Part shown: positions 1 to 64,000 of the stretch, one piece after another
Layout: each line of letters begins with the position of its first letter
Position numbering within the stretch: the first letter of the stretch is position 1
Origin: Mytilinidion resinicola
Taxonomy: Eukaryota; Ascomycota; Dothideomycetes; Mytilinidiales; Mytilinidiaceae
Assembly (NCBI RefSeq): GCF_010093595.1
Contig: NW_022985452.1
Coordinates: forward strand, 124,001 to 188,000
Length of the DNA stretch: 64,000 bases
Direction of reading: 5' to 3'
Translations under genes and position numbers: made by a program
Notes under the pieces: model-generated
Database searches by the model: none
What the model saw: the letters and a program-made list of their open reading frames with translations, nothing else
Told to the model about the DNA's origin: nothing

Positions 1-1282
1 GCATGCTGCCAGCCAGCCCTATCGCCGTCGAAACAGCGGCCATCTCCAGGCCCGCGAGTGGGAGGCCCAAGGCGCCCCGTCCGATGCCGACGAAGGCCTC
101 CGGATGCTCGCCACATGCAGTCCGAATTCACCTCTCGCATCCCGGCGCCGTCTGCAGTAGCCCCCATGCTGTTCGGCAGCGCGCCACCAACGCAGGGCGT
201 GGCGCCCATTACCCGAGCCGCCTTGACGCTTCCAGAATCGTGGGACCGCAACCTCAATTTCCCCTAGAGCTCCCACGCCGGAGCCGAAGCCACCGGCTTC
301 ATTGTGACTAAGGGTCAGCTGCCGAGTGCTAGACGCGGCTCGAGCTCGCGTGCTTCAAGAGACATCTTGTAAGCAGCAACTGCTGCTTCCTGCTCTTGAC
401 TGCAAGGAACCAAAGGTATAGGGCTGTCCCCAAAAGGTATAGGGCTGTCCCCACTCGAGTTGAATTGCTTTTCTATCCGTCCGGAGTACAGGATACGCCC
501 CACACAACATCGCTGTAGCTCGTTAGCCTCAATAGGTCCTTTTTAAAGATAGCGCCCGACATCTTGGTCCTTTGGTCCTGCCCGTATTCGGGGCTGTCAT
601 GTTTAGGGTTGTCCATCGCAATTTATATCATCCTCCGTCGTTTTCGGGGCTCTACAAGCGCTCGGGATAAGCTTCACTAAGCACATTGACGGCTAGACTA
701 GTCGGCCGCCGGTGCTGCAGAGCGTATCAGCGCTTCGAGTTGTTCCCCGTGAAGTAGGCGAGGTGTCCGTGGACTGACTCGTGAGGTACATGTATGACGC
801 TTTTATTCAAGGAAACACTGCATGAGGTGGCCTCAAGATCAATATATCGGGGAACACCTCAAGGACACTTCCGTTCCCTCTCATTGGGCACTCCCTTTTG
901 TTTTTCAGAGATCTGAATGAGACATCTGCAACACCGGGATCCACGCCTCGATGTCATCACGTGATATCAAACAAGCGCGTCTAGGATAGGCAAAGAATGT
1001 GCCGCGGGCACGCTCGGTCAGAGGGCAATACTCCATGGGCCCAGTGCCGGAGGAGCCTTGAGAAGAGCTCTCAACACGGGCAGACGAGTGAGGCGGGATG
1101 GAGTGTTTCATAGGTACGAGCATTCCTAGGTCTATCTCCATATCTCTCCTTCAATCAACCAGTTTACAATTACTTTTACAGTAAACAAAAGTCTACAAAC
1201 TCCGACCCATGCTGCAATATGCTTCTTGTACAGTACTTTTCCCCCAGACTAGCCACCCCAGACAACGCTTCTATCCCTAAGC
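1..1282. other. Left-edge region without a recognisable gene
   Basis: No open frame here has coding character or a family I recognise. The first 300 bases are GC-rich and open in several frames on both strands, which is what GC-rich DNA gives by chance. A short tandem repeat at 412-452 is the only structure seen. The final 140 bases hold the likely 3' flank of the minus-strand gene that ends at 1283. Confidence 0.5.
412..452. repeat. 21-bp tandem duplication
   Basis: The unit AAAGGTATAGGGCTGTCCCC occurs twice, at 412-431 and 433-452, one base apart. Diverged fragments of the same motif (GGGGCTGTC, then TTTAGGGTTGTCC) follow at about 590-613. It may be the edge of a dispersed repeat; only one locus is visible. 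Confidence 0.75.
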
Positions 1283-1876
1283 TTACAACATCGCCAGACC
1301 AGCCACCACTCCAGCAGCAAGCCCAAGCATCTCCCTCACCGCCACCGCCGACGCCGCCCCCGTAAACTGGCTCGTCGTCGACGGCCCCGTCGCCGTCGCC
1401 GTGAGGTTATTTCCCCCAACCGACACCGTTGGCGTAATTGACAGACTCGCCGCCGATGTAATCACAGCAAACGTGCTCGCTCCTGTCTCCGTCGTCGCGG
1501 CTACAGCTCCCGACGACGGCGTAACCGTATACGCCGCCAACCCCGTCGCACTCGCCTCCACCGCGCTCGTGGCCCACGCCGACGACGCGCTCACAGTCGC
1601 CGGCGCGCTGCCAGGGCCGTAGCCTGGCAGGTAGCTGGGGACGTAGCTGGCGGTGCCGACGTAGGCGGCGCAGCCGGGGACGGTGGTTTTGGGCGGCGCC
1701 ATGCCGCCGCCGCAGTCGAGGGGCGCGCACAGCTCGCCCGTGCCGGGCACGTACCACAGCACGTAGGCGCCGCCGAAGGAGACGGTGTTGGAGGTTGTGC
1801 AGCCGCTGAGGTCGGTTTTGGCGAGGGCGGTGGTGAGGAGGGCCGCGAGGGCGGGGAGGAGGGATTTGGGGAGCAT
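1283..1876 (-). CDS. GPI-anchored secreted protein (siderophore-biosynthesis-like annotation family)
   Basis: A single-exon gene for 197 residues. Residues 1-19 form a classic signal peptide ending ALA before KTDLSGC. The mature N-terminal half (about 20-85) has regularly spaced cysteines in DLSGC, GELCAPLDCGGG and VPGCAAYVG. The motif CGGGxAPPKTTVPGC marks a widespread family of fungal wall proteins often named siderophore biosynthesis protein in databases without functional proof. The middle is Ser/Thr/Ala-rich and likely O-glycosylated. The last 20 residues are hydrophobic after small residues, fitting a GPI-attachment signal. The likely place of action is the cell wall or plasma membrane surface. 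The start is the first ATG of the frame and begins the signal peptide directly. Molecular role unknown. Confidence 0.85.
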   Translation of the reverse strand: MLPKSLLPALAALLTTALAKTDLSGCTTSNTVSFGGAYVLWYVPGTGELCAPLDCGGGMAPPKTTVPGCAAYVGTASYVPSYLPGYGPGSAPATVSASSAWATSAVEASATGLAAYTVTPSSGAVAATTETGASTFAVITSAASLSITPTVSVGGNNLTATATGPSTTSQFTGAASAVAVREMLGLAAGVVAGLAML

Positions 1877-3191
1877 TTTGGGTGGGTGTGGGGTTGGTTG
1901 GAGCGAGTGGGTGGTTTGGCAAGGTTTGAAGGAGCGTGATGGTAGGTAGGTTGGAGGTTTTGGGGGTGAACGAGTGACGGCAGAAATTCTGCTGGATTTG
2001 TGGTTTGGGGAAAGAAAGACGGAGAAGTGGTTATGTAGAAAAACGAACGTGTGGAGCGTGAGATATTAATCGAACAGGCAGCAGGGCGGAAAGAATGCTT
2101 TATACATCTATTTGAAGGAGTGCGCTGCCGTTATTTCCGTGAATTTCTAGGGGTGTTACATCGGCGGCGTGTTTTAAGGATCCGCTAGTAACGGATGCCG
2201 GCGCGGTTGGCTGAAAATAGATCGTGGAAAGGGGCAGGGCGAGAAAATTTAAAGGCGCCGCGAGTCGAGGCGGATCCTTTGAACTTCTATCACATTTTCG
2301 CGGTGAGCGACGGTTGTTGAGGAGTACGAGGTTCGTCTTGTAGGAAAGTTGTGGGTTTGCGATCATCAGCGATCGTCGGATCTTCGTCGACGAGCAGGGA
2401 GGTTAAGTTTATTCTTGTTCTGTGGGTTTTTGTCAGCGGGTTTTAGTGGTCTGGTGCTTGCAATTTCTCCACTTGTTTCATGTCCCTGTCGTCGTTATTC
2501 TCTATGGTAGTATTAGAAGGATTCGAGGGATTCGAGGAGGTGCTCGAGGTGTGTTAGAGTTACGGTATTTTATCGTCACTCGGATCGCCGTTTTAGAGCA
2601 TGCCTTGAAGAAACAGCGAGGTAACACGCGTCCCCCGGCTCTCGCGTGTGTGTTCAGTCCCGTGATCACGATAATGAGATTCGTCTTCTACACAGCCAGC
2701 GTTCATCAACCTTCTTTACGAATCGTGGAACGGTTAAAGATCCGAGGAGGATGATATCAAACCCTCGAATGTTCGTTAGTCACCGGTGTCACATCGCCAC
2801 TCTGCCCACGTTTCGGAAGATTGACTTCCCGACCAGGAACTAAATCCCACGTGTAGCAAGTCGATCAGCTCTCTGAACGCGGTGTTGTTATCAACCGGTT
2901 GTACAGTGTTCACTTTGATAGCGCGTAGACAAAGCGTTGGGAATGTAGACTTCAACGAAAACGATGTCTCGATGTCTCACATCCCAACCACATGACCTCA
3001 AGTAAGTCATAACTCACGATAGGTGCGTCGTTCTCTACCGAGTGCTTGTTAGGAGTGTGAGACACGTTGGAGAGAGATGAATTTAAGTACTTCAAAGGCC
3101 TGGGTGGATGACGAGGCTGATTCTCATTTTTGCGAGTCTCTTCGTCCGAACACACATCAAGACAGTCGCACTACCTTGACACGTTGAAGTA
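1877..3191. other. Divergent intergenic region
   Basis: This stretch lies between the divergent GPI-protein gene (minus) and the peroxiredoxin gene (plus) and should hold both promoters. Short open frames occur (for example 2422-2754), but none has a recognisable motif or convincing composition. Nothing else was seen. Confidence 0.5.
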
Positions 3192-4417
3192 ATGGCAGCA
3201 CTCGCTAAAGTGCGTATCGGCGAACACGCTCCAGACTTCGTATGCGACGCTGTACTCGCCGGCCAGTTCAGAGGTAGTAACTGTACATTTCAGTTCTTGC
3301 GCCGTGCTAACCAGTATTCAGAGATTTCCCTCTCTTACTATAAAAGCAACCGCCAATGGCTGCTTCTTATGTTCATTCCAGCCACCTTCTCCTTCGTATG
3401 TCCTTCGGAAGTTCTCGCTTTCCAGAACACCCTTGATGAGTTCACCGACCGCAACTGCGCTGCGGCGTTTGTGTCTGTCGATACCAAACACAGCCTCTGG
3501 CACTGGCAAAGCCTGCCACCACGATTTGGTGGATTAGGTAAGATAGATTTGCCGTTGCTGGCGGATCCAAGCCATAAGATGAGCAAGGACTATGGGTGCT
3601 TGATCGAGGACGAAGGACTGATATTCATTACCGATCCGAGTGGGATTGTGCAGCAGGGAAGCCCACCACCCGTAATTTCACGCCTCAAACTCAAATCTGA
3701 CCTTCACAGATTACCGTCAACAACCTCGCCGTCGGCCGCAGCGTCCTCGAAGCACTCCGCCTCGTCGAAGCCTTCCAAGCGGTCATGATCCACGGCGTGT
3801 TGTGCCCCGCGAACTGGGCCATCGGCGCCGACACCATCAAAGACGACTACGACGAGAGATTCGCGCGCCTCCAGGCGGAATTCGGCGACATCGAAGTCGC
3901 AGACCTGGACGCTAAGCACGGGCTCTCGCGGACCGTGAGCAACAGCAGCGGGCAGAGCCACCGCGGTACGCCCTCAGTGAGAAGCCCGCTATCGGCGAGC
4001 CGCATACCAAGCGGCAATGGGAGCTGGGCGAACGTCCGTAGGTCGAAGGTCCGGCTCGAGTTCGCGGATCCGGTTGAGAGCCGGCCAGGCACACCTGCGA
4101 AGGAGTTCCCGCCTTCGCCGGGACTGGACAAAGTACCGTCGCGGACGGTGAATGGGAGCCTGATTTTGCAGCATCTGAGGGTGAAGTCGGAGACCCCGGG
4201 GTCGCCGGGCAGTGCTCCTCCTCATCGAGGCCTCCCACCGCCCGCGGCGCAGGGCGCGACGAGGCTGCAGCAGACGTTTAAAGTGTTCAGGAAGCTGGAC
4301 ACCGGGTTAGGGACGCCGAAACTGGAGTTGGAGCCGCGTACGGAGAAGCTTGAAGGGTCTCTGAATGGTGTTATACGTGAAAGGAGCTATTTTGAGATTG
4401 TGCCGGAAAATGCCTGA
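3192..4417 (+). CDS. 2-Cys peroxiredoxin with long C-terminal extension and a damaged splice donor
   Basis: Thiol peroxidase of the AhpC/TSA type, reducing peroxides with thioredoxin. Exon 1 (3192-3273) gives [18 protein letters not shown] 48-nt intron (3274-3321) with TGCTAAC branch joins it to EISLSYYKS. The peroxidatic Cys is in FSFVCPSE and the resolving Cys in GVLCPANW. Between them the family blocks [16 protein letters not shown] and [23 protein letters not shown] are clear. The second intron should start at 3657, giving 53 nt to the acceptor at 3709, but reads GGAAGC where GTAAGC is expected. Nearby alternatives are GTAATT at 3672 (38-nt intron, five extra residues, about 379 residues total) or GTGCAG at 3648 (62 nt). 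Beyond the normal family end at about residue 190, a basic Ser/Pro/Gly-rich tail of some 180 residues stays open. The gene may be functional through a cryptic donor or may be decaying. Confidence 0.75.
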
Positions 4418-5053
4418 AACGAGAACTACGAATGGAGAGGCTGAGAGGGCACTTGATAGGATTTCGCAGTACGAGTTTAGGTATTTAATGATTAAATTGG
4501 GGTTCTTGAGAAGTCTGAAAATCATCGAAAAGAGGGTAACCATTGATGTATTCTGAGTTTGTTGGTTGCCAATGTTGCATCCAATTCACCGAGTATGAGG
4601 TATAAGTCTCCGCAGAGACTTTGGTAACATATACACCATGTTCATCACACGTTGAGGAAGGTCCACCCATACCGCACCGCATCGCAAAGAAGCCATACCC
4701 TTCCCTAAGCTTTCCCGTCCGCTGTGGGACCTCTAACAGTGCCCCTCGGAACATAACCTTCCTCTGGTTTTGCTTACACCTATTCTCGCTCTACGTAGCG
4801 TGAACCCTCGATGAGAGATAAAACCATCCGGGCTGAAATCGAAGGGGCGGAACTAGCCTTAAGAGGGGTGTTAGAACACTGAAGCAGGTCCACGAAATTA
4901 TAATCGCAGCGAGTAGCGTGACTGGGGCCCTAATCCAACGCCGTGCTTGCAACATTCGAGGCTGCACAGGTTGAATGGGCGTGGGGTGGTTCGGTGCAGT
5001 AACAGCATGCGCAGCCTGAAGTGTTCCAGTAGAATGAGAAATTAATCTGGACT
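4418..5053. other. Convergent intergenic region
   Basis: It separates two convergent genes (3' ends at 4417 and 5054). It should hold two polyadenylation regions. No additional gene or RNA is apparent. Confidence 0.5.
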
Positions 5054-6061
5054 TTAGCCATTGCTCTTCTTCCGAAGATCGTTCCACATGCGGTCCACAA
5101 CCTGGAAGACAGCAGTAACCAATTGCATGGTCTCGGCATCAATGCCTCCTTCGCCAAAACGTTGCTGAATCTTGTCCGGATGCCATTTTACGCGTTCGAG
5201 CTTTAGTAGAGTACTAAGCCCATCCTCAGCAACTGGTGCGTTCAGGAGAAACTGTTCGATAGCGTCCTTTTCTACATCCTTCCACTGTCCTGATCGAATT
5301 GGCCATGGAATGACGTTTCGAATTGCCACCTTCCCGCTCTTCTCTTGGTCCGCGTTAGCCTTGAGCTCCTCCCATCTCTTGTTGTACGTCGTCCACGACT
5401 CTTTTGTCTCTTTCGCTTTCTTTCTAGCCTCCCCTTTCTTAAGACTCGCTTCGACTCTCGCCTGGAAGTCCTCTCTTTCTTCCTCCATCTGGCTCGTCTG
5501 CTCCCTTGCCTTCTCTGCTTTCTTCCTCCGCCGCCTCTCCTGCTCCATCCGCACACGCTCCTCCTCGATATGCTCGTGGCTCTTTTCATACATCCGAGCC
5601 CTGACATATGCAGCGTACTCCTCTTCTGTCATCTGCTCCAGCTCGCCCTTAGGCCCCTCTTTTGTGTTTGAGTATATGTGCATTGGCTGGCCATAGACGC
5701 CTTCCCAGTACGCCGCACCTTCATCGTCGGCGAGGGCGTCGAAAAGAGACTCCCGGAATGCGGAGTCTGGGTCTAGGTAATGCGTTGACCGCGCGGTTGC
5801 ATCGTAGCTGTCGTCGAACTCGCTTGGATCGTCTTTTGGGCCTGAGTACTGTTCATTGCGCCGCTTGCTGCTGCGGTGGTGGTGACGGTGATGGCGGTGA
5901 GAGCGCCCGTCGTCCTTCTCTGATCGACGCCTCTTCTCGCTGTTTCGGTGCTCTGTGTCGTGATCCTTCTCCGATCGTGCCCGCTTCGTCTTGAAACGGA
6001 ATTTGGTAGGTTTCGAGGTGCTGTACTCGTCGCCAGCAGGGTCAACCCCAGTGGCCTCCAT
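5054..6061 (-). CDS. NF-kappa-B inhibitor-like protein 1 (NFKBIL1) family protein
   Basis: An intronless 335-residue protein. Residues 20-75 are strongly basic with a His-rich run (HRHHRHHHRSS), resembling RS/RH-type nuclear segments. Residues 85-150 hold the block YWEGVYGQP...MTEEEYAAYVRARMYEKS, followed by a long charged helix (about 150-245) likely to form a coiled coil. The C-terminal 90 residues contain LLKLERVKWHPDKIQQRFG, an HPD-bearing segment like helices II-III of a J domain that is typical of NFKBIL1 homologues, then TAVFQVVDRMWNDLR. The human relative is linked to mRNA splicing factors; a nuclear role in RNA metabolism is a reasonable inference but not shown. The ATG chosen is the first in frame. 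The family call is firm; the function is not. Confidence 0.82.
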   Translation of the reverse strand: MEATGVDPAGDEYSTSKPTKFRFKTKRARSEKDHDTEHRNSEKRRRSEKDDGRSHRHHRHHHRSSKRRNEQYSGPKDDPSEFDDSYDATARSTHYLDPDSAFRESLFDALADDEGAAYWEGVYGQPMHIYSNTKEGPKGELEQMTEEEYAAYVRARMYEKSHEHIEEERVRMEQERRRRKKAEKAREQTSQMEEEREDFQARVEASLKKGEARKKAKETKESWTTYNKRWEELKANADQEKSGKVAIRNVIPWPIRSGQWKDVEKDAIEQFLLNAPVAEDGLSTLLKLERVKWHPDKIQQRFGEGGIDAETMQLVTAVFQVVDRMWNDLRKKSNG

Positions 6062-6607
6062 GATTCTGGCCGCGGGTGTTTTGAAGTCGTCGCATTAAGG
6101 AAAGGAATCTGGGAGGGTGCGGAGCGTTGGTGAAGGTTGTTGGGCAGAGAAATGTGATGGTGACGTGCGGTCACCTTTAGATAAAATGCTTGGCGCGCCT
6201 CAAATTGGGACCTCACCTTTACGACTTCACCTCACACCTTCAACATCTATTCAACATGCGCTTTTATGCGGATCTCTCACTTGCAATGAAACAGAGGAGT
6301 TGTAGTAGCTTCTGAGTATGATTAGCTTTTAAGAGAGGCTCGATAAGGCGGAGTATATTGACGAAAGTCTGTACATAATGTATTATACGTTGGCTTGACG
6401 CTGTTTAGGGCGCTTTAGCAGATTATTGTAGATTCGGAAGTTTCGAAGTTATTATCTTTGACCGAGCGAATGAGGTAACCTTGGTAAATTGTGAGTAATT
6501 CTTGTTGTCTAGTTCTCATTCTGCCTAGTGTGCTTCAACACAGCCTTAGAAAATTGGATGCACATGTAAAAGTCACAACTTTGTGAAAACTTCCTTGATC
6601 CATAACA
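6062..6607. other. Intergenic region
   Basis: It contains the upstream region of the NFKBIL1-like gene (minus, start 6061) and the 3' flank of the ankyrin gene. AT-richer than its flanks. No gene seen. Confidence 0.5.
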
Positions 6608-8021
6608 TCAGTCAACCCTTATCACAATACCAGTCTCGTCGTATCTCCTCAAACACTCGCAGTCCGGGTCCAGCCCGTACACTTCGCTGGTCATTCTCAT
6701 CACCTCTTGCCAGTGCATCCATATCCCTTTCCTCGACATCCATATAATCAACGGACCGTGTTTGCATGAGTTCCCTCGCCATTCAAACTTCATGTCTGCC
6801 CTCCCCTCCTCCGGTAGCCTGTACTGCGGGTCCAGCGCCGCATATTCTAGCAATAGCCGTACGATACCTATGTGGTACTTTTCGACTGCCAACCCCAGCA
6901 CGCCGCCGCTGTTACTCATGTTACACTTCTTGACACTTACTCCATTCTCCAGCAGCAACTTGACACAATCGTAAAACCCAGGCGCCGTCGCCAGCAACAG
7001 CGGTGTCCGAGACTTGTGGTCCTTCACATCAATGTCTACGCCCAGTTTGAGGAGACATCTCAAAATCTTCTCCCTTCCCGATCTCGCGGCCTCCAAAAAT
7101 GCTGCCTGCTTCAGAATTTCGAGGTCGAACGACTCCTCGTTTTCATCGCTCTCCAGCCACCATCCTGTAAACGGGAGTTCCAGTTCGCAAAAGGATGAGT
7201 CGCCACTCAATATGGCCGCACGATTCAACAGGTCCTCCACGATTCCGGCATTCCCACTTTCAACCGCGCACATTACAAGTTGACGCCACTTTTCCATGCC
7301 CCAATCAGTCGTAGACGGTACACAATTTCCAAATCGGCCGGTCGTAAACGAATTTAACATACCGTTAAAATTAACCATACCTTCGCAAAGAGCGTACAGC
7401 GCTTCGCCGTGGTCCTCGCGCGAGGTGAGGGATATGCTTGATTGAGCAGCGCGTGTAGAGAGAAGGTCGAGCATGTTGTTGATGCTGTACGTGATGACGT
7501 TCGTGTTGCGGGCAAGGTGAGAGACCTGCTGATAGAGGCGCTCAGCAACGAGTCGCGGATTCCAGCGCCAGTCGTACTCTGAAGTGGCATGAGCTTCGGT
7601 AAGTTGGGAGGCGAGGGCACGCGTGATTTCGGAGTCGAAGAGTCCTGGATGGGTCAGTCAAGTGCTAGCTGATATTATTTCTTGGGATTTGAAATAACGT
7701 CAAGCGTGCCCCTGTACTCTAAAAATCAAAATAACGACCGAAAAACTAGGATTTTGTAGTGGTCTGAGGAACGAAGAGGGACTTGAAAAATGTATAGTAG
7801 TGTCTCAGGAAGTTGAATGGGAGAACTATAAGGATAGTGATTGGGAATAGAGAAACCGTACTGCAAACTAATCTCAACCTCGCTACCTTCCGCACATTCG
7901 CCCGCACATTTAATCTTTTATTTATTCGGAAATCTGAGCCCGCCTGTCATTGCGCTGTGACAATGTAATCGAGCATCAAGCGAAAGAGCTCGAGCGGCCA
8001 TTCAGAGAAGTTGTTCGCCAT
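6608..8021 (-). pseudogene. Ankyrin-repeat protein gene with an in-frame stop
   Basis: The main exon (6608-7644) encodes about 345 residues with at least three ankyrin repeats: AAFLEAARSGREKILRCLLK, then TPLLLATAPGFYDCVKLLL, then VLGLAVEKYHIGIVRLLLE. Upstream, a 217-nt intron (7645-7861) with donor GTACGG joins it to an exon ending VARLRLVC, giving the common fungal junction RLRLVCRLFDSE. The frame opens with ATG at 8021 and the typical N-terminus SEWPLELFRLMLDYIV, but codon 25 (7949-7947) is TGA. The frame is otherwise intact on both sides and no intron of usable size removes the stop. Either the gene is disrupted, or translation begins downstream. Such proteins are numerous, variable and of unknown role in filamentous ascomycetes. 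The split is read directly; pseudogene status is inference. Confidence 0.6.
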
Positions 8022-9071
8022 TGTGGCCGTTCTCTTGCCTCGATGAGGTGTAATGGAGCGGAGTTGGGGGATTCTGGAGGAGAAAGGTTTTACGATGGAA
8101 CGTTATAGGCACCCGCAAACGAGGCTCAATCGGTCTTTGGAGCCTTTTACAGAGTCAGACCCACCTGCAGGTTGCCAGAAAGGCTTGGCATTTTTACATC
8201 AGAGATCTAGCGAGGTTGATTTCGTGACTTCTTCCACCCTCCGCGTCCCCTTTGCATGCACTGTCAAAGTGCCGCTACGTAACGAGGAATAAATCACTCG
8301 ATGACATGTGGAGAGTGTCCCGACTACAGTGCCGCCCGCTAAAAGGAAAGAGATCGGGGAGGACTTGTCTTGTCCGGTAACACTCTAGGGTAATAATTCG
8401 CGCGCTTTGCTTGAAAGTTCTGGTAGGCCATAGTCTCTAGTTGGGTCATAGCAACTAATGTCACCACATTTACTGAGCGAACTATTATAACATCACATGT
8501 CCGCAGCCCTCCCCAAAAAACAATTCTCCCAATTCGGGATGGTGAGCATTAAAAGAGCAGAAAAACAACGGGCTGGGGTTTCTTGGTTTGTGGATAAGTG
8601 TTATTTTCACAGAGTTGACATGTCAGGAAACAACGTTTGGGATTTTTAGTTTGTTAGTGGAACCAATCTAAGTGAGTCGAACTCATAACTCTGGACGGCC
8701 ATCGGCTAACGAGGGACTTTGTGGGGACTTTTGTTTCATAGGACTCAGCTGCAGACGGTCCTAATCCCAGGATTATTGCTGGACCGGCCGGAACAAGAAA
8801 GATCATATTCTCTTACTGGAGGACAACTCCAGTCAGGAGACTGACTATCGAGCACGACTTCAACTCACCTCATTCACCTCGGGATTGCATTGCTCAAAAA
8901 CTCGTCGTTACACTCGCTGCTTGCGAACGCTACCAGACATTCACCAGGTGGGTGCTCTCTATTACCACTTTCACGCGGTTTTATAGTATGAACCTCTGGT
9001 CATCTACAATGCTATAGGCACGTCCTTATCCCTTCTTAAAAGCCTCACCAAATTACACCACCACCAAACGC
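8022..9071. other. Divergent intergenic region
   Basis: Upstream region of the ankyrin gene (minus) and the orphan gene at 9072 (plus). The open frame at 8053-8292 has no recognisable features. Nothing else seen. Confidence 0.45.
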
Positions 9072-9657
9072 ATGGGCACCTCCGGGCTTAACGACAACGC
9101 TTCTACCTCGAGCTCCAGCTCTGCCAACACTCCTATGGGTCAGCAGACCTATCAGACTACAGAAATCAGCAACACGCAGACAGGTAACGAGCGCATCATC
9201 ACTGCCTTCCCCTCCCGGAATAGAGCTGGACCCTCCGGAAACCAAATCAGCCAAACCTCTCCAATCGGAATCCCGCGAAGCCAACTCTGTAAACCCTTCC
9301 ACTCCCGTTGGGTCCGCGAAAGGGGTTCTAGTCCTTGATCTGAAAGGCATTCCAATCCGCCGTGGTGGTCCCCACCCATCCCTCCAAAGGACAGCTTCAG
9401 GCCAGCTCTTCCAGGAGAATAGGTCTGATCTAACTCGAGAATGGAGCTCTAGCTCGTTGGATAATCTAGACTTAGAAGCGCCGTTCAATTACAATATCGA
9501 TGATCGAGTCGTACATCCACCTATGTCTGACGAGGAATTTGAGGCGCTTCCGGAGTGGGATGACAGTAAGAATGATGGCGAGGCGGATAATGAGGGCGGA
9601 GGAATGCCATTGAACGGTGTAGAACGGGCACCAATAGACGGCGGTGCAGAACGATAG
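9072..9657 (+). CDS. Small hypothetical protein, two exons
   Basis: I do not recognise this gene. Exon 1 (9072-9183) starts MGTSGLNDNAS and is Ser/Thr/Gln-rich. A 40-nt intron (9184-9223, GTAACG to AATAG) restores one frame through to 9657, giving about 181 residues. Exon 2 reads ELDPPETKSAKPLQ, then VLVLDLKGIPIRRGGPHPS, and ends in an acidic tail with MSDEEFEALPEWDD. The protein looks mostly disordered, with no signal peptide, membrane segment or cysteine motif. Continuation of an open, compositionally uniform frame across the proposed intron is the main support for a real gene. The 40-nt intron is at the short end for this window. It lies 390 bp upstream of another orphan on the same strand. 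Confidence 0.5.
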
Positions 9658-10049
9658 ATCCGGCGGCTGCTCTTACAAGCTGCTGAACCTGACCACGATA
9701 TCATGAGGCTGCTAGCTAGAACTGCACACTCGTAGTAGCAGATGGAAGAGTGCGATGCCTAGGTTCGACTATGTAGGCTGCTTCTAAGGTCTGTGCCACA
9801 TTTCATACGATGGCTAGATGATGTCGGGCATGGTAGCAAAATGAAGTAAACGAATGATCTCAAAAGATCAAATTCCAGGCTGAACCTTGCCTGTCAGAAG
9901 CAAATATCGCCTTCAGATTTGTCGGGGTGTTGTGAGGCATCCTAATTCGTAGTGAATGAGTGACAGTACTGCTTGTTGACATACGCCGCAATCTGCGGCT
10001 CCTCCTGCTTCCAACCCCATCAGCCACACCAGCCGCTCCTGCATCCACC
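9658..10049. other. Short intergenic region
   Basis: It lies between two same-strand orphan genes and presumably holds the promoter of the downstream one. The frame of that gene stays open upstream to 9960, but its first well-placed ATG is at 10050. No other feature seen. Confidence 0.45.
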
Positions 10050-11405
10050 ATGACCCTGCGCAACATGGATTTTGATAAAGTCCGACTTGCTAAATTACGT
10101 GCAGAGGCGAAACGGCGAGAGAGAGAGTCCATGGATGATCTCAACAACGGCCATGAGGAGGCATTCAAAAAGCTGGAAGAGAAGGAGTTCTGTGAGTCTG
10201 CGGTCAGGTTCTTCTACTTCCAAAAGAAGCGCGAGGAAGAGAGATATAGTAAGAAGAGAGACGAGATCGACTCGGCTTGGGAGGCCGTCCTAGCTGAGCA
10301 AGGAGTAAGTCCGCTTCTAATCCGGTTTACTCAGGACTGACTGACCATCTTCAGCGAGTCATATCAGAGATAGCGAAACTCAGAGACCCCGGCCACAACC
10401 TAAATCATTCCGCCCTTGATATGCCGGACGTCCAACGAGCCCTAGCAGAAGGAACCAAAATCGAGGTTGCTGAAAATGGACAGGGCGAATCCGCCGATGT
10501 TGCCGTTAACACACCACACAAGCCTGCACTCCCCGCATCTGCTCTGAAGATCAAGCCCTACATGGATAGTGTTGCTGTCACCACAGCGTACATGTACAAG
10601 AACATGGGCGCTTCCACTCTAGGCCTTCATACTAGGGCCTTTGACAACCCCATCCTCACCGAGTCGGACGCCGTTCGAAACGCAAAACGCATCTTAAAGA
10701 ATGAAACCCCTGGCCCAGCTTCGCACCTCGCCAACTACAAGCAGGCTTCCTCTATCATCCAAGAAACGAAGAACACCAAATCTGCAGCTACAGTCACCAA
10801 ACCGAGGAAGGTGGCTGACGCCGACAACACCGAGGAAGCCATCACGATCCCTGCCTGGCTTAGCTGTGTAGTAGAAGGCGCCGGCGGCGCTTTCATCGAG
10901 ATGCATTGCCCAGTATGCAGAGCAAATTCGACCCGTATAGAAGGGTCGCGCGAGATCAAATACTTCAACGGAGTCGGAGGGTTGGTACGGCACATGTGCC
11001 GCAGTCATCCTGGGAGTATGGACTTTGCGCCGGGCCCAGGGTATGATCGGGACGCGTGGCTGCTTGATCTATTCATCAAGCGTGTCATAGAAACCGATGA
11101 ACTTGAGAATATAATAAACAGAGGGCGGGACTTCGTCGCAAGTAAGATATTGTCACTCATGCTACCTTATTACCTTGCTAATCCCAGATTTAGTTCCTCA
11201 TGTGATGATTCCCCGAGGCTGGAAGAAGAGTAGCACTGCAACCGATTTGGGAGAAATTGTAATTCTCACTGCTGAGGATGTAGATATGGATGGGAATGGC
11301 GTGGACGAGGAGGTTGACGGTGCTGCGACGACGAAGCTGCTAGCGACTCCGAAGAAACAACACGATTCTCGGGGCTCTAAGCGCCGACGACTGGATATGG
11401 ACTAG
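10050..11405 (+). CDS. Orphan nuclear-type protein with coiled coil and a C2H2-like zinc-binding segment
   Basis: Three exons (10050-10304, 10355-11141, 11188-11405) joined by 50-nt and 46-nt introns with GTAAGT and GTAAGA donors give 419 residues in perfect phase. Residues 8-85 are a highly charged helix (KVRLAKLRAEAKRRERES through KKREEERYSKKRDEID), likely a coiled coil. Residues about 270-300 carry CPVC, about 24 residues, then GLVRHMCRSHP, whose spacing resembles a C2H2 finger with a long loop. A central stretch (140-250) is Ala/Thr/Lys-rich and probably disordered. The C-terminus is acidic, then ends in the basic SKRRRLDMD, a likely nuclear localisation signal. I do not recognise the family. 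A DNA- or chromatin-associated role is only inference. Confidence 0.72.
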
Positions 11406-11799
11406 TTGGCCCACTGGTACAAGAGGTGGCACGCTTAGCATGTAAACCATGTTTGTATCCTTAGGGTTCTGATGCAGTGGTTGCATGTCTGACGAGATTC
11501 AAAGTAGGATACGAGCGAGAAATCTGTTGGCATCGGATAGGGTCCAAATTGCTCATCTGTACTGAGGTAAGCTGTGGTTGTTATCACCTTGCTAGACTGT
11601 ATTTATTATGCGAGGGATCTCTTTCCACCCCATTTTTCTCACTCGATTTAGCAATCCTATTCTCTTGAGTGACTCTATCGTTCTTTGGCTACGCTTGATG
11701 ATGAGCTATCAGCTCAACTAAGAACATGGCATCGTCTCGTTGTCGTGTGAGGATAGCCGGGCGCTGGTACCATTCATCTCGTTTCCGAGGGCCATGATA
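11406..11799. other. Convergent intergenic region
   Basis: It lies between the 3' end of the orphan gene on the plus strand and the 3' end of the decayed minus-strand gene. No gene or RNA seen. Confidence 0.45.
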
Positions 11800-12285
11800 T
11801 TAAGCATTAGAGCCCCTATCCTCTAGTTCCACTTCATGCTGCGAACCAGGAGTTCCATGGACAAGAGATAGAGAGAAGAGCTCGGCTTGCTGAGATGACC
11901 AATTGGATGAATGGATCCAGCTTGAGGAGGCAACAACACACACTGTTGGAGGAGGTGACATGGCCGCTTCAATTGGCACGAAGACCCAGGAGCCTTTGGG
12001 TGCTTCCGCCACGGCGGCAGGTTCAGAGGCAGGTTATTGCTGCAGCCGAAAGAGTTCATTTGCCTTCGCCTATCTTTTGAGATGCCATATTCAGAACCCT
12101 AGTCCGACAAGGACGGTGATCCCTATTATTGGACCCACCACGGCGCCCGCGATCCAGGCTTTTGACGATGATGGCCGACTACCCCCACTGATGTCTCCAC
12201 TGACCGTGTAGTTCGATAAGGTGTTGTTGCATGACGGTACAATGGCTCGACGGTCGGGTGGCTTGTAGCTTGCGCCGTACAGGGT
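11800..12285 (-). pseudogene. Decayed single-pass membrane protein gene
   Basis: On the minus strand one frame reads TLYGASYKPPDRRAIVPSCN, a Ser/Gly stretch, then the transmembrane segment KAWIAGAVVGPIIGITVLVG (from about 12159), and after it a cytoplasmic-type tail ending QAELFSLSLVHGTPGSQHEV and EDRGSNA at 11803. It is interrupted by TGA (12093), TAG (12072) and TAA (12036); another TGA lies just upstream at 12288. All internal stops stay in the same frame as the tail and each is one C-to-T or G-to-A change from a Gln or Trp codon. The layout matches the intact gene at 57141-58266, which has QAWIAGPALGAAAFVV. No N-terminal start was found. An intron spanning the three stops is possible, but no good donor is visible. 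Inference: a relic of that family. Confidence 0.5.
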
Positions 12286-12715
12286 TCATGAAGTTTTGTT
12301 AAAGTTGGCGTACGACGTGATCATCCGTCAGGATTGGCTTATGACGTGCACGGTACGGAGATCATGCTTGTTGTGTTCGGACTGGCGCATCAATTGCAGC
12401 TTGAACTGTATAGGAGTTGCACTTGCTGTTGTGTTGATGGGCACGGCGATGCCGGCTTGAGGAGATCGAGAGTGGACGACATGGAGAGATCAAAGAAAAT
12501 GCTTAGGGGCTAGCTTTTACGTAACAGGAGGTAATAGTGGTTGTATGTGCTTGTATTAATGTAACAGAAGAGGATGCAGAGAAGTGCGAGAGGGGTCTTC
12601 AAGAAGGGGAGTCTATCTACCAATGCTTCTGCCTTACTTGACACCAAAGTTCGGCGCTCTTGACTGGATATTTACTCGAAAAAGTTACCCCAGAAAGCAC
12701 GGCTTACCATTGTTT
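12286..12715. other. Intergenic region, possibly the lost 5' part of the decayed gene
   Basis: The minus frame of the decayed gene continues upstream to about 12480 with two TGA codons (12288 and 12330), beyond which stops are frequent. No start codon or signal peptide can be assigned. The 3' flank of the Zn2Cys6 gene ends here. Confidence 0.4.
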
Positions 12716-13341
12716 CTAGGATCTAGACTCATCTCGATGTTGAAATCGGTCTCCAGTTAAAGGTGCCTTTGAATTCGAATATGCCTCCGGCGGTTTGTGA
12801 GGATGGACCAGCTGACCAAATAGAATGTTCCACGAAGTTGATGCAAGACCAGCTGGGTCTCCCATGTAGCCGTCATATGTGCTGGTTTGAACTGGCATGC
12901 TGGCAGGAACATGATTGAGAGTATCTGTCCAAGGCATAGCCTGCATAGGCAATGAGGACGACATAGAAGAATTGCCAACACTATCCGCCATCAAGTGATT
13001 GCAGTATGCCTGAGGGCTAAGGGCAGGTAATCCTTCAGGCGCGACAGAATTCGAGCAAGGCTTGTGTTGAGATTGCTCTGTGAGTTGGGCTTCCACTCTC
13101 GCTAGTAAGGTGTCAGCCTATGTATGCGTGCTGAGGGTCAGGGCTGACAACTAGTACCCATTCGATCTTCCAACGACTCAATAGCTTCCGTCAGGTCGGG
13201 TCTCGACTGTGTAGATGCTGGTATGTAGACACACGCCTCGTTCGATCGTTTGCACTTCTCGCAAGAAGGCTGTCCACCGTCACAGCGGACTTTCCGGTCA
13301 CGGCACGTTCTGCACGCTACCTTGCGCGCAGATCCACTCAT
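12716..13341 (-). CDS. Short Zn2Cys6 (C6) zinc-cluster regulator
   Basis: Two exons (13158-13341 and 12716-13101) around a 56-nt intron with donor GTACTA give 189 residues. Residues 10-37 are a complete binuclear zinc cluster, CRTCRDRKVRCDG then PSCEKCKRSNEAC. A linker and a short heptad-like helix follow (LTEAIESLEDRM joined to ARVEAQLTEQ across the intron), as in Gal4-type dimerisation elements. The remaining 120 residues are Ser/Pro/Gln-rich without the large fungal transcription factor middle domain that full-length members carry. It is therefore far shorter than the usual 500-900 residues. It may be a genuine small DNA-binding protein, a competitor of full-length regulators, or a truncated gene. 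DNA binding is firmly predicted; target genes are unknown. Confidence 0.85.
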
Positions 13342-15886
13342 TGTGCGGTGCTTGAGCTTTGGAAGGGAGGTTAAGGCCAGTTTGCGGCCTATGATGTGGA
13401 GAAGGATTGGCAGGAGGTGCGATAGGCATTATAAAGGGTGCTGATCTCTTGGGGTACCCAGGCTTGCGAACTCGAACAAGCAAATACACATAGTAAACGT
13501 GGCTGGCCCATGAGAACGGTATCCCCGGTGAGTATGGTGCTCCGGCAATCAAGCTGTGTGAGACCCTTCATGATAGGCGATCTTGAAGTAGCTAGCATGG
13601 CCTGTTGCCTACATGGATTCTACAAGACACGGTCCGAGCCGAGGGCAACGCAAGTTGCAAGTCGAAGGGATTCCACGTGCTTATTCTATTGCGGGAGCTA
13701 GGCGCGCCACAATCGCCTACCACAGCACGTGGGAGCTAAGACAACGTAGAAGAGTCGATTCCTAGAGCGAGGTGACGAAATAAGAGGCTATGAGAACACG
13801 CCGCTCTTGATCTTCGCTACGATCGCTGTCTGCCGTGTTTTGTCCTGGTAACGTAAGCCGGACAAATCTTGGATCCTTCGCCGAACTCCCGTCATGTAGC
13901 TAGACTAAAGCGCTCATATGGCGTGCAGCAGCATGTATGTTGCCGGTCAGCAAATGTTCGGGGTATGAAGTGCTTTAAGTTAAACCGCCCTCTGAGAACA
14001 GAAGCCAGCTCACAAGTGAAGGTATGGTAGGGGTGGGGCGAAAGGCGATTGACTCGAAGTCCGCCTAGGACCCCGCCGTTACTACCTAGATACAACTGAG
14101 GACTTTGCGATAGCCGGAGTCACCAGCTTCCCGGCTCGTTCTGTGCCGGTCATTCGGCGAACTCGCACGTCCGATAACGCGACAGCGTGGGATGGCCTGG
14201 ACTAAGGAAAGATGGTGATCAGATTCGACCTTGTCAACCGCTGTGCATAGCACCTTCCCTCAAGAGCAATGTTGCCGAGTATAGAAGCCTTGGAGATTGA
14301 TTGCATCATGCCAAGGATGCCGGTATACAGCAATGCTGCGTTGGCAGAGATTTCATCATGCTGATTAGCAGCGCTGGGACAACGTTGCTGTGGCTGAGAC
14401 GCCGGCTCGCCGAAAGCAAAGTCTAATCCTCATTCATGCCCGAGGGCGAATCAAATGGCTGCAAGGTCTTACGGGCTCTGGCTTGAGGACAATGATTGAA
14501 ACAGTGGGTCATTACCTATTGTCCCAAAGCACGGCGCAAGGTTCCTGGAATGACCAGGTAATCATTCATACACACGCTGTCTTGGCCTTGTGGGAAGCTG
14601 GAATCTGGCATTACTCTATTACATGTCAGTCGTGATACACTGATCAAGCAAGTGCAAGTAGATAATGAAACCAAACAAGAAACTTCAGAAGAGGTTGAAA
14701 GTGGCCTTTACCTTTTGTAGCAACAGCATAAACAGAGCCCATAACCATCTAGGAATGCCCCCAGTGGCTTCAAATTTACGACACCTCATTTTACTCCAAT
14801 CGGTCTTCCAAACTCCGCGTTAGCATCCACCTCTCGAGTCCCCTGCTAGCCGGGTAATTTTGGAGTCGCGTGTCTTCCTAGCCTGATCATTTATGGTCAA
14901 AACAAACGATACGAAGGCTAGCTAAGCGTGGCCCCTTGCGGATGATGTTCTGAAGGTCGGACGACACGAGACTGTTGAAGAATGGAGAGAAGAGGTGATG
15001 GAACGGAGACCGACGGGAGACGGAACAAATGCTGACTAAGCACCGGTATCCTGTAGTTAGATCTCGGGAGTCGCGTCGCGTCTCCTCACTCTCGCTGCGA
15101 TTGCACCGACGTAGAGAGCTATTTGGCTCTGTCTCAAGAATGGCAAATATTTAACGCAGCCGTCACAGCTCGTCTTACTTAAGAATGAACCTGCAATAAC
15201 GCCCGGACCATGTGTGCGAGTATTCTACCTCAATAGCATTAAGACTCCTATTACACCTTGCACGCCTTCGTTGTTCGTTGCTCGGAGAAGATCATACGGG
15301 CAAATTACTGCTCAAAGTAAAGAGGTACTCATGTGAAGCACTAGACGAGGCGGTGTTACGGTCCGATGAAGGGAGAATAAAAAGGAAGGAGCAAGATGGG
15401 AGAGATAGACTGATATATACACAGGGAACTACCAAACGCACGGCATCGACTCCCAACCCCCGATCTATCGGCGCAACTTCCTGCGATGAAGATATACTCC
15501 CCGAATGCCGACCTAAGATTCCGGACGAGCGACGACCATCTTAGTCCAATATTGCTCCAATGGATCGGATCACGAAGCTCTGAGTACTTTCTGGTGCATG
15601 GTCGTTGGAAGTACACAATTGGAGAACTTGGAGACTCTCTTCCTACCTAGATACTCGCTCGTAAAGGACGTTGGATACGACAGTTGAAGTGCTATGTTCC
15701 GCACTACATTCAGCCAATAGCACCAGCTTATCTGTAGGTATCTAGGTACTTCGTATCTTCGACGACCCCGCAGACTGCCCTACTGCGCGGACCTCGTAGC
15801 TACTATCACTCATCATACACCGAATCTATTTAGCAAACGCCGAACTGTATTTTCGAAAGGCAAGCCCATCTAATACATGTTCTAAG
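13342..15886. other. 2.5-kb region without a recognisable gene
   Basis: The longest stretch without a gene apart from the edges. Open frames (for example 14390-14635 plus, 15212-15544 plus) are short and lack family motifs or plausible splice partners. No tRNA, terminal repeats or transposase fragments were recognised. It may contain regulatory DNA for the regulator at 13341 and the BLOC-1 gene, or old decayed sequence. Confidence 0.45.
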
Positions 15887-16255
15887 ATGTCCGCCGATGC
15901 CGAATCAGCTCGTCGCACGGCGGAAGCTCGTGCCGCAGTGGCCGCTTCGCTGGCCGCCGTAGGAAGCTCCGTAGACGCCGAACTTCGAACGCGCGCCGCC
16001 GACCTCCATGCGAACTCAAATGCCATCGTAAAGCAAGAGAAGGAGCTAGCTAAGCAGACCGCAGCGCTGGCTAAACAGAGCGAACCGTGGCAGAAACTGG
16101 CGGACACTAGCACGAAAAAGCTGAATGAGATTGGCGACATTCAAAACTGGGCGGAGATGATCGAGCGGGATTTGCTGGTATTGGAAGAGACGTTGAGGCT
16201 GGCCGAGGGAAAGAAAACGCCGGATTCAGCGAGTGGGACCAACGGCTGGCCGTGA
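15887..16255 (+). CDS. BLOC-1 complex subunit 1 (GCN5L1) homologue
   Basis: A single-exon gene for 122 residues, the size typical of this family (about 125). It is helical throughout: an Ala-rich N-terminal helix, then AIVKQEKELAKQTAALAKQSEPW and LADTSTKKLNEIGDIQNWAEM. The last block matches the signature of BLOC1S1, in which LKEIGDVENWARSIE is conserved, including the NWA core. BLOC-1-type complexes act on endosomal sorting and organelle biogenesis; the animal protein also influences mitochondrial protein acetylation. The function in filamentous fungi is inferred by homology. The ATG at 15887 gives the family-standard length. Downstream is noncoding. Confidence 0.85.
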   Translation: MSADAESARRTAEARAAVAASLAAVGSSVDAELRTRAADLHANSNAIVKQEKELAKQTAALAKQSEPWQKLADTSTKKLNEIGDIQNWAEMIERDLLVLEETLRLAEGKKTPDSASGTNGWP

Positions 16256-17048
16256 TGGCTTTGTGGACAACTGGCCAGGAGTACCCCAGCCAGCCCGATT
16301 TTTTGAAACTGCCAGCAGCTTCTGCTGCACGACGACTCGAAATCGTGTGCTACGTGGCCGTTTGCCTCATCAACAAACTTGAGTACCCCGATGGCTGAAC
16401 GCATTCCTACGACATGCCAATATCTTCTCGATCATCTGCAATCATTTGGAATCATCGTGCGTCAGCTCCTAGTACAAATCGTCAATGCTAGCAAGGCGCA
16501 ACGTAAAGTGAAGTCGATGTACATCTAGGCTGCTATCATCAGAGAAAGATACACGGAAACAACTATCGTTCTCTCATGTCTACCTCGCGTAATCTGGTTG
16601 CATGACTGGCCTCGAAGCAGTCCTACGTGGCTTGTACTTTATATTGCATACCTTGTTACCCATGGTTGAATTTGAAGAAATGATGGAAATAAATTTCATT
16701 GGTAGATTGATCACCGAGCCAGTGAAGTGACGAGCACCAGCTTGGCTTAAAGTTGCGCAAAAGCTCCTCGCCAGTATAAGCCCACATGAAGTTCTGCAGA
16801 GACGGTACTATAGACGGACCCTTCGGAGGCCCCTTGTGCATTGAACCTGAAGCATCAAAGCTGTTCCCTTCGCAATGATAGCTCTGGTATATAACACCGC
16901 TTCTGTATCTAACTCAGATGGAAGTGAACATGCCGAAACTTATTTTTGACGCAAGGATGTGTGAGGAATCTTCTTGAACTTGCCCTTGGTTGCTACGTAC
17001 CTAATTTTCAAGAATGACTGCGTGATGATCGGTTTCTACTGGAGAGAA
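16256..17048. other. Intergenic region
   Basis: It follows the BLOC-1 gene and precedes the promoter and leader of the large ubiquitin ligase gene. No gene or RNA seen. Confidence 0.45.
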
Positions 17049-17060
17049 TTACGTCACGTG
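17049..17060 (+). promoter_or_regulatory. Overlapping CRE-like and E-box-like motif upstream of the HECT ligase gene
   Basis: The sequence TTACGTCACGTG joins a CRE/ATF-type core (TTACGTCA) to a CACGTG E-box. It stands about 540 bp before the start codon of the ligase. bZIP or bHLH binding is plausible; no binding data are available. Confidence 0.4.
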
Positions 17061-17601
17061 TCTGGATTTCACTAGCGCCACATTGATCCATAGACCTCTG
17101 TCATAGGGTTCGTGCTCCACGACGAGCACTCTCTCCACCAAATAAAACACACCTCCCACTCCGCTCGGTTGGCGGCCGCCTCTACCTACACCTCAGCGCC
17201 TCCCTTCAAGATACGCGCCTGCACCGCGCTCTCTTGTTCCGGTGACCCTCCACCACTACTCGTTCCTCGCCTTCCGATACCTACCTGCACCGACCACCAC
17301 CCGCCGCTCAGGAAGCTCCTGCGGCATCGCCGGACCTTTGTAATAACTCGTCCGGCGATCGGGCTGTCAGGTGAGCGCTTGGAGCACTATTTGCCACAGG
17401 GACTCTACTCACTGAAGCTCTCTAGGTTGCCCGCAGAGCCGCACCGCAGCTTCTTCCACACTATTCCAGGACCGCCTCCATCGACCCGCCGTCCTGAAAC
17501 CTTCCCTTTCACCACCGCATCCCATCAAGACCCCATCGGAGGAGTGGAATACGACTTAGGTTCGGGAAGGCTGCCTGCCTTCTGGCTGGGCTATTGCCAT
17601 C
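17061..17601 (+). promoter_or_regulatory. AUG-free leader region of the HECT ligase gene, with a possible leader intron
   Basis: From about 17030 to the start codon at 17602 there is no ATG in any plus-strand frame. The region is pyrimidine-rich. A candidate leader intron runs from GTGAGC near 17371 to CTCTCTAG near 17425. One frame is open from 17112 into the ligase start region, but it has no ATG, so I treat it as leader, not protein. Confidence 0.5.
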
Positions 17602-20600
17602 ATGGGCAAGATTAAGAAGACGGCTAATGCGAGGCACAACGTGACTGTAGTATGTATCTTCATGTCTTGATTCCTATCACTGCTCGCTGACATTGTCAAC
17701 TACTAGTCTCCTATGATCACAGAGTTTGTCAAAGCCACTTCTTCCATTCCACTTTTTCAGTTACCCGCACACCTTGCTTCATTTCCTCGACTATGGCCCT
17801 TTCCTAGAGGTGACCTGTTCCACTGGATACTCGCGCTGAACCGCTTCGACCGCATACTGGACCTCTTCAACCAGGAATATGAGCTAGCGAGCGGGCCACA
17901 GACGCAGCCTTTCCAGCGGCGGCTACTGCTGAAGGGCGATACTGACGAGGAGGGCAAGCTGATATCGGAACAGACGCCGACGGGTGCCATTCTTGACGAG
18001 CTCCGCTTCTCTGAGGAAGGTGACCGCGAGTTGGTTGAACAGATTCTCTCTTTCACTAGGCTGCTTGTGGAGCAATGTGGGAATCGGAGTTTGTACGCGA
18101 GCAGCAGCCATCTGAACAACCTCCTCAACACGACGTCTATCTCCCTCCTCAAGACTACACTTCGCTTGAGCCATCGCCTTGCTCAGCGATACCATGCTTC
18201 TCGCTCACGGATGCCTCCGGCCTCCATGCACAACAATCTCCTCACAGGCCACTACAATATCAATCTAGAGAAGGTTAATAAGCTGGCGGCACCACTCCCG
18301 AAGTCCCCTTCAACTGCTCTAGCTCTCAACACACCGTCGGTAAAGGGAAAGGAGAAGGTGGCCGTGGATCGTAAGGGCAAGAGCGAGAAGATTAACCCGG
18401 CTGATCTGGTGTCGCTGGTCAAGGACGACATATCAGAATCCGTTCTCAGTGATGAATGGGGCGGGGTGGTTCTGTCTTACTACGAGCCTTCTCCAGTCGC
18501 TGTTGATGGTGCCAGCAAGTCCGCCGTTCCAGAGACGCCCGCGTCACCTACGATGCCCAAGACTCCTACTCCTGCCCGCCGGACATCAAATCTGGGTCCC
18601 AATCAAACTCCTCGACCGCATCGCACATTGTCTTCCGATGAATCTCCAACGACGGCGACGCTAGCTGGCAATCGGGACCACGAGTACGCACGGCACTCTG
18701 GGCCAAAATTGTTCGAGCTTTCCCCCTCCAAAGTTGCTTCTACCCCTGCGCATGAGCTGGTAAGCGCTGGCTTGAAAGAGGTGCCCGAGAGCTCTCAGTA
18801 TGAGCTTTTGCATCGGATTCGGGTTGCCAAGGCCATGACATCGGAAAAGTCCAGTCGAGCAGATCTGGTGGCAATTCGCTTGCTTGCTGTTGCAAATGTC
18901 GCCTACGTATATTCGGAACCCAACTTTCAACAGAAAATTGGCCAGCAAGATTCTGATGAACCCCGTCGTCTCCAGCTCGCCTATCAACTGTCCGAACTTG
19001 TCCATCCCCCGGGAAATGGTGAATCTGGTGTCTCAAGAGAGCTCCAGACACATGCATTGAACGCTCTCGAGGCGTTGACAAAGCACAAGATCAAATCAGG
19101 GGACGTTTGCTCTGCACTCAGTGTTAATGTGAATCATGGAGTCCTATTCTACGTGGTACGAAAGGCTGTCGCAGAACTGGCAGTGGAGGAGACCCCCGGC
19201 GAACCCTCCGATGAAGATGACTGGCGGGAGGCACTCTTCGGATTGCTCAATAGCCTTCCAAACTCTCAGCTGCGAACAGGTGAAGCCATGGTGTCCGCAG
19301 GCCTGCTCGAGATTCTAGTCGAAGTACTCACACTCCGAACCAACAAGGCAGAGCGGAATCATCCGAAAGTCCTGGGTTTTTTGGACACCTTTGTATACAA
19401 TCTTCGCGATGCTTTCCAAGCAATGGTCAACGCCAAAGGGCTGGAGATTATTGCTGATCTAGCTTCTTACGAGGTTGAATCGTCGAAGGCACGCGCAGAG
19501 CAAGGCGATGGGATGCCAAGCAACTTCAAGACTCAGTTGACCGATTACCAAATCCCTTATCATCAACAGCAAACACTTCGCTGGCTGTTCAAATTTATGA
19601 ATCACATGATGGGTCACACTGGAGGTAACTTCGATCGACTGTTGCGGAACCTGATTGATTCTCCGCAACTGCTGCGGGCTTTGCGCACAGTGATATCGAA
19701 CGCTTCGACCTACGGATCCACAGTATGGAGTATGGCGGTCTCAATCTTGACAAGCTTCATTCACAACGAGCCTACGAGCTACCAAGTAATCGCCGAGGCG
19801 GGGTTGAGCAAGGCTTTCCTGGAATCCGTGACCAACAAGACGATAGTGGAGAAGGAGGAGCAGGTCTCAGCCGACGAGGATCGCGCAGGATCTGACGAGA
19901 CTACCCCACTTCCTGAATCCCTACGATCATCAACGAATCCCGCATTTATTCCGAAGCCAGCCCTGGTGTTCTTTCCTCCGCGAGATGGACCCTTGGCGCA
20001 AGGGATTTTGCCAGTCGCGGAAGCCATCTCGAACATTCCATCGGCGTTTGGAGCGATTTGCTTGGCAGAGGCCGGCATGAAGCTTTTCAAATCATCCGAC
20101 GCCTTGGCGAGCTACTTTGAGGTTTTCGAAAGCCCAGCACATGTCAAGGCTCTGGACGGCGACCCGGATGTGTCCACCATAATCGGTAATGCTTTTGACG
20201 AGCTCGTTCGCCACCATCCTGCACTCAAGAACGATGTCCTCGATTCCGTCTACCAAATGGTCATTCGCGTGACGACCTTGTGCTATAACAAGGCAGCCGA
20301 AGAGGGTGCAGGAGCGAAGCTCTGGATCAATGATAAAGACGGTCGGATTGTTGTCTCAGGCGGTCGCCGAGCGCTCAAAGGCCAACAAGGACCCCTACAT
20401 TCAGCCCTTCACGGCGACGATGTCAACATGACTGATGCGGATGAAGCGGACGCCGGCGATTCTTCCTTGGACAAGGATGCCACGTTCGATCAGGTTTCTG
20501 ACGCTGAAGACGCGAAAGACAATCCTAGTGCTTCTAAATACATCGCCGTCGTGTGCAAATTCCTTGGGGGGTTCTTCTCTAATATCAGTCTCTGTCAATC

Positions 20601-23600
20601 TTTCATCGAGAAGGGTGGACTTGAATTCGCTCTAGATTTCGCAACACTACCTTGCTTGCCGTACAAGTTCAATGATCCTACAGGTTCTAGCGAGGAGGTG
20701 AGCCGAGTAATTCAGCTACTTGTCGAGCAGAAACCGCATTTAGCACTTCCGTCGCTTCTTCAGCGGGCACAGAAAGCTGTAGATCAGCTGGAGCCTCTGA
20801 TGAAGCATAGCTCTGAAGAGGCCTTCTTTGCCCCGTTCACGAAATCGCCTCTGACGTCGGAATTTGCATCTTCTGCAACACGGCAAGATGTCTTAGACCA
20901 TGGCACCGGATATGCGAAAGCCCTTGTTACAGTCCAAACACTCTGCAACGCGCTCTCCTTGACGTTCCAGTCCCAAATCTACAATCATCGCTCTACGAAC
21001 AATATCTTCTCCCAGGTCAACCTTGCTGATATGTATGCGCGCCTAATAGAAAGCCTCGGCCGGCTTCATAGGAGTTGTGTTTGGGAAGAGATCCTGCTTC
21101 AGAACCAAATGCCATCAGATTGGGAGAAAGCTACGCGAATCAAGAGCTCTGGGTTTGGAACAGACGAGGCCGATGATGTCTTGCGAATATCGCATGATCG
21201 TACACCGTCTTTCTCAACCGAGACTACGACTGGTTTTGCGGATGGCCAGATCGCATCGACCAACGACAGCAACCACTCCGAAGGAACGGCAGACTCGGCG
21301 GCTCCCCGTAGAGATCGAGACAGTGCACAGTTCAAGAACACTCAAATCCTACGCTATCTTTTGAGCAGTGTGCCGACAGCAATCACGCCTTTCTTCTCCT
21401 CCCTCGGCAAGTTGCTCCTGTTCCGTCGAGGCATTGAACCATATCCGAAACAAGGTCATGTCATTGTAGCAGACCAACTTGCGAAAGCAGGCATGGATCA
21501 GTTGCTTTTCGACGTCCCAACCAATGCCGAATCAGCTAGGGATCGCTATGCCTATTGGATAGTCATCTTGACGGATGTCTCTCAACTCTTTATCGACACC
21601 GGCATGGAACGTGGCTATCCCCAGGCTTTGACACTTGTCTTGCAGTGCTTCAAGAACCAGGGGGGGTTTGCTGTTCTAGGCGACATTCTTGAGTCGTTTT
21701 ACGATGAGGCTACGTCTATCATCGCAACACAAGGTGATGACAAGCCCAAGGATGATGTGCAAGGAGCGCTTAATCTATCCCTTGGAGGGGTCAAGATCAT
21801 TCTCGCATTCTACCATCAGATCATCAACTCAAAGTTGATCAATGAGGCTTCACAGACTGCGGCGATGCAATCACGGCCAGACAAGGACCGAGATAAGCCT
21901 GACTACTTCTTTCCTAACCAGTTCGTGGTTGAACTTCGTGCGGCTGTCATCAAGCCAGTGCAGAAGATCTGGAACTCCGATCTCATGGACAAGGCTACGA
22001 CTTCCATTGTGAAAACTCTAGTCGCAATCTTGAAGACTGTGTTAGACGGTGACACCGAAAATGGAGCTTATAAGCGCTCTGACAAACTTCCGACGCGTAG
22101 TAAAATTCCTCTGAGGGTATACAAAGTGCGTCCCGAGAGTGTACAACGGTTGAAAGATTCAGGCTTCACTGAGGAGCTTGCTATAGAAGCTCTATATCGC
22201 TGTTTCGACGAAGCTACAAAGGCTCGCGAATACTGCGCTGCCCATGCAACTGATCTCAGGGCTTCCCGGAACCCATTGCCCTATTATGAGGTCAAGAAGG
22301 AATCTTCCTCTTCGCCTGTGAGGGCCGCTGTCGTTGTACCCGAGCCAATGGATGACTCTAGTACATCTGTCGATTCGGAGGCCCCAGATACCAATTCTGT
22401 GACCATGGAAGATGTAGCGGACTACTCCAAGCAAACACCATCGGCAGCTGGAGCAACCTCGACAATAGAGCCAGCCGGATCGCACCCAGTAACTGGATCA
22501 GAATGGGATGGGCCCTATCTCGTCCTAAAACTCAGCGACCGAGAGGATACAAAGCCGGTCCCAGTCGTCACGGTGGATGACCTGGATAGTGAACGCGCTA
22601 CGCTAAGGAAAAACCTGATCGACCGGTCGCTAGATGTACTCAACGTCCACGATAACGTTACTTTCGAGCTCTCTGACTTGATTTCAGCCGCTGTTTCCAA
22701 GGCAACGGAACCAACGGCATTGCGTGGTGAGATTGGATCTACACTGGTGCAATCTCTTATCTCGATGCAGACCGGCGATGACTTCCGTGACAACAGCAAG
22801 AAGATTGCTGCTTCCGCCCATCTGCTCGCGCTTGTTCTTCAAGAGAAGGACTTCTATGACGCGACTGTTGAGGAGTTGAAGGATAGCTTCTCGATACTGC
22901 TTGAGTTCATCAAGATCCCGCCCTCCCAGTCCACCGAAGAATCTGCGCCCTGGATAGGCCAAGTACTTCTCATTATAGAGCGCCTTTTGGCCGAAGACGC
23001 GCAGCCGCATCAAATACAGTGGACGCCTCCCAGCAGCGACAATCCGTCGGAAGACACGTCGATCGTGAAACTTCCCGAGCCAGTTGTGACTCTTGACGAA
23101 AAGAACCAGATGTTCGATGCCATCATGCAGGTATTGCCACAGATAGGCAAAGACGAATCTTTGGCGCTGTCTGTTTCTCGCGTTCTGGTAATGCTTACGC
23201 GGACTCGTAAAATTGCAGTTCGTCTTGGTGAAAAGCGAAATATCCAGAGACTCTTCCTCATGGTCAGACAACTCGCCGGAATCACAAATGACGGTCTTCG
23301 GAGCGCTTTCATGTTGATCCTCCGACACATCATTGAGGATGAAGCAATCATTCGCCAAGTCATGCGTAGCGAGATTCAGTCAGCTTTCGAGTCACGGGAC
23401 AGGAGGGCGACAGACACGACAGCCTACGTGAGGTCGATGTACCAACTGATCCTTCGCGATCCCGAAACCTTCGTGGAGGTGACGAATGAGAAACTTACGA
23501 TTCCGCGATACGAACCGAACCAGACACCACAGACTTTGGCGTTGAAAAAGGAGGCGACCGCTCTTCCGACCGCAGACAACGCTGGACCTGCCTCTGCCGA

Positions 23601-26600
23601 GATTAATGAGAACTCTGCGAGTTCCGACGCTGAAAAGATCAAGCCCTCAACTGAGGTGAAGTCAGGCGAAGGATTAGAGAGGACGAGAACTCAGGATCTT
23701 AAACCTCCTATTGTCGAGAATCCGGACGGCGTAATCCATTATATGCTGTGCGAGTTGCTGACTTACAAAGATGTGGATGACAAAGAGCCACCTGTCCAAT
23801 TCTCTGACGACAAAGCAAAGAAGTCGACAACCACAGATGTGGCGATGGCAAATGGGGAATCGAGCTCGTCTGCACCAGCAGCTTCGACCCCTGTAACTGA
23901 ATCAAAGAAGGCAGACAAAACGGAGTTCAAGGCTGAAGCGCACCCCATCTACATTTACCGATGCTTCATTCTTCAGTGCCTGACAGAGCTTCTTGCCAGC
24001 TACAACCGTACGAAAATTGAGTTTATCAATTTCTCACGCAAGGCCGATCCTCACGCCATGACGCCATCCAAACCTCGCTCCGGTGTCCTGAACTACTTGC
24101 TCAATGCATTGGTCCCAGTGGGAACCTTAAGTCACGGAGAAGATTTGGCGTTCAAGAAGCGGTCCGCAACCTCGTCCTGCGCCATCAATGTTGTCGTAGC
24201 TCTTTGTGTCAAAACCGGAGAGAATGGCATTGCAAAGGCTCTCCAGCCCTCGCCTTACGTCGAGGACGAGACCGATCTTCTTTTTGTCCGGAAGTTCGTG
24301 CTTGAGCACGCTATCAAAGCATTCAAAGACGCTTGCACATCGGAAGAACCACTGGATATGAAATACTCTCGCTTGCTTGCGATCTCTGACATCTTCTCTA
24401 AGATGATTCTTTCGAGACTCGATAATGGTGGCAGCACTAATGCACTCTCACCCACTCAGAAGCAACTAGCCAAGATCATGTATGAGAAGAACTTCATCTC
24501 GACGCTTACGACTTCTATTGCGGACATCGATCTCAACTTTCCCAATGCCAAGAGAGTAGTGAAGTACATACTACGGCCTCTCAAATTCCTAACCGAGATC
24601 GCCGTTGACCTCAGCACTCTTTACGAGGACTCGTCAACGCCAGGGAACACGGAAGAGGATGAGATATCAACTGCATCGGACGTCAGCGACATCGAGACAG
24701 ATCGAGAAGAGACCCCGGACCTCTTCCGCAACTCTACTCTCGGCATGTTTGAGCCTGGACAGAACATGGAGTCCGAATCTGATACCTCCGATGATGAGGA
24801 CGACGATGAGATCTACGATGACCAGTACGCCGACGACATGGAGTATGATGAAGAAATGGGCCAAGATGACGAAGATGTCATTAGCGAAGAAGACGAAGAA
24901 ATGGATGGCATGGGCCCCCTGGAAGGTCTTTCTGGCGAAATGCCCATGGACGTCGAGGTCGTCATAGGTGAAGAGGGCGACGACGATCTCTCCGAGGACG
25001 AAGACGGCTCAGAAGACGACGAGGACGATGACCCTGACGACAATGATATCGAGGATATGGAAGAAGTCACTGGAGATGACGAGAACGCTAGCCTTGGCGG
25101 AGGGGAAGAAGACGACTGGGCAAGCGAGGACGAGGATCACGATCACGACGGCTTCCTTGGGCCAGACGACGACGCCGACCACGATCACCAGTCCTCTATT
25201 AACCAGATCATTCAGGTCATCGGAGAGCGTGGTGGCCCTGACCTCATAGACCAACTTCAGGGCGACATGGCAATGGAGATGGCCGCAGAAGAGTTCATGG
25301 AGGAGGACATGCCGGATGAAGATGATGAAGATGACGAGGAGGAAGAGTATGATGAAGAAGACATCATCTACAACCCGGAAGGTGAAGATGATGAAGACAA
25401 CGGCGTACCCGACTTGGGCTGGGGCTTTGAGCCTACTCCGCATCCCCCCCGCGGCCATGCTCATCGCCTGAACCCATGGATGTTTGGAGGTGGTGACCGG
25501 ATCATGGTACCCACATATCGATCTCATAGGCCTGGAACTGCTCCGCGCGGCAATGATGATGGGGTCAACCCTCTCCTTTCACGTGCAGGTCGGTCCGGGC
25601 CAGGTGGTCATTTTGGTGGGCCTCGCCCCGAGAGCATGAGTGATTGGGTTCACGCTATCGATCCCATCCGTCCTGGTAGGATATTCGGCGGCGACAGCCC
25701 AGTGTCTTTTATCAGCAACCTCCTCAACGCCATGAATCAAGGCACCGTTCATCATCACAACGGCGCGTTCCACCTCTCAATCGGAAACTTACCCATGGGG
25801 CTACCACCGCCTATTGATCCCGGGTTTTCGCGGAACATGCGTCGTCCACAAGAGCAACACACTCGAGCTTCGCGGGAAGATCCTTCCCTTGCAATTTCTT
25901 TCATCCGCGCCGGTACTATGACGCGCTGGCAAGAAGAGGCTCGGATGATATTCGGCAACAATGTTACAGATAAGAGCCAGCGAGTAGTCAAATCGATACT
26001 GCGACTGTTAGTTCCACCTGCACTCGAAGCTGCGAAGCGATCGAAGGAAGAGCTCGCCGCGAAACAGAAGAAAGAAAAGGAAGAAAAGGAGGCTAGAGAG
26101 AAGAAGGAGCGTGAAGAGCGTGAAGCTGCTGAGGCCGAAGCAAAAGCTGCTGCCGATGCCGAAGAGGCGGCGGCTGCTGCTGCTGCGGCTGCTGCCGAGA
26201 CTACCGAACAACCTGCCGACGAGAGCGGCGAAGTGGAGCAAGCGTCTGCTACTGCAGTAGAGGGTCAAGCTATGGAGGGCGTTGAGGCAACTCAGCCAGG
26301 CCCTGCGGCCGAGGCGACTGAAGCAGGCCCAGCAGAACCAACGCCACGAATCACGACAACGATCCGTGGCCGAGAGCTTGACATAACTGGCATGGGTATC
26401 GACATGGAGTATCTGGACGCTTTGCCCGAAGACATTCGAGAGGAAGTCCTGATGCAACAAGTCCAGGAGCAGCGTTCACAGGCCGCAGCCGCAGGCGAAG
26501 AACCTACTGACATTAGCCGAGAATTCCTGGAAGCATTGCCGCCCGACATTCGAGAGGAGCTTCTCCAGCAGGAAGCTGCGGAGCGTCGTCGGAGAGAACG

Positions 26601-29600
26601 CGAAGAGCAGCGCCGCCGGGCACCCGCCGGTGCGGCTGCAGCTCGCGGAGAAGATATGGACACTGCTAGCTTCCTTGCTTCTCTGGAACCCGGCCTACGA
26701 CATGCCGTCCTCATGGACCAAGATGAGGATATGCTGGCCCAGCTACCAGCGGAATTTGCAATTGAAGCTAGAGCCTTGGGGGGTGATCGACGGCTCAATC
26801 AGCTTGATGCCTACAATACTCAAATGCGGCGCGCACGTGGTCTTGGTCTTGACCGAGGACACGTCGACGAACAAGGTCAGAAGAGAAAGGCGCGGCCCTG
26901 TGTACAAATGTTGGACAAAGCTGGAGTTGCCACCCTTCTACGACTGATGTTCATTCCCCAGACTGGCAGCTCAAAACAGAGCCTCAACTCTGTGCTCAAG
27001 AGTGTTTGCGAAAACCGACAGAACCGCGCAGAAGTCATCAGCATTCTCCTCTCGATCCTGCAAGATGGCAGCGCAGACATCAACGCAGTGGAGCGGAGTT
27101 TCACCCAACTATCCCTTCGTGCTAAGCAGCCCGCCTCGCAAAAGACCCCACAGCCGCTCAAGAGATCCTTGACGGGTCAGTTTCCAACCGGCACCGAGGT
27201 GTCCCCTCTTATGGTTGTTCAACAATGCCTCAATACTCTGGTCTATCTGACCGGCACCAATCCACATATTTCGAACTTCTTCCTGTCGGAGCACGAGACT
27301 GCTGTTGGGTTCAAGAGTCGGGCAAACCGCAAAGGCAAGGCGAAAGAGACCAAAGCCACGAAATATCCTCTGAATGCTTTGCTCAGTCTGCTGGACCGGA
27401 AACTTATCATCGAGAGTTCAACTATAATGGAACAACTGGCCACTCTTCTGTGCAGCATCACTCAACCGCTGCAGGCCTTACTAAAGAAGGAAAAGGAGAA
27501 GCCAGCCGAGGAGAAGAAAGATGGCGACAATGAAGATGAAATTCAGGCGACACCAGACCAAGCCACCACTTCCGCTCAACCCGGAACTGGAACTTCTGGT
27601 GATACTGAGATGACTTCGGCGCCGAATGTTGTACAACCAATCCAGGCTACGGCTGAAGGAGAAACATCAACATCGGAACCTCAAGCACCAGCGGCCGAAG
27701 CAGCTGATGCAGAGGACAAAGCTAAGAAAGCTCGAGCTCTTGTGCCTCCAGACGTTCCGGATTACAACCTCCGACTAGTCGCTAAGATCTTGGCTGCCCG
27801 GGAGTGTAGCAGCAAAACATTCAAGGATACACTTTCCGTCATTAACAATCTGTCGCCTATTCCCGGGGCGAAGGAGGTATTTGGAAAGGAGTTGATTGAT
27901 ATTGCACAGAGCCTTGGCCAGTCAATCCTTAGGGATCTCGAGGATCTGACCGCTCAAATTTCCAAGGCAGAATCGCCCACCGATGTTCAAGGAATGGCGC
28001 TATCAAACTTCTCGCCTGCCAGCTCTGACCAGGCAAAGCTTCTCCGCGTTTTGACTGCTCTCGACTATCTCTTTGATCCCAAGCGGGCAGAGATCCAGGA
28101 TAAACCGTCCTCAAGCGGCGTGGAAGCATTGGAGTCATCTCAAAAGGATGATATCCTCACTACGCTCTATGAGAACTCAACCTTTGGCCCACTGTGGAAC
28201 AAGCTCAGCGAGTGTTTGGCGGCGATTCGCCGACGAGGAAACATGCTCAACATTGCTACAATCCTCTTGCCCTTGATAGAAGTACTGATGGTTGTGTGCA
28301 AGAACACGACGCTGAAAGATGCCCCTCTCGGAAAGATGCATGCGAAGGAGTTTGCGCTCTCCAGTCCGCCACCAGAGTCAAAGATGGAGACACTTTTCTT
28401 TACGTTTACAGAGGACCATCGGAAAATACTGAATGATCTTGTCCGCCAAAATCCCAAACTCATGAGCGGCTCCTTCTCGCTTCTAGTCAAGAATTCCAAG
28501 GTTCTCGAATTCGATAACAAGCGTAACTACTTCAATCGTCGGCTCCATTCGCGTGGCACAGAGGCTAGACATTCGCATTCAGCTCTCCAGCTTCAAGTTC
28601 GACGTGACCAAGTCTTCCTCGACTCATTCAAGTCTCTCTACTACAAGAGCGCCGACGAGATGAAGTACGGGAAGCTAAGCATTCGCTTTCATGGCGAAGA
28701 AGGAGTTGATGCGGGAGGAGTTACTCGAGAATGGTTCCAGGTGCTTTCGCGGCAGATGTTCAATCCTGACTACGCCTTGTTTGTTCCTGTGGCCTCGGAC
28801 CGCACTACGTTCCACCCGAATCGCCTCAGTGCGATCAACCCAGAGCATGCGTTGTTCTTCAAATTTATTGGCCGCATCATCGGAAAGGCCCTCTACGAAG
28901 GTCGCGTTCTTGACTGCCATTTCAGCAGGGCTGTGTACAAGAAAATCCTTGGCAAGTCCGTGAACCTGAAAGACATGGAGACTCTAGACCTTGAGTACTA
29001 CAAGTCGCTGCTCTGGATGCTGGAGAACGATATCACCGACATCATTACGGAGACTTTCTCCATTGATATCGACCAGTTCGGCGAAGTCCAAACTGTCGAC
29101 CTGATCGAGGATGGCCGCAATATCCCGGTTACAGAAGACAACAAGCATGAATATGTCCGTCTTGTCACCGAGCAACGCCTCACAGGTTCCGTACAGGAGC
29201 AGTTGGAGCATTTCTTGAAGGGTAAGTTGTCCGAAAATCAAAGGGTAGACGTTTGCTAACATGCACGATTAGGTTTCCATGACATAGTTCCGGCCGAACT
29301 CATCTCCATCTTCAGCGAACAAGAACTTGAACTGCTTATATCTGGTCTGCCTGACATCAATGTTGATGACTGGAAGAACAATACCGAGTACCATAACTAC
29401 ACTGCCGCATCCCCGCAGATCCAGTGGTTCTGGCGTGCAATGCGATCGTTTGACAAAGAAGAGCGTGCCAAGCTTCTTCAGTTCGTCACAGGAACCAGCA
29501 AGGTACCTCTCAACGGGTTCAAAGAGCTTGAAGGTATGAATGGCTTTAGTCGCTTTAACATTCACCGCGACTACGGCAGCAAGGACAGGTTGCCAAGCTC

Positions 29601-29764
29601 TCACACATGCTTCAATCGTAAGGCTTACCTCCAACTTTCTTCTAAGTTCTAATCTAACAAATTACGCAGAACTCGATCTCCCAGAGTATGAAACATACGA
29701 GGCTCTCCGGCAACAACTCTACACGGCCATGACAGCTGGAAGCGAATACTTCGGATTCGCCTAA
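17602..29764 (+). CDS. TOM1: TOM1/HUWE1-type HECT E3 ubiquitin ligase
   Basis: Four exons (17602-17649, 17707-29221, 29273-29617, 29670-29764) give exactly 4000 residues. The short first exon encodes [16 protein letters not shown], the conserved N-terminus of fungal TOM1, and joins [17 protein letters not shown] across a 57-nt intron. The N-terminal 900 residues form the armadillo-like DUF908/DUF913 region. A UBA-like helix bundle lies near 1490-1530 ([20 protein letters not shown]). A very acidic region spans about 2370-2590. Ubiquitin-binding motifs occur near 2920 (LPEDIREEV) and 2958 (LPPDIREEL), with a weaker LPAEF near 3030. The HECT domain fills about 3640-4000, with catalytic Cys3967 in LPSSHTCFN and the acidic-aromatic end EYFGFA. 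It transfers ubiquitin from an E2 to substrates; yeast Tom1 acts on excess histones, ribosomal proteins and mRNA export factors. Exon 2 alone is 11.5 kb without a stop. Confidence 0.96.
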
Positions 29765-30868
29765 AAGCTTTTCGTCGCACAAACACAAACACCTCCACGA
29801 AATTGACGATAGTATGTTTCCAATTTTCAACTGCATTGGCCGGCGTCGGGAGAGATATCGAAGGCTCGTGCCAATCATGGGCTTTGGTTGTTTTCGATTT
29901 TGGCATTTCCTGGGCGGGACGCTATATCCTATCTCTGTTCGGGGCCCTCGAGCAAACTCCGACTTGCTTTACATCATGCGCCCCCTTTCGATCGAGATTG
30001 ATCATGGCGTTCATTGCGGCACCTGTGTTTTGTTGTAACACTACAACTGGGGAGTGGAGAATGGAGAATAGAGTGGCGTGAAGAGAAATGCGGAGGGCTT
30101 GGAAAAAGGGGTGATGGACCGGAGTGCAGACGGTTGCGGTTGCGGTTGCGGTTGCGGTTACGGTTGCTCTTGCGGTTGTGATTCTTTTCTTTTCTTTTCT
30201 TTGCTTCTCTCCCTTCCAATCTTCCGCTTTTCTCGACTTTCTGCCATTCGGGCTGGGGGAGGGACGAGTGCAGGTCGTTCCCTTGTTTTCTGGCTCGGGT
30301 AGGACGGGATTGAGAGATGACCCGGGGGTTGCGATGGTGGTTATTGCGTGCGTTGTGAATAGTTTTAATCCCTCTAAGGTTGGGTCTAGAATACTTTTGT
30401 GCCGTGCTATGCCTTTCGCCGTGATAGAAACCATGTCCGCTTCTCTCACGGCTCCCACTTCATAGAAATACAAGCCAAAGATTTTACACTCATCAAATTC
30501 GTAGGAGTTGCAGAGCGGCCAAGCTGGACGGTCATTCGGGACGCAAGGAGGTCTATCTGGAGGCGTATAGATTGACAGTCTAGCTATTGTGCCGAAGAGG
30601 AGCATGGCGTTTGTCTCCGTAAGGTCTACCAACCTCGTAGGCACATTGTGATCGAACACTGCCAAGACCAAAGAGGTGGGCATGGTATTAGCTGCCGTCA
30701 TAGTACCATACTCACGCCTCCCACATCATAGTATTACAAGCTAGAACATCTGCAGGATCTATTAGCAAATCGTGATACAGCGCTTGTAAGTCTAACAACA
30801 TGTAATTACATCGCCTATCTAAACCGTATAAAGAACCTTCCCCCTCTTCGTGCGCCTCTACCTCCTAT
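29765..30868. other. Convergent intergenic region
   Basis: It holds the 3' flanks of the HECT ligase (plus) and the MFS gene (minus). A 259-codon minus-strand frame (29922-30701) crosses the hexanucleotide repeat; its second half is low-complexity and nothing supports it as a gene. Confidence 0.5.
30131..30178. repeat. GGTTGC hexanucleotide microsatellite
   Basis: About seven to eight units of CGGTTG/GGTTGC, the later ones imperfect (GGTTAC, TCTTGC). It lies 370 bp after the HECT ligase stop codon. It is not a fungal telomere repeat. Confidence 0.85.
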
Positions 30869-32891
30869 CTAAGCAATAGTATCATACTCCGGATTCACCC
30901 ACCCGGGCATCCCGCTCCACTGCCTCATCTTCGGGCCAAAATAGTGCACGCACGCCAGCGCCGGCACACAGAACCAAAACGTGATGATCCCCTGCACCGC
31001 GAACGTCCACGTATACCCCTGCGCTGTCACCCACGGCGCGATGAAGAACGGGTTAACGAACGCGGAGAGATTCAGGAACACGGAGTAAAACGTGATGATG
31101 GACATGGACTGCAGCGGGTAGCAGTCCACGATGTAGCTAGCGACAGCCGTGTTGCCCATCTGGATCCCGGCCGCGAATAAGAAGAAAGCGATTTGCCCGA
31201 CTATCCAGTGGTAGGCCTTGTCGATGCTGATACCCCAGATGATGAGCCCAATGGCGGAGAGCAGTGCCGCGGGGTAGGCGAGCCAGAGACGCATTTCCGG
31301 GAGGCGGATGCCGTTGTTGCGTTTTGCGAGCTTGAGCGTCAGCCAGTCGCTGAGGCGGCCGGAGAAGAAGAGCTCCGAGAAGAGGGTGCCGAGGATCAGG
31401 CCGATGAAAAGAAGCCCCTGGATTTGGGGGGAGTATTGAACGTAGGCGGAGGGGATAAATGTAATAATAGATAATACCCACCAATACCACCCAAAGCAGA
31501 AAATCCAGACGGTGGAGAAGACGGTGAGGTATTTGAAGGTGAGGGCGAAGCGGAGGATGGAGTCCCAGGGCTTGGGGTGCTATCCGTGCTGTTAGAGATG
31601 GGAGCTTATGATAATTAGAGAGAGGGAGATGTTACTTTCATGCCTGGGACGGGCTTGATGTTGATGAATGCGAGCGTTTTCGTGCGAGGGAGGGATTCGT
31701 CCGTGGCGATGCTAGCTCGGCGTTCGGTTTTCTCGATGTCGGCGACTCCTGTCGTTTCAGCGTAGGGCATTACTCTGAGCATGTGGTTCCTGGGGTAGAG
31801 TGTCTCCGGCAAGAACGCGATTTCTGCGGCAAGGATGGTGGCGAAGAAGATAGATGTAAGCCAGTTACACCATGCCTCAGACACAAGATCCACGAAGCCA
31901 CCGATCAGAGGGCCGACTATTAGACCCATGTCGATGGCTAGGACCCAGAGACCGACTTTGAGACCCCGCTGATATTCGTAGTAAATGTCGTTTATGATCG
32001 CAAGACCGACTGTGGCGGCTGGACTCACGCCGAAACCTTGGAAAAATCGGGCGGCCATGTAGCCTTGGTAGTCCTGCGAAGGTTAACGATGCTCATAAGA
32101 CGTGAAAACTGTGAGTCATGTGACCGAAGCGTGACTTTCACGTGACCGCGCGATATATGCATAGGTACTATCTGGATACAGTTGAAGTAAATGAGATGCA
32201 GCAACGTACTTGAGCTTTCGCGGCGCCTATAGTGGCCGCAAAGGCAATGATGGTGCCAATGATGAATATGAGCTGCGAGGGTCAGCGGTGCACAAAAAGG
32301 GGCTCTGACAGCACACGACTTCAAAATCTCCATAAAACTCAATATGCTCGCAAGAAGTGGTTTTTTCACCTCTGGTGGGAAGCACATGACTTATCCGTGA
32401 AACGCACATGACTGTGCGGATCTATACAACAAAACAATACAACCATTACAAGCAAGCGAAATGCAGAGACCTACCCGTCGTCCATAGATATCGGCGAGAG
32501 AGCTCCAAAACAGAGGTCCCACGGAGAGGCCCAAAGCGGGAATCGCAACAGTCCAATTAACCTGACCGAGGTCGATGCCATACTGTTCCTGGATTTGCGG
32601 GAACGAGGGTACTGTCGTGGTCGTGATGTACGTAAACATAAAGTACCTAGCCCTGTCAATTGGGTGCGCAATACGAATGGGCTATTAGGTAACATACAGT
32701 GACATGACAATTGCGAGGATGCAGTTCTTGCGCCATCGGGTCCAGTTCAGAGGGTCAAGAGGATCGCTGGTTGGCTGTGGGTGAAGCTTGATGCCATCCC
32801 TCATGACCGTAGGCAAGTCATTGGTTCCAGCATCCTCTACTCCACGCTTTTCGTCCATATCGGTCTTCTCGTGATTAGTCAGGTCGTCCAT
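30869..32891 (-). CDS. Major facilitator superfamily transporter (DHA1-like)
   Basis: Five exons (32698-32891, 32475-32646, 32210-32272, 31636-32073, 30869-31579) assemble in phase to 525 residues. The N-terminus is cytoplasmic and ends in DPLNWTRWRKN, a hallmark of fungal MFS exporters. Residues 105-125 contain PLFWSSLADIYGRR, the motif A loop between helices 2 and 3. Exon 3 is exactly 21 codons, LIFIIGTIIAFAATIGAAKA. Exon 4 contains MAARFFQGFGVSPAATVGLA and the helix 6-7 loop. The last exon carries the C-terminal helices. About 12 membrane helices are expected, acting as proton antiport export across the plasma membrane. The substrate is unknown. The first ATG near the family N-terminus was used; the frame is open further upstream. 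It is divergent from the MATE transporter gene starting 1.1 kb away. Confidence 0.9.
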
Positions 32892-33985
32892 TGTGCATCC
32901 CTCTGCCTCGCAATGATGGGGAAACAGGAGTATAAGTCTAGAGGGCTGGGACTGAGACACCACCCCAATTACGCCCGGCACCCCTTGTAGACTGCCTACA
33001 CGGATCGCAGTGAGATACACATGCTGCTGATAGCAGGCGAAAAGCAAGGCTGCGATAGGGATCGGATTTGTGAGTGCAACATTAATTGAAGATTTGCAGT
33101 GCAGGCAACGAAACCCCCGTCGATGAGCCGAGATTTGCGGCTGGACCACCACGCAGTCAAAGCGGTCACCAGCTCCGCGTTTGGCGACCCGGACTGCGAC
33201 GCCTTGCGCCTTGTATCTTGGCAGGTGGTGACAAAAGGAAAGTGTTACGGGCGGTTATCATCTGGGGTCGTGAAGAATTGCAGGGAGCTGCCAAGGTTCG
33301 GCAAATTTCTGTGAATTGGGTGGCCCGGCTGTCCTGCACCCTACGCAATCAGCCGTGGGAAAACATGTCCCCCTTCATCCCCTCGCGAGCTTCCTCTTGT
33401 CGCGTCACGCCCGGCCGTTGCTGGCTCGTGGGACTCCCATCTATCGCAAAGCCATGCGCCTCCAATTAGCACGCTGTATAGTCGCCTTCGTCACGTAAAG
33501 CTTGCGTTTGCTGAGGCCTCGAACAGAGCTGGCTGTCAAAACGTAAGAGTTAGCTCAGCTCTTTAGTCACGTCGTCAGAACGCAGCCAGAATGCGCGCAG
33601 ATAAGACATCGATGTACAGTTAACCACTCATTGACCTCTCCCGATCGTGCATATCTTATAACGCCATCGACTCGTCCCCACTGTATCACCGATGAGAGCG
33701 TTGTGCGCTTCCGAGTGGCCAGTATGTCGTGTTGCCCGGGCTTCCTTTCATTCTTTATCTGTTCTCTTCATTTGTCCATCGATTATACATACATAGATGC
33801 TTGGGCGGTGATACAGTTGTGTAGAAGGGACGTCCAACCCTCTCTTTTCCTTCCCTCTTACCCTGCTGTCTCACCCACCTCATCACTCTCTCCAACGCCA
33901 CGATATCTCTGAGGCTATCTTCAAACCATTCCTAGTCTCTGCATGCCATTCTTGAACACTCACGACATCTTTGACCCAATCCAAT
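32892..33985. promoter_or_regulatory. Shared divergent promoter region of MFS and MATE genes
   Basis: 1.1 kb between two head-to-head transporter starts. Short frames here lack coding features. The last 150 bases before the MATE start are CT-rich, as in fungal core promoters. Co-regulation is possible but not shown. Confidence 0.5.
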
Positions 33986-35601
33986 ATGGAGAGTCAAGAT
34001 AACATATCGAGCGCAAAATCATGGCTGCCCGGCTTCCTCAGGAAATCCAACAAACCCTCAGATGAGCCGGACGAGCAGTCAGCTTTGCTACCTAAGCCCG
34101 ACGATGAGGCTGAAGATGGCGAGACTTATGAGCTGGAGGACGAGGACAAGACTAAAGCTCAATTGATCTTGGCTGAGTTTTGGATACTCCTAAAGGGATC
34201 TGTCCCCGTGATCCTGGCCTATACTCTCCAGAATTCGCTCCAAACCATCTCAGTATTGATTGTTGGAAGACTGTCTCCGGAAGCACTAGCGACAGCAGCG
34301 TTTTCCTACATGTTTGCGATGGCGACCGCCTGGTTGATCGCCCTAGGAGGAACGACTGCGATAGATACCTTGGCCTCCGCGAGCTTCACCGGGAGCAAAA
34401 ATCCCCACGATCTTGGCATCATTCTACAGCGGTCTTTCATCATTCTGACACTTTTCTATGTGCCAATTGCCATTCTTTGGATATGCTCAGAGCCAGTTTT
34501 TAAAGCACTAGGCCAGGAGGACTACATAGCTCGAGATTCGGCCAAGTTCTTGAGCGTTCTGGTGCCAGGCGGCATTGGGTACATCTACTTTGAAGCCACA
34601 AAGAAATACCTTCAAGCTCAAGGTACGTAACCCGATCTAACCTTTTTCACTACACTAAACTATGACATGCAGAAATTATGAGGCCAGGAACATATGTGCT
34701 ACTCATTACATCGCCTCTAAGCGCCGGCTTAAACTACCTCTTTGTCTACACCTTTAAGATGGGCCTTCTCGGCGCACCCCTTGCAACCGGAATTTCTTAC
34801 TGGGTATCGTTCCTCCTGCTCCTCGCCTACGCACGCTTCGTTGACGGCTGGAAATGCTGGGGCGGCTGGAGCCGCAAGTGCGTCCAGAACATGGGCACGT
34901 TTTCGCGTCTCGCTATCCTAGGCGTAATTCACGTGGGTACAGAGTGGTGGGCATTCGAGATCGTTGCGCTCGCTGCCGGCAAACTCGGGACCATTCCTCT
35001 GGCTGCTCAGAGTGTCATCATGACGACGGACCAGGTCATGAACACGATTCCGTTCGGCGTTGGTGTTGCAACCAGTGCTCGCGTGGGGAATTTGCTCGGA
35101 GCTCGCAACGCGAAGGGGGCGGCCCGGTCAGCTAACACCGCGGCATGGCTTAGCATGATTCTCGGTGCGGTTGTTCTGGCGGTCTTGATGGGTGTCAAGG
35201 ACTTCTATGCCAGAATCTTCAACGACGATATCCGTGTGATCCGCCTCACGGCTGAAGTCATGCCTTATGTGGCGCTGTTCCAGATCGCAGACGGCCTGAA
35301 TGGGAGCTGTGGTGGATCGTTACGAGGCATGGGCAGACAGCATATTGGCGCCGCTGTCAACATCGTCAGCTACTACTGCGGTGCGCTGCCTTTAGGTATC
35401 TATCTCGCGTTTCACGGGTGGGGGTTAGCCGGTCTATGGGTCGGGCAGTGCATCGCGCTGTACATTGTGGGCTTCATGGAATGGGCAATCGTTGCTTGGA
35501 GCAACTGGGAATATCAAGTGAAGAACGCTTTTGCCAGGATGGACGGCGATGAGCGGGCTGAAATTGGAGCAGCGGAGCCCATAGAGCCAAACGGCGTGTA
35601 A
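33986..35601 (+). CDS. MATE-family multidrug/toxin exporter
   Basis: Two exons (33986-34622 and 34673-35601) separated by a 50-nt intron with a GTACGT donor give 521 residues. The first 60 residues are hydrophilic and acidic (ELEDEDKTKAQLILAEFW). Then come about 12 membrane helices in two halves: the first has VPVILAYTLQNSLQTISVL, with LSPEALATAAFSYMF and TAIDTLASASFTGSKN; the second has VHVGTEWWAFEIVALAAG and TIPFGVGVATSARVGNLLGA. These blocks are characteristic of eukaryotic MATE transporters, which export cationic or organic compounds in exchange for protons. The ATG at 33986 follows an open frame from a TTG at 33971; the ATG is preferred. Located in the plasma or vacuolar membrane. Substrate unknown. 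Confidence 0.93.
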
Positions 35602-36604
35602 TGAGTGCTCAGGGCTATGAATCTCATGACTGACGATGTCGACGAGATAGAACTATAAAAGCGGCTTAACATTCAATGCATTATGCCTTAGCTACACATA
35701 ATCTGACTTGAATTGCTCATAGAACATATCAGCATAAGACACAGGCCTTTGGGCCCTCACCGATCTACTTAGAAGTCTGACCCGCGTGGCACGTCTAGAC
35801 CCTGGATCTGCACCTCCGCACCAAACGAGCATTGGATGACAACACGATCCTAATGCTTGTTTCAGGTGCAGCCTCGGAACGCGTCTTATCACCGTGCCCA
35901 GATAGGTGGGGGATGGGAACAGTGACACTCGATCAAGAAAGCCCTGTCGACGGCAGACCTCGCTCTCCCTGCTTCTTTCCCATCAACTGCGTCACTCCAG
36001 ACCTGCACGATGCCACCTCGGTTCATGGATTGGTGAACTAAGACAACGGTGTATCAGCAACGGCGTGAACAGCAGTGAAACGTAAGAGCTATAATGATGC
36101 TCGTTCGTCGGTAAATGCCTCGGCGCTGTCTTATAATAGTTCTTACTGCAGTGACAGCGGCATAGCAGGCTCGCAGATGGCGATATCGTGATAAGAATTG
36201 GCATTCTGGTGGTGAGCAACGTCGTTGCGTAAGGCCAGGCAGGGCTGCAATTGGGTGCTGTCGCTAAGGGGAATGCCCCCAGTCCGTCGGCGGGAAAAGA
36301 GCCCACTTCAACTCCGCATGCACTAGTTGCAAACCACATGCTCCAGTAGAATGTTGCCGCCATACCGAGTGACATGCGACCAATAGTAGCGGCGAGAGTC
36401 ATCGTGCATCTGCGAGCTCGAGCCGGGGTAGCTCTGCTGCGATTTACCTAACAGCAACAGGTCACCTCGTAAAATCTCTCTTACGTTTGTATTAAACATG
36501 CTTCTGTGTCTCTATCACCCGTCTCTTAGGTTCTTCTTCTTCTCCTCACTTCTCTCTCCTTCTCTTCCTCACATTGACTCGGAATCCGATCCAATACTGC
36601 AGAA
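35602..36604. other. Intergenic region and promoter of the ureohydrolase gene
   Basis: No convincing gene. A minus-strand frame (35992-36402) lacks recognisable features. The last 80 bases are strongly pyrimidine-rich. Confidence 0.45.
36529..36576 (+). promoter_or_regulatory. CT-rich core-promoter tract
   Basis: A nearly pure C/T stretch (CTTCTTCTTCTCCTC, then CTTCTCTCTCC) ends about 30 bp before the ATG. Such pyrimidine tracts commonly mark transcription start regions in filamentous fungi. Confidence 0.45.
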
Positions 36605-38311
36605 ATGAAGCTCCTAGCCCTCACCGCACTCGCGGCCGTCGTAGCTGCTCACGGCGACCACGAGCATGACCAGACGCCAATTGAAGGCCCACTGAACGGT
36701 CTGTGGTATAACAGTCTGCCTGGCGATGGTGGAACTCAGGTGCGTTCTTTATGATGCAGAAATATGCCCAAAAGTGCCTCAGTTGACACCCAACCAGGCC
36801 GACTCCGTCTTCTCCGGAATCTCAACCTTTGGCCGCCTCCAATACCACCCATGCCTCGCCAGCGACAAGTATCAATACGACATTGCGTTTATCGGTAGGA
36901 TCCATCTTCTGAGATAATCACAATCTGCAAGCTTCAATCTAACCATGCAACAGGCGCCCCCTTCGACACAGGCACTTCCTACCGCCCGGGCGCTCGCTTT
37001 GGTCCCAGTGGCATCAGACAAGGTTCTCGCCGTCTAAATCTGTAGTATGTTTTCCTTCGCGCACGACTGACTATTTATGGGTGGTGCAAGGCTCACGCAA
37101 ACTTGGATTCAGTGGTGGATATAATGTCCCCCTGGACGCGAACCCGTTCAATAGCTGGGCGAAGGTTATTGATTGTGGTGATATTCCTGTGACGTCGTAA
37201 GTACTTCTCTTAACCTCCTTAAACCATACATCTCTTCATCCTGGTGTCCAATCCCGTAGTTTGAAAGCTTGAACGCTCATGATTTCATTACCGAAAAATG
37301 AAAATCCATCAAACAGCAACTCCTTCAATATATCCGACTTCAAAACTAACAAAACCCCAGCTACGACAACGCCTTCGCCCTCCAACAAATCGAAGAAGGC
37401 CACAACGCCATCCTCTCCCGCGCCCCCTTCACCAACGCCGCAGCCCCCGGCCCCTCAAAGAAAGGCAAAACCCTCCCCCGCGTCATCACCCTCGGCGGCG
37501 ACCACACCATCACGCTGCCCCTGCTGCGGAGCATTAACCGTGAATACGGTCCCGTGAGCGTGATCCACTTCGACAGCCATCTGTACGCCTACCCCCTCTT
37601 CCAGCCCTTCCCCCTCCCCTTCCCCCACCCCTTTCCTTCCCCGCCCCGAAAAACCTCTAACCCCCACCCCAGCGATACCTGGAAACCCAAAGTCTTCGGC
37701 GGCGCGCCCTCGCACCAAGCCTCCATCAACCATGGCACCTACTTCTTCCACGCCTCGCAAGAAGGCCTGCTGGCCAACGACTCCAACATCCACGCCGGCA
37801 TCCGCACGACGCTGTCGGGCCCCTCCGACTACGAGAACGACGGCTACTGCGGCTTCGAGATCGTGGAAGCGCGCGCGATCGACACCATCGGCACCGAGGG
37901 CATCATCAAGAAGATCCGCGAGCGCGTCGGCACCACGAAGCCCGTGTACCTGAGCATCGATATCGATACGTTGGATCCGGCGTGTAAGTTCCACGTTTTG
38001 CTTTATCCCTGGCTGTTTAGGTGGAGAGAAGGTGGAGCTAATTGGGACGGACAGTCGCGCCCGCAACGGGTACACCCGAGACTGGAGGGTGGTCGACGCG
38101 CGAACTCCGCACTATTGTTCGCGGGCTCGAAGGCGTCAATCTCATCGCGGCTGATATCGTCGAGGTGGCGCCGGCCTATGATACTAATGCTGAGCTGACG
38201 ACTATGGCGGCTGCGGATGTGCTGTACGAGGTTATGACGCTGATGGTGAAGCGGGGGCCGTTGAGCGTCAAGGACTATGAGAAGAAGGAGACAGTGGAGC
38301 TGAAGGCTTAG
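36605..38311 (+). CDS. Secreted ureohydrolase (agmatinase/arginase family)
   Basis: Seven exons (36605-36739, 36798-36894, 36954-37044, 37113-37196, 37361-37582, 37673-37983, 38055-38311) give 398 residues in phase. A signal peptide ([17 protein letters not shown]) opens the protein. Family blocks follow: [20 protein letters not shown], then [17 protein letters not shown]. The manganese ligands are all visible: His184 in GGDHT, Asp207, His209 and Asp211 in FDSHLD (split by an intron), and Asp306 and Asp308 in SIDIDTLDP. The C-terminal [16 protein letters not shown] is also family-typical. It hydrolyses agmatine or a related guanidino compound to urea and an amine. The signal peptide suggests it acts outside the cell or in the secretory route, unlike cytosolic arginase. 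The substrate cannot be decided from sequence. Confidence 0.92.
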
Positions 38312-39267
38312 GCGTGACAAGGATTGCGAAGTTGATGGGGGGGTCGGCGGGCGGTGTCGAGTTGGATGGAGTTGGGTGAAATCCGGGGATTGGCATCGGA
38401 GATGGCGCTGATGGTGATTTGAAACATGATAGTATGAAACGTGTTATGAAGGAGGACAGAGAATGATGAAACCTTCGGATTTAATGGCATAGCCTTGACC
38501 GAGCTATAAAACCTGAACACGTCGATTACCTAAAGACTAGTCGTCTAGTAGAGCACGCAGCAATACCAACATGCAAAAGTGCTATCACATTGTCTTGCTC
38601 CATAAGAGTCGTTAAGTACTTCATACATCTCTAAACTACATTTCGGTAACAGAAAGCTGCCCTTCCAGCATCTCCCATCTCGGATCGAATCATACAGGCG
38701 GGTCTAGCAACGCCATAGCTTTTGTGCCATCCCGTTACTTTGAACGAAAAGACAAAACAAATGTTGGGGTATCTATAGATGCAAATAGGAGAGAAAATAA
38801 AGCGAACGGGAACACTTGGGTTTACCATAGCTAACCATAGCTCCTTGATAATTCCTAGCCCACATGTTTTGGTGAAAACATAGAACAGTCCGTCTCAGAA
38901 AGTAGAAAGGCCCCGATACATGGATACGATGTTACACATTTTGGTAAGATAGGAGAAGTAGGTTCGTTCGTTCAAGGCGTGTGGAAAGTATGACTGAGAA
39001 AGTACGTTCCGTCGTTGAAAGTGAGTCGTAACGCTGGCAGTTGTGGAGTAATTTTGCTAGCTTTGAGAGTTGACTCGTAAAGTACGTCGTCGATGATGCC
39101 TCATCTCATGTCGTCGGCAGGACGAAGAAGAAGCTCGTCCGCCTGAAAGCTGATATACTGAACTTTAAAGGGCTGCTAGGAAAGATGATAATCAGAATTT
39201 CATATCTTAATCTTGTTAACCACACACCCGAAAGCGCTGTAATCATCGCCACCTACCCATCGTGAAG
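38312..39267. other. Convergent intergenic region
   Basis: It holds two 3' flanks. AT-richer than neighbouring coding DNA. No gene or RNA seen. Confidence 0.5.
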
Positions 39268-40780
39268 CTAGATGCAACGAGCGACATGAGCTTCGGCCAC
39301 TTCGACTGCTCGAGCTCTGAAATATTCGTAAGCTAGTGTTTCAGTAGAGAGGAGACAGAATGGCCTACTCTTAATGCGCCGCTTCATATCTACGCGGGCG
39401 CGTTTACGATGTTCCTCCTGATGTTGATGACACATGTTGGCAGAGTCAAGGACCTTCTCGATTTCCTCACTCGATAGTCTGGTCGGGATGTTGTTGCGAA
39501 CTTGGCTGAAGTGGAAATAGGGCTTGAGGTCCAAGAGCTTCATGGCTCGGCCAAAGCGTCGACGCTGGCTCTCGGTGATTTTGAGGGAGCGCGGATCGAT
39601 GATGGTGCTTATGCCGTTGTAGCCCTCAATGACTTCCCCAGAATCAGCGCAAAGATCTTCTGCCTCGTCCACTTCGGTGACTATCTTGTCTGGAAGGGTC
39701 ATGTAGCATAGTGTAACTTTGGGGGATTCGTCAATGGAGACATGACCATCAAGCTGGAGGAGGTGGGTATCAGGGTGTTTGATCCGCTGGTGGAATGTGG
39801 TGGCGGACAATCCAAAGTCAGACTTGAGGACCTAGATACGAAGCATGAGTACGCTGCAATGGTTTCTTGAGTACTCCCGTCTACGTCTGAAGACTGACCT
39901 GCTGAACTTTTTCAAAGGGGCCCGAAGAGCAGTTCTTGTTGGTGCGTTTCTGCCATAGGCGACACCTCTCGAAATGAACCTCATATCTCGTTCCACTCTC
40001 TATCATCATATCAACGACCATGTCCCCGACTGCCTCATCATCCGAGAAGTCATCATACTCGGAATCTAAGGAATCTCCTCCCTCCTTGCATTTGCAGGTC
40101 TTGCCTCCATCACATTCAGATCTATGGCGAGCGAGACCAAGCTCAGATCTACAGATATCGTACAGCTCTTCTGTCTCCTCGTCGCTGAAATGATCTTCCA
40201 GGGTGCAGCAGTCTTGGAAGCAGAGATAGTCTTCTTTCCAACATTTAGCCTTCGACTTGCGAGAGGCTTTCTGTAACTCGTTCTCAATCATGGCGATTAG
40301 CTCCATAGGAAGCTTGGTGATGTAGGCCTTCTGACCAGTCCCGAAGCGGTGGCACAGGCGGAGGGCGTCCATGGCGGGCTTTGCCTCCATGTAGGCTTCT
40401 AGGTGCGGACCAAGTCGTGCAATATCGACGGGGACTGCCCAAGCCACACCCCCTGCAGTATGAGCCTGCGGCGATGGATATGTACATGCTCGACACATGA
40501 TGATCTCGGGGGGTGTATTCGAGAAACAAACGAGTTCTGATATCTGCTTGTTTCCTAGAGCAGATCCTGAATCAGCAATCTTCAGCGACATTAAAAAGGA
40601 TTTCTTACCGACACCAACGCAGATGAGGTATCGACAAGTGACAACAGAAGATTGGCGTACTGGTCGACGAGCCTCGCGTGTGAGTGATGGAAGAGGAGAT
40701 GGTTTGATGGTTGACGTTGAAGAAAGATGAGATGAAGCAAGTGGGGCAGGTGACAGGGATTCGCGTAAAGACGCGGTCAT
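39268..40780 (-). CDS. Orphan protein with Cys clusters and acidic centre
   Basis: Three exons (40609-40780, 39899-40554, 39268-39831) give 463 residues. I do not recognise a named domain. The first intron is 54 nt with GTAAGA donor and is a multiple of three, so its retention would add 18 residues without a stop. Visible features: MCRACTYPSPQAHT near residue 85, a hydrophobic helix AYITKLPMELIAMIENELQ resembling the start of F-box-like fungal proteins, a cysteine group CWKEDYLCFQDCCTLEDHF, then CDGGKTCKCKEGG, and an acidic run DSEYDDFSDDEA. The C-terminal 180 residues are charged and helical (SQRRRFGRAMKLLDLKPYF). There is no signal peptide. Such proteins are common as lineage-specific families in Dothideomycetes; function unknown. 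Confidence 0.72.
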
Positions 40781-41257
40781 ACGAAGTCACATGACGAACA
40801 CAAACTCTTCTTCTATACCTTTTCATATTCATGAATATGTCGTTGTTGGAATGCGTGTATCTCACTTGCAGAAGACCATATGACAATCTGTATCCTTTGT
40901 TCTGTCTTTGGTTTGCTGGAGCGCTCTAGGTGCATCATCCCATAAAGAACCGCCTCGAACATAGTGATTGAATCGGAAGACAGCTTTAAAGCCGGCCCAA
41001 CGTCGAGACATCCTACGTTGCTATTGCTTCGTGTTATCTTTGCTTGCTAGATTACATATCCGGCGTTGTGCATTTGGACCACAAATAGCACCCTTACAAA
41101 TCACCAATCATTCACAAAGCCACCACGCTGACGCCAGCAAGATAGATAGGTATCAAAAGGGGATTCGTTCCTCATATCATAAAACATTACCGCATTCCCC
41201 CTCCGCTCTGCCAGAAATCGTACAGAACCTCATCATGACCCCATATGCTTATACTCA
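40781..41257. other. Intergenic region
   Basis: Promoter of the orphan gene (minus, start 40780) and 3' flank of the membrane protein gene (minus, end 41258). No feature seen. Confidence 0.45.
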
Positions 41258-44200
41258 TCACAACATACTCCTCCGCTTCGCCAACTTCGCATACATGGCC
41301 GCCGCCGGAGTCGTGGGTTCCAACTCCAGCTCCGGCCCCAGCACACTCGCCGGCCTCATTCCACCCTTCTTCTTCCCAAACCCTCCTAATAATGGACTCA
41401 TCCCTTTCCCAAGCTTCTTCCCAAGCCCAAAACTGAACCCCGTGCTTCCGGCCTCCCTCCGCATATCCTGCGGATCAATTGATTTTTCGCCTGGCTCCAT
41501 GTACAAATGATCACCCTCGGTGTTCACGAACCAGTTGACCTGGTACTGCTTTCCTTCCGGCCCACCACCGCACGAACCCGCGAGATCTTTGCTGGGCGGG
41601 GAGTTGACGGCTAGCGCGAAGAGGTTAGGCGGCTCGGAAAAGTCGGTTACGAGGCCCTTGTGAAAGAGGAAATAGATGAGGACGAAAACGTTGATGAGGA
41701 AGACAGCGATCAGGACGAGGAGGAAGCCACGGGAGCTGGAGGAGTTGGCGCCGGATGCGTATTCTTGGGCGCGGATGGAGGCGTTGAAGTATTGGGTTTG
41801 AGGGGTGCCGAGGATGTTGCCGGGGCTGGTATAGTTCTGTGGGTTAAAATTAGTATTATTTCAGAAGAGCTATGATTTGGGATAGATGGAGGAGGTAAGG
41901 AAAAGAGGTTCATACCCAAAACTCAACAAACGGCGTATCCTGCGAGCTCATCAACAGCGTACAGCCTCCCATGACAGCCAGTGCCTCTGCCGGACTCGGA
42001 AGCGCTTTGTTTAGCACCGGCTCTGCGAGCATGAGCTGTGTTAGTAGTCTTGCGTTGCTAGCATTGCCGTCCGAGATGCCCGCGTTCAACGATACACTGT
42101 TTGCCCATTCTCCGGCAATATTTACCCAATCGGTTTGCTTATCGCCATAAGTGGCATTTGGGAGGCTGCGGATGTAGGCAAGCTTGTCATCCTTCTCTTC
42201 GCAAAGCGCTTCCATAGTCCCTCCACTTCCAGTGGCATTATACCGGGTTGAACAGCTAGGAGTCATCGTAGCTCTCATCTGGCAAAGAACAAAATCCCCG
42301 CTGACACCAGCCCCTAGTAAGTATACGGTATCTCGACCATACGGGTAGAATGTATGGTTCATGATTGTGTTGTATTCCAGCGGGTATTTTGCGAAAACCG
42401 GCGGGTGGCCATTCAACGCCGAAGAGTTCCATCCGAATAAATCATCGACGACAGTACGATTGTTCGTTTGCTTGTCCGTATCGTTGACAATGGTGGCCCA
42501 GGAGCCATTGACTGGCTTTATAGCATTTGGCCATGTCTCGTATACGATCGGGTTTAGGTCAGTTCGATTCATATTCACGCAGAGAACGTTAAGGACCGGG
42601 CTGGGTATTGATGCGCGGATCGAGTATATCCCCTGTCCATCAAGCTCATCTGGCTGGATGATGCCATTCCTTTCATCCCTGGCTGCTTGAAAGATGCTAG
42701 CGTGTGGCATGGCAAGGGAAACATTGTTGACGATGCGACCTCCAAACTTTTTGGATGAGTCTTCCACGGATACTTTCTCGACCCAGGAGGCCGTAATCGA
42801 AGTATTGTCAAACAGCAAGCCGAATCCGTTAGGCCTCTCTGCAAGGTCACTTGAACCGTTCCCAGCTCTCGATATTGCAGTCCAATAAGACATGAAGCGT
42901 TGATAGTTGTGATATCCTTGGCTGGCGTGCTCGATTTGCAGACATGTCGAACCAGCATACAAGGGGTCCATGCCCTGTGATATGGGAGTGTCGCATAGCG
43001 ATGCGACGTAGGTGGGATTTCCGAAAGAGGCTTTGACCTGACCTGCGAGAATAGTATTGTGCCAGTCCCCAAAGTGCAGCTGTGGTTGAACTGTCCACAA
43101 ATCAGTCCCGAATTTCAATTGAAGAGTACAATAACCTACCAAGCGCACTAGCTGCAGGCGTATAAAGCGTCGCTAACACCGCCGCCAACAAGCTCAGCAG
43201 TCCTAGGAACGACAAGCCAGCATATCTGACACCATGCCAATGCGTAATGAGTGTTCCCGGCTGGACAACCCACCGCCACATGCTCATCTCTGCCAGCGTA
43301 ATTCCCCTGCCCTGCTCTTTCATAAATGCTCGCCGACTAAGGACTTGACCCAGGAATGCGACGAAGGACGTTACGAAGCTCAACTCGATGAGCTTTGCCA
43401 TGACGGCAGTTAATATTATAGCACTATAGGGATTCAGCTTGCTGTGAGTTGTGATGGTGCGACCGTAACGGGGGCCTTTCAGAGCAATACCGAGAAAGAC
43501 ACCCGACCAAATAGTAGAGAAAAGGCAGAGGATGAGAATGGTGACAGAAAGCCAAGTAAAGCGAGATGTGTAGAAGTCTCGATTCGTTGGACAGCTGTGT
43601 TGTGGGTGGAAGTCGTTGGCTATGATGTAGTCAGCATCCATCCATACACTCATCCATACATCTCAGTTTTGCTCCCTATCTCCAATGTCTCAGAATATTT
43701 GACATGGATCTCGAAAGGGCCCCATCTCACGATCCCCAAACCGAGCTAAGGAAATATAGGAATAAGGTGCTTACTCTCGTAAGCCGAGCGAATTGACGGC
43801 GCAATGCTTCTCCTCAACCTCTCCGTGTCATGACTATGCACATACGGTGTACTATCATACTCTGACCTGACAGTAGCCTCGCTCTTTCTACCTCCTCTCA
43901 TTGCGCTTCGACGGTATTCCTGGTAGTCCCCACTGTCATCCTGAGGACTTTCGCGCTCCCGCCGTAAGTCCGGTGTGCTGCCCACACTATCATATTTCGG
44001 AAAGCCACCGGTGAGGGGATCGCTGCTCATGGGCGGAGAGGTAAGGTTCGGAGAGAGGCCAGCATTGCCAACACTAGGCCTTCGTATACTACCGACGGGC
44101 ACGCGAGGTATGGCCTGGATGGAGACCCGGCGCGCAGACAAGGCTGGAGAGCGCACCGTTTCCGTATTCGACGCCGACGACGACAAGGGGGTCTCGATTC

Positions 44201-44441
44201 CTAGCCCCGCGCCTCCACGCTCCCTTCCGCTATCCTCGTCCTCATCCTCTTCGTGGAGGATGGGGCTACCATCGAAGCCACCGGTGTTGCTTCGCAGGCG
44301 CGTGTAACCGGGGCGTTGTCTGGGGTTTGCGATGGGGGAGACAGGTGAGGAACCGCCGACTTGGTTGAGGGCGTGGGAGAGATCAGAGAGATCAGAGGCG
44401 TCGCTGGTGAAGAGGGGACGGCGGGGGTCCGATTCAGACAT
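41258..44441 (-). CDS. Large four-pass membrane protein with extracellular domain (fungal-specific)
   Basis: Four exons (43775-44441, 43140-43619, 41916-43090, 41258-41836) assemble in phase to 966 residues. Residues 1-222 are a Ser/Pro-rich cytoplasmic tail. Three hydrophobic helices follow (FTWLSVTILILCLFSTIWSG, then a second at about 290-315 and YAGLSFLGLLSLLAAVLATLY). About 430 residues then form a Cys-containing, heavily N-glycosylation-prone domain (NGSS, NTSIT, NVSL, NNRT, NATYG, NYTS). A fourth helix (FLLVLIAVFLINVFVLIYFL) precedes a basic cytoplasmic tail. The architecture matches a family abundant in Dothideomycetes and Eurotiomycetes, annotated hypothetical or, wrongly, Mcm2-3-5 protein. 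A plasma-membrane sensor or wall-linked role is only a guess. The fourth intron-exon junction (EFW to NYTSPGN) is clean. Confidence 0.85.
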
Positions 44442-46057
44442 CTACTGCCTGCTGTCCTGAGATTCGCGATCCACGCGGCGTCTTCCCAAAGCTCCACAGC
44501 CAATTGCAGTTGAGGTTTGGTGGGGATGATATCGTTGCCTGAGGCCTCGTCTGCAGAAAGTTAGCTGGGGACCCTGATGCTCGTACCATGGTGTGCGAAG
44601 CTTGATTGAAAGCTTATTGACGTACCAATAGCGGAAGACCAACAGAGAATGCGATTTGCCAAAGAGAGTTTCAGATCGAAGCCACCGCCTTCTATCCTCC
44701 GGCTCTGAGTTGGAAGGCCAGTGAGGCTGAAAACGAGGTTGGTGCACTGGGCCGAATCACGGAGTCCTGGAAGCAGGACAGGGTTGTAGTAGGCACAAAA
44801 GCGGAGAGGAGAGCTAGGATGGTAGAATGGTATTTTCAAAGTAAGATAGAGAGCTTCAATATGTACGCAGTATCCACATGGTCTGTAGAGGAAAGTAAGA
44901 AGGTGAATAGGTAAGAAAAGACGCATAGCTAAACGCCAGCCGCTCGCACTAATAGTGATCCTTTGCGACTCCACACGGCATCTAGTGACAGCCAGCCAGC
45001 CCGAGCGGTGTCCTGAGGCAAAGCTAGAACCCTCATGGTTGGGGGCTGAAAACGCCTCGCCGCTGCCAAGCTGCCGCAGCTGGCGTGCATCCTAGCATCT
45101 AGCCCACCTCCAAGGAGCTCTCGCCGTCGGTTGCGCGTGTGACAGCAACATGGAGATGGACGTTGGATGTGTCGTGCGGCGTAACCATTCTAAGGGGCTA
45201 TAGAGGACAAGAAGTTGGCCTTGTGACGAGCCACGCTTTGTGCGTTGTTACGAGACAGCATATCCTGCCTTCAAGCCTGTGTTCACGCCAAACTGGAGAG
45301 TCAGCTCGTGAGATTACCACCTACGTATCTTCCTGTTAACCTGCGTGAACGTAATAGGTGGAGATATAATATCAGGCGCAATTTCTCTCCGGTCTTACTC
45401 GTTTTGTGAATGATACCCTTTATAAATCTCACATCTCACATCTCACTATTCTACCAATGAAATGCAGATCGAGTAGATCGGCTTCATAAGCTGATGCCCT
45501 TTTTACTTCTCACTCCCACGCGGCGTGCAGTCGAGAAGTTCGAGGCACCGCTATCGATTTAGCCCAGCCTGCCGCTGCTTTGCGGCACCGACGGTCTGCA
45601 CCCTTCGCCACTGATATGCATGAAGCATGGTGTCTGGTAGAATATATGGATTCTATGCCGTGCCTAGCATCGTTTCTATTTCCGGTATGTCCTGAGAGAC
45701 CGCATAGCCACACGTCTTCAAAGTTGTATTCGCTTTACGGCTACCTACAGTAGACGCTGTGCCTCACGACTTATTTCAGGAAGCATCCATCGGTGTTTGA
45801 CTGGTGGTTCAATAGAGTATTAGGCCTATCGCCACTATTACAAGTATACGTGAACTCTACGGGTATAAAAATTTCTGCTAAAGACAAAAGAAAAGGAGAT
45901 GCGGGGTGAAAGTACGTCGACAGTCCTGCCGCCACGCAGCTTTATCCAAAAGCCCGCTCTGATCCAAATGAATCCATGTGCTGATACCGCTGCAGATACC
46001 AGATGCGTCTTGAAAGTTGATCCAAGAAGTAGGGGTTTCCCAAAATGCAACCTTACC
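44442..46057. other. 1.6-kb intergenic region
   Basis: Upstream region of the membrane protein gene and 3' flank of the GAS2 gene (both minus). Short frames on both strands, such as 45139-45339 and 44561-44974, show no features of real genes. Confidence 0.45.
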
Positions 46058-49000
46058 CTAGTCAACCACCGGCTTGCCGCCCCTTAAGAAAACTCTCTTC
46101 GTTCCACCGACCCTTCCCAAATCTCCAAAGCCTTTGTCTTTTTCACCCTTGCTCTCCCGACTCTCCCTATCCTTCTCGACTTTGCCCTCACGCCCATTTG
46201 CAGCCCGACTTTCTCTCCCGTTCGCGGCTCTACTCTCTCTCCCATTCGCCGCCCTACTCTCCCTTCCACTCGCGGCCTCGCCTTTCCCGCCTCCACCACT
46301 ACCACCAACAGCCTGAGTCGAGACCTTCCTCGCTTGAGTCATCATACCCTCAATCCACTCTAGCTTCTCCCCGCTCAAGTCTAATTTCTTCGACTTCGGC
46401 CCCGCAAGGCCAACCTCGTTACCGCCCCATGAAAGCCGGCTAGAGCCAGTCGAGGCACTAGAGGCCTCAGCGTTGGCATTTGCAGGCGTACCTACAGAGG
46501 CTACAGAAGCGGGTGTATTGAAAGCGGAATCGGCAGCAGCGAAAGCAGCAGCCTTGGCAGCAGGAGTGCCGCGAGCTGGAGATGTAGCAGGGTTGGGCTG
46601 TGGCGTCCCTGCGCCATGTCGACTATCTGGCCTGATCATCCCCGCCGGACTTGATGTCAAATTCTCGAGACCAAGGACTTCGAACTTGCCCTCGCTAACC
46701 GTGCGCCGTCCATGGTGCTCTGCGTACTGACGAAGATACTCGCCGAGATCAGCCCAGCCGCCGCCGACGCGGACCATGACGCGCTCGCCATTTTCGCCGA
46801 CGCGGCGCACGAAGAGTTTGATGGGCGGTTTATCCATGCCGTTTTGGGTGAGGTGATAGAGCTTGATGTCCGAGTCACCGGATGCAAGCGTGCGGCGTGA
46901 GTTGGGCGCATTACTAGATTTGTCGAGATCGGTCTTTACAGGCGAGAGCGTAAGAGTTGGTTCGGGAGATTTGACACTACGAGGAACCCGGAGCGACGCG
47001 TTCGAGGCGTAGCGGCCACCGGCTGAGACAACTCGGGTGGGCTTGACCTCGGGTGCATCAGCTTCTGGGCCGGACGTGAGGCGTATGTGCGCTGGGATCG
47101 TGGTGAGAATATCGCTAATCTTGCGCTCTAGGTCTTCGGTGCTGTTGTCCTTCTTTGGTGAGAGGGCATGCGCAAATTTAGTAGGTGGCCATGGTTGCAT
47201 CTGATCCGAGGAGCCGTCAAGGGTTTTGAGGGGGCGGCGCTTTGCCATTGCAGAGTTGAGTGGTGGCTTCGGAACCTTTGCGTTGCGACTGTAGGCATTC
47301 CGGACAGATGGAGAATCATCCAAGGCGCTCGCTGGGCTTGACTGTAACGATATACTTGAAGAAGCGGATTCTACACTATCTCGGCGAAGCCCGAAATGTG
47401 ACTGAGGAGTTTGTGGTCTGGAATGTGGAGAGTGAGTCAGTCCGGGGGATGGGGCTTGCTGTACTGCCGCTGCAGCGAGCGGACTCGAAAGCTTGCTATG
47501 GATCAAAGTGTCGACGCGATCAGTAGTTACTGGTGATACGGGCGTGCTGTGGTTATCCCGAATGCCGTTTGAGCGGTCAAGTAGTGACGACGAGATCGAA
47601 GACGCACTGCTATTTCTTCGAACGGTGATGCTCTTGACCTGTATATCATTAGATATGTAGCCAAAAGTATTATAGGACGTTCGTACTTGGTGTCTGGAGA
47701 AACTCTCGATGGAGGTCACGGAAGCACGTTTTAGTATCGTCAAGTCCGGGCGCTTGCGTACCACTGATTCAGCTTTCTCGTCGTCACTGTCGACTTTTTG
47801 CCCAGTTACTACGTCTTCGGTTTGGCCTTCGACAGTGTCGTCCTGTTCTCCTGGTCGGTTGCCCAGGCTGTACTCGTTTTCGTTTAACTTCGATTGTGAT
47901 GTTACAAAGTCTGGAATGCTTAATCGCAAAGCTGTGGGCGTATGAGGCGACGCTTGAGTGGTTTCCTTCGCCGGAATGAGATCGGGAAATCGTTCGTACG
48001 GAGCAGCCAACCCGTTTCCGTTCGATCTGGTTTTAGGAGTTTGGTTGAGGTCTTCGGCTGGATCGTTGATCGAGGCCCGATGGAGTGTCTCCGACTTCCG
48101 AGGTGCTATGTCTTCAACTTGAGTGCTTGGACCCCGTCCGTCTAGACCGATTCCCTGGATGGTGGTAGCTGTAGTAGCATTTCGCTTAGCTCTCATTCGT
48201 CGGATCTCCACATCCAGAATACGATTTCGTGATTCAACAGTCCAGCGACTGTAATCCGATTCCAACTCCTCAAAATCGTCAATCCATGTATCCGGTAGGG
48301 CGTCCTCACGGCCTTCAAGAATGTCCAGCATCCGGTCCAGTCGTTGTCCAAGGTCAGAAACGATGACTTTCAGCTCTGCCAGTATCGTGTACAGAGTCTC
48401 CTTCCAGTCGTTAAACGAGGTATCCGACGTGTCGACATCCTGCGGGGGATCAAGAGTTCTCCAAGCCAGATCTAAAGCAGTTCGGGTAGTGCCGAGGTCC
48501 TTCAAAAATCTCGGTGTGCTGCAAAGGATGGTCAGACGTGTGGACCAAGTATCGATGCTCAGTTTGAGCCGCGAGAGATACGGTAGTGCCTGGAGTAAGG
48601 TTTGCGTTACTAAGATAGAAAAGTCATCCAACGGAAGGAACTGCGGTCGTTTTGTGTCATAACTAGAGGATGGCCTGGACCTGTTAGGGCCATGTATATC
48701 CAGGATGTGGCCTTTGAGTTCCTCAATATCCAAAGTCTCCCGCTCAGCCTCGATGTCCTCGATACGCGCTTCGTAGGCCTTGACCTCAGCAGATAGCAAA
48801 GAACCCCAGTATATCAACAGACCAATGTCCTCCGAGCCACCCACGCCCTTTGTATGTTCGTTGATGTGTCTTTGCACGCTCTTCCGCCTCTTTTCACGAC
48901 GCTCTTCGCTGGGCACTTCAAACGTGCCGGACCATCCCCATTGCTCGATCTCCTGACACCACGACTTCAGTCTCTCGGCAGCTTTGGCGACTCTGAACCC

Positions 49001-49246
49001 CAAGTCCTTCTCCGCAGGGGTTGCTGTCTTGACGCAGTCAAAGATTTTGTGCTCTTCCGGACTGTTGTAGGCTATCGGAGTTTCGGAGAAGGCGCGCAGG
49101 GTCGTCGAAGGGGAGATATCTCGAAAATTTCCATCCTCAGAACCCAGGTTCGACCGTCCGTAGCGCCGAGGAGATGGTTGAGGCGAATTGCTGCGTGGCT
49201 GGAAGATTGGAGGGGCGAAGCGCGTCGAGCTCGATAGCTCCGTCAT
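46058..49246 (-). CDS. GAS2 (GAR) domain protein, probable microtubule-associated
   Basis: An intronless gene of 1062 residues. The N-terminal 350 residues are helical and spectrin-like (for example EVKAYEARIEDIEAERETLD and LGQRLDRMLDILEGRED). The centre (350-790) is Ser/Thr/Pro-rich and probably disordered. Residues about 803-870 form a GAS2-related domain: IKLFVRRVGENGERVMVRV, then GGGWADLGEYLRQYAEHHG, then RRTVSEGKFEVLGL. The MVRVGGGW core is the family signature and binds microtubules in animal GAS2 and spectraplakin proteins. The C-terminal tail contains a 24-nt tandem repeat encoding copies of GRESRAAN, then a Lys/Glu-rich end. A role linking the cytoskeleton is inferred from the domain. 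The chosen ATG opens the long frame and follows stops upstream. Confidence 0.9.
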   Translation of the reverse strand: MTELSSSTRFAPPIFQPRSNSPQPSPRRYGRSNLGSEDGNFRDISPSTTLRAFSETPIAYNSPEEHKIFDCVKTATPAEKDLGFRVAKAAERLKSWCQEIEQWGWSGTFEVPSEERREKRRKSVQRHINEHTKGVGGSEDIGLLIYWGSLLSAEVKAYEARIEDIEAERETLDIEELKGHILDIHGPNRSRPSSSYDTKRPQFLPLDDFSILVTQTLLQALPYLSRLKLSIDTWSTRLTILCSTPRFLKDLGTTRTALDLAWRTLDPPQDVDTSDTSFNDWKETLYTILAELKVIVSDLGQRLDRMLDILEGREDALPDTWIDDFEELESDYSRWTVESRNRILDVEIRRMRAKRNATTATTIQGIGLDGRGPSTQVEDIAPRKSETLHRASINDPAEDLNQTPKTRSNGNGLAAPYERFPDLIPAKETTQASPHTPTALRLSIPDFVTSQSKLNENEYSLGNRPGEQDDTVEGQTEDVVTGQKVDSDDEKAESVVRKRPDLTILKRASVTSIESFSRHQVRTSYNTFGYISNDIQVKSITVRRNSSASSISSSLLDRSNGIRDNHSTPVSPVTTDRVDTLIHSKLSSPLAAAAVQQAPSPGLTHSPHSRPQTPQSHFGLRRDSVESASSSISLQSSPASALDDSPSVRNAYSRNAKVPKPPLNSAMAKRRPLKTLDGSSDQMQPWPPTKFAHALSPKKDNSTEDLERKISDILTTIPAHIRLTSGPEADAPEVKPTRVVSAGGRYASNASLRVPRSVKSPEPTLTLSPVKTDLDKSSNAPNSRRTLASGDSDIKLYHLTQNGMDKPPIKLFVRRVGENGERVMVRVGGGWADLGEYLRQYAEHHGRRTVSEGKFEVLGLENLTSSPAGMIRPDSRHGAGTPQPNPATSPARGTPAAKAAAFAAADSAFNTPASVASVGTPANANAEASSASTGSSRLSWGGNEVGLAGPKSKKLDLSGEKLEWIEGMMTQARKVSTQAVGGSGGGGKGEAASGRESRAANGRESRAANGRESRAANGREGKVEKDRESRESKGEKDKGFGDLGRVGGTKRVFLRGGKPVVD
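46193..46280. repeat. 24-bp tandem repeat inside the GAS2-domain gene
   Basis: About 3.7 copies of a 24-bp unit start at 46193, 46217, 46241 and 46265. Read on the minus strand they encode an eight-residue repeat, GRESRAAN. The frame is preserved, so copy-number change would alter the basic tail without breaking the gene. Confidence 0.8.
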
Positions 49247-50219
49247 GACGGGCGGTTGGGGTGAATATGCTGAGGGACAATGTGGACATGGAGAAAATAA
49301 AGAACAAAGGAGATCTGGGGGATACGATACCTGCGATAGCTGTAGAGTGTTAGTATGTACGGTGGTGAAAGCTCCCCTCGCGCTCGTTGACGTGTTACAG
49401 CCGGGGTAGGTTGCAGAGGAACAGGGAGAAAGGAAACGGCCCTTTCTGCATTGGGCGTAGGCTGATCTGCGGGATTAACAACACCAGTCGTCATCTACGG
49501 GATACATAGATATCTACGGTGAATGTCCTCAGAATACCATGTGCCATTGCTCTCAAGTTCAGCTGCTGTAGTGCAATCGTCCACTTGACTTAGGACCTGT
49601 CAAGGAACCGTAGGCCCACCGTAGAACCATGGATCTGCATTGAATAGAATTTTCCAGCCAAGGGTCACCTCGCTCCCAGGAACCTATATTACCCCAACGT
49701 ATGTTAGGAATATCCAGCCAGCCCCGAGAAGCACAATCGCTGCATCTTATCACATCATCTCTGTTGTGCCAGAAGCAGTGGCCGAGTAACACCACCAATC
49801 CCGCCGTGTTCCGGCGCTCCTCTCAGGCCATGCATGTTCATCCCGCAACCTGCCCCAGGAATCAGACCTGCCAAGCCAAACTTTCCCCAATCCCCGCAGC
49901 GGAATCACACCCACCTGCCCTATATAGGTCGATCCCACGTTGGCAAGGAAGCTCCAAGTCTGGGCGTAAGAGGATCTTCTGAGCCATATTGGAGCCTGTT
50001 TTCGTCATACCTGCTTGGCCATACACGATGCCATAGACTTTACGGTGAGCCGAAGGATACGAGTGGCACTGGAAAAAGTCGCTCTTCCGAACTGCAATGC
50101 CCAAACTGAGATACTAGACCGCATGATGCAATCGCGAGCTGCTGTACTTCTACTTGGAAACCCCTCGTCTCACTTCAGTTCTTCCCTCTACTCATTGCTC
50201 TTCTCTTCATGAAAACACC
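49247..50219. other. Divergent intergenic region
   Basis: Upstream regions of the GAS2 gene (minus) and the carboxypeptidase gene (plus). Open frames near 49560-50110 exist on both strands but are antisense shadows of each other without features. Confidence 0.45.
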
Positions 50220-52651
50220 ATGAAGCTTTCCTTGATCCTCATCAGCGCAGTTGGCGTGCATGCTTCTCTACGAGAGCGTGATTTTGGGCAGGCTCACAAC
50301 CATAAGAAATACGTCAAACGTCAAGATGTAGTCCCGTTCCCTCCAGTCCTAGACACGAATGAGCAATTGCTTGTCAATTCCTTTGATAATGCTACAATTG
50401 CAACATGGGAATACTACTACTCTCATGGAGCGCATCTTGCTGGAACGAACAAGACTCAGGCTCAATGGACGGCTGACCGGTGGGCCGAGTTTGGATTCAC
50501 CTCTAGCCTAGCTGAGTACTGTAAGCATGATCGTGGTAATCAACTATGAGCATAACGGGGACTGAATTTGTCTCAGATGTCTTCCTTGACTACCCGATTG
50601 GACAATCTCTGCGGCTCGACTATAGCAATGGCACCTCACATGATGCGTCTCTAGAAGAAGAGGTTCTTGCGGTCGATGATACAACCAGGTGGGTCATGCC
50701 ATTATTCTATGTAAATCTTTACAAGCAGAGGTTGAAAAGAGAAAATTTGCGTGATCGTCGAGCCTTGTGAAGCAGTTTCGTGTTCAGCCAATCATGATAA
50801 GAAGCTAACTCTTTTGGCGCAGCTATCCGAACCGCATACCCGTGTTCAACGGGTACTCATTCTCAGGCAACGCAACCGCCGAATATGTCTACGTCGGTGT
50901 GTTAATGTTAAAGTTCTCTCTATCAAGTTTAGTCGTTACTAACTAGTGCGAAGGGAGAGGACAAGAGGTCGATTTTGTACGCCTGGAAGAACTCGGCGTT
51001 GAGCTGGAAGGCAAAATAGCACTCACGAAATACGGAGGGCCCTTCCGTGGACTAAAGGTCAAAAACGCCCAGAACCATGGCATGATCGGGGCTATCATCT
51101 TCACCGACCCCGACGGCGACGGCAACATCACCGAAGCAAACGGATACAAGGCGTATCCGGATGGGCCTGCTAGGAATCCTACCAGTGTACAGCGAGGTAC
51201 CGTCGAGTTTCTGAGTACCTATGCTGGTGACCCTACAACCCCTGGGTATCCGTCCAAGTTTGATTCTCCTCGTTCTGATAGATTTGTGGTAACGCCTCAT
51301 ATTCCGTCCATTCCAATTTCCTGGCTTGATGCACAGCCTATACTCCAAGCCTTGGACGGACATGGATTCACGGGTGAGGAGGTGAATCGTACTGGTTGGG
51401 TGGGAGCAATTGGTAATGTTACGTACAGTACCGGGCCTGCTCCTGGTACTACTCTTTTCTTAGAGAACGAGTTGGAAGAGAAGTACACTTACATCTGGAA
51501 TGCGATTGGTATTATCAATGGAACGAACGAAGATGAGGTTGTGATCGTCGGCAATCATCGTGATGCCTGGATTGTAGGGGGTGCCGGTCAGTCAATGTGC
51601 ATCAGCGAAGACGAGCAGACGCTTATGTGGCATAGGTGATCCCAATTCTGGCTCAGCCGTCATAGTCGAGCTATCCAAAGCCTTCGGTAAACTGCTAGCT
51701 ACCGGCTGGAAGCCTGCTCGCACCATCATCCTTGCAAGCTGGGATGGCGAAGAGTACGGCACAGTCGGGAGCACAGAATGGGTAGAAGAGTACGTACCCT
51801 GGCTCACCGAGGCTGCCGTAACGAACATCAACGTCGACATCGCTACCTCTGGCCCATACCCATACATAGACGCGACCCCCGACCTCCATGCGATTGCTAC
51901 CACCATCATGAAGAAGATCATCTACCCAGTCAAAGGGGTAACGAACCGAACTTTTTACGACGTCTGGTACGACTTCAATGACGGCGAGTTCGGCGTTCTA
52001 GGCAGCGGTAGTGATTTCGCCACCTTCCTCCACAAAGGCATCAGCGCGATTGACTTTGGCGCGGGTGGCGGTCCGGAGGATCCAATCTGGCACTATCACT
52101 CGAATTTCGACTCCTATCACTGGATGTCCACGTTGGGCGACCCTGGCTTCGTGACGCACAAGTCGATCGGCCAGTTCCTAGCCTTGCTGCTTTACCACCT
52201 AGTCAACGACGACGTCCTGCCCTTAAATCCAGCAGACTATACGCCAGCGCTAGAGGAATACTTCTCAGACCTGAACGATACAGTCATTTCCGCGAACAGC
52301 ACAGTAGACCTGACCGAGCTCAGCGACGCCATCGCTACTTTCAAGAACTACTCGTCTCAATTCGAGCAACTCCGTGCTTTCGCTATCTCTTCGAGTGACT
52401 CGGACTTGATCAAGGTCACGAATACTAAAGCGAAGGATTTCAGTAGGGGCTTTGTGAGCCAGGGTGGGCTGCCGGAGAGGGAGTTTTATCAGCATTTGAT
52501 CTTTGCGCCGGGCATTGATACGGGATATGCGCCTGTCACGTTTCCGGCGGTTACGGAGGCGGTGGAGGCGGGGGATTTAGAGTTGGCGCAGAAGTGGGTG
52601 GGAAAGACGGCTAAGGCGGTGCTGGTGGCGGCGGACATCTTGAAGACGTAG
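50220..52651 (+). CDS. Secreted zinc carboxypeptidase, glutamate carboxypeptidase II-like (M28)
   Basis: Five exons (50220-50520, 50577-50688, 50823-50896, 50954-51586, 51636-52651) give 711 residues, the usual size of this family. A signal peptide covers about residues 1-18, followed by a possible KR-type propeptide site (KKYVKRQ). A PA domain (about 120-270) contains ALTKYGGPFRGLKVKNAQNH. The M28 catalytic core has His364 in NHRDAW, Asp375 in GDPNSG, Glu412 and Glu413 in WDGEEYG, Asp441 in INVDIA and His528 in HYHSNFDSYHW, the complete two-zinc set. The C-terminal 150 residues are the transferrin-receptor-like dimerisation domain. It removes C-terminal residues, often Glu, from peptides outside the cell. 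The exon 3-4 junction uses the acceptor GCGAAG at 50953, giving YVGRGQEVDF. Many N-glycosylation sites support secretion. Confidence 0.93.
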
Positions 52652-53017
52652 ATGCGAGTGCTCGATATAGTTGGTAGAGGTCCTTTGGAGTACTCCGAAC
52701 AGTGAAGAAAACGTATGGTAGGCTGTTGGCGATGCGCTGTAATTAGGAGGTTAGCAAGTGGTTGGTCCGATGCGGGAGTGTAAGGAGTGGAGCGGACTTC
52801 CATAGATGAGCCTAATGACTACTACATTGATAGTTCAGCATAATATTGCTGCACAGAACGAATGAAAAAGAATGATTTCGAGCATAACAAACTCCGCCGT
52901 AGTTTCTGTACAGTGCACTGCTCCTTTCTCCCGCTGCATGACCCCGTCGCCCGCTACAGACACTTCACTACCATTCCACCACATTACGCCCAAACACCCA
53001 ATACATGGTCGGGAATC
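52652..53017. other. Intergenic region
   Basis: 3' flank of the carboxypeptidase gene up to the terminator of the minus-strand tRNA gene. Nothing else seen. Confidence 0.5.
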
Positions 53018-53033
53018 AAAAAGAGCAAAAAAA
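53018..53033 (-). terminator. RNA polymerase III terminator of tRNA-Leu
   Basis: On the minus strand a T7 run (53033-53027) begins eight bases after the tRNA discriminator base, followed by a second T5 run (53022-53018). The first run is flanked by AAGAGC and GCTCTT, a small inverted repeat. Confidence 0.85.
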
Positions 53034-53085
53034 GAAGCTCTTGATCAGAGTGGGACTCGAACCCACGCCACTTACGTGACCAGGA

Positions 53086-53101
53086 TGTAATGTTAAGGTA
53101 A
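53086..53101 (-). other. Canonical 16-nt tRNA intron
   Basis: It lies after G37 of tRNA-Leu(AAG), the standard position for introns removed by the tRNA splicing endonuclease. Its ACCTTAAC segment is exactly complementary to GTTAAGGT around the anticodon, as eukaryotic tRNA introns often are. Confidence 0.8.
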
Positions 53102-53108
53102 CCTTAAC

Positions 53109-53161
53109 CTGGAAACACAGTTAGTAACTGAACGTAAGTACTTGGTGGGTCAAGAACTTGC
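53109..53161 (-). other. 53-nt GC-AG insertion with spliceosomal signals in tRNA-Leu
   Basis: Donor AG|GCAAGT, branch-like ACTAAC (53125-53120) in the context GTTACTAACT, and acceptor TTTCCAG. GCAAGT is the consensus for the minor GC class of U2 introns. The insertion is flanked by CCAGG on both sides, so the exact cut is ambiguous, but the product is the same and rebuilds the anticodon stem. Confidence 0.75.
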
Positions 53162-53176
53162 CTGGCGCCATAACCA

Positions 53177-53228
53177 CTGTCGAGGTAATTAGCATTGATG
53201 GTGATGAACGGGATGGAGGAATACTCAC
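53177..53228 (-). other. 52-nt GT-AG insertion with spliceosomal signals in the tRNA-Leu D-loop
   Basis: Donor GTGAGT (perfect consensus), branch-like GCTAAT (53193-53188) about 10 bases before the end, acceptor GACAG. Removal joins GAGT to TGGTTAT. It splits the internal A-box promoter. A 53-nt cut one step later would give GAGTGGTTAT, also acceptable in tRNA-Leu. Confidence 0.75.
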
Positions 53229-53244
53229 ACTCGGCCATCTGACC

Positions 53245-54009
53245 ATTTCAGGCTTGTTGATGGAAGGCCGACAAAATTATTACGTATCTATAGCTTGAAT
53301 GAAAATTGCGCCCGGCTAAACCGAAATCGGCGATCGAATGGCAAGCCGGGATGGGAGTGGGACGGAGTACGAAGTAGCGCGGGGTCCAGTGTGTGAGTGT
53401 GGGGTGTGTTGGGATGGTAGCGAATCAGAGTCAGTGATCGAGATTTTCTTTCATCACCAACTTCTTATGCACACAAATTTAATGCGAGTAATTAACAACA
53501 TCAAGTCTTGCTTGCCTCAGCTGTTCTATTTGCAATTAGGACATTGTATACGCAGTTAATAATTCAGTGTTTAGAACGGTCGCTGAGAAAAGGCTCCCGT
53601 CTACCCAACGGTCCCTTCTTGAGGCGAACATATTCAACTCCTGCATGATTCAACGCCCTCGATGATTCAACGCCGAGGGCGTTGAGTCATGCATCGTTTC
53701 CTGCAATATTTCTTTAATGAGTACAAGGCCTCGCCCTCCGTCCATACCATTCTTTACAATCGTCAGTGGTGCTTCAACACACTCTCAAAAGCCTAGAGGA
53801 GATACAATTGCGTCATTCTGAACAATCGTTAGGCTTGCTGGGCCACCTCAGACGGCGGTAGTCCAGATTGATATGCACAGATGTCTGAATATATCTCGAG
53901 GCCCGAAAAGAAGTGACATAGGGGTGCGCCTCGGATGGCACCTTCAAGAGCCATTGAATATATATTCTATAAACATGTTCCGCCCACACTCCATCAACAA
54001 GCACCAAAT
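53245..54009. other. Region between two tRNA-like elements
   Basis: About 750 bp without a gene. It contains the hairpin at 53643-53692. Short frames on both strands (53338-53559, 53813-54067) show no coding features. Confidence 0.45.
53643..53692. repeat. 19-bp inverted repeat with internal direct repeat
   Basis: Arms 53643-53661 and 53674-53692 are complementary at 18 of 19 positions (GCATGATTCAACGCCCTCG against its partner with one T/C difference). The 12-nt loop ATGATTCAACGC repeats part of the left arm, so the same 12 bases also occur directly in tandem. A stable RNA or cruciform hairpin is possible. Confidence 0.8.
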
Positions 54010-54084
54010 GGTCAGATGGCCGAGTTGGGCGGCTCAGCAGAGAATTAGAGTGCAAGCTGTAGACCATTCCGCCACTGTCTGACC
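54010..54084 (+). ncRNA. 75-nt tRNA-like element lacking a B box
   Basis: The element starts GGTCAGA and ends TCTGACC, a perfect 7-bp tRNA-type acceptor stem. The plus strand carries the A-box-like TGGCCGAGTTGG; the minus strand carries another, TGGCGGAATGG. The first 16 bases and four bases of 5' flank equal those of the tRNA-Leu gene at 53042-53244. CAGC/GCTG could form a central stem. Neither strand has the GGTTCGA T-loop/B box, and no anticodon arm of normal shape can be drawn. A TTTT run follows at about 54098 on the plus strand. It is most simply a tRNA relic or pseudogene; a functional tRNA-like RNA is possible. Confidence 0.4.
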
Positions 54085-54515
54085 TGCCTCAATGCGCTTT
54101 TCTAAATTTGATTGAACTAATTTGAACAATCTAAAATCTTGCTCGTGTACCTCAAACGGCGCTACAAAGGTGGAATAACATGTAGAGTTGCGAATGGACT
54201 TGTGCGTGCCAACGGCGGCCACTTTTCAAATTTTCAATTGAGCGCTTGATCACTGTCGTTTCTGTCATTCTCAGGAGCACTCCTGATTCCGACAATCATA
54301 AATGTAAATTTGATTTATGCCAGTAGTCTATTTGTAGAATATATGCAATACCTGGAGGAGAGTTTCTCCTCCGAAGCTCGGCTTTCGCTCTCCTATCGAT
54401 AAGAAAGGCCCTGTAATTTTCCAGTCACGCAAGTCGACCACTTTTCCACCACCAATCCCCAATTTGCTACTTAACTCTCCACTCCCCGCCTCTGGGCTTC
54501 CCATCCATTTTCGAA
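54085..54515. other. Intergenic region and promoter of the aminotransferase gene
   Basis: AT-rich in the first half, then the 5' region of the acetylornithine aminotransferase gene. No other gene seen. Confidence 0.45.
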
Positions 54516-56128
54516 ATGGCGTTTCGGGTCTCTTCTCGTCGGCTTTGTGTCGCATTGACAGCACCTCGTGCTGCTCTCGTCAACCCCATCTCAAAGCGTT
54601 ATGCGTCATCAGCATCGGCAGCGGTCGCGCAGTCGAACCTTCCTAAGGGATTGAAGGACTCAATTGCCGTGGGATCCCTTTATTTTCACCCCAAAACCTT
54701 CGAGTTATCATCTAGAACAATTCATTGACGATGTATTTACAGAAAGAGGCCTGGCTGCCGAACTCGGACCCCGCCGAGTCATCGCAGACAGCCCGCCTAG
54801 TGAATGACCAGCTACCTTTCATGGTCCCAACCTATGTCCGACCACCGCCTATGTTCGAGAAGGGAGAAGGATGTTATTTATGGGATGTGGAGAACAGGAA
54901 ATATCTGGACTTCACTGCCGGTATTGCTGTGAATGCGTTGGGCCATTGCGATCCAGAGATGGCGAAGCTTTTGGGACAGCAGGTATACTTTCTCTCAGAA
55001 GCGTACCATCTTCTACGGGACGAGAGCTGACGAAAATGTGGTGTCAAGGCCCAAACCCTTATTCACACCTCAAATCTCTACCACAACCCATGGACTGGCA
55101 CCCTCTCCAAATCCCTCATTGAGAAGACTCTAGAATCAGGCGCTATGCATACTGCCTCCAAAGCCTTCATCTGCAACTCAGGCTCTGAAGCCAATGAAGC
55201 TGCCATCAAGTTCGCGCGAAAGGTCGGTAAGGTCGTAGATCCTTCAGGCGAGAAGTACGAGCTGGTCTCTTTCCACAACTCCTTCCACGGTCGCACCATG
55301 GGCTCGCTCTCAGCGACACCGAACCCAAAGTACCAGAAGCCATTCGCGCCAATGGTTCCAGGATTCAAATACGGCACATACAATGATATAGATGGAATCA
55401 AGGACCTTGTCACGGATAAAACTTGCGGTGTTATTATCGAGCCCATCCAAGGCGAAGGCGGAGTGAACGTAGCTACAGAGGAATTCCTCATCGCGTTGAG
55501 GAAGCGATGTGATGAAGTCGGTGCGGTATTGATCTACGACGAGATCCAATGCGGCCTCTCCCGCACTGGACTACTGTGGGCGCATGGCTCTCTACCATCG
55601 GAAGCCCACCCGGATATTTTGACCACCGCCAAAGCCCTCGGAAATGGCTTCCCAATTGGCGCCACTATCGTCAATGAAGCTGTGGCTACTAAGATCGTTA
55701 CAGGTGATCACGGAACGACTTTTGGAGGAAACCCGCTTGGTTCTCGAGTTGCACACTACATTCTCTCGAGGCTCTCGGATCCAGAACTGCAGAAAGGCGT
55801 ATTAGAGAAAGAGAAAGCCTTCCGCAAACACTTCAAGGCGCTGCAGAACCGATTCCCGAGTATCATCACCGAAATCAGAGGCAAGGGCCTCATCCTTGGC
55901 CTCCAACTCAGTCAAGACCCGACACCAGTCATAACGGCTGCCAGGGAGCGCGGATTACTAGTGATCACATGCGGTACAAACACGCTCCGTTTTGTGCCAC
56001 CGCTAGTAATCTCTGAGGCTGAGATAGAAGAGGGCATGAAGATACTCGGAGAGGCAATGGCTGCTGTATTCGAGGAGTCAAGGGAAATTGAGGGCACAAA
56101 AGGACAACAGGAGATGCAAGATTCATAG
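54516..56128 (+). CDS. ARG8: Acetylornithine aminotransferase, mitochondrial
   Basis: Three exons (54516-54668, 54743-54982, 55049-56128) give 490 residues. It transfers an amino group between glutamate and N-acetylglutamate semialdehyde in arginine synthesis, using pyridoxal phosphate. The N-terminus MAFRVSSRRLCVALTAPRAA is basic, Ser-rich and free of acidic residues, a typical mitochondrial presequence. Family blocks: YLDFTAGIAVNALGHCDPEM, then HTASKAFICNSGSEANEAAI, then VSFHNSFHGRTMGSLS and the Asp-bearing VLIYDEIQCGLSRTG. The PLP-binding lysine is Lys326 in TTAKALGNG, followed by GTTFGGNPLGS. The C-terminus (after about 465) is a variable extension. The exon 1-2 junction uses a weak GTGGGA donor, so a few residues there are uncertain. 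The tRNA-like element lies 430 bp upstream. Confidence 0.95.
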
Positions 56129-57140
56129 ATTAAGTCTACAAGAGGTGGATGTAATTACCAGGGGCTTACTAGGTGTTCGGGAGTCCATCGGTTCATTCAA
56201 GGTATAGAGAAAAGTTGAGCGTTTCGTCTGATTCAGCAATTCTCGGCGTCTATGTTACGAGCATCACGACTTTACATTGTCAGCATGTTCACTATGGGTT
56301 TGAACTCATACGGCACCAAAATATCCGATCCCTTGAATGATGTGCCACCAACAGTCTGGACAAGCCACCGCTGTACGTCGGACCTCCAGCCACGTCCTCG
56401 GCCTACGTTTCCTTGTTTCATGTGGAGGCTGAGCGCTCTTGGTGTTTTGCATCAAGAGATAGGCAGCTTATATGGAGAATGGGGGCCAAACTCATACTTT
56501 TGGAGCTCTTATGACCTCATCCTAATCTTGCCTCCCATCTGGCTAATAAACTGTAAAGAACTTACTACCTAGATCGCTCGTAAGCCCGAGCACTTCGGAA
56601 AGGAAAGCCTTCAAGCCCCAGTCGTCATCTCGACGATGCTAGTCTGCATTCTCATTGGTCGGCTCCGTCTGCAATTGCTTCCGAAGAGCCTGTGCTGCCA
56701 AAACTGCAAATAGGTCAACGTGCATGTTCGTTATCGTCTTCACATTCGCTCATGCATACTCAGCCTAGTTAATTGAAGATTTTCACACGCCACACATAGC
56801 CTCTTACTCTTAAAAGAGGCTTTGACAGGACCTACGCCTGCAAAAACACGAGCGGTTCTGGGGAAAGGGGCAGCTCGAACCGAATGTGGCTTCTTGCTAA
56901 CACAATGATAGGTGAGGCTGGTTGAAGATCGACAATAGCTGAGCGAGCAGCCTTACGCCCCATTTTGATGCTTCGAATGCTTCGATGCTGGAGCAGGGGA
57001 TTCTTAAATACAGCCTCCAGTACCAGACCCACTTCTTCCAGCTTCTTGTTTCAACATACATATCTATAGTCACTCGTTTTGCATAGTTTGCAGTTCATCT
57101 AATAGGCGGAGTACATGTGGAATCGATAAGCGACGAGACT
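56129..57140. other. Intergenic region
   Basis: 3' flank of the aminotransferase gene and promoter of the membrane protein gene. The frame at 56252-56572 lacks features. No RNA seen. Confidence 0.45.
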
Positions 57141-58266
57141 ATGTCTACTGCGACCACCCTGATACGCTCTGTCATCACGCCAGCTCCCCGGCAAGCTCCA
57201 GAGCTTCTTAGGAGGCAATCGGGCCTGTATGGCCCTCTTCTTGGCTATTACAATAGCGTTTATGGCGATACCAGCAGCTGTAAGTGTCTTTTAAGGTCGG
57301 TTCCAGGACTACACAACATCCCCAAGGCCAATTACTGGCCATCGCCTTCTGGCGTGGCCTAGTTAGCTAACGGAATCGACCTCGAGTGTTGAGAAGCTAG
57401 TCCGATCGACAGTACGACTTGACCTATATTGTCCTTGCAAGACCTGAAGTAGTAGCGAAGTGGAGTAAGCAGACTGATGGACTAACGAGAACTCTAGGGC
57501 AAGCTCTTACTTGCGACTCCGACCAAGTGTTTTCCACCTCAAACGTCTTTGCGGGATGTGTCGAATCGAGCAGCATTGGCCTGCCGATGCTTGTGGATTG
57601 TCTCCAAACCCAAATTTCGGTGGTATCAATCAGCGGAACCACTCTCATGTGGTCAGTACTTCATTGTTTCTTCTACGAACTATTGTGCACGGGCCGAAGC
57701 CACCCAGAATTTGCTCCAGTCTTCATTTCATCGTTAATTTTTATGGCTAATGCCGAAGACGCAGCTCGAATTGCGTGAAGCAAACAATCTACGAAACCAC
57801 ACCAGCAGCCGGGACCGCCTACTACAACTACTTCTGCGCAGAAGGCTACTCCGCATTGACAATTTTCCGCGAAACCCAGGGGATATCTTCAAGCTTCTCT
57901 TCTACCTCAACCAACACGACTCCTGCATCTACAAGCGCTCGTATGCCTCACATCACTTCTTGAACTCGCTCTCCTGCACTGCTAACACGCTTCCCAGTTT
58001 CCATCCCCCCAACAGCCACGCCCACTACCTCCACAACACCCTCTCCTTCCTCCCAGCCAACACAAAGCAAGACCAATCAAGCCTGGATCGCCGGCCCAGC
58101 CCTTGGTGCAGCCGCATTCGTCGTCGCGTGTATTGCGCTCGGGTTTGTGGTATATACGAGAAGACGCCGTCCGAAGCCCTATGAGCACAGCGAGTACACT
58201 GCGGCGCAGCAGAGTCCGAGCGAGATTGACGGGAGGAGTGTGCCCGCCGAGATGGGGATGAGGTAA
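57141..58266 (+). CDS. Single-pass membrane protein of a fungal Cys-rich ectodomain family
   Basis: Four exons (57141-57279, 57498-57651, 57765-57940, 57998-58266) give 245 residues. The ectodomain starts with ELLRRQSGLYGPLLGYYNS, and exon 2 reads WQALTCDSDQVFSTSNVFAG and CVESSSIGLPMLVDC. Exon 3 follows with MCSNCVKQTIYETT and YFCAEGYSALTIFRE. The regular Cys spacing and the DQVFSTSxxFAGC block recur in many Dothideomycete surface proteins. A Ser/Thr/Pro stalk precedes one membrane helix, AWIAGPALGAAAFVVACIAL, then a basic stop-transfer YTRRRRPKP and a tail ending PSEIDGRSVPAEMGMR. No clear signal peptide is visible, so either the start is wrong or the helix acts as anchor. The first intron (218 nt) is long for this window. 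Function unknown; wall sensing is a guess from architecture. Confidence 0.75.
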
Positions 58267-59530
58267 GAGGGAAGCCACGATGGGAAGATCGGTGAAAGGA
58301 ATTGAATCGAGTCCTAAGAGTTTCTTGGAATTTGAGGACGTCGCGCCCAGGTTTGTTTGTTGTCAGGTAGTTTCTTTATATTTCTACCTCTGCTTTTGGC
58401 TGTGCGCTGACTCGCTGCTCTGAGTGGCGCGCTTTTGATGTGGTGAATGCCAAGAGTAGTTAAGGGAGGTAGATGGCTTACGTAAATGTTGGGCAGCGAG
58501 GTAACTAGAATAGTAGGAAATTGGAAAGGAAAATGAGGAAAGGTTGAGTAGATAGGGCCAGGTTGTGGGTAGCAGCGTCTCGCATCATCGTCATTCCTTG
58601 TCTTCCATCTCTAATCCAACCTCGTCTTCCATCTCCAAACCCAACTTGTCCTCACCTATCTAGTAGAGATGCGTTCTCTTTCTAAAGTTCCGCATCTGTC
58701 AGCAGGGCTGTTAGGTATAAGTTCCTCTCTTTCCACTAACACGCGGTGCGATCGATTGAGCTCTGGAGGATACGCAGGTCGATTGTGCTTTTCCATGGGT
58801 AGTGTAGTCAGTGCAGGCATAGCCGCTACGGAATGTTTGAGTTTAATATACTTTGCGTTGGTTCTTGTCCATCTCAGATAACATCTGGAGTCGTAGGTAA
58901 CATATTGGAGTAAGGGGAACCGCACCGCATCTTTCGATTGCATCATGAAGCTCTCTGTCAGACGTAATGTTGTTGTTTTTGAGGTCTCCATTGGATTCAA
59001 TGGTGGTGCATGTCAATTTATCTTCCACAAGGTCAAAGTCTCCTCGGTTTTCTTTCGCCAGTGTGTTTTGAAGCAACTCAAAGGCGGGTCCATTGGCATC
59101 GGAGAATACTGTCAATTGCTGAGGGAGATCGTCAGCTCGTACTTAACTAGGCGGGTCTTCGCTGGAGATGAAGAAAAATGGCGGTATCTATCGTACTGGT
59201 GAGGACTTTCACTTCCTTCTTCCAATGATAACACGATATCGAGGCTAGATAAATTGAATTATCGTTCCTAGGGCCATCTATAAACAAAACCCAAGTAGCT
59301 AAACCTACTGAATCAATGCCGCTTAAAGTCGATGGGAAAATGAGCGCATAATATAACACTTCCACCAAACTCCGATCGTCAAGAACAATCAGGCCGTTGA
59401 CTCCGAGAGGCAACCTGCCAGTTCCTCCTTATTCCCTGATGAAGTGCTGTTCCTCCATAAAGTGCTGCTCCTCCTCATTTTCTGCTGAAAAGTCAAAACC
59501 CAGAACCTCTAAAACCTCAAGATCAGGTTT
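58267..59530. other. Intergenic region with weak open frames
   Basis: It holds two 3' flanks (plus gene ending 58266, minus gene ending 59531). One weak minus-strand candidate is listed separately at 58843-59115. Confidence 0.45.
58843..59115 (-). CDS. Possible small hypothetical protein or exon (weak)
   Basis: A 90-codon frame without ATG at its upstream end: its first residues read VFSDANGPAFELLQNTLAKE, then GDFDLVEDKLTCTTIESNG and SDRELHDAIERCGAVPL. The mixed composition looks more protein-like than its surroundings. Acceptor-like CAG sites lie just upstream (near 59120), so it could be a 3' exon, but no 5' exon with a start could be fitted. It is not recognised and may be chance. Confidence 0.25.
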   Translation of the reverse strand: MTVFSDANGPAFELLQNTLAKENRGDFDLVEDKLTCTTIESNGDLKNNNITSDRELHDAIERCGAVPLTPICYLRLQMLSEMDKNQRKVY

Positions 59531-60505
59531 CTACACACCCTGCTGCTGTCTCGGCTGGCTCCTGGATTGCGCAGCAGCAATACCGGCGCCAACCAACTGG
59601 TGGATAGGGCCCTGTCTCCGTCCGCGTCCGTGACCGTTTCCGTGCTGAGCCTGGCCGGCGGGGGAAAGGTTGCCCTTCCACGGCCTGTTGGCAATGGGGC
59701 CGCGCGCCTCAGCCGCAAGCACTGGCGTAGCCCAGCCGAAAGCCAGATAGATGACCACAACGACCATTTCCTCAAGGACAGCCATGAAGACATGGATGAT
59801 GACGGAGCCCGTGAGCAAGCTGAAGTGCTTGTCGTGCGTAAACACCGAGATGAGCGAGTAGAGCAGGCGGACTGTGATGAGGGGCAGCGCAATGATGACG
59901 GCCCACGCGAGGCGGTTGTCGGAGCTGGGCGCGTTGTGCATCTTGCTCTTTGTGATGAAGGCGACGATGTAGAGTGCGGCTAAGGCGACGACGTAGAGGA
60001 TCTCGCCGATCTTGGTCTCGGACTGCACGTGGTAGGTACCGTCGGAGGAGGTGCTAGAGGTGCCGCCGACGATGCAGAGGATCAGGCCGATGGTGATGAG
60101 GAGCTGCAGGAGGCGAAAGTGGATGGCGCTGAAGGTGCTGCCCTTGGTGGAGTTGATTGTATCCGCACTTATTATGATGTTAGAACTGCGAATAGAAGTG
60201 GGGTGGGGAGACGGTTAAACTCACCATCGGGAAAGTAGTCCGAGGGTTGCGAGGAGTAGCGGGGACATCCCCACGGAGTCCAGGATCACGACGGCCTCAA
60301 TGAGACCGGTGCTGGTTTTGTTGGCATATGTTGCGAGTTGGCAGCATGCGCCGATGATGCGGACGAGACAAAGGATGAGGGTGTAGATCCAGCCGGAGCT
60401 GCGGCCGAAGCCGTGACGGCTGCAGACGATGGCTGCGACGATTATGGCGGGGAAGTAGATGACTAGCTCGAAGACCGAAACGGCGCCTTGCTTGTCGAAG
60501 CCCAT
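59531..60505 (-). CDS. Seven-pass integral membrane protein (fungal DUF7702-like)
   Basis: Two exons (60225-60505 and 59531-60167) around a 57-nt intron with GTGAGT donor give 305 residues. Seven hydrophobic helices are evident: FELVIYFPAIIVAAIVC, WIYTLILCLVRIIGACCQLA, a third around VVILDSVGMSPLLLATLG, LLQLLITIGLILCIVGGT, GEILYVVALAALYIVAFIT, WAVIIALPLITVRLLYSLIS and VFMAVLEEMVVVVIYLAFGW. The IRxxGAxxQ-like motif of helix 2 and the EM block of helix 7 are typical of this large fungal family. The C-terminal 70 residues are polar, Gly/Gln/Arg-rich and probably cytoplasmic. The family is abundant in filamentous ascomycetes and its function is unknown; a receptor-like fold is sometimes suggested but unproved. 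Confidence 0.85.
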
Positions 60506-61531
60506 GGTAGCGGTTTGGTGTGGAGATTGGCTATGAGAAGGTCGGTGGTGTAGAGATCGGTGAGGAGAGAAGTGGTAGATAGAGTGTTGAGCTTGAATGA
60601 TGCAATTGAGTTGAGATGGAGTGCATAATGAGGGACTGTAGGGCTGCTATATACTCACGCTCAAGAAAAGTTCATGAGGCTGATGCAGCACGCTAACGAG
60701 TTGGTTACCTATTTGGGGATGCAGAGAGCTGCAACGCCGCATGACGATTGCTGAAACGAACTTCACGGCCATTCCGAGAACGCCTCGTCAACCACCTACG
60801 GGCACGACTTCGACAGCAGGTTTTCGCATAGCACGGCACTGCTGTGCGAGATTTGCCTATTAGATGCTAAGTTAGTCGGTGGCTTGCTGAGGTAACCAAG
60901 ACGCAGCTCTCGTTGCGTTTAGAGCCCCGACAGGGCTGCGCAACCGACTTTCGGGTGACTGCCGGTTAGTTAGTCACTCGCCGGCTGAAGACGTTGCGGA
61001 GGGGTGCAATAAGGTGCGATACAGGTATTGCCGCAAGGCGTGCAGTGGTAGCTAGCTCCATTGGACACAGTTTGCGAAGTGATGGTGGAGGATGCGTGGC
61101 ACGCGAGGATGCATAAGCCGCTACTCTATTACTTTCTCGATGCGCATTAGCCAGAAGCCACACAATAGGGATCAACCCCCGCATCGTAGTGAACGGACAA
61201 TGAGTCAGCGGATAGAGGCCCTCATACGGTCAAGATGGTGCATCTCGTCCCCCTCTGATCGTCAGGGTCACCGGGGCGAAGCATCCCAAGCATTCTTGGG
61301 AAAAAGCTTGGCTTGTGGTGGTGAATACGAATAGATGGCGCTAGGCCGCTTTCTGCGTATATCACGATTGGTCAGATCCGGCAGTCCACTGAAAATAGCG
61401 CAGGCCAATCAGACCGTTCGCGATTGGAACCTCATCGAGAGCATCACCAGCCGGGCTGTGTACCTCCCAGAGCTGCTGGCTATCGGGCACAGCGAGAATG
61501 ACGGAATCAGGGTTCAAGGCGACATGGAGTA
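60506..61531. other. Divergent intergenic region
   Basis: Upstream DNA of the seven-pass protein gene (minus) and of the Asn/Tyr-rich protein gene (plus). No gene seen. Confidence 0.45.
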
Positions 61532-61539
61532 TATATAAG
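61532..61539 (+). promoter_or_regulatory. TATA box of the Asn/Tyr/Gln-rich protein gene
   Basis: TATATAAG stands 117 bp upstream of the start codon, within a run GTATATATAAGG. Clear TATA boxes are uncommon in filamentous fungi and usually mark inducible or strongly expressed genes. Confidence 0.55.
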
Positions 61540-61655
61540 GATTGTTGATCTGCCGTTTTTAGTTGTACATCAATTCAATCAGCTCATTATCCACCCCTGC
61601 AACATACTATCATACCTTCATCTCCTACAACCTACTCAAGCAACATCTACTCAAG

Positions 61656-62225
61656 ATGTCAGACCGAAACAACAACGGCTATGCCAACGATGGCTATTCG
61701 GAGACCAGCGACTACTCCAACAAAGAGTACTCGAACAGGGACAATTATGCGCAGCAGGACCGGGATTTCCAAAGAGAGTCGGCCAACAGTGGCTATTCCA
61801 ACAACGACTATGCGCGACAAGACAGAAATCAGCAAGGAGAGGCCAACGGCTACTACCAGCAGAATAACAACCGCAATAACTACGCGCAGCAAGACCGACA
61901 GCAAGACCGGAATCCAGGAGGAAACCGAAATAACGGATACTCAAACAACCAGGGTTACTCAAACAACCGTGACCGAGGGTACTCCAATAACGACTACAAT
62001 AACAACGGCCAAGGCCGCCCTCGCTTACTGAACGTAAGTGCTTCATAAATGTGCGCGCGCATAAACAAAAACTAACTAAATCCGCAGTTCCGCCAGCGAC
62101 GACAGGACCGCAGAAACGGCAATGGTGGAGGCCGAGGATTCGGAATCATATCCGGCATTCGACAGGCCATTGTGGAGAAGAGCACGGGCGGAGGGTCAAG
62201 TGGAGGAAACGGCGGGAGGTATTAG
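61656..62225 (+). CDS. Asn/Tyr/Gln-rich low-complexity protein with Arg/Gly-rich tail
   Basis: Two exons (61656-62033 and 62088-62225) joined by a 54-nt GTAAGT intron with a CTAACTAA branch region give 171 residues. The first 115 residues are almost wholly Asn, Tyr, Gln, Asp, Ser, Gly and Arg, in loose repeats such as GYSNN, NNYAQQDR and DYSNKEYSN. There are almost no aliphatic residues, as in prion-like domains. The second exon is FRQRRQDRRNGNGGGRGFGI, then a Gly-rich end. This layout (N/Y/Q-rich plus RG-rich) resembles RNA-binding or condensate-forming proteins, though no RRM or other fold is present. No signal peptide. I do not recognise a specific family. A TATA box lies upstream and an AG microsatellite begins 23 bases after the stop. 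Confidence 0.75.
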
Positions 62226-62238
62226 GTTGTTGAAGTGT

Positions 62239-62307
<69 letters not shown>
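62239..62307. repeat. AC/AG dinucleotide microsatellite
   Basis: Five AC units (62239-62248) lead into about 29 uninterrupted AG units (62249-62307) just after the stop codon of the low-complexity protein gene, presumably in its 3' UTR. Length polymorphism or assembly error is likely here. Confidence 0.95.
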
Positions 62308-62310
<3 letters not shown>

Positions 62311-62818
62311 TTATATGCATCGTGCTGGCGTTTTTGATTGATAGAGAGCGATTCCTTGGTTAGCCAATCTGAAGTTTGCCTGTGGCAATTTTACCTGTCC
62401 ATAAACTGTTGGAAGTATATAATGTCGCTTATTTTCTGGTCCCCCTAATCTTAGGCGGGGCGTGCTTTTTCATCCAACACTAGGAATGCTGAAATGCTCT
62501 AAGCAATGGTGAATGAAGATGTGCAGATTGGAGCCCTAAAGTTGTTACTTCATTCGAAAATACTAATCTTTGTAAAGATCCATCATGCTTGAAGTGTTTC
62601 AATGCGGTGTTTGGGGTTTGAAAGATGCAGCGGCATTATGTACATGAATTAAATTGGGTTCAGTTTAGAGTAAACTGGGTTAGAGCGAATTGTATTGGTA
62701 TCCATTGCGGTGATAGCACGGTTCAGCAACTTGAATAGCTCCATAGAATAAGACACAGTATTACGTTGCCGGCAACGACTTGTTTCATAATTCGTACACC
62801 TAACACCTAGGACTTAGG
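62308..62818. other. Convergent intergenic region
   Basis: AT-rich, holding the 3' flanks of the plus-strand gene and the minus-strand transcription factor. No gene seen. Confidence 0.45.
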
Positions 62819-64000
62819 TCACCTGATCGCCATACTCTCCTCTGTCCATCCAATAGATGCTTGATCCACTTCTAGTACAGTCCATAGATGCAGCTCTTTG
62901 CGTAGAAGCGCCGCCAAAGTGGATGCCTGCCGTACCCCCATTTCAGCTCCAATCTTCTCCAAGCGCCCGATGATCCAGCAGCGTGTCTTTTCCGGTACCG
63001 GAACTATACCTGGTGATACTTGAGCGGATAGATACAGAATCCAAAGCAGGCCGACGCCGGCTGCAGCTGATTTGGTCTGAAGGAGGCCGGGAACGCTCGC
63101 ACAGACAGCCTCAATATCAGAGAAGATGATGGTGCGAGAATGCGATATTTGATCCTCAAGTTCCAGAATCTCGTTTACATCGTGAGCGTAACGGGATTGT
63201 AGGAAGCATAATTGACTGATCAGTGCTTCGTGGACAAGAATGCTATTGGCGCGATAGTTGTTCGTGAAACCCGCAATCCAAATATCTGAGTATACGTGGT
63301 AGTGGTCGGAAAGCACGTCGGGAGTGGCTTTCGGTACAGTTACGATTGATGGCAGGAACCCATCGGCAAGACTTTGGTCCCAATTCGCAAACGCTTTCGT
63401 GATTGAGGTGTAACGAGCGATAGTGGCTCGTGTTATGCTCTCCGACTGATACTCTGGAGGGTTGAAGGGTATTTCAGCCTTTGTATTGCAAAAGTTAGAG
63501 ACAGATAGGATGATGTCTCCCATGGGGTCGATGATCCTGTCGTAGTAGCATCTTTGGGATAGAGACAGCCGAACGACTACATCTGGAACTGATGTTTTGG
63601 TTTGGTAGCATCCAGTTATGATCTGCGTACGTGCCTGGGTGAATAGGGCACGACCAAACTCGCTGTCGAGCTGGTTTTCGCCGCGCAGATCGAGTAATGC
63701 TGTTGCGCCTTTGACATGTGTGAGCGCTGATTCTATCGACCGATAGCTGGGATTACGGCAGGTGTTGGTCTAGTAGGAGATGAGCTTCTAGCATTGTGGA
63801 GAGCGGGGTGGTACATACTTCATATAGGCCGAGCAACAACACGACGAGTAGTGTCTGATCCATCTTGGCTAGCTCCCCGTGGCGCAGATTGTAGTTGGTC
63901 TTGCGCAATGCTCTGTCATACCATGCAGTAGCAGCCGTTCCCAGGCCGGATGTGTCCGTATGATAGGACAGACCGGCCAATCCCAGGGCGGTTACTATGC
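62819..64000 (-). CDS. Fungal-specific transcription factor, C-terminal part (5' end beyond the window)
   Basis: Two visible exons (63819-64000 and beyond, and 62819-63769) joined by a 49-nt intron with GTATGT donor give about 376 residues, open to the right edge. Visible blocks are typical of the Fungal_trans_2 (DUF3468) domain of Zn2Cys6 regulators: YDRALRKTNYNLRH, then LLVVLLLGLYE, then THVKGATALLDLRGENQ. The C-terminal block includes IWIAGFTNNYRANSILVHEA, then LGLLW-like LLWILYLSAQ. The N-terminal zinc cluster expected in such proteins would lie right of 64000 and cannot be confirmed. It would act in the nucleus on unknown targets. Confidence 0.85.

Follow-up and report, generated by a model that had tools for sequence, protein, structure and literature searches.

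The minus strand of the window (the whole stretch of 64,000 nucleotides that was analysed, from the genome of the fungus Mytilinidion resinicola; Dothideomycetes, Mytilinidiales; 47.1 Mb in 44 contigs) carries a tRNA-Leu(AAG) gene that is split by two spliceosomal-type introns in addition to one canonical tRNA intron (Table 1). An earlier note on this DNA had described inserts of 52 nt in the D-loop and of 53 nt in the anticodon stem besides a 16-nt tRNA intron, and reading of the minus strand confirmed this arrangement. The second insert splits the 5' half of the anticodon stem at a CAG/G site, while the 5' boundary of the first carries a 2-nt ambiguity on structure alone, as a GT two bases upstream results in an equal ARAGORN score. 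Within the canonical intron, the sequence CCTTAA is complementary to UUAAGG around the anticodon.

Table 1. Parts of the tRNA-Leu(AAG) gene and flanking elements, in window positions
Feature	Position	Strand	Characteristics	Basis
tRNA-Leu(AAG) gene	53042..53244	-	two spliceosomal-type introns and one canonical tRNA intron	sequence reading, ARAGORN
Exon 1	53229..53244	-	5' acceptor strand, start of D arm (A-box region)	
Spliceosomal-type intron 1	53177..53228	-	D-loop; 52 nt; GTGAGT...GCTAAT...GACAG; branch A 12 nt from 3' end	
Exon 2	53162..53176	-	remainder of D arm and initial anticodon-stem bases (CCAG)	
Spliceosomal-type intron 2	53109..53161	-	53 nt; GCAAGT...TTACTAAC...TTCCAG; GC-AG; branch ACTAAC, branch A 12 nt from 3' end	
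Exon 3	53102..53108	-	end of 5' anticodon stem and anticodon AAG	
Canonical tRNA intron	53086..53101	-	37/38; 16 nt	ARAGORN fixed at 37/38: aag, i(39,16)
Exon 4	53042..53085	-	3' anticodon stem, variable arm, T arm, 3' acceptor strand, discriminator A	
B box	53053..53063	-	GGTTCGAGTCC, uninterrupted	
Pol III-type terminator	53027..53033	-	TTTTTTT, 8 nt past gene	

In its unspliced form, the gene receives no ARAGORN call. Upon removal of both inserts it is recognised as a tRNA (score 112.5), the name depending on how the canonical intron is treated: fixing it at 37/38 yields Leu(aag) with a 16-nt intron, whereas free placement yields Val(tac). Removal of all three introns results in a predicted mature form of 82 nt, which ARAGORN calls Leu(aag) with a score of 122.3, slightly above the range of 108.7–122.0 (median 112.6) of 39 intact tRNA calls in the same genome. 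By this call, the form has the cloverleaf, the class II variable arm, the anticodon AAG and the A73 that would be expected of a functional tRNA-Leu(AAG), and it folds better than 199 of 200 shuffled sequences (z -2.66). The earlier note had stated that 82 nt with all stems paired would be left. In the minimum-energy fold, the stems of the acceptor, anticodon and T arms are formed, while D and variable arms of the textbook shape are missing.

The match of the Rfam tRNA model (RF00005) to the window gene is split and, with 20.9 bits, stays below the cut-off of 29. Across the whole window, neither ARAGORN (bacterial settings, no introns) nor the Rfam gathering cut-off yielded anything, which is expected because the gene is interrupted. 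Intact tRNA-Leu(AAG) copies, brought up in the earlier note as a point that could speak against its reading, do occur in the form of the isoacceptor L006; its sequence, however, is rather different from that of the window gene (64 of 101 aligned columns).

Across the window as a whole, there is no enrichment of intron motifs, with the strict GT-AG motif occurring six times on both strands (0–6 in ten Markov resamples) and the loose motif 60 times (57–81 in ten resamples). What lies beyond chance is that, in this gene and in 19 others, such motifs coincide with the boundaries of tRNA segments. For mRNA introns, the comparison is confined to the two annotated introns of the aminotransferase gene, which at 74 and 66 nt are longer than the tRNA introns; the GAR gene was matched to residue 523 of 953. 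One protein read from the window shows 100% identity to a protein of M. resinicola over a best local alignment spanning 46% of the query. A second M. resinicola protein, P0121, could be read from the window through two introns in 490 of 490 residues, and the branch context TTACTAACT, which the earlier note had placed in the carboxypeptidase region, is present near position 50940. On the plus strand, positions 17707–29259 are taken up by an uninterrupted stop-to-stop frame of 3850 codons.

Interrupted tRNA genes across the genome

Altogether, 25 spliceosomal-type introns were found in 20 of 62 classified tRNA genes; hence, about a third of the classified genes are interrupted by short mRNA-type introns, a fraction that cannot be taken as unbiased, given that the census is incomplete and that some of the searches were aimed at interrupted genes. 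The classified set is composed of 37 RF00005 matches, 12 further intact genes and 13 further interrupted genes; with seven of the RF00005 matches being interrupted, it divides into 20 interrupted and 42 uninterrupted genes. When the genome was searched with RF00005 (E up to 10), 35 of the 37 matches exceeded the cut-off. Only 63 of 1387 first-look candidates received a score in this way, and ordinary genes such as that for Asp, L074, were missed as well, for which reason absence from the RF00005 list was dropped as a sign of interruption. Eleven of the 13 further interrupted genes were obtained with patterns combining a B box and a T-run, while L172 and L175 were reached only via related sequence, since their B boxes are cut or unusual. 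Isotypes of intact genes were assigned by eye or by ARAGORN, and no Met gene was identified in this incomplete census. The loci L080, L089, L102, L116 and L134 as well as the degenerate L176 and L177 were left out of the count; L034, which is among the RF00005 matches, is doubtful, and L095 was counted though weak.

The interrupted genes cover many isotypes. Besides the window gene, they include Leu(CAA) (two introns) and Leu(TAA) (the weak gene L095); Ser(AGA) and two genes for Ser(GCT), one of them with two introns; two genes for Arg(ACG), and one each for Arg(TCT) and Arg(CCG); Ala(TGC), Ala(CGC), Val(CAC) and Pro(AGG); Thr(TGT) (two introns), Gly(GCC) and two genes for Asp(GTC); and Ile(AAT) and Ile(TAT), the latter with two introns. 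Patterns made from the T arm and D-loop returned only chance or ordinary-tRNA matches in GTDB genomes and viral contigs.

The introns fall within a narrow length range (49–57 nt). At the 5' end, 22 start with GT, two with GA and one with GC, the GC belonging to a Leu intron and both GA to tRNA-Ser; at the 3' end, AG is present throughout (11 CAG, 10 TAG, 3 AAG, 1 GAG), and G is found at position +5 in 24 of the 25. CTAAY occurs within the last 20 nt of 21 introns, compared with 1.5% of random 20-mers from the window, and the best-matching branch A lies 9–14 nt from the intron end in 24 cases; only intron 2 of Thr(TGT), L083, deviates, as it lacks a good branch site. The hallmarks of the major spliceosome, i.e., a GTRAGY-type 5' end (22 GT and the single GC, with the two GA introns departing from it) and a CTRAY branch near the 3' AG, are, thus, recognisable. 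Canonical introns of intact genes contain CTAAY in 0 of 33 cases and combine a GT start with an AG end in two of 33, which is a weak control, as most of them are shorter than 30 nt. Avoidance of T-runs within the spliceosomal-type introns is not significant (two with TTTT versus 3.9 expected; P 0.22).

Regarding position, introns are found in the D arm, in the anticodon stem and loop, in the variable region, and in the T arm. According to a by-eye reading, the second intron of Leu(CAA), L072, is inserted between anticodon bases 34 and 35, beside the canonical intron. In Arg(ACG) L172, the intron lies inside the T-loop, while that of its paralog L027 occupies a different T-arm site. The two GA introns, from Ser(GCT) and Ser(AGA) (L040 and L041, respectively), reside at the same T-arm site and have GAAAGTG and AACTAAC in common with a differing middle portion; possibly, these are GA-AG introns that have been kept in two diverged genes.

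When 24 of the 25 introns were joined as a query, the 22 matches obtained comprised their own genes and two degenerate tRNA copies. The occurrence of the inserts as non-intron repeats elsewhere, which the earlier note had listed as a potential refutation, was not observed, and at the sensitivity of this query the tRNA introns appear as neither repeats nor introner-like copies. The degenerate copies are L176 (C4:521239-521289) and L177 (C18:447776-447829), in which relatives of the introns of Ala(CGC) L143 and Leu L095 are retained.

Several loci of other kinds were noted. Unusually long anticodon-loop inserts, which may be composite introns or simply long canonical ones, are present in L034 (70 nt by ARAGORN) and in L109, Thr(CGT) (by eye). 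L097, L099, L111, L113, L122, L125 and L127 constitute a Pol III-like, non-tRNA family with the common sequence CCAGCAGGAACCTTGCCC...GGCGTCGGCCCCGT or close variants (part of it is missing from L111), followed by a downstream B box and a T-run. A B box of the GTTCGA or GTTCAA type together with a T-run near the putative 3' end is also found in loci that do not resemble tRNA genes, namely L073, L076, L077, L079, L084, L086 and L090, and likewise L093, L101, L110, L118, L128 and L138; several resemble small-family members.

Splice boundaries

Upon in silico splicing, 19 of the 20 interrupted genes are recognised by ARAGORN (scores of 107.8–122.4). With the canonical intron fixed at 37/38, the isotype agrees with the by-eye assignment in all 19 cases, while four of the 19 are named otherwise under free placement. 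The remaining gene, Leu(TAA) L095, receives no call when spliced, has an acceptor mismatch and contains TTTTT in its intron. Left unspliced, ten of the first 18 genes go without a call; among the other eight, four are misnamed and seven need an intron of 43–93 nt.

In a decoy test on 144 stretches (84,364 bases, some genes being represented twice), with a motif that was written after the introns had been seen, excision created or raised a tRNA in 32 of 195 cases. When each of three decoy motifs was used instead, this happened in 3 of 191, 0 of 196 and 2 of 191 cases, respectively; the 32 cases correspond to 19 stretches and 14 distinct genes, some of them with several overlapping excisions. 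A second test, in which all excisions of 35–80 nt were submitted to ARAGORN, is decisive only where introns are far from the anticodon; of 23 predicted excisions, five scored higher than any competitor and two more shared the top score. In the other cases, alternatives located largely near the canonical intron scored higher, which is largely because ARAGORN also rewards removal of that intron. For L095, no GT-AG excision yielded a tRNA.

A further view of the junctions is offered by intron-less paralogs. Spliced Gly(GCC) L088 is identical to the intron-less L019 outside the canonical intron, and spliced Ile(AAT) L107 matches the intron-less L015 in 81 of 84 positions. For Asp, splicing of either interrupted gene reproduces the junction of the intron-less L074; L096 matches L074 in 79 of 95 columns, and the mismatches are located away from the junction. 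The introns of the two Asp genes, which are homologous, agree in 49 of 58 columns, with GTAAGC and ATGCTAACGGATGTTG being kept. Taken together, the ARAGORN calls on 19 of 20 genes and the paralogs L019, L015 and L074 indicate that the predicted excision would restore the host RNA exactly.

Removal of the introns and competing explanations

The reading of the inserts put forward in the earlier note, i.e., spliceosomal introns on top of an ordinary tRNA intron, is supported by introns of this type in a further 19 tRNA genes; junctions agreed by paralogs, chance-level bulge-helix-bulge pairing and a U6 intron of like design back it further. The interpretation appears to be right and, in extending from one locus to 20 genes, larger than stated.

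Very likely, the data are best explained by true spliceosomal introns in nuclear tRNA genes, which would be removed from a Pol III precursor by the spliceosome, followed by the tRNA splicing endonuclease. In this scheme, Pol III would synthesise the pre-tRNA, in line with a T-run after each of the 20 genes; the major spliceosome would remove the introns of the D arm, the anticodon arm, the variable region and the T arm in the nucleus, by which the cloverleaf would be restored; and only afterwards would the endonuclease cut the canonical intron at 37/38. The spliceosome is placed first because the tRNA body from which the endonuclease measures would be spoiled by an intron in the D arm or anticodon stem; Sen54, according to a section of a review, contacts the D arm (PMC4090602).

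Among the alternatives, the one to be considered foremost takes the interrupted copies for dead tRNA genes with chance introns, while mature tRNAs would derive from intact genes. It would accommodate the intact Leu(AAG) L006, the degenerate, intron-bearing L176 and L177, and the weak L095 with its acceptor mismatch and missing ARAGORN call, and a passage of the above review has it that odd introns of eukaryotic tRNA genes are mostly found in pseudogenes (PMC4090602). However, the 19 recognised genes reach scores of 107.8–122.4, compared with 108.7–122.0 for the 39 intact calls, the Asp paralogs have kept their splice signals although their introns have diverged, and both Ser(GCT) genes and both Arg(ACG) genes that were found are interrupted. 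Furthermore, a BLAST search with the spliced sequences of ten interrupted genes detected no contiguous uninterrupted copy in the genome; this query, which covered ten of the 20 genes and left the window gene among the other ten, matched only pieces of its own genes and the related, also interrupted Arg(ACG) gene L172. In view of these observations, we consider the dead-gene alternative very unlikely.

The decoding requirements of the cell bear on the same question. By ordinary decoding rules, Ser(GCT) reads AGY and Ile(TAT) reads AUA, codons that no other tRNA is known to read. In three stop-to-stop frames of the window, AGC and AGT together account for 129 of 5356 codons, i.e., they are common, and ATA accounts for 42 of 5356. 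As neither of the two Ser(GCT) genes that were found is uninterrupted, the cell very probably cannot do without splicing. Together with the missing contiguous copies of the ten genes searched, this need for AGY and AUA decoding is the strongest argument for splicing in the living cell, with the qualification that a diverged copy could have been missed. No uninterrupted gene was found for several tRNAs, which would make the spliceosome indispensable to tRNA processing in M. resinicola. The more far-reaching proposition is probable, albeit held with less confidence than the spliceosomal nature of the introns: the spliceosome would be essential for tRNA, with Ser AGY, Ile AUA, Arg CGU/CGC and AGA codons being read only after mRNA-type introns have left Pol III pre-tRNAs; spliceosome and endonuclease would act in order on one molecule; splicing capacity would gate translation; and introns would have spread to many tRNA positions, including the Pol III promoter boxes.

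A further alternative accepts the action of the spliceosome, but on Pol II transcripts, considering that the introns break the internal Pol III promoter. By eye, roughly one in two introns falls in or next to an A or B box, including the B box of L172, which is split inside the T-loop; introns cutting an internal box should weaken Pol III initiation. In the T-arm introns, however, the G of the terminal AG takes the place of the B-box G52 (by-eye reading), and T-runs start 2–20 nt downstream of all 20 interrupted genes (required by the search pattern for 11 of them, not for the other nine), which would favour a Pol III precursor. TATA-like sequence is present upstream of some interrupted and some intact genes. 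In addition, U6, a classical Pol III gene, has the same type of intron in this genome: one of 17 U6-like matches, L167 (G000:C1:2369760-2369910, minus strand), contains a 51-nt intron, GTACAC...AACTAACG...CTAG, between ACAGAGAAG and ATTAGC, while the other 16 are without it, as judged from their length of 99–103 nt. This U6 intron is of the known fungal kind; thus, as far as sequence can tell, the genome already provides a case of spliceosomal removal from a Pol III gene. A Pol II origin of the tRNA precursors is, hence, rated slightly lower still than the dead-gene alternative. Another U6-like copy, L164 (G000:C1:2920479-2920578), has CCTGAGA replacing ACAGAGA and a B box downstream; it may be a pseudogene or a variant.

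Least credible is the view that the tRNA splicing endonuclease removes the inserts, which would then be ectopic tRNA introns like those of Cyanidioschyzon merolae and cryptophyte nucleomorphs: while introns in the D, anticodon and T arms of one gene are known from such systems, as stated in part of one source (PMC9602550), the four-pair central helix of a bulge-helix-bulge was found in 1 of 25 introns versus 0.73 expected from shuffled exon-intron pairings (one register), and GT-AG ends, G at +5, CTAAY branch sites and the narrow length range are not predicted by it.

Relation to known systems

If spliceosomal removal is correct, tRNA genes that seem to need the spliceosome would join two RNA-processing systems which have been treated as separate, and splicing capacity would gate translation in M. 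resinicola. Several questions would become testable: whether the spliceosome needs coupling to Pol II or a cap, how initiation by Pol III proceeds where the A or B box is split, when and in which compartment each of the two systems acts relative to the other, and by what route introns reach genes whose products are neither mRNAs nor components of the spliceosome. Furthermore, standard tRNA finders can miss such genes, as exemplified by the sub-threshold Rfam match of the window gene. In the sections of two reviews that bear on the subject, nuclear tRNA introns are treated as the business of the tRNA endonuclease (PMC4090602, PMC3978253), and the word stem "spliceosom" does not appear in the main text of the 2014 review on tRNA introns (PMC4090602). 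No report of spliceosomal introns in tRNA genes was found among the papers listed from the open full-text literature, a scope that leaves aside subscription papers and preprints; the tRNA case is, by this measure, one for which no precedent was found, while spliceosomal introns in Pol III RNAs are already known from U6.

As portrayed in parts of two articles, the nearest tRNA case is that of the ectopic introns of C. merolae and of nucleomorphs (PMC9602550, PMC3978253). These likewise occur several per tRNA gene and in the D, anticodon and T arms; they are, however, ascribed to the tRNA endonuclease and the bulge-helix-bulge motif, whereas in M. resinicola that motif is at chance level and spliceosomal signals are present. 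The canonical 37/38 intron is also contained in many of the interrupted genes, the window gene included, but differs from the spliceosomal-type introns in position, length and ends. Introner-like elements of Dothideomycetes, described in a portion of one paper as a route of spliceosomal intron gain (PMC4457414), come from the same fungal class; unlike what would be expected of these, the 24 tRNA introns used as a query did not show many near-identical copies in the genome.

Introns of the mRNA type in fungal U6 snRNA genes were reportedly described by Tani and Ohshima in 1989 and 1991 and by Canzler et al. in 2016. Spliceosomal introns reportedly also occur in fungal nuclear rRNA genes. These rRNAs and the fungal U3 snoRNA (for the latter, PMC5832005) resemble the present case in being structured non-coding RNAs with mRNA introns, and differ from it in not being tRNAs; according to the 2017 paper on U3, frequent interruption is known, among small structured RNAs, for U3 and U6 only (PMC5832005). 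For fission yeast, the U6 intron has been ascribed, in an excerpt of one article, to reverse splicing near catalytic bases (PMC10484740), an account of intron gain that does not carry over simply to tRNA. What the tRNA introns of M. resinicola share with fungal U6 introns is a Pol III gene, a short GT-AG intron with a branch site, and removal by the spliceosome, which is predicted here; what sets them apart is that U6 is a component of the spliceosome, whereas tRNAs are not, and that here 20 genes of many isotypes are concerned.
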